In this document: positions 1 through 30,025 of the stretch, piece by piece
Layout of the letters: every line of letters begins with the position of its first letter
Position numbering within the stretch: position 1 is the stretch's first letter
DNA from: a virus
DNA: 30,025 nt
Direction: 5' to 3' (one strand)
IMG/VR virus record: IMGVR_UViG_3300042562_003270
Coordinates: 1-30,025 of that record
The notes under the pieces: model-generated
Told to the model about the DNA's origin: nothing
Seen by the model: only the letters and a program-made list of their open reading frames with translations
The model's database searches: none
Translations under genes and position numbers: made by a program

Positions 1-215
1 CGTGCCGCCGACACCGACCATTCCGGCCAGCGCCCGAAGGTCATCCGGCGCTGCCGCCCGGCGTGGCGGTAGTCCAGCGTGAAGGCCCTCCCGCCCCCGC
101 GGTAGATGCAGGCCGCGAACCCGCGCATATCGGTGTCGAAGATCTGGTAGTCGCGCCCTACGACGGGTTCGGCTTCGCGGAGCACTTTTTCAGTCAGCTT
201 GATGCGTTCGGGCAT
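1..215 (-). CDS. int: Tyrosine-type phage integrase, N-terminal part (runs off left edge)
   Basis: Reading the minus strand from the ATG at 215 gives 71 codons before the window ends. The protein begins MPERIKLTEKVLREAEP and continues with an RDYQIFDTDMRGFAACIYRG stretch followed by a TLDYRHAGRQRRMTFGRWPEW-like segment. This is the usual start of the arm-type DNA-binding domain of prophage tyrosine recombinases (the DUF4102 / SAM-like N-terminal pattern of a short strand, then 'G..LR...G.K.W...Y...G..RR..LG'). The start is supported by an AGAAGG ribosome site about 8 bases upstream. The catalytic domain with the R-H-R-Y residues lies outside the window, so activity cannot be judged. Its position at the edge, transcribed outward, suggests that the attachment site lies to the left of the window. 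Assignment by recalled family pattern. Confidence 0.82.
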   Translation of the reverse strand, partial: MPERIKLTEKVLREAEPVVGRDYQIFDTDMRGFAACIYRGGGRAFTLDYRHAGRQRRMTFGRWPEWSVSAA

Positions 216-286
216 GCGTTGGATCCTTCTTGCATCCGACATGAGGCGTGGTTCCGCCGCACTATCAAGGCAAGCATGGCAGCTCA

Positions 287-351
287 GGTGGCGGGAAGGC
301 GCAGGGTGGCGGAAAGGTCGCGCTCCTTGCGCCACCCCTTGTTTCATTGGG
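287..351 (+). repeat. 65-base repeat, copy 1 of an inverted pair
   Basis: This block starts GGTGGCGGGAAGGCGC and ends TTGTTTCATTGGG. The reverse complement of 665-729 matches it over the same 65 bases, with about 55 identical positions counted by eye. Each copy also contains a GGGTGGCG...CGCCACCC pair, so each can fold into its own hairpin, like a REP-type unit. It lies upstream of the integrase gene. Confidence 0.8.
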
Positions 352-560
352 AAGTCAGCGCTAGCCAGGCCAATCATCGGCGCGTCTGATCATGCCTGTC
401 AGCCTCCCCCACGCCCTAATTGGCGTCCGCCAGGCTGGAATCGCCGATTGAAAGCATGCCGTTCGTGTAAATTCTCAGGGAAATCAATGGGTGACAGAGG
501 TGCCGTGCCGGATGCCACCCCCGCTTTGCCCGCCAATGCCGGTCAATCCCCTGTAAATCC

Positions 561-590
561 GGGTGTTCGCAGGTGTTCGCAGGTGTTTGC
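561..590 (+). repeat. Three tandem 10-base repeats between integrase and excisionase-like genes
   Basis: Three consecutive copies of (A/G)GGTGTTCGC, the last with one change, stand head to tail at 561-570, 571-580 and 581-590. A 10-base period places each copy on the same face of the helix. That suits cooperative binding of a small protein such as an excisionase, or an arm-type integrase site; both are inference. The rest of 216-810 holds the two 65-base repeats but no convincing gene: the open frames across it on both strands simply translate the repeats. Confidence 0.7.
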
Positions 591-664
591 AGCTTTGGCG
601 TCCATTTGACCCATTGGCCACGACGGCTTGCCCAACCCCACGTCACGCCGCCCGACGCGCAAAA

Positions 665-729
665 CCCAATGAAACAAAGGGTGGCGCGAGGGGGCGTTCC
701 TTTGCGCCACCCCGCGCCTTCCCGCCACC
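665..729 (-). repeat. 65-base repeat, copy 2 (inverted)
   Basis: This is the reverse-orientation partner of 287-351. It begins CCCAATGAAACAA and ends CTTCCCGCCACC. The two copies face each other across about 310 bases that contain the tandem 10-base repeat. Copy 2 ends about 80 bases before the excisionase-like gene, so it could lie in that operon's leader. Confidence 0.8.
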
Positions 730-810
730 CCTTTGGCCCTGCGCTCACTGCTCTCTGCAACCGCCCCCTGACGCCCGCCGTCATCGGGGGACTGGAACAG
801 GGAGAACCCA

Positions 811-1068
811 ATGCCACGCCTTGGATCGATGCCAGACCCGAAGGACAAACCCCGCACGTTGCTGGTCGGCTGGATCAGCCGTCTTGATCTCGCCGTGGAA
901 CTCGGGCTGTCGATTGACACGCTGCGCCGTTGGGAGGCGCAGCGTACCGGCCCCGCCTGCGTCCGCGCCGGGCGGAAGGTCTATTACCGGCGGGCCGCCG
1001 TCGAGGAATGGCTGGAGGAACAAGAGCAGGCCGCCTCGCGCCATCGTCGTGCCGGAGGGCGCCGGTGA
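811..1068 (+). CDS. Small helix-turn-helix protein, excisionase/MerR-like
   Basis: An 85-residue protein. Residues about 18-70 follow the HTH_17/excisionase pattern: a WISRLDLAVELGLSIDTLRRW helix-turn-helix, then a basic RTGPACVRAGRKVYYRRAAVEEWL wing and recognition segment. Proteins of this type bind DNA next to attachment sites and bias integrase towards excision, or act as small early regulators. The ATG at 811 has an AGGGAG ribosome site 7 bases upstream; a second ATG at 829 has no comparable site. It is the first gene of the plus-strand early operon and lies next to the integrase, separated by the repeat-rich control region, as expected for an xis-like gene. A helicase-loader or general regulator role cannot be excluded. 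Confidence 0.72.
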   Translation: MPRLGSMPDPKDKPRTLLVGWISRLDLAVELGLSIDTLRRWEAQRTGPACVRAGRKVYYRRAAVEEWLEEQEQAASRHRRAGGRR

Positions 1069-1304
1069 TGCATGCGCACTCCCGCAACTCCAAATGGCCA
1101 GCCGACCGTGTCGCCGAGGCCCGCGCTGTCATCGCTGATGTCGCCCATCATAGCGACCACCTGATCCGGCTCGCCTGCAATGTCCTGGCCGCCCATGGCG
1201 ACACCGCTGAGCGGAAGGACGCACGCGTGCTGCTGATGGTGATCGACGCACGGCGCCCGATGCGGCGCGCCCAGCGCGAAGACAACGAAAAGGCCGCAGG
1301 ATGA
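1068..1304 (+). CDS. Small early-operon protein of unknown function
   Basis: A 78-residue protein beginning MHAHSRNSKWPADRVAEARA. Its ATG overlaps the stop of the HTH gene (TGATG) and its own stop overlaps the next start (ATGA), so it is translationally coupled on both sides, which is the main reason to call it real. The open frame could extend further upstream, but only inside the preceding gene. The sequence looks helical (an AEARAVIADVAHHSDHLIRL segment) with a basic C-terminus. No signal peptide, membrane segment or recognised domain was seen. Confidence 0.6.
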   Translation: MHAHSRNSKWPADRVAEARAVIADVAHHSDHLIRLACNVLAAHGDTAERKDARVLLMVIDARRPMRRAQREDNEKAAG

Positions 1305-1696
1305 CTCGTAGTGGCACACCCGAGGCCGATCTGCAGCGCGCCGCTGTCCAGGCCCTGCGCTTCGCCCTGCCCAAAGGCGCGATCATCCATCACTGCGCAA
1401 ATGAGGTAACCGAGCCGGGCCCGCGCGGCGCCAAGCGTCAGGCGATCCTAGTCGGGATGGGTGTCCATTCCGGATTTGCCGACCTGGTCATACTTTGCGA
1501 GGGCCGCGTACTTTTTCTGGAGCTGAAAGCGCTCAAGGGCAAACTGAGCCCAGCGCAGGAGGCGTTTCGGGACGCAATCTTGGCTCAGGGTTTCGGCTGG
1601 GCACTTGTGCGATCGCTGGACGACGCGCTGGGCGCGCTGACGGATCATGGCATCATCAGCCGCGTGCGGGCGCCAGCAAGGAGGCTCGCGCCATGA
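1301..1696 (+). CDS. VRR-NUC domain nuclease
   Basis: A 131-residue protein that is essentially one VRR-NUC fold, a member of the PD-(D/E)XK nuclease superfamily. The N-terminal EADLQRAAVQALRF helix is followed by a basic strand region (about 25-50). The catalytic core then follows: HSGFADLVIL supplies the metal-binding Asp and LFLELKALKGKLSPAQ supplies the E-x-K pair. In this family stand-alone phage proteins are structure-specific nucleases thought to process replication or recombination intermediates such as Holliday junctions. Its start overlaps the stop of the upstream gene (ATGA), and its stop overlaps the start of the initiator-like gene, so it belongs to the early DNA-metabolism operon. 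No catalytic residue looks missing. Confidence 0.88.
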   Translation: MTRSGTPEADLQRAAVQALRFALPKGAIIHHCANEVTEPGPRGAKRQAILVGMGVHSGFADLVILCEGRVLFLELKALKGKLSPAQEAFRDAILAQGFGWALVRSLDDALGALTDHGIISRVRAPARRLAP

Positions 1697-2703
1697 GCCA
1701 CGAGGCCACCAACTGGGCTATCCAGCAGCGCGGGCTGAAGCCCACAACCAAGATCGTGCTCTGGCACCTCTGCGACCGGTACAACCCCGACTATGGCTGT
1801 TTCCCTTCGCAGGATCGGCTCGCCCATGACTGCGAGATCAGCCGGTCAACACTAAACGATCATCTTGGCCAGCTCGAGGCCGCGGGCTTCCTGCGGCGGG
1901 TGCCCCGGATCCATCCGATGACCAAGCGCCAGCTGCCAACACGCTACATCCTGAGGTTTGAGCCGGGATTCACACCCGTGGAGGTAGTTCCGTGTCCGAA
2001 AGGCGGACACGGCGACCAAGCCGCTATGCAAATCACCGATCCCGCGGCGGATTTGCCGTTGGACGAGGTCCATGATCCACTGCCGTGTCCAGATTTCGGA
2101 CATGGGATAAACTCAAAAGCCGTGTCCGGATCTTGCACTGACCCGTGTCCGGAAAATGGCGAAAGCCGTGTCCGAAATCCGGACACTAACCTTGTAAGGG
2201 AACCTTTAAGTAAACCAGTAAAGGAGGAGGAGGAGGACGCGCAAGCGCGCGAGGCGATCTCGGATCAGTTTTTCGGGGAGTTGCTCGACGCGCTGGGCCT
2301 CGATCCCGCCGCCCTGCCCGGCTGGTGGCAAGGCTGGCCACCCCGGCGGCACGTCCAGCGTTGGTGCGACGAGCTGGGGCTGACCGCCGCAGAGATCCTT
2401 GCGGCTGCGGAAGGCTCGCGTCAGGAACACCCCGAACCGCCAGACGGACCCAAGGCGCTGGACCGCGTGATGCAGCGTACCGCCCAGCGCAAAGCGGATA
2501 GCGCCATGCGGAGGCGACGGACAACCACGGCCCCACCAGGGCTGACCAACAAACCGAGCGCCGATCTACCCGCCTTCTACGCCGAGATCGTGAACTCTGG
2601 CCGATACCTGCCCGTCAGCGCGATCTCCAATTCGATGCGCGATGCGCTGGTGACCCGCGGGCTGGTGACCCTCGAGCAACTGCGTGAGCGGGGTGTGCGA
2701 TGA
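1693..2703 (+). CDS. Winged-helix replication-initiator-like protein (O-like)
   Basis: A 336-residue protein. The ATG at 1693 overlaps the stop of the nuclease gene (ATGA); a longer frame reaches further upstream but only over that gene. Residues about 1-75 form a winged helix-turn-helix of the phage/plasmid initiator type: KPTTKIVLWHLCDRYN, then CFPSQDRLAHDCEISRSTL and a NDHLGQLEAAGFLRRV recognition/wing segment. The middle (about 100-170) is low in predicted structure and coincides with the iteron-like repeats in the DNA. The C-terminal part (about 180-336) is charged and helical, and no domain was recognised there. The layout (N-terminal DNA-binding domain, origin repeats inside the gene, neighbouring nuclease) parallels lambda O. 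A transcription regulator would look similar at the N-terminus, so the initiator role is inferred from the embedded repeats. Confidence 0.72.
   Translation: MSHEATNWAIQQRGLKPTTKIVLWHLCDRYNPDYGCFPSQDRLAHDCEISRSTLNDHLGQLEAAGFLRRVPRIHPMTKRQLPTRYILRFEPGFTPVEVVPCPKGGHGDQAAMQITDPAADLPLDEVHDPLPCPDFGHGINSKAVSGSCTDPCPENGESRVRNPDTNLVREPLSKPVKEEEEDAQAREAISDQFFGELLDALGLDPAALPGWWQGWPPRRHVQRWCDELGLTAAEILAAAEGSRQEHPEPPDGPKALDRVMQRTAQRKADSAMRRRRTTTAPPGLTNKPSADLPAFYAEIVNSGRYLPVSAISNSMRDALVTRGLVTLEQLRERGVR
1990..2226 (+). other. Iteron-like repeats inside the initiator gene: candidate phage origin
   Basis: The 8-base core CCGTGTCC occurs five times, at 1990, 2083, 2120, 2143 and 2166; four of the five continue with G. 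The last three start exactly 23 bases apart. The first is a perfect 9-5-9 inverted repeat, the second and fifth are imperfect ones, and the third and fourth are single half-sites. The spacings (93, 37, 23, 23) mean the copies are not all in one reading frame, so the repetition is kept at DNA level rather than for the protein. A locally A+T-richer, purine-rich stretch follows at about 2186-2226. In lambdoid phages, iterons inside the O gene followed by an A+T-rich unwinding element form the origin. That comparison is known biology; its application here is inference. Confidence 0.7.
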
Positions 2704-3380
2704 GCAACCATGATTGGACCCTCAGCGGAGCAGCGAGGACAAACGTCGCTTCAAGACGGCCGAAGCGTAGCATGCCTGTTCAGCAAGCGCTCGAATGGGC
2801 CTTCGGCAAGGAGAAGGCGGAACTGGAGCTTCCCGATCATCCGGACCCCGAGCGTGGGGTGGGCTTCGGCTTCGGGCTTGAGTTCGTCTTGCTCCAACGC
2901 GCCGCGCTGGGCTGCCAAATTGATGGCGGCCAGCACAAGCTGGGCAGGTACTCTCACGCGGATGCCGAGGTGATCGCGGCCACTGTCGCGGGGATGCCTG
3001 ACAGCCTCGGGGGCATACGAATGGCGATCAGGGTTGCTGAGCTCGCACGCGCTGGGCTGACACCGGACTGGATGCCAGGGGCTGTTCCCCGCTGTGTGCC
3101 GGTCGAGCTCAAGCGGAACCGTCACGGTGATCGTGGGCTCAGTGTGGTCGTCGGCACGGAACGCGCTTTGATCAGTGGCAGGTGGCGAACCGTTGAGGTT
3201 CGGGCCTGCCCTGTGACGTTCCGGCCAGATGCCCAACTGATCAAAGCAGCGCGACAGGCGTACCAGGATTGGTGGCGGGCGCTGGGCTGGGTTAGTGACG
3301 GGCTGGTCGCGAGTGGACTGTTGCGGGAAGTTGAAGTTTCGGAGACCATGCCGAAGGTTTGCCCTTGGGAAGCCAAGTGA
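2700..3380 (+). CDS. Early-operon protein of unknown function
   Basis: A 226-residue protein whose ATG overlaps the stop of the initiator-like gene (ATGA). Nothing was recognised with confidence. It has a basic, disordered N-terminus (about 1-25), a central region with GVGFGFGLEFVLLQRAALG and a GGQHKLGRYSHADAEVIAAT stretch, and a C-terminal half with alternating strands and basic residues ending in KVCPWEAK. No signal peptide or membrane helix is visible. Its position just after a nuclease and a putative initiator suggests DNA metabolism, for example helicase loading or junction handling, but this is only guilt by association. It is the last gene of the coupled operon; about 450 non-coding bases follow. 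Confidence 0.65.
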   Translation: MSNHDWTLSGAARTNVASRRPKRSMPVQQALEWAFGKEKAELELPDHPDPERGVGFGFGLEFVLLQRAALGCQIDGGQHKLGRYSHADAEVIAATVAGMPDSLGGIRMAIRVAELARAGLTPDWMPGAVPRCVPVELKRNRHGDRGLSVVVGTERALISGRWRTVEVRACPVTFRPDAQLIKAARQAYQDWWRALGWVSDGLVASGLLREVEVSETMPKVCPWEAK

Positions 3381-3829
3381 ACGCAGTCGGTCTGGGCGAA
3401 AAGCGGACAGCTACCCATGCAACTGCGGGTTTGCCGGAAATCGCAAAAGCAGCCACTGCATCCATCTCCGCCAAGAACTGTTCCCATCGCGTCGGTTTGT
3501 TTTTCTTCGCATCGCGAAGATCGGGAAAGGCGGGCTAACTCGGCATCGGCTGGGCTCCTTGCACGGATGACCCAGTCTCCCAGATCATGCTGCAAGTGGC
3601 AGATTTTTCAGACGTCCCCTTTCATCTCGCCGTCCTCTCCTGGGTGGTTGCAGGGATCGCTGTGGATTCCACCAAGAAATAATGTCATCATTTTTGTCAT
3701 AGCTGGCACATTTTGGACTTTCCCATGCCCATTTAAGGTCATTTAGCTGTAGATTTTGACAAAAAATGCCAAATTGTGATAGTCGAAAATGGCCCCTATT
3801 TGGAAGTCATGGATTCAAGGGAGGCACCG
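3381..3829 (+). promoter_or_regulatory. Non-coding region with candidate promoter for the first XRE gene
   Basis: No credible gene is seen; the short open frames here lack composition or start signals. The last 150 bases are clearly A+T-richer than the surroundings. A TTGACA box at 3756-3761 is followed after 16 bases by GATAGT (3778-3783), a plausible -35/-10 pair. CATTTTTGTCA at 3689-3699 and TGACAAAAAATG at 3757-3768 form a spaced inverted repeat that overlaps the -35 box. That is the arrangement expected of an autoregulatory operator for the XRE protein encoded downstream. Promoter and operator are pattern-based inference. Confidence 0.5.
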
Positions 3830-4987
3830 ATGGCGTTCAGGGCAGATCTTCTCAAAAGGAAGCTCGAGGCGGAGGGTAAAAAGCCTGACCAACTCGCAGC
3901 ATTGATCAAGAAGCACAAGCGCACCGTACGTCGCTGGCTGGCTGGAACCAATCCGCCCAAGCCCAAGGACCTGGAAGCGATCGCTCGTGTCCTGAACTGC
4001 AAAGCCCAAGATTTCGATCCGTTCTTCGCCGACATGGGCTTGGGAGAGGTCTCGATTCAGGCGCACGTGTCTGCGGCTTCCCATAACGCCTACGAGTTGA
4101 TGCGCTGGCGTTACGGTGTCAGCCAGAAGCAGATCATGGAGCTCGCCCCCGTTCTCTTTGCGATCGTGGCGGCACACGCTCTCAAGGTGCCTGATCAGGA
4201 TGACGCGCTTGAGCGGGAGGCTTCGATGAATGGCCGCCCTAGCACGCAGACGCAGAGCGACGGGATCGACCGGCAGGCCAGCCAATCGAGAAAATGCTTT
4301 GGCCTCAAGTCGCTGGACCATAACCTCGGCCCTCGCAACCTGTTCGACGCCGCTGTTCAGCGACTGTCTGCTCAAGCCTCAGACTATGTCGATGCCAAAT
4401 GGTATGTCGGCGCCGCACCCGGAGATGTTCCAGGGGCGACGGGTTTTATCCCCGACACAGACTTCCTCGAAGTGATCACCGGCGGTGACTGGGCGCTGGT
4501 TGAGGCAATCGCCAAGGGGCGCATTCGTCTTTCAACTGTCCTTCAGGAAATCGGGGAGCGCAGGGAAGGTGCTTCGGTCGACGCTCTTGCCAGTGCCATC
4601 CGCCACGCGCATGACGCGCGGATTGAAGAGCAGCGCGAGGCCGGCCTCAAAAAGCTGAAGGCCTGGCGGGAATTCTATGCTGCGCGTCACAAGGAACTGG
4701 CTGAGGAATACGGCTCCCTCGTCAACCAACACTGCCATCAGGAAGGTTGGTATCCCAAGCATTACACTTTTGACGACCGCATCCAAAGCTGGGTGAACCC
4801 CATTCGGGAAGATCGGCACATCAACGAGGATACCTTGGTCGATTATCAACGAATGAAGGCTGCGAGAACTGAGGATGGGGGGATTATTCTCGGCCTACAG
4901 TTCCAGGATCCCGTCTATCGGCGCTTCCAAACTCTTCAGCATCACCGCGCCCAACTGAAAAAGCAATTCGAGGAGACTTGGTCGTGA
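3830..4987 (+). CDS. XRE-type HTH regulator with long C-terminal domain (module A)
   Basis: A 385-residue protein. The ATG at 3830 has a GGGAGG ribosome site 5 bases upstream; in-frame GTG and ATG codons further up (3776, 3809) are poorer and lie in the promoter region. Residues about 4-60 form an XRE/lambda-repressor-like HTH (LKRKLEAEGKKPDQLAAL, then KRTVRRWLAGTNPPKPKDLE and AIARVLNCKAQDF). Residues 81-120 (ASHNAYELMRWRYGVSQK and a LAPVLFAIVAAHAL helix) match the same positions of the second XRE protein at 12813. A later D-F-L-E-V-I-T-G-G-D segment matches that protein's S-D-L-Y-A-E-I-M-G-G-G-D. About residues 265-330 are a charged, probably coiled-coil segment. Its stop overlaps the next start (GTGA). 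It could be a TA-type antitoxin/regulator or a lysogeny regulator. The C-terminal function is unknown. Confidence 0.75.
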   Translation: MAFRADLLKRKLEAEGKKPDQLAALIKKHKRTVRRWLAGTNPPKPKDLEAIARVLNCKAQDFDPFFADMGLGEVSIQAHVSAASHNAYELMRWRYGVSQKQIMELAPVLFAIVAAHALKVPDQDDALEREASMNGRPSTQTQSDGIDRQASQSRKCFGLKSLDHNLGPRNLFDAAVQRLSAQASDYVDAKWYVGAAPGDVPGATGFIPDTDFLEVITGGDWALVEAIAKGRIRLSTVLQEIGERREGASVDALASAIRHAHDARIEEQREAGLKKLKAWREFYAARHKELAEEYGSLVNQHCHQEGWYPKHYTFDDRIQSWVNPIREDRHINEDTLVDYQRMKAARTEDGGIILGLQFQDPVYRRFQTLQHHRAQLKKQFEETWS

Positions 4988-5319
4988 CATCGATTTGCGA
5001 GAACGAGGCGCTCATGGTCAGCACGCACGCGGCGACTCGCATGGCCCAGCGGGGTATACGGCGCGCGATCCTTGACCTGGTGATCCTGCATGGGACTCCG
5101 GCGAAAGCCCAGAACGACTGCGAAGAATATATCCTTTCGGAACAGGCGGCTCGGTTTCTCGTCCACACCGGGTACGACCCGCAGACGATCACTGCCGCCA
5201 CTAAGGTACGGGCCATCGTGGATCCCTGCGGCACAATCGTGACCTGCTACCACAAACGGAACGGTCGTTTACGACCCTCCAGCCGAACATCACACCTGCG
5301 AAATACGAGACACAACTAA
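4984..5319 (+). CDS. DUF4258-like small protein (module A partner)
   Basis: A 111-residue protein. The GTG start at 4984 overlaps the regulator's stop (GTGA) and has GAGGAG 8 bases upstream; a TTG at 4978 sits too close to that site. It carries the hallmark of the DUF4258 family near the N-terminus, STHAATRMAQRGIRRAILDL, then a YILSEQAARFLV segment and a final strand ending TIVTCYHKRNGR. The family is a small alpha/beta fold with no assigned activity. The compact shape, the H-x3-R-x2-QRG motif and the coupling to an XRE regulator resemble type II toxin-antitoxin pairs, here with the regulator first. A second pair with the same order and overlap occurs at 12813-14263. A toxin role is inference; an accessory DNA- or RNA-binding role is also possible. 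Confidence 0.68.
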   Translation: MTSICENEALMVSTHAATRMAQRGIRRAILDLVILHGTPAKAQNDCEEYILSEQAARFLVHTGYDPQTITAATKVRAIVDPCGTIVTCYHKRNGRLRPSSRTSHLRNTRHN

Positions 5320-5419
5320 CCTCTGGTGGGTCTGCAGAACCGCTTTCGTTTGGTCGATAGGTCGGCCAAAGGCACCGCTGCGACCTTCTACCAAAATCTT
5401 TTTATCGAAAGGGACAAGC

Positions 5420-5917
5420 ATGCCTGCCACCATCCACCAATCCACGAAATTCGCCTATGCGCGCGAACAGTACTTTGCCGTCGCAAGCGGGCACACCCTG
5501 CTCCGCCTCACTCTTGGCGCGTGTGGCGGGCAACCCGGCGGCGCAATCAAGACGGCCACCGCGAGTGATTTTGGTGCAGAGCCTGTCTTTCGTGATCGGG
5601 AAGCGCTGACCAAAGCGATGCGTCGTGGCGTGCAGAACCTCGGTGGCAGAGCACAGGATGTGAACATCGAAATCGATGGCAGAGGCCGCCGGTTCGGGGA
5701 GATCGCATTGGCGGGATCGCGGGAGCAACTCATCGAAGCACTTTACCTGCTTGCCGAGCAAATGGAGGATCACCTTGGTCGATCATTGGATGGTGCTCAC
5801 GACAGCGGCTACAGCGATCTGCGCGAGCTTTACGATGACCTGTGCCATTCCGCTGGCGAACCAGTGTACCTGTCGGACGGTGTGTACTTGGGTTCTGATG
5901 GGCGCCTGTTCGAATGA
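5420..5917 (+). CDS. Unknown soluble protein downstream of module A
   Basis: A 165-residue protein. The ATG at 5420 has AAAGGGA about 5 bases upstream. No domain was recognised. The N-terminal part has a HTLLRLTLGACGGQPGG segment. The middle (about 50-80) contains REALTKAMRRGVQNLGGRA, and about 95-125 is a helical SREQLIEALYLLAEQMEDHL stretch. The C-terminus is acidic with repeated Tyr/Asp residues (about 135-165). No signal peptide or membrane segment is visible. It lies 100 bases after the DUF4258-like gene in the same orientation and may share its transcript. A weak hairpin with a T run follows at 6040. Function unknown. Confidence 0.62.
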   Translation: MPATIHQSTKFAYAREQYFAVASGHTLLRLTLGACGGQPGGAIKTATASDFGAEPVFRDREALTKAMRRGVQNLGGRAQDVNIEIDGRGRRFGEIALAGSREQLIEALYLLAEQMEDHLGRSLDGAHDSGYSDLRELYDDLCHSAGEPVYLSDGVYLGSDGRLFE

Positions 5918-6039
5918 CAACGCCGGCAAAAGCTCAACGCTTTCCTGGGCAGCCGAACCGAGAACATGGCCTTCATCTCCGTCTTATGCTCCGCACGTTG
6001 GACCGCACTAGATGCGGGCCGGTCGTGCTTGCCGAGTTA

Positions 6040-6064
6040 CTTGCCAATCCGGCAAGGCTTTTTG
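6040..6064 (+). terminator. Weak Rho-independent terminator candidate
   Basis: CTTGCC (6040-6045) and GGCAAG (6051-6056) form a 6-base-pair stem with a 5-base loop, followed by GCTTTTT. It lies about 120 bases after the 5420-5917 gene. The stem is short, so termination may be partial. The rest of 5918-6400 holds no gene I can support and no clear promoter boxes. Confidence 0.45.
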
Positions 6065-6400
6065 GAGGGAACAAACACGCGAACCGCCATACGGCAACGG
6101 CGTGCCACTGTGAGCCGCCAACTAGTTTTGCACTCGGTCCACCTTAGGCCAAACCCCAGTGCTCACCAAAACAAGCCGTATCTATGGCGACCGCCATCGC
6201 TCCGTCAATTTCCTATTAGCGTTACCAGAAAGGTTGTTCTCCTCGTCAGCCAAGGTTAGCGTCCAGAAAGTTGGTGAAGTGTCTTGCTTACCCCTATTTT
6301 GGCCCGAATTCAAAGGCGTGCGATACTAGGGTTTTTGTTGCGCAGAAGCCTGGGAACACTTTTAGCAAAAGGTGCAGTGCGCCAGCACAGGGGGGACAAG

Positions 6401-9145
6401 ATGGGAATGACGGCCGATCCAGTGGCTTTGACTTCGGAAAACTTCGGCATCCTGCTGCCGCTCTGGCCAGACCTGCACACTCTGGCAGACGAGGCAGAAC
6501 AGAATGCCGACAAGCTCCCTGATTTCTCTACGATCCGCCTGCGTGCCTTTGCGGAGGCCATGGTCTGCCACCTCTTCCGGCATCATGGCTTGCCACTGAA
6601 CAACAATGAGGCGCAGTTCGTCCGCTTGCAGCTGCTTCAGGACAAAGATCTGCTGGACAGGCGGGTTCTAGGCCTTTTTCACACCATCCGGAAACTGGGA
6701 AACATCGCAGCACACATCAAACGCCCAGTATTGATGGATGAAGCCCGCGATCTGGTCGATGATGCTCGGTCGCTTACTGCTTGGTTCTGCCTCCATATTC
6801 GACCCGATATTGACTGGAACGCGCAGCAGATTTCCTCGCCAACTCCGATTACGTCGTCTCGCGAGACCCCATGCGAGTCACATCCAGCTAGAGCGCGCGA
6901 GACCGGAGCCCAAGTGCTTGCCACTCGCACAGTGACCGGCACTAGCCCACAGGTCAGGCTGCCGAGGACACGGATGTCGCTTCGGGATATGTTCGAGGAA
7001 GAGCTCACGACTGACCAACAGAATTGCATCTCGGCGCTCGATGATTTTCTGTCAGACGACACCCAACGGGTGTTCCTGCTTAAGGGCTATGCGGGAACCG
7101 GAAAGACGTTCCTTGCCGGCGGCTTGGCCGAGTTTTTGCTTGCCCAAGGGCGGATGTTCTCGTTCGCCGCTCCAACGGGGCGGGCGGCCAAGGTGATCGC
7201 AAAGAAAACGGGGCAGTCAGCGAGTACAATCCACAACCTGATCTACACTTACAGCGACATGTCCGAGCATACCGAAGTTGATGACGATGGGTCGGCTACC
7301 TTCAAGATGATTGCCAAGGTCCGGAGTAACGAGGACCCTATCGATTCAGTTACCATCATCGACGAAGCTTCGCTCGTCTCGAATGTGTATTCCGAAAGCG
7401 AATTCTACCGGTCTGGCAGCGGACACCTGTTGCAGGACCTGATCGCGCACGTGGGCTCAACTCATGCAGGCAATGCACGCAAGATCATTTTCATTGGCGA
7501 CCCAGCGCAGCTGCCACCTGTCGGCATGTCCACCTCTCCAGCGCTCGACGCGGATTACCTGCGCCTGACGTTCGGGCTTGATGCCAACAGTTATGAGTTG
7601 ACCGAAATTGTCCGCCAGAAGGCAGACAGCGCGGTCATCCGCAATGTCATGCCCTTGCGTGAAGGCGTCGTCAGCGGTCAGTTCAGCAGCCTGTCCTTTG
7701 TATTCGACGATGATGTCATCCGTCTTCCCAAAGTCAGCGTCACACCGCTCTACATAAAGGTCCGCGAGGGTCGCGGCCCACACGCGCCGATCATTGTGAC
7801 CCCCTCGAATGCTGAGGCTGCCATTTTCAATCGCGCAATCCGGACGATGCTGTTTCCAGGTATGGCGACCGTTGCCGCCGGTGACGTCGTTATCGTTGCT
7901 GCCAATGGATTTTGCGGGCCACATTACGTTGCCAATGGTGAAATCCTGCGCATCGATACGGTTGAAACGGCTGTTGAGAGGCGGTCGATTCAATTGCTCC
8001 AAAAAATTGGTAATGGTGACATTTCGGAACCTGTGAATGTTGCGCTTAATTTCCGGGACGTCATGGTTGCCCTACCGCAATTGGATGGCGGCGATCTGAT
8101 CCTGAAGGCCAAGATCCTCGATGATTTTCTGCACGGCGACGATGCAAGTCTCGACTCGGCGCAGCAGCGCGCACTCTACGTTGATTTCCTTAAGCGCCAT
8201 AAGCATATCGACCGGAAGAAGAAGCGTGACGAGTTCCAGCTTGCACTACGTTCAGACCCGTATTTCAACGCGCTTCGCCTCCGGTTTGGTTATGCTATTA
8301 CCTGCCACAAGGCGCAGGGTGGCGAGTGGAGCCACGTGATCGTAAGTTGTGCGACCCGGCAGAATCCGCGTTCGTCAGATTACTTCCGTTGGCTTTACAC
8401 TGCGATGACCCGCACGAGCGGCAAACTCTATCTGGTCGATCCCCCGGAGATCCGGTTGCAACCGGCCGGGACCGGCTGGATCACACCATCTTCCGCCGAA
8501 ACGGCCGCGTCGGACGGAAATCAGGGGCCCAATGTCCAAGGCGTTCAACCCGTCCCGGGCGGGTCAACAGCCGAGGGGCTCTCGCCGCAGGCATTGTTCC
8601 GCCAGTGGCTGCGTGCTGAAATCCACAACCGGCTGGCTGACACAGGAATCGAGATCGAGGACATCGCCCACCACCAATATCGGGAGGCGTATTTCTTCAA
8701 GCGGGGCACCGATGCCCTCCGGATCGACATCGGCTACAAGGGAAACTGGACGATTTCAGGCATCACCTGTGCACGGGAAGAGCCGTTTGCGGAAGACGTG
8801 ATGGCGCACCTTGAAAGATTGATAGGGCAGAAACCCGGAAATGGTGGGTCGCATTCGGTCGCGAAACACGAACCAGACCGGCCCTTCCTCAGAGTCTTCC
8901 ATGATCGACTTTTGACTGCCCTGACTTCGAAGGGCATCAACGTGATCAACCTCAAGGAGCAGGCGTGGAGCCAGCGCTACGTTCTTGAACGCGGGTCGGA
9001 CTTGGTGACGGTGGACATTTTCTACAATGGCAGAGATCAGCTGACCAAATTCATGCCGGTCAACCCATCGCAAACCCCGACGGCATCGCTTGTCGATCTA
9101 CAGAACGATGTCGGATCCGTTCTGACCGTCGAGGTTCATCCGTGA
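6401..9145 (+). CDS. DUF4145-like / SF1B (RecD2-type) helicase with duplicated C-terminal domain
   Basis: A 914-residue protein. The ATG at 6401 follows GGGGGA with a 4-base gap; a frame open to 6284 lacks such a site. Residues about 20-150 resemble DUF4145, an all-helical domain often found at the N-terminus of restriction helicases (RLRAFAEAMVCHLF..., then LGLFHTIRKLGNIAAH). Residues about 205-690 form a superfamily 1 helicase: Walker A GYAGTGKT (229-236), Walker B IIDEAS (319-324), motif III GDPAQLPPVG (366-375), and UvrD_C_2-type motifs YAITCHKAQGGEW (about 631-643) and WLYTAMTRT (about 667). After a Pro/Gly-rich linker, two related domains follow at about 733-786 and 833-883; they share GI-x-I, a Gln, a Tyr, RG(T/S)D and DI-x-Y-(K/N)-G. 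Its stop overlaps the next gene's start. Likely an ATP-driven DNA translocase in a repair or defence role; substrate unknown. Confidence 0.82.
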   Translation: MGMTADPVALTSENFGILLPLWPDLHTLADEAEQNADKLPDFSTIRLRAFAEAMVCHLFRHHGLPLNNNEAQFVRLQLLQDKDLLDRRVLGLFHTIRKLGNIAAHIKRPVLMDEARDLVDDARSLTAWFCLHIRPDIDWNAQQISSPTPITSSRETPCESHPARARETGAQVLATRTVTGTSPQVRLPRTRMSLRDMFEEELTTDQQNCISALDDFLSDDTQRVFLLKGYAGTGKTFLAGGLAEFLLAQGRMFSFAAPTGRAAKVIAKKTGQSASTIHNLIYTYSDMSEHTEVDDDGSATFKMIAKVRSNEDPIDSVTIIDEASLVSNVYSESEFYRSGSGHLLQDLIAHVGSTHAGNARKIIFIGDPAQLPPVGMSTSPALDADYLRLTFGLDANSYELTEIVRQKADSAVIRNVMPLREGVVSGQFSSLSFVFDDDVIRLPKVSVTPLYIKVREGRGPHAPIIVTPSNAEAAIFNRAIRTMLFPGMATVAAGDVVIVAANGFCGPHYVANGEILRIDTVETAVERRSIQLLQKIGNGDISEPVNVALNFRDVMVALPQLDGGDLILKAKILDDFLHGDDASLDSAQQRALYVDFLKRHKHIDRKKKRDEFQLALRSDPYFNALRLRFGYAITCHKAQGGEWSHVIVSCATRQNPRSSDYFRWLYTAMTRTSGKLYLVDPPEIRLQPAGTGWITPSSAETAASDGNQGPNVQGVQPVPGGSTAEGLSPQALFRQWLRAEIHNRLADTGIEIEDIAHHQYREAYFFKRGTDALRIDIGYKGNWTISGITCAREEPFAEDVMAHLERLIGQKPGNGGSHSVAKHEPDRPFLRVFHDRLLTALTSKGINVINLKEQAWSQRYVLERGSDLVTVDIFYNGRDQLTKFMPVNPSQTPTASLVDLQNDVGSVLTVEVHP

Positions 9146-11106
9146 GCACGGCCAAGGAAGTGACCATTCTGCGTAAGGCGGGAAAACTTGACCTTGCATA
9201 CCAAATCTCGCTGGACCTAATTGCCGCACAGAATTCCGATGCTCGGGACCGCGCAGCTTACGCCTGGTGCCTCATTGCCCTCGTAAAACATCATGCCGCC
9301 GACAGCAGCCAGCAGAAGCTCTCCGATTATCTGGAACAATTGAAACGCTTCGAAGTGCCGGCGAACGACGACCTGCTTGCCGAACACCGCGGAAAAGCGC
9401 TCGCACTTGCGCAGCCCGATCGGCGCGCTGCGCTGGACGCACGTGGCCTAAGTAAGCAAGGCAAGCATGAAGAGGCTGCGCGTATCTACGCCGACCTGCA
9501 TACCAATGGCAAACTGGAGCCAGACGACCGCAAGTCGTGGGGCTGGGAGCTTTACCGGGTGATCAAAGCCGATCTTCAGGATAAGCAGGACGATGAACTT
9601 TCGCCCCCGGTTGTGCAACGGGTGAAGCGACAGTTGAACATCTATCTGAAGCTGAGCGCCGACGGACCAGATCTTTTGCACACCCTCATGCTGCAGCAGG
9701 CGCTGCGCCTAGCTAAAGGTGGCCACCTGAAGCTGCTTCCGTTTCTTCGCCTTTGGAACCCGGAGCAGTTCAGCGATGAGGATTTCGAAAGCCAAATAGG
9801 AAAGGATGGCAAGACGTATCCCTCGCTTGTTGAACGTACTATTCAGGCCGCGGCTTCTGAGGCGGCTGATAGCGACCGGTCGGATGATCGCAGTTTCATC
9901 CTGCCGCATGTTCAAACTGCAATGCAGCGTTTCCCCGAGAACATCTGGTTGAAGCTGAACTATGCCAAACTATTGCGGGGTATGGGGCGCATAGATGAAG
10001 CTCGTGCGCAAGCTATCGAGTTCGCCCGCGAGAAAGCCTCCGAGTTCTGGGCGTGGGATCTGGTTGGCGATCTGGTGCAGGATGACCCCGAGTTGCGGCT
10101 CTCCTGCTATGCAAAGGCGCTTAGTTGCTCCCAGGACGACGATTTCGTCGGCAAGGTTCGCCTCAAGCTGGCCACGCTCTTGGAGAAGTCCCACCCCAAC
10201 GAGGCCCGGTTCGAAATTGAACGCGTGATGTCTCATCGAACGCGAGCGGGATATCCAATCCCCCGCGAGGCACAGGCACTGTCGGAAAGGTTGGCTCCTA
10301 TCAGCCCAAAATCGACGGATATCACCTTCTACTCCCGGTTCAGTGATTCAGCCGAAGCGCTCCTATTCTCCCACCTTCCGTGGACCGACGCATCGCTCGG
10401 CGATCAGTTCACCATCGAGGGCCGGGATGGGCAGAAGCCCCGAAAGCGGCGGCGTATCTACCTTCGAACAAAGCAGTTCGCACTGGAGTTGAGCCTACCC
10501 GACAACCATGTCGACATCCGCGGCCTCAACGAGGGAGTGCCTCTCATCGTGCAACACGAGATGTCCAATACCGTTCCGGGGCGAGCGACAATCCACCGAA
10601 TTCGTTCCCGGCCAGATGGCACAGTGATGGACGTCGCACCCGAACAAATTGCCGTAATTGATCGCATAAACGATCAGAAATCGCTCATCCATGTGGTCGT
10701 TACCCGAGGCGTCGACTGCACCTGCCCGATTTCGCTTTACCCGGGAGAGCCGAGAGTGGGCAGAGCCGTCGCAGTCCGCCTGGCTCAACATCACGGCAGA
10801 ACCGGAATGCTCACGCGTATCATCGCCATTTCGGCTACCGATCAGCCTGTCTCAGCCGATATTCTTCGCGCATTCCGTGAAGCGACGAGAGTAAACGAAG
10901 CGGGCCTTGGCTTCACCGAGAGCGACATTTTCATCCCACCGCATATGGTGGCCGCGTCTAACATTGAAGCAGGGGACCTAGTCGAAGGCATAGCCATTGC
11001 CAGCTTTAACGAGAAACGAGGCACATGGGGAATGAAGGCGATTGAGGTCAAGTCTGTTGCGCGAAATCATCTCGGTTCTGGCAACGGCCACGACGATAAC
11101 ATTTAA
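9142..11106 (+). CDS. TPR-repeat protein with C-terminal OB/cold-shock-like domains, partner of the helicase
   Basis: A 654-residue protein starting at a GTG that overlaps the helicase stop (GTGA), so the two are made together. Helical repeats of TPR type are visible at about 1-50 (ILRKAGKLDLAYQISLDLI), 97-150 (GLSKQGKHEEAARIYADLH) and 255-350 (FPENIWLKLNYAKLLRGMGR and following). The C-terminal third (about 420-645) is strand-rich. Its last part, GLGFTESDIFIPPHMVAA then GDLVEGIAIASFNEKRGTWG (about 588-630), has the look of an OB/cold-shock nucleic-acid-binding fold, and another strand-rich segment lies at about 505-565. No catalytic motif was seen. The likely role is a scaffold or nucleic-acid sensor for the helicase. 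The OB call is by eye only. Confidence 0.72.
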   Translation: MSTAKEVTILRKAGKLDLAYQISLDLIAAQNSDARDRAAYAWCLIALVKHHAADSSQQKLSDYLEQLKRFEVPANDDLLAEHRGKALALAQPDRRAALDARGLSKQGKHEEAARIYADLHTNGKLEPDDRKSWGWELYRVIKADLQDKQDDELSPPVVQRVKRQLNIYLKLSADGPDLLHTLMLQQALRLAKGGHLKLLPFLRLWNPEQFSDEDFESQIGKDGKTYPSLVERTIQAAASEAADSDRSDDRSFILPHVQTAMQRFPENIWLKLNYAKLLRGMGRIDEARAQAIEFAREKASEFWAWDLVGDLVQDDPELRLSCYAKALSCSQDDDFVGKVRLKLATLLEKSHPNEARFEIERVMSHRTRAGYPIPREAQALSERLAPISPKSTDITFYSRFSDSAEALLFSHLPWTDASLGDQFTIEGRDGQKPRKRRRIYLRTKQFALELSLPDNHVDIRGLNEGVPLIVQHEMSNTVPGRATIHRIRSRPDGTVMDVAPEQIAVIDRINDQKSLIHVVVTRGVDCTCPISLYPGEPRVGRAVAVRLAQHHGRTGMLTRIIAISATDQPVSADILRAFREATRVNEAGLGFTESDIFIPPHMVAASNIEAGDLVEGIAIASFNEKRGTWGMKAIEVKSVARNHLGSGNGHDDNI

Positions 11107-11505
11107 CAACTTAGAACGGCGGAGCACACGCTCGCAATCACCTGGATCGGTGCTAAAGGTTCATACTCGCTCTGCAGCGCGCCAGACCAACGCAGTTGTC
11201 ATTCGAACCAGATACCGCGTCAATAACGCCATCAAGCACGCGCCACCGCCGGAAAATCGGCCTTCGATGAAGAAGGCGAGCTAACTTTCTGTAACCGTTT
11301 ATCTAAGGCGCGTGATAACATGGATGTGATGATCCTGGGCTTGGCACTCAACTGCCGGCGCTGGGTCGCTTAGGCTGTGGTGGAAAATTCGCAGGCGGAC
11401 TGCACTGTTCGTTCACCCCCGTCACGCTTCATGCTAACGTCGAGCTTGACCTGCATCGCCTCGAGGCCAGACCATTTCGCGAAACGCACTTCTATGGAGA
11501 TCCGC
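11107..11505 (+). other. Non-coding gap upstream of ssb
   Basis: About 400 bases with no credible gene. The longest plus-strand frames either lack ribosome sites or are 5' extensions of the ssb frame. No clear hairpin terminator and no confident -35/-10 pair were found, although a promoter for ssb probably lies here because the gap is long. Confidence 0.5.
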
Positions 11506-11994
11506 ATGGCCGGTTCCGTGAACAAGGTGATCATAATTGGCAATCTCGGCCAGGATCCGGAGGTCCGGAACTTCGCCAACGGCGGCAAGGTCGTGAACCT
11601 GCGCATCGCCACATCGGAGTCGTGGAAGGACAAGTCGACAGGGGAGCGCAAAGAGCGCACCGAGTGGCACAGTGTTGCCATCTTCAACGAGCCGCTTGGC
11701 AAGATTGCCGAGCAGTATCTGCGCAAGGGTTCGAAGGTCTACATCGAAGGCCAAATTGAAACCCGCAAATGGCAGGACCAGTCCGGTGCCGACCGCTACT
11801 CAACGGAGGTCGTGCTGCGCCAATATGGTGGCACGTTGGCTCTGCTAGACGGACGGTCTGGCGACAGTCAAGGAGAGCCGTACGGCAGCATCCCGTCCCA
11901 AGAAAATAGAGGTTATGTTCAGGAGCAGAGGCCTGACCCTAGGACATCCGAAACCCGCGCGAGTCCCGGCCTCGACGATGAAATTCCATTCTGA
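11506..11994 (+). CDS. ssb: Single-stranded DNA-binding protein
   Basis: A 162-residue protein of the bacterial SSB family. Residues 1-110 are the OB fold, opening with [18 protein letters not shown], then [20 protein letters not shown] and a [21 protein letters not shown] stretch. A short Gly/Gln/Pro-rich linker leads to the acidic tip LDDEIPF, which in this family recruits partner repair and replication proteins. The ATG at 11506 has GGAG 6 bases upstream; an ATG four codons earlier is less well placed. It is shorter than many chromosomal alphaproteobacterial SSBs because the linker is short. It could serve phage replication or act with the upstream helicase pair on single-stranded DNA. Confidence 0.93.
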
Positions 11995-12094
11995 TCGTTT
12001 AGGGGGTTGCGGCCAACTCGATTCCGGATTGAACGAACCCGCTGACGCGGGAGTGGTGTAGGTGTTGGCGGGAATGGCCTCCTGACGGGAAAGT

Positions 12095-12550
12095 TTGGTT
12101 GCTCAAGATCAACCTCTTGTAGGGAGACCACCTGCCCACGACGGCCCTTTGCCGCGGGGTCCTTGCGATGCCGATGCCAACCTGAACATCGATATCGGTT
12201 ATGAACTCCGCCCCGGCGGCTTCATGATCACCGACGAGGTGGCCGACAACTTCTTGGCAGAACTCTCAGCTTTTGCGACCCTGGCGTCAGGCCATCAAAA
12301 CCGCAGGTCCTCGGCCCGACTGCGCCAGATCAACGGACTGCGCGGATGCACCACGGTGACCGGCGGCACGAATTGCCTGACAGATTTTCACAAGACAGCA
12401 TCCAACTTGCGTACAGCTCCACGAAGGCTTCCGCGCTGTTGTCGGCAACGCCAGCGCCGAGAAGCGGAAGTGCGCCGCCGGACTCTCAGCTTCACTTCGC
12501 CCTGGCCCACAAACAACGGCAGGCCTCCGAAGCGATCGGACGACGAGTAG
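12095..12550 (+). pseudogene. Decayed third copy of the DUF4258-like small gene
   Basis: An open frame that begins only at a TTG and translates to a diverged copy of the protein at 13841. ELRPGGFMITDEVADNFLAE here matches ELRSGVFMMTDRVADEIMAE there, and TDFHKTASNLRTAPRR with a following Arg/Gln-rich tail matches TAFHKKAPHLRTDPRS and its tail. The N-terminal hallmark with the QRG motif has decayed to AHDGPLPRGPCDADAN. There is no good ribosome site and no intact XRE gene directly upstream, so this is best read as the remnant of an earlier pair. It may instead be a divergent functional gene using a rare start. Confidence 0.55.
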
Positions 12551-12676
12551 GTCGACATAGCAAGGCGCAGCCAGTTCCAGATTGCGCCAACGAATCACAC
12601 TCTGTTGGGTCGCCGCCCTCGAGAGTCCACAAAAGGTCTGGCGAAGTTTGCGGCGAATGCCCCAAGGTCCGCCACA

Positions 12677-12800
12677 AGTCCGTTAGCTCATCCTAAAACG
12701 GACTCTCCTTCCCTACCTTCATGAGGAAATGCAGGACATCTTCATTCTTTTCGGACCTATACTGCATCCTTAAAGTCCGCTTTAATATCCAAATCGGACT
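12677..12800 (+). promoter_or_regulatory. AGTCCG/CGGACT operator array and promoter upstream of second XRE gene
   Basis: The half-site AGTCCG and its reverse complement occur repeatedly just upstream of the XRE gene at 12813: AGTCCG at 12677 and CGGACT at 12699 (16 bases between), CGGACC at 12752, then AGTCCG at 12774 and CGGACT at 12795 (15 bases between). A TATACT hexamer at 12758-12763 could be the -10 box, which would place the operators on both sides of the start of transcription. The last half-site abuts the ribosome site AGGAGG. Such spaced inverted half-sites are typical of autorepression by a dimeric XRE protein. Binding by this protein is inferred. Confidence 0.6.
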
Positions 12801-12812
12801 CAGGAGGACAAA

Positions 12813-13844
12813 ATGCCGAAGCTAAACCCAAGTGCAATCAAGTCGCTCAGAAACAAGAAAGGCATGAGCCACAAGACGTTGGCAGAAAGGGCGAATATCT
12901 CGAGAAGCAATCTGATCGCGCTCGAAAAGCCAGCAGACACACTGCGTAGCGTACATGAACCCACATACGAAAAGCTGAAGAGGGCGCTCGGGGCAACCGA
13001 CCTGCAGATGCGCGGCGATGATCCGGTGACCGATCCACTGCCAGTGTCACATGTTGCCTTGCGAAGCAAAATTACCACGGTAGCGCAAATGAACTACGAC
13101 CTGGTCAACAAGAAGTACGGTGTGAATAGCGACCAGCTCGCCCAACTCGCCCCTCTGATGTTCGCGCTCCTCGTGGAAGACAGCTTTATGTGGCGGAAGG
13201 AGCAACTGGAACTGCGCAAAAGAGCCCGAGACCTAGCAAGCCAGCTCAGTGAAACCCAACACGAACCCGAAAGCCTTCGCTTTGAAATTGAGAGCGAGTG
13301 CATTCTGAAGGAGGAGGAGGCCATCGAAGCCCACGAAGTATTCACTCAGCCTCTGAACTCAGAGTGGATGCATGGTATTTTCGTTTCAGACCGGTTCACC
13401 GACTTCATTGCATCGAAGGTCCGCAAGGCAGGCTCGAACGTTCGGGCAGACCTTCGGATGGATTACTTTAATCCGCGGAATATTCTTGCGCCGGAGACGA
13501 AATATATAGCGGTTTCCGACCTTTATGCGGAAATCATGGGAGGGGGCGACCATATTGAAAAAGCAGGTTTTGCTTTGGCACTTTTGTCTGGCTTAGCGCG
13601 CCTACACGACGCGCCCGCTGACGTGCAGACTACGGCGGCGCTCCGTGCATGGGTTGGGGAGCGACTGGCTGCTTCTAGTGACGACCCCACGACCGCGGGG
13701 CTGTTTGCGCACATCGTCCAGAAGAAAGCATCATCCCAAAGCGACGGTCCCACATTCGGACTAGACGAAGATGGTTTCCCAACATGGTTCCAACTTCACG
13801 CCGGGGCAACATCGCAGGCGACCGCCGAAGGGGAAGTAAAATGA
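12813..13844 (+). CDS. XRE-type HTH regulator with long C-terminal domain (module B)
   Basis: A 343-residue protein with a textbook AGGAGG site 5 bases before the ATG. Residues about 6-62 are an XRE HTH: IKSLRNKKGMSHKTLAERAN, then ISRSNLIALEKP and a helix TYEKLKRALGATDLQ. Residues 86-125 (VAQMNYDLVNKKYGVNSDQL and LAPLMFALLVEDSF) align without gaps with residues 81-120 of the XRE protein at 3830, and the DLYAEIMGGGDHIEKA segment aligns with that protein's DFLEVITGGDWALVEA. About 130-175 is a charged probable coiled coil. The two proteins are therefore diverged paralogues along most of their length, not just in the HTH. Its stop overlaps the next start (ATGA). Likely regulator or antitoxin of module B. 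Confidence 0.78.
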   Translation: MPKLNPSAIKSLRNKKGMSHKTLAERANISRSNLIALEKPADTLRSVHEPTYEKLKRALGATDLQMRGDDPVTDPLPVSHVALRSKITTVAQMNYDLVNKKYGVNSDQLAQLAPLMFALLVEDSFMWRKEQLELRKRARDLASQLSETQHEPESLRFEIESECILKEEEAIEAHEVFTQPLNSEWMHGIFVSDRFTDFIASKVRKAGSNVRADLRMDYFNPRNILAPETKYIAVSDLYAEIMGGGDHIEKAGFALALLSGLARLHDAPADVQTTAALRAWVGERLAASSDDPTTAGLFAHIVQKKASSQSDGPTFGLDEDGFPTWFQLHAGATSQATAEGEVK

Positions 13845-14263
13845 CTGCAATCTCCTTGAAGCAAACGGCTCACAGCAAGGCGCGCATCCGCCAACGGGGG
13901 CTTCGTGAAGCCGACGCCGCCTTGGTCTTCGAATGGGGGGCAGAACTTCGGAGCGGGGTATTCATGATGACCGACAGAGTTGCCGACGAGATCATGGCAG
14001 AGCTATCTCATCTCAACCACAGGGATGGAGGCAGCGTCATAACTGACAACGCCCAGTTCCGGGCACGTTTGAAACGGCACATCGACGCTCTGCGACGCTG
14101 CGTCGTCGTAGCAGAAGGCGTTACACTTGTGACCGCATTTCACAAAAAGGCGCCCCACCTACGCACTGACCCGCGGAGTGACCCTCACTGCCGCCGCCGT
14201 CGGCAACGCTGTGAGTCTGAACGGCGGAAGCGCTCGTTCAATCCTGGGATGATCATCCCCTGA
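13841..14263 (+). CDS. DUF4258-like small protein (module B partner)
   Basis: A 140-residue, strongly basic protein whose ATG overlaps the regulator's stop (ATGA) and follows a GGGGAAG site. The N-terminal motif HSKARIRQRGLREADAALVF matches HAATRMAQRGIRRAILDLVI of the protein at 4984. A final strand GVTLVTAFHKKAP matches TIVTCYHKRNG there. Between them it carries an extra helical stretch, VADEIMAELSHLN and FRARLKRHIDALRRC. An Arg-rich C-terminus (CRRRRQRCESERRKR) suggests nucleic-acid contact. The pairing with an XRE regulator, the order and the overlap repeat module A. A toxin-like or effector role is inferred from this arrangement; no catalytic residue can be assigned. Confidence 0.68.
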   Translation: MTAISLKQTAHSKARIRQRGLREADAALVFEWGAELRSGVFMMTDRVADEIMAELSHLNHRDGGSVITDNAQFRARLKRHIDALRRCVVVAEGVTLVTAFHKKAPHLRTDPRSDPHCRRRRQRCESERRKRSFNPGMIIP

Positions 14264-14333
14264 GCAAACGTTCATGGTGCACCAGAGATGTCGGGCACCA
14301 CGATACCTTCCGTTCATTTTCACAGGGGCCGCC

Positions 14334-15332
14334 ATGACCCAATCTGCAGAAGCCTTTGTCAGCGCTTATCACGACACCCGCGGGTGGACGGTTATCGATG
14401 AGCATACCGTTCATGATATCGGGGATGGACTTGAGCAACCCATTCTTCACGTACAAGCACCCAGATCGTTGAAGGTTAAATGGACAACGATTAGTGCCTT
14501 GGAAGGTATCACTTGGGCAGAGCGTGCAGGCTACCATCATGGCGGTGAACCAAGCTGTGTGAAATCCGAGCGCCTGTCGCGTGATCGCTCGATAATTGGG
14601 CGCGGCGAGATGGACCGAGTCGTCACTGTCTTCAACCCTTCAGGTGAAAATATTCTTCACTTCCGTGAAATTGATCGGATCAAACTCGTCCCACGCGCCA
14701 CGTCGGCAGGGCCTAACAGCATTGTCACTGGCGATGAAGCACTGGGATACCTCTGGCTGCAAATCGAACCCACCCAGAAGCATGGGGAGCATCATCCTGT
14801 GGCTCTAGAACTTCACCTTCAAATTGATGAACATGTCTTTCAGGCGGCGTTTTCGAAACTCAAAGCGCAACCTGACCTTCAAGAAGCAAGTTTGTCGGTC
14901 ATGGTTAATTTCTTCGACTGCGGGCTCGAAACGATTTCTTGGTGCAACGAACCGGAATACGGGATTCTTCGCCGTGACGGTGATCCTTGGGTCAAGTGCC
15001 ACGCAGAGTTTAAAATGCTTCGTGTTGAATATGCACAGTCTCCACGCCTGCCTTACACTTGTCGAGGCTCTCGTCTGGATAACCTGTCTTCACAATTGGA
15101 AAATCAAGATAATTCTATTACGAAAAATAAAAATATCAAGGCCCTGTATGGAACGACAGCTTCAATCAAGGCGAGGCTAGGCTGGATAGTTGCCCTGATG
15201 GCTATCATCGCCTTACTCCTTCTCCAAGCGACCGAAACCCAGAGCGCTCTCAAGCCAAGAAACTATCGAACCATAACAGGATACCACCAGATTGGACTTG
15301 AAACGCAGCCTTTAAGCTTTGCTGCCAGCTAA
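14334..15332 (+). CDS. Unknown protein with a single C-terminal membrane helix
   Basis: A 332-residue protein. The ATG at 14334 is preferred (AGGGG a few bases upstream); a start at 14274 has no ribosome site. No family was recognised. The N-terminal 270 residues look like a strand-rich cytoplasmic domain (VTVFNPSGENILHFREIDRI, YLWLQIEPTQKHGEHH, and a VALELHLQIDEHVFQAAF stretch). A hydrophobic helix WIVALMAIIALLLLQAT at about 284-300 is followed by a short tail, consistent with a tail-anchored protein, orientation unknown. Base composition becomes more A+T-rich towards the 3' end. It starts 70 bases after the module B gene and could share its transcript. Confidence 0.62.
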   Translation: MTQSAEAFVSAYHDTRGWTVIDEHTVHDIGDGLEQPILHVQAPRSLKVKWTTISALEGITWAERAGYHHGGEPSCVKSERLSRDRSIIGRGEMDRVVTVFNPSGENILHFREIDRIKLVPRATSAGPNSIVTGDEALGYLWLQIEPTQKHGEHHPVALELHLQIDEHVFQAAFSKLKAQPDLQEASLSVMVNFFDCGLETISWCNEPEYGILRRDGDPWVKCHAEFKMLRVEYAQSPRLPYTCRGSRLDNLSSQLENQDNSITKNKNIKALYGTTASIKARLGWIVALMAIIALLLLQATETQSALKPRNYRTITGYHQIGLETQPLSFAAS

Positions 15333-15403
15333 GATGCTGCATCACAAGTGCTTCTGTCAGTAGGCGAGAACCTACTCGACCCAACAAATCAATATGGCGG
15401 ATA

Positions 15404-15886
15404 ATGCAGATGCGGACCATCCTCACAATTCTTATTCTTACCGCGACATCAGCCATTGCTGAGCCGGTTTTTGACGCCGTCGACTATTACGGTGACTGGT
15501 CGGTGTTTACGGATGGAGAAGCATGCTGGATAGGGACATTTTCTGAGATCCCCATGCGTGGAAACAATCCCACATCTCTTTACGTGACTTTTGAAAATGA
15601 TTACGATCAAGGAGAGCTTTCGGTCTATGATCCGATGCAATTTCATCAATCCACAATGATCGCACTAATAGTAAATGAAGTCATATACCAGCTGGACCAC
15701 AATCAAGAACTTCCAGAACATGCATTTAGTTATGACTTTGGCCTGATAAGCGTTCTTGGAGAGAACGAGACTGCAAACATTGTCTTTCCCAACAAAAGAG
15801 GGAGCTTTGTTAAATATAGGTTTTCCTTAATCGGCTTCCGAGAGGCAGTCAGCCACGCTCGTGCGCTATGCCAAGATCCCACTTGA
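15404..15886 (+). CDS. Exported IalB-like (invasion-associated locus B family) protein
   Basis: A 160-residue protein with a clear Sec signal peptide: MQMRTILTILILTATSAIA, with probable cleavage after AIA near residue 19. The mature protein opens with the IalB-family pattern, an aromatic-G-D-W segment (DYYGDWSVF, about 27-35) followed by a Cys (GEACWIGTF), and a second Cys near the C-terminus (RALCQD) that could pair with it. IalB-family proteins are periplasmic or surface proteins common in alphaproteobacteria and of mostly unknown role. The gene is visibly more A+T-rich than the phage structural genes. It lies alone between two non-coding stretches and looks like cargo rather than a phage function. 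Confidence 0.68.
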   Translation: MQMRTILTILILTATSAIAEPVFDAVDYYGDWSVFTDGEACWIGTFSEIPMRGNNPTSLYVTFENDYDQGELSVYDPMQFHQSTMIALIVNEVIYQLDHNQELPEHAFSYDFGLISVLGENETANIVFPNKRGSFVKYRFSLIGFREAVSHARALCQDPT

Positions 15887-15898
15887 TTATTCCATCCA

Positions 15899-16013
15899 AC
15901 GGCATTGCGTTCGCGTCCGTCGGCGGTCCATGTTCATTGATCGGCTGGGCTTTGGCGACCTAACCAATGAGTCGTGAACCACACTCTGCTGAGGGCCCAG
16001 CCATGAAATGCCG
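15899..16013. repeat. Nested inverted repeats downstream of the IalB-like gene
   Basis: ACGGCAT (15899-15905) pairs with ATGCCGT (16007-16013), and inside them GGCTGGGC (15943-15950) pairs with GCCCAGCC (15995-16002). A further AATTGTT...AACAATT pair lies at about 16018-16040. The nested arrangement could be a folded RNA, or the relic of an insertion-sequence end. No transposase is seen nearby. Confidence 0.4.
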
Positions 16014-16102
16014 TAGCAATTGTTGCCTAGAAAAACAATTAGCATCCCTCTTGCACAAAAGCATGGCAACTGTAACGCTGGCAGCCCAGAACTAGGATAA
16101 TT

Positions 16103-16714
16103 ATGGCAAGGACACGCACCATATCTATTTCCTTTTATTTTGCAGATAAGGGCATGGCTGCGCTTGCTCTGGCCACCATAATCAGCTTGACGGTCGGCGC
16201 CGCGTCCGCCCAGACAGCTTTGGATCGCGTGATTGCGGACTACCAGCAGCAGTGTGTCAGTGGGCAGGCCGACATACTGCCCGAGATGGATGCCGATCTG
16301 GACCCACCGCAAGCGATTGTCCTCAAGATAGATGACGACGCGATATACGAGATCAAAGTCACGCCAGAGGGCAAGATGGCGACGGTCGTCTTCACATCGT
16401 TTTCTTGTACTAACATCGGGTACGCGTGGTGTGGCTCTGGGGGCTGTGTTTCTTACCTGATCGTCGACGAACACGTTTTTGAGTGGGAAGGGGGCGGTCG
16501 CCCGATGTCGGTGGACGCGGGGGAAAGAACCCTCATAGTTTCGCCAGTTTCTGGCTTCAGTTGTACTGATAGTGAAGGAAGAGCGGGGTGGGGGGCATCT
16601 CCCTGCTATCGGATGATAATTTGGGACGAACAGTTGCGAACCTTCTGGTCTGAGCGAGCTGACATTAAGGTGCGCCCAGATCTCTCCGCCCGTCAGACCG
16701 ATGAGCAAAATTGA
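16103..16714 (+). CDS. Exported protein of unknown function
   Basis: A 203-residue protein with an N-terminal export signal: a basic start, then MAALALATIISLTVGAASAQ, with probable cleavage after ASA near residue 36. The real start may be the internal ATG at residue 18, which would give a standard-length signal peptide; no ribosome site decides between them. The mature part contains several cysteines (QQQCVS, FSCTNIGYAWCGSGGC, FSCTDSEG, SPCYRM), suggesting disulfides in the periplasm. No family was recognised. A long open frame on the opposite strand across the same bases is judged a shadow. Together with the IalB-like gene it makes a small group of exported cargo proteins. Confidence 0.6.
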   Translation: MARTRTISISFYFADKGMAALALATIISLTVGAASAQTALDRVIADYQQQCVSGQADILPEMDADLDPPQAIVLKIDDDAIYEIKVTPEGKMATVVFTSFSCTNIGYAWCGSGGCVSYLIVDEHVFEWEGGGRPMSVDAGERTLIVSPVSGFSCTDSEGRAGWGASPCYRMIIWDEQLRTFWSERADIKVRPDLSARQTDEQN

Positions 16715-17251
16715 AAGTGGGTTTTCATTCAAGGCGAGATCGGTCTTTGGTATCACCGATGAGATCTTATCCACCCCCCTCCGATGGTTCCTCCCGGGCC
16801 GCATTGGTATACGGGGGGGCTGAGCGCGGCATTTCGCTAGCGACTGGCTTTTTCACCGGGGAAGCCACCTGGAAGCCACTTGGCCTGACTCATGCCAATT
16901 CTCGACTCGAATTCAGGGGCTTAGGCGTTGGGCCTCTGACCAACGTGGATTCCACGGCGGAATCCATCGAAGCCACCACCACCGAAATCCACCAGGCTTA
17001 AAGCCACAGAAGGAAGCCATTGCCGAGCCGCTCTGACCGGAATCCTCGGAACATACTGATTCTACCTAAGAAAACCGATTGACATTTCTAGCCCCCTTGA
17101 CGTACCACTCAAACATCGAAGAAATGCGCCCGGAGGATACCCCTCTCGGGCGCTTTCGTTTTCACCGCTTCGCGGATCCCGCTCCTGCCGCTGGCACTGC
17201 CGTCGGCCAGCGCTCGCACTTCCGCCCTGCCCCACATCCGAGCCCCGCCTC
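16715..17251 (+). other. Non-coding gap before the methyltransferase gene
   Basis: About 540 bases with no gene I can support; a 96-codon frame from a TTG at 16711 has no ribosome site and unconvincing composition. An 8-base hairpin TGGATTCC/GGAATCCA lies at 16946-16966 with a 5-base loop and no T run, so it may be an operator. The motif GGAAGCCA recurs several times between about 16859 and 17020. Confidence 0.45.
17126..17164 (+). terminator. Hairpin with T-rich tail upstream of the methyltransferase gene
   Basis: GCGCCCG (17126-17132) pairs with CGGGCGC (17147-17153), and the GGAGG that follows can extend the stem imperfectly. The tail reads TTTCGTTTTC. It would close transcription from the accessory region before the 17252 gene. 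Confidence 0.6.
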
Positions 17252-18514
17252 ATGAACCTCGTCTTCGCGCCGAGCCAGATCGAAACCTGGCCGATCAACC
17301 GGCTGCGCCCCTATGTCCGCAACGCCAAGATGCATGGCGACGAACAGGTGGCGAAGATCGCCGCCAGTATGGCCAAGTTCGGCTGGACCGTGCCGTGTCT
17401 GGTGGCTGACGACGGCGAGTTGATTGCGGGTCACGGCAGGGTGATGGCCGCCACCTTGCTCGGCCTAAGCGATGTGCCGGTGATCCGGCTCGGTCATCTC
17501 GACGAGGCGGAACGCCGTGCCTATCGCATCGCCGACAACAAGCTGACCGAGATGGGCGACTGGGATGAGGCCGTGCTGCGCGACGAGATCGCGGGACTCT
17601 TGGCCGACGATTTCGACCTGACGTTGCTCGGCATCAGCGACGATGATCTCGACGCGCTCCTACGCGACCCCGAGGCGCTGAGCGGTGACGGTCCTGTCGA
17701 GGGTGAGGACGAGGTTCCTGACCTGCCGATCACCCCCGTGTCTATGACGGGCGATCTCTGGCACTTGGGCGCGCACCGACTGATCTGCGGCGACAGCACG
17801 GCGGCCCACGTGATCGGGCGGCTGCTGGGTGACGTAAAGCCGATGCTGATGGTCACCGACCCTCCCTATGGCGTGGAATACGATCCCTCCTGGCGCAACC
17901 AGGCGGGCGCGGCCAAGACCAAACGCACCGGCAAGGTGCTAAACGACGACCGCGCTGACTGGCGTGAGGCTTGGGCGCTGTTCCCTGGAGATGTCGCCTA
18001 TGTCTGGCACGGGGCGCTACATGCGGCCACCGTGGCAGAGAGCCTGACCACCGCAGGCTTTGCCATCCGGTCGCAGATCATCTGGGCAAAAGACCGCCTC
18101 GTTCTCAGCCGCGGCGATTATCACTGGCAGCACGAACCCTGCTGGTACGCCGTGCGCGCCAAGGGCAAGGGCCATTGGGCGGGCGACCGCAAGCAGACGA
18201 CGCTGTGGCAGATCGCGAACAAGGACCAGGACGCGCAAACCGTTCACGCCACCCAGAAACCGGTTGAATGCATGCGCCGCCCGATCCTGAACAACTCCAG
18301 CCCCGGGCAGGCGGTCTACGAGCCCTTCATGGGATCGGGCACCACGTTGATCGCCGCGGAGACTACTGGCCGTGTCTGCCTCGGCGTCGAATTGAACCCG
18401 GCTTATATCGATGTTGCCATCGAGCGCTGGCAGTCCTTCACCGACACAGAGGCAACGCTGGCCGAAACTGGTGAGACCTTTGGATCACTGAAGGCGAAAA
18501 GGCTGGCAGCATGA
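17252..18514 (+). CDS. ParB-like nuclease / N6-adenine DNA methyltransferase fusion
   Basis: A 420-residue protein of the phage 'ParB N-terminal plus DNA modification methylase' type. Residues about 10-95 form the ParB/Srx-like domain (INRLRPYVRNAKMHGDEQVA, then ELIAGHGRVMAATLLGL). The methyltransferase follows with its catalytic DPPYGVEY motif at 203-210 and the S-adenosylmethionine-binding FMGSGTT motif at 359-365. That order (catalytic first) fits the beta class. In phages such enzymes methylate adenines in phage DNA, most likely to evade host restriction. No restriction partner is seen next to it. The 5' side carries no strong ribosome site. Its stop overlaps the next gene's start (ATGA). 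Confidence 0.92.
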   Translation: MNLVFAPSQIETWPINRLRPYVRNAKMHGDEQVAKIAASMAKFGWTVPCLVADDGELIAGHGRVMAATLLGLSDVPVIRLGHLDEAERRAYRIADNKLTEMGDWDEAVLRDEIAGLLADDFDLTLLGISDDDLDALLRDPEALSGDGPVEGEDEVPDLPITPVSMTGDLWHLGAHRLICGDSTAAHVIGRLLGDVKPMLMVTDPPYGVEYDPSWRNQAGAAKTKRTGKVLNDDRADWREAWALFPGDVAYVWHGALHAATVAESLTTAGFAIRSQIIWAKDRLVLSRGDYHWQHEPCWYAVRAKGKGHWAGDRKQTTLWQIANKDQDAQTVHATQKPVECMRRPILNNSSPGQAVYEPFMGSGTTLIAAETTGRVCLGVELNPAYIDVAIERWQSFTDTEATLAETGETFGSLKAKRLAA

Positions 18515-18756
18515 GCCAGTCACGCCGGATGTCGCTGTTCGAGGCCGTGACCAATGTCACCGTGGGATATGTCCTGGCTGTCGCCACACAGATTGTTGTG
18601 TTTCCATGGTTCGGGCTGCACGCAAGCTTCGGTGACAACATGGGCATCGGCGCGGTCTTCACGTGCATATCGCTGATCCGTGGATATGCTCTTCGCCGGC
18701 TGTTCGAGCTCATCGCCGCGGGAAACAAAAAAGGACCAGCCGAAGCTGGTCCCTAG
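18511..18756 (+). CDS. Small membrane protein, DUF7220-like
   Basis: An 81-residue protein with two hydrophobic segments at about 13-35 (VTNVTVGYVLAVATQIVVF) and 44-62 (MGIGAVFTCISLIRGYAL). It resembles the small DUF7220-type proteins that often follow phage ParB-methyltransferases in Rhodobacterales, recalled from family knowledge. Its start overlaps the methyltransferase stop (ATGA). The 3' end of the frame runs through a perfect hairpin that serves as a terminator for the opposite strand. Function unknown. Confidence 0.75.
   Translation: MSQSRRMSLFEAVTNVTVGYVLAVATQIVVFPWFGLHASFGDNMGIGAVFTCISLIRGYALRRLFELIAAGNKKGPAEAGP
18727..18752 (-). terminator. Strong Rho-independent terminator for the minus-strand operon
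   Basis: Read on the minus strand, GGACCAGC-TTCG-GCTGGTCC forms a perfect 8-base-pair stem with a UUCG tetraloop, followed by six Ts. It lies about 140 bases after the end of the minus-strand gene at 18890 and overlaps the 3' end of the plus-strand small membrane protein gene. On the plus strand the T run is absent, so it should act mainly on minus-strand transcripts. Confidence 0.88.
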
Positions 18757-18889
18757 TTGAGGCATTTGCGGTAGAGTGACCACAAAAGAGGCAGGTTACC
18801 AGGCAGATAACCGGAACCCTTTGTCTGGCGGCACTGCGCGATTCGCAAGGCATCATCAACACTTAGAAGACGATCTGGCAGCCACCACA

Positions 18890-19468
18890 TCATATTGGAG
18901 AACTGATGTGGTAAGTGCGTCCCCGTTCTGCGGCGGTCGCGACGGTGACGTCGAGCCCGAGCTTCTTCTTCAACGCGCCTGAGATCAGTCCCCGGGCGCT
19001 GTGAGCCATCCAGCCCGTCGCCGCGACGATCTCGGCGATGGAGGCGCCCTCGGGACGCTGCAAGAGCGCGATGATCTGCGCCTGCTTCGTGCCGGTACGG
19101 ATGGCGATGGGCTTTGCCGCGTCCCCAGCACTTGACACCAAAGGGCCTGCTTCGGGTTCTGTAGCTGGCTTGGCCTTGCGCAGACTGGTCACCGTATTGG
19201 CCACGATGGGCTCAATGCCAATCGCCTCGAGGCCGGCTTCGGTCGCAATCAGCGTGGTGCCGTGACCGTCGCCAGTCTCACGCCAGAGGGGTTCACCACG
19301 GCGCAGATTGGCTTCGACCTCTTCGAGCCAGCCGCGCTCGATCAACTTGGTCACAGCCATCTTGGCGGCAGCGCCAAACAGCCCCTTTGGCAGCGGCATC
19401 GCGAGACTGCCGGGGCGGGTCGCGGCACGGCTGAGGATTGTGGTTTGCGTGTGTGTCAGTTTGGACAT
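18890..19468 (-). CDS. DUF3489-like protein
   Basis: A 192-residue protein. The ATG at 19468 has a perfect AGGAGG 5 bases upstream; the longer frame to 19519 starts without one. The N-terminal part (about 3-80) looks like a winged-helix fold: MSKLTHTQTTILSRAATRPG, then AAAKMAVTKLIERGWLEEVE and a LIATEAGLEAIGIEP segment. After an Ala/Pro-rich linker the C-terminal domain (about 125-190) carries GTKQAQIIALLQRPEGASIA and EIVAATGWMAHSARGLISGA, the DUF3489 pattern. Both halves look DNA-binding. It is the last gene of the minus-strand operon. Likely a small regulator; target unknown. Confidence 0.82.
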   Translation of the reverse strand: MSKLTHTQTTILSRAATRPGSLAMPLPKGLFGAAAKMAVTKLIERGWLEEVEANLRRGEPLWRETGDGHGTTLIATEAGLEAIGIEPIVANTVTSLRKAKPATEPEAGPLVSSAGDAAKPIAIRTGTKQAQIIALLQRPEGASIAEIVAATGWMAHSARGLISGALKKKLGLDVTVATAAERGRTYHISSPI

Positions 19469-19508
19469 CAAGGCCTCCTGTCGGAAATGGGGATCTTGGG
19501 GCAGAGGT

Positions 19509-19928
19509 TCAGTCGACATCTGCCATCGTGGCGATGACCGCGAAGTGCTGAACCCACCCCGTTAGGTAGGGCAACCCGGCAGGGATACCGTCGTCGCGCT
19601 CAGTCTGGCGGTTGATCCGCCAGTCCTGCCATGTGCGGATGGCGGCTTTTATCGCGGTCTCACTGTCAGGCGCCCCGCCTTGCAAGGCACCAGTCACATC
19701 ATCCGCGAAGTGGCGCCCCATCCTGCTGTCGAGAAAGTCACGGATGCCGATCCTCTCCTCGGCGATGTCGGCGCCAATGGCGGCGGCGATGAGGCGCGAG
19801 GCCAGTGTCCAGACCTCGGCGCTGCGGCGGTCACGCTTGGGGCAAAGGGTGACAGTGCCGAAGAAGCCGTGGTCCTCGTTGCGGCTGGGCAGGAAGTTCG
19901 GCATGGCGATCTGCGCGCGGGGGGTCAT
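19509..19928 (-). CDS. Conserved-looking phage protein of unknown function
   Basis: A 139-residue protein starting at the ATG at 19928 (GGGAAG 7 bases upstream); an ATG six codons earlier overlaps the upstream gene's stop and is also possible. Residues about 15-35 contain NEDHGFFGTVTLCPKRD, and about 58-80 contain AEERIGIRDFLDSRMGRHFA. A basic TWQDWRINRQTERDDG segment follows. I recall similar proteins beside DUF3489 genes in Rhodobacterales, without an assigned role. No signal or membrane segment. It lies 40 bases upstream of the DUF3489-like gene in the same operon. Confidence 0.68.
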   Translation of the reverse strand: MTPRAQIAMPNFLPSRNEDHGFFGTVTLCPKRDRRSAEVWTLASRLIAAAIGADIAEERIGIRDFLDSRMGRHFADDVTGALQGGAPDSETAIKAAIRTWQDWRINRQTERDDGIPAGLPYLTGWVQHFAVIATMADVD

Positions 19929-19942
19929 CTGTTTGCTTCCCA

Positions 19943-20161
19943 TCAAATCAGCCGCATGCCCGCGAGCGTGGCGCTGGCAGCAGCAAGCTGGGTGGTGGGC
20001 AGTTCGATCTTGAGGTGGGAGGCCGCATTCGAGACCTTGGCCACGACGGCATCTTCGCGCAGTGCAGCCTCGATGACCTTGGCCGTGGCGTCGGGTCTGT
20101 TGCGATCAAAGCGATCTGGGAAACTGGCATAATCGATGCGGATGGTGGTGGTTGCGGTCAT
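19943..20161 (-). CDS. Small protein, first gene of the minus-strand operon
   Basis: A 72-residue protein starting at the ATG at 20161, with AAGGA 7 bases upstream; a longer frame to 20248 starts without a ribosome site. The sequence (MTATTTIRIDYASFPDRFDR, then ATAKVIEAALREDAVVAKVS) suggests a small alpha/beta fold. No family was recognised. It ends close to the start of the next gene, consistent with one transcript of three genes reading away from the terminase genes. Confidence 0.62.
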   Translation of the reverse strand: MTATTTIRIDYASFPDRFDRNRPDATAKVIEAALREDAVVAKVSNAASHLKIELPTTQLAAASATLAGMRLI

Positions 20162-20305
20162 GGTCGTGTCCTTCTGATCCTGTTCTGGCGGTGCGCGATG
20201 TACCCGTCGCCTGAGACCATGAATCGCTCTATCGGCGAGTGTAATCAACTCGAATAGGCGAGATTATGTATTTATAAACAATACTTTGAGGATCACCGTA
20301 GCGCC
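20162..20305. promoter_or_regulatory. Divergent intergenic region between the minus-strand operon and terminase genes
   Basis: This 144-base gap should hold promoters for the minus-strand operon and possibly for the packaging operon. An A+T-rich block lies at about 20262-20290 (ATTATGTATTTATAAACAATAC), the only such block nearby. It suits a promoter for either direction, but I cannot place -35/-10 boxes with confidence. Confidence 0.4.
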
Positions 20306-20869
20306 ATGGAAGGACTGTCGGAACGCGCCTACGCCGCCCATTCCGGCCTGTCGCGCGGGGCAGTACAGAAGGCCCGCAAGAACGGTCGGCTGGTGCTGTT
20401 TGCCGACGGGTCGATCAATGCGACTGCCTCGGATGCACGGCGCGGGGCACTGACGGATCCCGACCAGCAAATGCGGTCGCGGGGCGGGTTGGGCGCAGGC
20501 GTTGGGACCGAGGGAGGCAGTGCCGTCTCCGGCCCGGGCGATAGCACGTCCTACCTGAAGGCGCGCACGGCGCTGACGGTCTATCAGGCACAGGAACGGC
20601 AGCTGTCGATCCAGAAGAAGAAGGGTGTTCTCGTCGACCGGGCGCGGGCCGAGACGCTGGTGTTCCGCCTCGCGCGTCAGGAGCGCGACACCTGGGTCAC
20701 CTGGCCCACCCGTGTAGCGGCGCTGATGGCCGCGCAATTGTCCGCAGAGATGGAGAAGACATTGGGGGGGCCCATGACGATCGAGACTGCGATCCTGCAA
20801 AGGGTGCTGGAAACCCATGTCCGAGAGCAGCTCGACGCCCTGGCCGACCTCAGGGTCTCGCTTGCATGA
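20306..20869 (+). CDS. Terminase small subunit-like DNA-binding protein
   Basis: A 187-residue protein. Residues about 3-35 form a helix-turn-helix (LSERAYAAHSGLSRGAVQKA, then RKNGRLVLFADGSINATAS) like the Nu1-type small terminase DNA-binding domain. After a Gly-rich linker (about 55-80) a long helical region follows (TSYLKARTALTVYQAQERQL, then KKKGVLVDRARAETLVFRLA), typical of the oligomerisation part of this family. Small terminase subunits recognise the packaging site and hand DNA to the large subunit. Its 3' end overlaps the 5' end of the large-subunit frame as drawn, and the order matches lambda (Nu1-A). Confidence 0.83.
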   Translation: MEGLSERAYAAHSGLSRGAVQKARKNGRLVLFADGSINATASDARRGALTDPDQQMRSRGGLGAGVGTEGGSAVSGPGDSTSYLKARTALTVYQAQERQLSIQKKKGVLVDRARAETLVFRLARQERDTWVTWPTRVAALMAAQLSAEMEKTLGGPMTIETAILQRVLETHVREQLDALADLRVSLA

Positions 20870-22856
20870 GGAGGGGCAAACATCTGATCTGACCGAAGGC
20901 CTCGACCTTGGCTTCGACGGGGCCGAGGAGATCCTGCGCATCTGGCGCCGGGGTATGCGGCCCGATCCGGATCTGACGGTATCGGAATGGGCCGACAAGC
21001 ATCGGAAACTGTCGTCGCGGGCGTCTGCTGAGCCGGGACAGTACCGCACGGCGCGCACGCCCTACCTGCGCGGCATCATGGATGCGCTGTCGCCGCGACA
21101 CCCGGCGCAGCGGATCAGCTTCATGAAGGCCGCCCAGGTCGGCGCCACCGAGGCGGGCAACAACTGGATCGGGTTTGTGATCCACCATGCGCCGGGCCCG
21201 ATGCTGGCGGTGTTGCCCACGGTCGAGATGGCAAAGCGCACGTCGCGGGGCCGGATCGATCCTCTGATCGAGGACAGCCCGGCGCTGAAGGAACGGGTGC
21301 AGCCGGCCCGCTCGCGGGACGCCGGCAACTCGATGCTGTCAAAGGAGTTCCCCGGTGGCATCCTGGTGCTGACCGGGGCCAATTCGGCAACCGGCCTGCG
21401 CTCAATGCCGGCGCGCTATGTGTTTCTCGACGAGGTTGACGCCTATCCGGCTTCGGCCGACGAGGAAGGCGACCCAGTCACACTGGCCGAAGCCCGCACC
21501 ACGACCTTCGCGCATCGGCGCAAGGTGTTCATGGTCTCGACGCCGACGATCCGCGGGCTCAGCCGCATTGAGCGCGAGTTCGAGGCCTCAGACCAGCGGC
21601 GCTACTTCGTGCCCTGCCCGCATTGCGACCATCGGCAATGGCTGCAGTTCGAGCGTCTGCGCTGGGCCAAGGGTCGACCGGAAACGGCAGCGTACACCTG
21701 CGAAGGTTGTGAGAAACCGATCGCCGAGCACCACAAGACAGAGATGCTGGCGCGGGGCGACTGGCGGGCCACGGCGGTGTCCGCCAACCCGCATGCCATC
21801 GGCTTCCACCTCTCGGCGCTCTATTCGCCGATCGGCTGGAAGAGTTGGGAGCAGATCGCACGGGACTGGCTCGCGGCGCAGGGCTCGGATGAGATGCTGC
21901 GCGCCGCTCGCAACACCCTTCTCGGCGAAACCTGGGTCGAGTCAGGCGAGGCGCCGGATTGGCAGCGGCTGGCGGATCGTCGGATTGCCTTCCCGGCACA
22001 GATCCCGGCGGGAGGCCTGTTCCTCACCGCGGGTGCGGACGTGCAGAAGGACCGCATCGAGGTCGATGTCTGGGCCTGGGGTCGGGGCTTGGAAAGTTGG
22101 CTTGTCGATCACATCGTCCTTCCGGGCGGGCCAGATGATCCCGCCTGCTGGGACAAGCTGACAGCGCTGCTTGGCCAGACCTGGACGCATCAGAACGGTG
22201 CGATCATGACACTGGCGAAGCTCGCCATCGACACCGGCTACGAGTCCGCGGCCGTTTACGCCTGGGCGCGCAAGCAGGGCATCGCACAGGTGGCCCCCGT
22301 AAAGGGGTTTGAGGGCTTCAACCGGGCCACCCCGGTCTCGGGGCCCACCTTTGTCGATGCCAATGTGAACGGCAAAAAGCTAAAGCGCGGCGCGCGGCTC
22401 TGGACCGTGGCCACCGCCACCTTCAAGGCCGAGACCTATCGCTATCTGCGCATCGAGCAGCCCTCGGATGAAGACCGTGCGCTGGGCGTGGCGCCGGCCG
22501 CGGGCACGATCCACCTTCCCGACTGGGCCGACAGCGAATGGCTCAAGCAGCTTGTGGCCGAGCAGTTGGTCACGATCCGCGACCGGCGTGGATATGCCCG
22601 GCAGGAATGGCAGAAGCTGCGCGAGCGGAACGAGGCGTTGGATACCCGGGTCTATGCCCGAGCCGCGGTGTGGATCCTCGGCGCCGATCGGTTCGACGAG
22701 CGGATGTGGCGACAGCTCGAGAAGCAGGCAGGCGTCGAGTCGACCTCTGCCGCGCCGAACCCCGAGCCAGAAAAACCGACCGCGCCCCAGGCCGGGCGTA
22801 TCGCAGCCCCCCGGCGGCGCGGCTGGAAGATAAGCACGCCGCGATACATGGAATGA
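20817..22856 (+). CDS. Phage terminase large subunit, GpA family
   Basis: A protein of up to 679 residues. The start is uncertain: the ATG at 20817 overlaps the small-subunit gene by 53 bases with a weak GGAA site, and a TTG at 20862 is an alternative. An N-terminal ATPase is visible: a Walker A-like KAAQVGATEAGNN (about 104-116), a VLPTVEMAKR segment, and Walker B FLDEVD (203-208) followed by an STPTIRGLSRIE coupling motif. A Cys-rich pair (PCPHCDHRQW, YTCEGCEKPI, about 265-305) resembles a zinc-binding insert seen in GpA proteins. The C-terminal nuclease region carries GADVQKDRIEVDVWAWG and IDTGYES. The enzyme pumps and cuts DNA into the prohead. Confidence 0.93.
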   Translation: MSESSSTPWPTSGSRLHEEGQTSDLTEGLDLGFDGAEEILRIWRRGMRPDPDLTVSEWADKHRKLSSRASAEPGQYRTARTPYLRGIMDALSPRHPAQRISFMKAAQVGATEAGNNWIGFVIHHAPGPMLAVLPTVEMAKRTSRGRIDPLIEDSPALKERVQPARSRDAGNSMLSKEFPGGILVLTGANSATGLRSMPARYVFLDEVDAYPASADEEGDPVTLAEARTTTFAHRRKVFMVSTPTIRGLSRIEREFEASDQRRYFVPCPHCDHRQWLQFERLRWAKGRPETAAYTCEGCEKPIAEHHKTEMLARGDWRATAVSANPHAIGFHLSALYSPIGWKSWEQIARDWLAAQGSDEMLRAARNTLLGETWVESGEAPDWQRLADRRIAFPAQIPAGGLFLTAGADVQKDRIEVDVWAWGRGLESWLVDHIVLPGGPDDPACWDKLTALLGQTWTHQNGAIMTLAKLAIDTGYESAAVYAWARKQGIAQVAPVKGFEGFNRATPVSGPTFVDANVNGKKLKRGARLWTVATATFKAETYRYLRIEQPSDEDRALGVAPAAGTIHLPDWADSEWLKQLVAEQLVTIRDRRGYARQEWQKLRERNEALDTRVYARAAVWILGADRFDERMWRQLEKQAGVESTSAAPNPEPEKPTAPQAGRIAAPRRRGWKISTPRYME

Positions 22857-22859
22857 GCA

Positions 22860-23069
22860 ATGACCCTCGAGGAGTTGAGACTTCGGCACGGCGCGCTTCT
22901 GTCCGCGCGCTACAGCGGCACGCGCAGCGTGAGCTACGATGGCAAGACCGTGACCTATGGCACGGATGTGGAACTGGCAGCAGCGATCGGGGATATCGAG
23001 CGGCGCATCGCCAAGGTCGAGCGCGGCGCCGGGCGCATCTTGCGGGCCTTTGCCGTGAAGGACCTGTGA
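22860..23069 (+). CDS. gpW-like head-tail joining protein
   Basis: A 69-residue protein: a helical start MTLEELRLRHGALLSARYSG, a beta-hairpin SYDGKTVTYGTDVELAAAIG, and a C-terminal helix DIERRIAKVERG. This helix-hairpin-helix layout and size match the lambda gpW family, which plugs the portal after packaging and forms the platform for tail joining. It starts 4 bases after the terminase stop and its stop overlaps the portal start (TGATG), the lambda gene order A-W-B. Confidence 0.87.
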   Translation: MTLEELRLRHGALLSARYSGTRSVSYDGKTVTYGTDVELAAAIGDIERRIAKVERGAGRILRAFAVKDL

Positions 23070-24577
23070 TGGGTGCCGCACTGAATTGGCGGCAGCGCCT
23101 CGGTGCCTTCATCGGTGGCTTTGACGCGGGCCAGCAGCATCGACGGCTGCGCGGCTTCCAGGCGACGCGGGCGCATGTGAATGCCCTGATCGCGGCCAGC
23201 GGGCCTGACATCACGGCGCGCGCCCGCTGGCTCGTGCGCAACAACGGCTATGCCGTGAACGCGGTCGAAAGCTGGGCGGCGAACACCGTGGGCGACGGCA
23301 TCAAGCCGATCTCGAAGATCGCCGATGCCGCCCGCAAGGAAGAGCTACAGCGCCTCTGGCTTGCCTGGACCGACGAGGCCGATGCCGAAGGTCTGACGGA
23401 TTTCTACGGGTTGCAGCGCCGCGCGGCCCGCGAGGTGTTCATCGCAGGGGAAGTCTTCGTGCGGATCCGGCCACGGCGGGGCGAGGATGGCCTGAGCGTG
23501 CCGCTGCAATTGCAGATGCTGCCTTCGGAAATGCTGCCGCTCTATGAGACCGGTCTGGCCGCAAACGGCAACGCGGTCCGCCAGGGCATCGAGTTTGACC
23601 GCATCGGGCGGCGTGTGGCCTATCACTTCCTGCGCCGCCATCCCGGTGACAGCACCGATCAGGGGCTCTCGGGAGAGATCGTCCGCGTGCCGGCCTCGGA
23701 GGTCATCCATGTGATCGATCCGGTCGAGGGCGGGCAGCTGCGCGGGGTGTCGAAACTGACGCCAGCAATCGTGAAGCTATTCCTGCTCGATCAGTACGAC
23801 GATGCAGAACTCGACCGGAAGAAGGTCGCGGCGATGTATGCGATGTTTGTCACCTCGCCCGCTCCGGAAAACCCTCTCGCCCCTGCCGAGGACGAAGAGG
23901 CCCCAGCCGGAGTCGAGATCAGCCCGGGCCAGATCGTGCGCCTCGATCCAGGCGAGGATGTCACCGTGGGCCAGCCCGCTGACAGTGGCGGGACCTACGA
24001 GCCGTTCCAATACCGGACCTTACTGCAGATCTCGGCCGCGCTGGGCATTCCCTATCCCTATCTCGCCAATGACATGGTGAAGGGGAACTTCTCGAACTCG
24101 CGCTTGGCCCTGATCGAGTTCCGCCGCCGCGTATCGGCCTGGCAGCATTCGGTGATGGTCTACCAGCTGTGCCGGCCCGTTTATGCGCGCTGGATGGATG
24201 CCGCCGTGCTGTCGGGCGCGCTCACCCTGCCTGGCTATGAGGCGGAGCGATCCCGGCTGCTGACCGCCGATTGGCTGCCCACGAAATGGGACTGGGTCGA
24301 TCCGCTGAAAGACGCAAATGCCGAGATTGCCCAGATCGAAGCCGGCCTGAAATCCCGCACCCAGGCGATCGCCGAGCGCGGCTATGACGCTGAGCAGGTC
24401 GACCGGGAAATCGCCGCGGAACGCACCCGCGAACGCGCATTGGGCCTCGACTTCCGGCGTCCAGGCTCGCCCGCGCAGGGCGTGCAGGCAGTGCCGGTCG
24501 AGGGGGACGCGGCGGAACAGTCTGACGAGACCGACGCTGCGGACAACCCACCGCGCGAAGATGAGGACCAGCCCTGA
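23069..24577 (+). CDS. Phage portal protein, lambda gpB family
   Basis: A 502-residue protein whose ATG overlaps the gpW-like stop; an apparent upstream extension of the frame lies over other genes. Family features are RARWLVRNNGYAVNAVESWA (about 50-70), VFIAGEVFVRIRPR, LPSEMLPLYE, the HVIDPVEGGQLRGVSKLTPA segment, and a late YRTLLQISAALGIPYPYLAN with NFSNSRLALIEFRR. The C-terminus is acidic and disordered. The dodecameric portal is the DNA entry channel and tail attachment point of the head. Its stop overlaps the protease start (TGATG). Confidence 0.93.
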   Translation: MGAALNWRQRLGAFIGGFDAGQQHRRLRGFQATRAHVNALIAASGPDITARARWLVRNNGYAVNAVESWAANTVGDGIKPISKIADAARKEELQRLWLAWTDEADAEGLTDFYGLQRRAAREVFIAGEVFVRIRPRRGEDGLSVPLQLQMLPSEMLPLYETGLAANGNAVRQGIEFDRIGRRVAYHFLRRHPGDSTDQGLSGEIVRVPASEVIHVIDPVEGGQLRGVSKLTPAIVKLFLLDQYDDAELDRKKVAAMYAMFVTSPAPENPLAPAEDEEAPAGVEISPGQIVRLDPGEDVTVGQPADSGGTYEPFQYRTLLQISAALGIPYPYLANDMVKGNFSNSRLALIEFRRRVSAWQHSVMVYQLCRPVYARWMDAAVLSGALTLPGYEAERSRLLTADWLPTKWDWVDPLKDANAEIAQIEAGLKSRTQAIAERGYDAEQVDREIAAERTRERALGLDFRRPGSPAQGVQAVPVEGDAAEQSDETDAADNPPREDEDQP

Positions 24578-26007
24578 TGCTCCACGCCCGCATTGCCGCG
24601 CGCGCCTTCAATACGCCGCTGTTGGTCGAACCCTCCAAGGCTCTGGCGTTCGTATCTGGCCTCGGGCCCCGCATCCTGGGGCGGTGGGTCGAGGTATTGG
24701 ATGCAGATGGCATGAGCGCCGGAATCGCAAACGCTACGGCCCGCGCCAGCATCCTAGCGGGTGGACTTGCCGAGAGATTCCGTCAGCAGGGCGAAGCGCC
24801 CTACCCCGTCATGAACGGTATTGCCGTGATCGAGATCTCGGGGGTGCTGATCCACCGCGGGTCCTGGATCGGCCAGTCCTCCGGTCAGACCAGTTACGAG
24901 GGGATTGGGGCACAGATCGAGGCGGCCGCGCGAGACCCGTCCATCCGGGCCGTCGCCCTAGAGATCGACAGCTTTGGTGGCGAGGTGGCCGGGGTCTTTG
25001 ACCTTGCCGACCGCCTTCGAGCGCTGCGCAGCACCAAACCGGTCTGGGCCTTCGTCGCCGAGCACGCCTTCTCGGCCGGCTACGCGCTGGCATCCCAGGC
25101 AGATCGCATCCTGCTGCCGCGCACCGGGGCGGTGGGCAGCATCGGTGTCGTGATGATGCATGCCGATCTCAGTGGCCAGCTTGATCAGGACGGCATGCGC
25201 GTCACGCTGGTCCATTCCGGCCATCACAAGATCGACGGCAATCCCTATGCGCCCCTGCCCGAAGCGGTCCGTGACGATATCCAGCGCGAAATTGACGTGC
25301 TGCGGTTCCTCTTCGCCGAGACCGTGGCTGCCGGTCGCGCCGGGCGGCTGAGCCAGGAGGCAGCCCTGGCGACCGAGGCCGCAACCTATCGCGGGGCTGA
25401 CGCCATAGCTGCAGGTGTCGCGGATGAGGTCACCGATCTGGCGAGCGGGTTTGCCGCGTTCTGGCAGTTCCTCGGCGGCAGCTCGCACCTCTCCCCTTCG
25501 CGCGCCCCGCGCGCGTCCCTTCCCAACCCCAGACAGGAGGCACGCATGGCCACCGAACTTGATCCCGACGACAGCCCACAGGATCCCGGCACCGATGTAA
25601 CGACCACAGACAGTAATGGTACTGATGCCGTCGATCGCCCGACTTCACCGCCGGCCACACCGCCCTCAACCACTGCGCACTCCGGACTACCCTCTATGCC
25701 ACCCCCTTGCGCAGCGCATTCCAGCAATCTGGCCGAGCTCTCAGCGCTACTGCGCGAGGCGGCCGCGGAAATCGCCGAGATCGCAGTGCAGGCCGGGCGG
25801 CTTGGCGTCGCCATCGATGCGGCCAAGGCGCTGCGCGAGGGCACCGTACCGGAGGTGCTGCGCAAATCCGTGCTGCAGAGCGCTGCGGCCGCCGCCGATG
25901 CCCGCGATATCGTCGCGGCCCCACCCTCGCCGGTTCTGCCGAAGGCCGCAGAAAGCCCGATCATCGCTGCCGCAAAACGAGCAGCTGCCGCAGGCGCGAG
26001 GGGCTGA
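24577..26007 (+). CDS. S49-family prohead protease with C-terminal scaffold domain (lambda C-like)
   Basis: A 476-residue protein. Residues about 75-295 are an SppA/S49 serine protease: GIAVIEISGVLIHRGSW, ALEIDSFGGEVAGVFDLA, the nucleophile in AEHAFSAGYALASQAD (Ser166), VGSIGVVMMHADLSG, and the likely general-base Lys218 in HHKIDGNPYAP. A Pro/Ser-rich linker (about 305-400) leads to a helical scaffold-like C-terminus, AELSALLREAAAEIAEIAVQ and beyond. In lambda the equivalent gene C encodes the protease and, from an internal start, scaffold Nu3. The same arrangement is visible here. It lies directly downstream of the portal gene. Confidence 0.92.
   Translation: MLHARIAARAFNTPLLVEPSKALAFVSGLGPRILGRWVEVLDADGMSAGIANATARASILAGGLAERFRQQGEAPYPVMNGIAVIEISGVLIHRGSWIGQSSGQTSYEGIGAQIEAAARDPSIRAVALEIDSFGGEVAGVFDLADRLRALRSTKPVWAFVAEHAFSAGYALASQADRILLPRTGAVGSIGVVMMHADLSGQLDQDGMRVTLVHSGHHKIDGNPYAPLPEAVRDDIQREIDVLRFLFAETVAAGRAGRLSQEAALATEAATYRGADAIAAGVADEVTDLASGFAAFWQFLGGSSHLSPSRAPRASLPNPRQEARMATELDPDDSPQDPGTDVTTTDSNGTDAVDRPTSPPATPPSTTAHSGLPSMPPPCAAHSSNLAELSALLREAAAEIAEIAVQAGRLGVAIDAAKALREGTVPEVLRKSVLQSAAAAADARDIVAAPPSPVLPKAAESPIIAAAKRAAAAGARG
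25546..26007 (+). CDS. Nested scaffold protein from internal start (Nu3-like)
   Basis: Within the protease gene, in the same frame, an ATG at 25546 is preceded by a perfect AGGAGG with a 5-base spacer. The resulting 153-residue product (starting MATELDPDDSPQDPG) would have an acidic, disordered N-terminus and the helical C-terminal part of the parent protein. This is the lambda C/Nu3 arrangement: the nested product is the major scaffold around which capsid protein assembles, and the protease later destroys it. The internal start is seen in the sequence; the role follows from the lambda family. Confidence 0.72.
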   Translation: MATELDPDDSPQDPGTDVTTTDSNGTDAVDRPTSPPATPPSTTAHSGLPSMPPPCAAHSSNLAELSALLREAAAEIAEIAVQAGRLGVAIDAAKALREGTVPEVLRKSVLQSAAAAADARDIVAAPPSPVLPKAAESPIIAAAKRAAAAGARG

Positions 26008-26044
26008 GGCCGAGCGACACTCACCGCCCCCGCGTCCACCTTAA

Positions 26045-26080
26045 GCCCCCGCCGTCCTCCCCGGCGGGGGCTTTCTTTTG
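26045..26080 (+). terminator. Intra-operon Rho-independent terminator before the decoration gene
   Basis: GCCCCCGCCG (26045-26054) and CGGCGGGGGC (26062-26071) form a perfect 10-base-pair stem with a 7-base loop, followed by TTTCTTTTG. It lies 38 bases after the protease stop and 23 bases before the decoration protein start, in the middle of the head operon. Either an independent promoter or partial read-through must supply the capsid genes. Confidence 0.85.
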
Positions 26081-26102
26081 ACCTCAGCACCGGAGCCTTG
26101 CC

Positions 26103-26483
26103 ATGACCGTTCTGACCCAACCCCCGACCCAGGGGGATGTTCTCAAATTCGAGCTGAACCCGAACTACACCCGCGAAACCGTGACCCTGCTCGCTGGCAC
26201 CGATTACCCGGTCGGTGCGGTGCTGGGCCGCATCACAACGGGTGGCAAATACAAGCTCTCTCCCGCTGCCGGATCGGACGGCGCGCAAACGGCAGCGGCT
26301 GTGCTGCTCTATGCCGTCGATGCCGCTGCTGCCGATGCACCGGGCGTTGTTTTGATGCGCGGTCCAGCCATCGTCTCCAAAGCCGCTCTCGTTCTTGATC
26401 CCTCTGTCGATGACGCGACCAAGATCGCCGCCAAACACGGCCAGCTTGTCGCCCTGGGCATCGTGCCGCGCACGACTGCCTGA
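26103..26483 (+). CDS. Head decoration protein, lambda gpD family
   Basis: A 126-residue protein. The ATG at 26103 has GGAG 7 bases upstream. It shows the gpD/HDPD pattern: a flexible N-terminus (MTVLTQPPTQGDVLKFELNP), then YTRETVTLLAGTDYPVGAVL, an AVLLYAVDAAAADAPGVVLM core strand pair and a final HGQLVALGIVPR. gpD trimers clamp the expanded capsid shell. The gene lies between protease and major capsid protein, as in lambda (C-D-E). Confidence 0.92.
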   Translation: MTVLTQPPTQGDVLKFELNPNYTRETVTLLAGTDYPVGAVLGRITTGGKYKLSPAAGSDGAQTAAAVLLYAVDAAAADAPGVVLMRGPAIVSKAALVLDPSVDDATKIAAKHGQLVALGIVPRTTA

Positions 26484-26545
26484 TCTGGCCGTGCGAGCCC
26501 AGCCGCTGATCTCTCCCCTCCCGTTCTTCTCTTCGGAGTTCCCCC

Positions 26546-27568
26546 ATGACCCTGATCCGCAATCCCTTCGATGCGGGCGGCTATTCGCTCGCCGAGATGA
26601 CGCAGGCCATCAATATCCTGCCCAATTTCTACACCCGCCTTGGACAGATTGGCCTCTTTCGGTTTGAAGGCGTCACCCAACGCAGCATCGTCATCGAGCA
26701 GCGCGAAGGGGTGCTGAGCCTCTTGCCTTCGGTACCCCTTGGCGCCCCCGCCACGGTCGGCAATCGGGAGGCCCGCTCGATGCGCAGCTTTGCGCTGCCC
26801 TGGATCCCGCATGACGACATCATCCTTCCCGCCGATATTCAGGGCATGCCCGCGTTGGGGGCCTCGGATGCGGCCGATCCGCTGGTCGAGGTGATGAACC
26901 GCAAGCTGACGCTGATGCGCCGCAAGCATGCGCAGACCCGCGAATATATGGAAATGAATGCGCTGCGCGGCATCGTGAAGGATGGGGCGGGCACCACGCT
27001 CTATAATTACTTCACCGAGTTCGGCCTCGAACAGCTCACCACCGACTTCGTCTTCGGCACCGCGGGCACGAATGTGCAAGGCAAGGTCCGCTCGGTGTTG
27101 CGGGCGATGGAGGACAATCTCCTCGGGGAGACCATGACCTCAGCCCATGCGCTGGTCAGCTCAGAATTCTTCGACAAGCTGATCAGCCACCCAAAGACCG
27201 AGGAGGCCTACAAGTTCTTCTCTGCCACCGGCGGGCAGCCTTTGCGCGAGGACATGCGCCGCGCCTTCCCCTTCGCCGGCATGCTCTTTGAAGAGTACAA
27301 CGGATCCGTCACCCTCTCGAACGGGGTGGCAGAACGGTTGATCCCGACCGGTGAGGGCATCGCGTTCCCGCTTGGCACATTTGATACCTTCACCACCTAT
27401 GGCGGCCCGGCCAACCTTCTGGAGACCGCCAACACGGTCGGCCTGCCGCTCTATGCCCGGCAGATGATGGACACCAAGGGTCGCTGGATTGACCTGATGA
27501 CCGAGGCGTCGATCCTGCCGGTCAACAAGCGGCCGCGCATGGCGATCCGGCTTGTCAGTTCCAACTGA
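26546..27568 (+). CDS. Major capsid protein, lambda gpE family
   Basis: A 340-residue protein with GGAG 7 bases before its ATG. Typical gpE-family segments are the N-arm NPFDAGGYSLAEMTQAINIL, LPNFYTRLGQIGLFRFEGVT, the IVIEQREGVLSLLPSVPLGA E-loop region, an FALPWIPHDDIILPADIQGM spine segment, and a C-terminal YGGPANLLETANTVGLPLYA. Length matches the lambda protein (341). It builds the icosahedral shell of the head with the decoration protein encoded just upstream. Confidence 0.95.
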   Translation: MTLIRNPFDAGGYSLAEMTQAINILPNFYTRLGQIGLFRFEGVTQRSIVIEQREGVLSLLPSVPLGAPATVGNREARSMRSFALPWIPHDDIILPADIQGMPALGASDAADPLVEVMNRKLTLMRRKHAQTREYMEMNALRGIVKDGAGTTLYNYFTEFGLEQLTTDFVFGTAGTNVQGKVRSVLRAMEDNLLGETMTSAHALVSSEFFDKLISHPKTEEAYKFFSATGGQPLREDMRRAFPFAGMLFEEYNGSVTLSNGVAERLIPTGEGIAFPLGTFDTFTTYGGPANLLETANTVGLPLYARQMMDTKGRWIDLMTEASILPVNKRPRMAIRLVSSN

Positions 27569-27579
27569 GGCTGGACAGC

Positions 27580-27891
27580 ATGCAGGCCGTCTCCGCCGCC
27601 CTTGATCTCCTGTTCACTGACCCGAACCTGGCGCTCGACGCCTGGCATCGCGACGTGGCGGGGCAGTTCACCAAACTCCGCATCATTCCGCGCCGGACCG
27701 ACAGTGTCACCGAGTTTGGCGCGGCACGGCTCTGGTCGGAAACCTTCCGCTTTGATGTCCGTGTGAGCGATCTGCCCAATCCCCGTCCTCAGGAGCAAAT
27801 CCAGTTTGGCGATGAGACGTTTCTGATCCAGGGCGAGCCCGTCCGGGACCGGGATCGGCTACTCTGGACCATCGAGGCGGCACCTGCGTGA
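27580..27891 (+). CDS. Head-tail attachment protein (gpFII/Gifsy-type)
   Basis: A 103-residue protein 11 bases after the capsid gene. It is strand-rich (FDVRVSDLPNPRPQEQIQFG, then DETFLIQGEPVRDRDRLLWT) with an N-terminal helix LDLLFTDPNLALDAWHRD, fitting the small beta-barrel head-tail joining family that caps the head completion ring. The stop overlaps the next start (GTGA). The assignment rests on fold pattern, size and position after protein E. Confidence 0.72.
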   Translation: MQAVSAALDLLFTDPNLALDAWHRDVAGQFTKLRIIPRRTDSVTEFGAARLWSETFRFDVRVSDLPNPRPQEQIQFGDETFLIQGEPVRDRDRLLWTIEAAPA

Positions 27892-28511
27892 AGATCCGCA
27901 TTGAAGGGCTGCCCGAGTTCTCTGGTTTGATGGCAGCGGAGGTCGCGGCCGGGGAACGTGCAGTGACGGCGGTAATGCGCGAGGCTGGAACCGGTCTCAA
28001 AGCCGCCTGGCGCGGTCAATTCACCGGCGCGGGCTTGGGCAGCAGGCTTGCGAACTCAATCCGCCTCGCCAGCTTCCCAAAATCGGGAGACAGCCTGAAC
28101 GCCGCTGCGCTGGTCTGGTCAAAGGCGCCGGTGATCGTTGGCGCGCATGACACCGGGCCGCTGATCCGCTCAAAGGACGGGTTCTGGCTGGCGATCCCGA
28201 CGCCGGCGGCGGGCAAATCCGCCCGGGGCGGCCGGATCACCCCCGGCGAATGGAAACGTCGCACCGGGCTGCGGTTGCGGTTCATTTACCGTCGCCGGGG
28301 GGCCAGCCTGCTGGTGGGTGAAGGGCGGCTCAATTCCCAGGGGCGCGCGGTGGCGACCCGCTCAAAGACCGGGCGGGGTCTGACAACCGTGCCGATCTTT
28401 CTACTCGTGCCGCAGGTAAAGCTGCGCAAACGGCTTGATCTGGCACGGGATGCGCAGCGGGCGGTGGACGGCGTGCCGGGGCGGATCGTGGCTGCTTGGA
28501 TCCAAAACTAG
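27888..28511 (+). CDS. DUF6441-family tail-completion-like protein
   Basis: A 207-residue protein with a GTG start overlapping the upstream stop (GTGA). It begins KIRIEGLPEFSGLMAAEVAA and contains AGTGLKAAWRGQFTGAGLGS, then VWSKAPVIVGAHDTGPLIRS and a KDGFWLAIPTPAAGK segment, which I recall as the DUF6441 signature in Rhodobacterales phages. In position it corresponds to lambda Z/U-region tail completion proteins (helical N-terminus, basic C-terminus). It ends 5 bases before the convergent moron gene, where the tail operon is interrupted. Confidence 0.8.
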   Translation: MKIRIEGLPEFSGLMAAEVAAGERAVTAVMREAGTGLKAAWRGQFTGAGLGSRLANSIRLASFPKSGDSLNAAALVWSKAPVIVGAHDTGPLIRSKDGFWLAIPTPAAGKSARGGRITPGEWKRRTGLRLRFIYRRRGASLLVGEGRLNSQGRAVATRSKTGRGLTTVPIFLLVPQVKLRKRLDLARDAQRAVDGVPGRIVAAWIQN

Positions 28512-28516
28512 CTACG

Positions 28517-29671
28517 CTAACCATGACCAAGTTCCTTGTGCGAACCAAGAATATACGCAATCCATCTTCCTTGACCTTCATGACGAAGGTGAGCGCGGAA
28601 ACCATCATCCACCTTGACAGAATACGTATCTCTTCCATCTTTCGGCCAAGGCTTAAAATTCAGGCCTCTTAGCGTTCTTTCTGTAAGAAGCTTCGCTTTT
28701 GTTCCATCCCATTTGGAAGTCAAGTTTCGATATTTACCCGAGAGGCGTTTAAGGACTTCACTACTTTCTGATATTGAAGAGACTGGAGGCAGAACTAGCG
28801 CTGGATCCAACCAATCCGAAACCCTCCTAGGGTATATGACATATTGTGGGCATAGCGATGACCGTAAAAGTTCTTTGGGTGATACATCAACCCACTGAGG
28901 GACATCTAGCCTTGGCAATGATCCAGGCGGCTTGAGTTCCAGCGTGTTCGCAAGCCATTCGCCGTTCAGTTCAATCCGCTTTTCGGCGAAGCGAGCGTAT
29001 GCGCCGGGCTGCAAAGACATGAACTCATGCGCGAACTCCTGCAGCCCAACTGATGACCTTTTTGCCCACTCATAAGTCACCTTGTTCGCCATTGCCTCTT
29101 CCACAAACTGGGTTCTTCGACCACGTAAGGCCCGCCGAAGTGGGATGTACAGGTTCCGCCCAAGGACTGCTTCCAGCATGAGGGTCTGCAGATCACATCG
29201 ATAGTGAAAGAATTCATGTGCAAGCAGGAAACGGTGAGCGATTCGTCGCGGGTCTCCATACCCAGGATATGAATTGGCTATTTCACCGGCTAAATATAAA
29301 ATTCCTGTTTTCAAATAAAATATTCCCCATCTGCCTGGGAATGGGCGCTGATCAATAAAACGTCGCGATTTGTAGAAAGCAAGTGCGTCGAGGCCACGAT
29401 GTCGTATGTTGCCTTCAACCAACTCTCGATCACCCGGGGTGACCTCAATCGGCGGAAACCCGTCATCTAGCATTCTATCAATTGCTCTATCTGCAAGTAG
29501 CTCTTCGGGCAGAGGTCGAAGCAACGTTTCATCAGCCTCAGGAGGACGGTCCAAGACATCAGAGCCATCCTCTTCTACAGGCCAATCTGCCCAGTCAGGA
29601 GCATCGTGTAATCCTTTGTCGGATATGTCAGCCAAGACCTGATCAAAGAGACGATCAACCGCGTTTGCCAT
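28517..29671 (-). CDS. Moron: HEXXH metalloprotease-like protein with RelE/ParE-like C-terminus
   Basis: A 384-residue protein; the ATG at 29671 has GAGG 6 bases upstream. Residues 1-80 are acidic and probably flexible. The middle (about 95-215) holds a zinc-metallopeptidase signature: HEFFHYRCD (His152, Glu153, His156) followed by TQFVEEAMANKVTYEW, whose Glu191/Glu192 could be the third zinc ligand, as in gluzincin/IrrE-like enzymes. The last 55 residues (about 330-384) read TERTLRGLNFKPWPKDGRD, then YSVKVDDGFRAHLRHEG and WIAYILGSHKELGHG, closely like the strands of RelE/ParE-type toxins. It is A+T-richer than its neighbours, opposite in strand, and sits between two tail-connector genes. It is probably a self-contained cargo gene; both activities are inferred from motifs. 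Confidence 0.75.
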   Translation of the reverse strand: MANAVDRLFDQVLADISDKGLHDAPDWADWPVEEDGSDVLDRPPEADETLLRPLPEELLADRAIDRMLDDGFPPIEVTPGDRELVEGNIRHRGLDALAFYKSRRFIDQRPFPGRWGIFYLKTGILYLAGEIANSYPGYGDPRRIAHRFLLAHEFFHYRCDLQTLMLEAVLGRNLYIPLRRALRGRRTQFVEEAMANKVTYEWAKRSSVGLQEFAHEFMSLQPGAYARFAEKRIELNGEWLANTLELKPPGSLPRLDVPQWVDVSPKELLRSSLCPQYVIYPRRVSDWLDPALVLPPVSSISESSEVLKRLSGKYRNLTSKWDGTKAKLLTERTLRGLNFKPWPKDGRDTYSVKVDDGFRAHLRHEGQGRWIAYILGSHKELGHG

Positions 29672-29733
29672 ACTGCACCTCTGATTTTGTGTGGCAGTCT
29701 ATCGGACAATCCCGTTGAGGAAAGAGGGTCGTT

Positions 29734-29917
29734 TTGTCCACCACCAGAGAAACCATTCTGAGCGCCCTGGCGGATTTGCTGCGCACTGTACCGCATGTAC
29801 CCGTCCTACGCGGCGAGGTGCTGCCCGAACGTGTGCCGGCGGGGGGCCTCATGATCCTGCGCGATGGCAACCCGGGGGAGCCGGGCGTGACGCTGTCACC
29901 ACTGACATGGCACTACC
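29734..29917 (+). pseudogene. Tail protein gene (tail-terminator-like), truncated by IS insertion
   Basis: The frame starts at a TTG with GAGG/AGAGGG upstream and reads STTRETILSALADLLRTVPH, then VLRGEVLPERVPAGGLMILR and DGNPGEPGVTLSPLTWHY. This is the N-terminus of the small tail protein that usually follows DUF6441 in Rhodobacterales phages (sometimes mislabelled acyl-CoA transferase; recalled). After the codon for the last Tyr the sequence changes abruptly into insertion-sequence-like DNA and the frame stops at 29940. About 61 native codons remain, less than half the usual length as I recall it. Confidence 0.68.
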
Positions 29918-30025
29918 TGTTGATTTTCACCCAGAAGTGAGCCGGATTTTTCACCGAGAAGTGAGCCACCTCTGATTATGGATTTCGGTTCATGCCGGGG
30001 TCAAGCTTTGTGTTGTCTCCTTCTT
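29918..30025. mobile_element. End of an IS21-family-like insertion sequence
   Basis: From TGTTGATTTTCACC at 29918 the sequence carries two near-identical tandem units, GATTTTCACCCAGAAGTGAGCC and GATTTTTCACCGAGAAGTGAGCC (29922-29967). Repeated blocks with TTTTCACC...GAAGTGAGCC just inside a TG end are characteristic of IS21 (istA/istB) ends. The transposase genes would lie beyond the right edge. The boundary is set by where similarity to the tail protein stops, so it may be off by a few bases. Confidence 0.65.

Follow-up and report, generated by a model that had tools for sequence, protein, structure and literature searches.

Organization of the locus

The window, that is, the whole stretch of DNA analysed here, comprises positions 1 to 30,025 of the virus record IMGVR_UViG_3300042562_003270 on one strand, and all positions given are window coordinates. 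It carries genes for an O-like replication protein, SSB, a ParB-methyltransferase, terminase, portal, protease and major head protein. The virus record and these replication, packaging and head genes confirm the phage setting claimed in the original prediction. Two overlapping genes encode a helicase and its partner, and a module of three genes precedes them (Table 1).

Table 1 Features of the locus in window coordinates
Feature	Position	Strand	Evidence or remark
Hypervariable cargo slot of the phage lineage, holding the cassette	3381..16710	.	Between g2700 and g16711/ParB-methyltransferase
Promoter/operator-like block TTGACAAAAAATGCCAAAT at the left cassette edge, just before the HTH gene	3756..3774	+	Conserved, TTGACA-type
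XRE-type HTH protein, 403 aa, module gene 1	3776..4987	+	HTH_3 E 1e-8
DUF4258-like protein, 113 aa	4978..5319	+	DUF4258 E 6e-4, below curated cut-off; conserved in L007, L009, L010 and L214
165-aa protein, no known fold, module gene 3	5420..5917	+	63-93% identical copies in L007, L009, L010 and L214
Predicted TOTE effector protein, 914 aa (PDC-M16A): HEPN-like front, SF1B helicase, two TBP-like domains	6401..9145	+	Pfam, PADLOC, homologue alignment
Predicted HEPN-fold (DUF4145-like) domain, residues 19-137	6455..6811	+	R97 and H105 conserved
SF1 Dda/RecD2-type helicase core, residues 201-679	7001..8437	+	Walker A K235, Walker B D321/E322
TBP-TOTE repeat 1, residues 728-810	8582..8830	+	Predicted helix-4 strands-helix
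TBP-TOTE repeat 2, residues 829-913	8885..9139	+	Predicted helix-4 strands-helix
Predicted TOTE TPR/OB partner, 654 aa (PDC-M16B)	9142..11106	+	Pfam, PADLOC, structure model
DUF7017, residues 268-404, closing part of the TPR-type solenoid	9943..10353	+	Pfam, model
Two S1/cold-shock (OB) domains, residues 496-559 and 577-636	10627..11049	+	Pfam; structure model poor here

The helicase reading frame is open from 6284, and the ATG at 6401 gives the 914-residue protein. This start codon has a purine-rich stretch upstream and agrees with the starts of the closest homologues. The partner starts with a GTG that overlaps the helicase stop codon (9143–9145) by 4 bp.

The helicase and its partner

The motor of the helicase is matched by the Pfam families AAA_30 (E 7e-23) and UvrD_C_2 (E 7e-18). 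K235, D321/E322, the GDxAQLPP motif and the helicase motifs show no variation among the 16 homologues. These matches and motifs bear out the prediction of a 914-residue RecD2-type SF1 helicase. The nearest solved motor structure is T4 Dda (Foldseek), RecD2 and Dda are nearest by sequence, and phrog_325, annotated 'Dda-like helicase', matches the protein. In an AlphaFold model built from seven sequences, confidence is good over the front and fair over the repeats, but poor over the motor (mean pLDDT 53), so that the comparison of the motor fold rests on Foldseek and sequence. Judged in this way, the motor is Dda/RecD2-like.

The N-terminus had been described as DUF4145-like. Its Pfam match (22.6 bits) is just below the curated cut-off (23.1), and the predicted fold supports the description. 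The model of residues 19–137 (pLDDT about 70–92) resembles the HEPN structure 2hsb (Z 13.6, rmsd 2.4 over 116 residues), followed by several HepT and Csm6 HEPN domains at Z 9–11. The HEPN families described in the literature include DUF4145, which often has an Rx4-6H RNase motif and is present on restriction helicases (PMC3710099). The model indicates that the front probably adopts a HEPN-like fold, of the RNase superfamily, a point that goes beyond the earlier reading.

The front is poorly conserved overall compared with the invariant residues of the motor (16 homologues). Nevertheless, every one of the 15 homologues with the front domain has R97, N101 and H105, although identity around these residues is low. 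The spacing between R97 and H105 is seven residues, compared with four to six in the published HEPN motif. One member of the alignment, L056, is without the HEPN domain, and most members keep it. The conservation of R97 and H105 makes HEPN catalysis plausible, yet the spacing is seven; this spacing and the member without the domain leave RNase activity uncertain. A search for a DNase domain found none.

The C-terminus had been predicted to contain two copies of an unrecognized domain of ~50 residues. The duplication is real, as the profile of repeat 1 aligns with that of repeat 2 (probability 98.8, E 6e-16), but the domain is a recognized one. Two stretches of the tail match PF22721 (TBP-TOTE; E 2e-32), which bears the Pfam title 'TATA-binding-like protein domain of the TOTE conflict systems'. 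The repeats are predicted to be TBP-like on this assignment. Comparison of the repeat models with structures gives no direct match to TBP structures. The models come structurally closest to KA1, appendage and cystatin-like domains (Z 5–6), and this resemblance may reflect a shared general arrangement only.

The partner is matched by DUF7017 (E 2e-40), S1CSD-TOTE-1 (E 3e-17) and S1CSD-TOTE-2 (E 8e-18), both S1CSD matches being above cut-off, and weakly by TPR_19 (E 3e-4). Residues 1–388 are modelled as a TPR-type solenoid, which is followed by the two S1/CSD domains. The 4-bp overlap, the S1CSD matches and the solenoid model agree with the description of an overlapping 654-residue TPR protein with OB/cold-shock-like domains.

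Assignment of the pair

TOTE stands for TPR, OB, TBP and Effector, as given in PMC12458937, which cites Aravind et al. 2022. All these parts are found in the pair: a TPR-type protein with DUF7017, the OB domains of the S1/CSD type, tandem TBP-TOTE domains and a helicase effector. In PADLOC, the helicase matches PDC-M16A (E 0) and the partner PDC-M16B (E 5e-248), near full length and in adjacent genes. The original prediction could find no named defence system for the pair; the TOTE domains of Pfam and the PDC-M16A/B matches now supply one. On sequence grounds, the pair is a TOTE-type system, corresponding to the candidate PDC-M16. PADLOC uses PDC for a putative defence candidate found via guilt-by-embedding, and most such candidates are not validated (PMC12988326). 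Among the papers searched, none deals with PDC-M16 or DUF7017, and 'TOTE' appears in PMC12458937 only. As far as we found, TOTE/PDC-M16 has so far been predicted from genomes only.

Distribution of the pair

The check proposed with the original prediction, co-occurrence of the two genes across genomes, gives a positive result. Homologous pairs, adjoining and in the same gene order, are found in phages, conjugative plasmids and chromosomes, and the pairwise identities of helicase and partner correlate (r 0.96, permutation p 1e-4). We searched 398 Pseudomonadota genomes, consisting of the genome at the centre of the sample, included by construction, and 397 others. DUF7017 is strong in the centre genome and three others, and the identical four have tandem TBP-TOTE domains. 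A fifth genome has one TBP-TOTE match on a 3-kb contig, with the start of a TPR gene after it. Among 395 genomes of the centre's family, the full-length partner is found in the centre genome alone. The pair is sporadic and co-inherited, indicating that it is not housekeeping in the sampled Pseudomonadota (4/398; 1/395 in the family). A fixed housekeeping repair operon in relatives, the finding that had been named as contrary to a defence system, is not what these genomes contain.

In L050 the neighbours of the pair are HEC-05/PDC-M55C, GajB-like and SNF2 genes, in L006 the neighbour is PDC-S06, and at other loci DUF262 proteins lie beside the pair. A second phage with the pair (L049) has a terminase and a portal of another family. 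Part of the partner gene survives in a genome of the same family as the centre genome (L055:8207-8734), where the C-terminal S1/CSD region is broken and interrupted by an in-frame stop.

Short forms without the HEPN front are found in L056 and L216. In L056 (G296:C2:280000-297000), the short pair adjoins phage tail tape-measure and tube genes, and phage carriage may accordingly have arisen more than once. L216 (MT835724.1 1445-22872) is filed as 'Bacteriophage sp.', UNVERIFIED, and holds a short TOTE pair. It is a gut scaffold of Bacteroidota-like DNA, in which the short pair lies, by eye, among genes of housekeeping or general-metabolism type. Its neighbours, again by eye, are ABC transporter, 2-oxoacid oxidoreductase-like and efflux-like genes, and it reads as a piece of bacterial chromosome. 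We left MT835724 out of the count of phages with both genes, as it appears to be bacterial chromosome.

The cassette and its upstream module

At the DNA level, an Actibacterium contig (L007) and two conjugative plasmids (L009 and L010) resemble the window from 3752/3757 to 11069 and nowhere outside these limits. The shared stretch is a 7.3-kb cassette with sharp edges, interrupted in L010 within the HTH gene. A search for inverted repeats at the cassette edges found none. Other relatives share just the pair and its leader, from ~6265, or from 6491 in the case of L049. The three upstream genes are part of the mobile cassette, a feature missed in the earlier reading.

The block TTGACAAAAAATGCCAAAT, with T or G as its first base, starts the module in L007, L009, L010 and L214; 0.05 chance matches are expected in the window. 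The HTH copies in these four loci are 58–79% identical. DUF4258 is a toxin family of the RelE/ParE superfamily with a BECR fold and with its target unknown (PMC11980606). In the window and in L007, L009 and L010 the module precedes the pair, and in a set of 72,556 plasmids the HTH and 165-aa genes are found in two plasmids only, both directly before a TOTE pair. In L214 (IMGVR_UViG_2695420316_000008, 6902–11254), the module genes are 79–95% identical and are followed by a NERD-UvrD gene, not by TOTE. SIR2 and HerA genes are nearby on the other strand, and the far-side genes are those beside TOTE in L048 and L051, as compared over the first residues of the reading frames. The NERD-UvrD gene and the flank genes common to L048 and L051 make the module look exchangeable between effectors at one hotspot.

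Its occurrence before both TOTE and NERD-UvrD suggests a control or toxin-antitoxin module that can be exchanged. We found no description of it upstream of the pair, the founding TOTE review being represented here by a paper that cites it. RosmerTA was considered for the HTH gene and rejected, as the RmrA match is weak and covers HTH residues 20–94 only, and Pfam gives no ImmA protease domain.

The cargo slot of the phage lineage

The genes g1301, O-like protein, g2700, g16711, methyltransferase and TerS/TerL are common, in varying combinations, to ~150 related phage loci. The helicase, partner, HTH and 165-aa genes are found in none of these loci. The slot between g2700 and g16711/methyltransferase is variable: 78 closed slots measure 131 to 9812 bp with a median of 6348, in a count that some contigs enter via two loci and whose upper size is bounded by 10-kb flanks. 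Six of 10 randomly drawn largest slot-cargo proteins match PADLOC at E 1e-20 or better; they are type III restriction enzymes (two), type I (two), AriA (PARIS) and PDC-S48/DEDDh. A larger sample of 93 cargo proteins contains mainly type I specificity and methylation subunits and type III methyltransferases. The slot in this phage lineage is a defence hotspot, with TOTE as one cargo among others.

The contents of the slot across the lineage (loci L057–L213) are a possible source of further defence genes. In the window, the slot also holds a second accessory block (12095–16804). Local alignment gives a weak match between its HTH protein (12813–13844) and the cassette HTH proteins of the homologous loci. 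The reading frames of the block at 13784, 14274 and 15404 have no Pfam, PHROGs or PADLOC match where tested. Adjoining the slot, a ParB-like domain is fused to a DNA methyltransferase (17252–18514); this phage gene is strongly conserved, being 76–90% identical in most relatives.

Proposed function and alternatives

We read the pair as a defence system on the basis of its domain matches, the PADLOC candidate PDC-M16, the pairing, its mobility and its defence-rich surroundings. It is likely that a temperate phage of Rhodobacterales-type bacteria carries the pair as cargo and that the pair serves in anti-phage defence. The original reading was of an anti-phage or DNA-processing system that could be matched to no named one. 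Its core, a motor co-inherited with a scaffold and nucleic-acid-binding partner in a defence-like setting, stands, and the lack of a match does not.

The steps of the mechanism are less certain than the defence function, and we favour no single mechanism to the same degree. The TPR/S1-CSD protein and the TBP-like repeats would recognize foreign nucleic acid in the form of single strands, RNA–DNA hybrids, or replication or transcription intermediates. The hybrid substrate is proposed by analogy with the TBP-like domain of RNase HIII, which binds RNA–DNA hybrids, and with the HEPN–TBP fusions of some RNase LS relatives (PMC3710099). The Dda-like motor would be loaded at the recognized nucleic acid and move on ATP. 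In members that have it, the HEPN front would cleave phage RNA, or the cell's own RNA in an abortive response; in the other members the motor would act alone. The HTH/DUF4258/165-aa module would control or guard expression in a subset of loci. The phage would benefit in that its lysogen resists competing phages.

Two alternatives concern sub-steps and are compatible with the defence reading, so the likelihoods that we attach to them are not shares of one whole. Defence could operate at the DNA level, with the TBP and OB domains binding foreign DNA or forks, the helicase stripping or stalling replication and the HEPN domain being an inactive interaction domain. The non-canonical Rx7H spacing, the existence of the HEPN-less L056 member and the poor conservation of the front beside an invariant motor are consistent with this proposal, but most members retain the domain, and its three residues are kept throughout amid low identity. 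We regard DNA-level defence as a distinct possibility, while leaning against it. In addition, the three upstream genes could be an independent toxin-antitoxin module that hitchhikes outside the TOTE system. The NERD-UvrD gene after the same three genes in L214 and the many TOTE pairs without the module (L003, L004, L005, L006 and L049) argue for hitchhiking. However, among the plasmids its HTH and 165-aa genes are seen only directly before a TOTE pair, and its two known partners, TOTE and NERD-UvrD, are effectors of defence type, a pattern that points to control more than to coincidence. The hitchhiking proposal falls somewhat short of an even chance.

Two further alternatives would replace the defence function. 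A phage could use a Dda-like helicase in its own replication, and the pair might be a replication or recombination helper, as the Dda-like motor, the phrog_325 match and the phage SSB gene downstream (11377–11994) would allow. But neither gene is found in the ~150 related phage loci, for which reason we reject phage replication as the main reading, and the 4.6-kb pair also exists apart from phage replication genes, on conjugative plasmids and in clusters on chromosomes. A helper function is very unlikely. Still more improbable is a host DNA-repair or housekeeping operon taken up by the phage. The short form amid general metabolism genes in the L216 gut scaffold fits such an operon; against it, the full-length or strong form is found in ~1% or less of both the Pseudomonadota and the Rhodobacterales family genomes sampled, and the pairs here are mostly on mobile elements. 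The sporadic occurrence in the 398- and 395-genome samples leads us to reject it for Pseudomonadota.

Returning to defence by the pair, we also put forward a more specific model, which is speculative and rather unlikely as a whole. The HTH/DUF4258/165-aa genes would be a general, swappable control or fail-safe module placed before TOTE and NERD-UvrD, and the TOTE effector would be a Dda-driven HEPN RNase with TBP-like readers. If true, the phage would carry an ATP-driven immune machine that targets RNA/DNA hybrids. If the exchangeable module is real, it would add a new case of modular control over immune systems. WYL-type regulators are known upstream of other defence systems, and their role would be comparable. 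The window combines a natural cassette that is compact and clearly bounded, a HEPN–motor–TBP architecture open to experiment, and a phage family with a defence-hotspot slot.

Comparison with known systems

The four named parts of TOTE (Aravind et al. 2022), compared through the citing paper and Pfam, match the pair. PDC-M16 is a two-gene candidate, whereas in the window, L007, L009 and L010 the three-gene module lies upstream of the pair; in L214, the fifth locus, the module precedes an effector other than PDC-M16.

TALON (PMC12458937) has TPR-CSD and TBP components in common with the pair. However, TALON uses the SF2 helicase YprA and a NERD nuclease, whereas in the pair the motor is of the SF1 Dda type and has TBP repeats fused to it. 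We reject identity with TALON, since the motor is SF1 and no NERD gene lies beside the pair.

RnlA (RNase LS) shares the HEPN fold, with RnlA structures at Z 7 to 8 against the front model, and in some relatives of RNase LS a HEPN domain and a TBP-like domain are joined in one protein (PMC3710099). RnlA is without a helicase and has the antitoxin RnlB, whereas no RnlB-like gene is identified at the pair. The SF1B helicases T4 Dda and RecD2 share the motor fold and motifs, but have neither the HEPN front nor the TBP tail, both of which are present in the window helicase.
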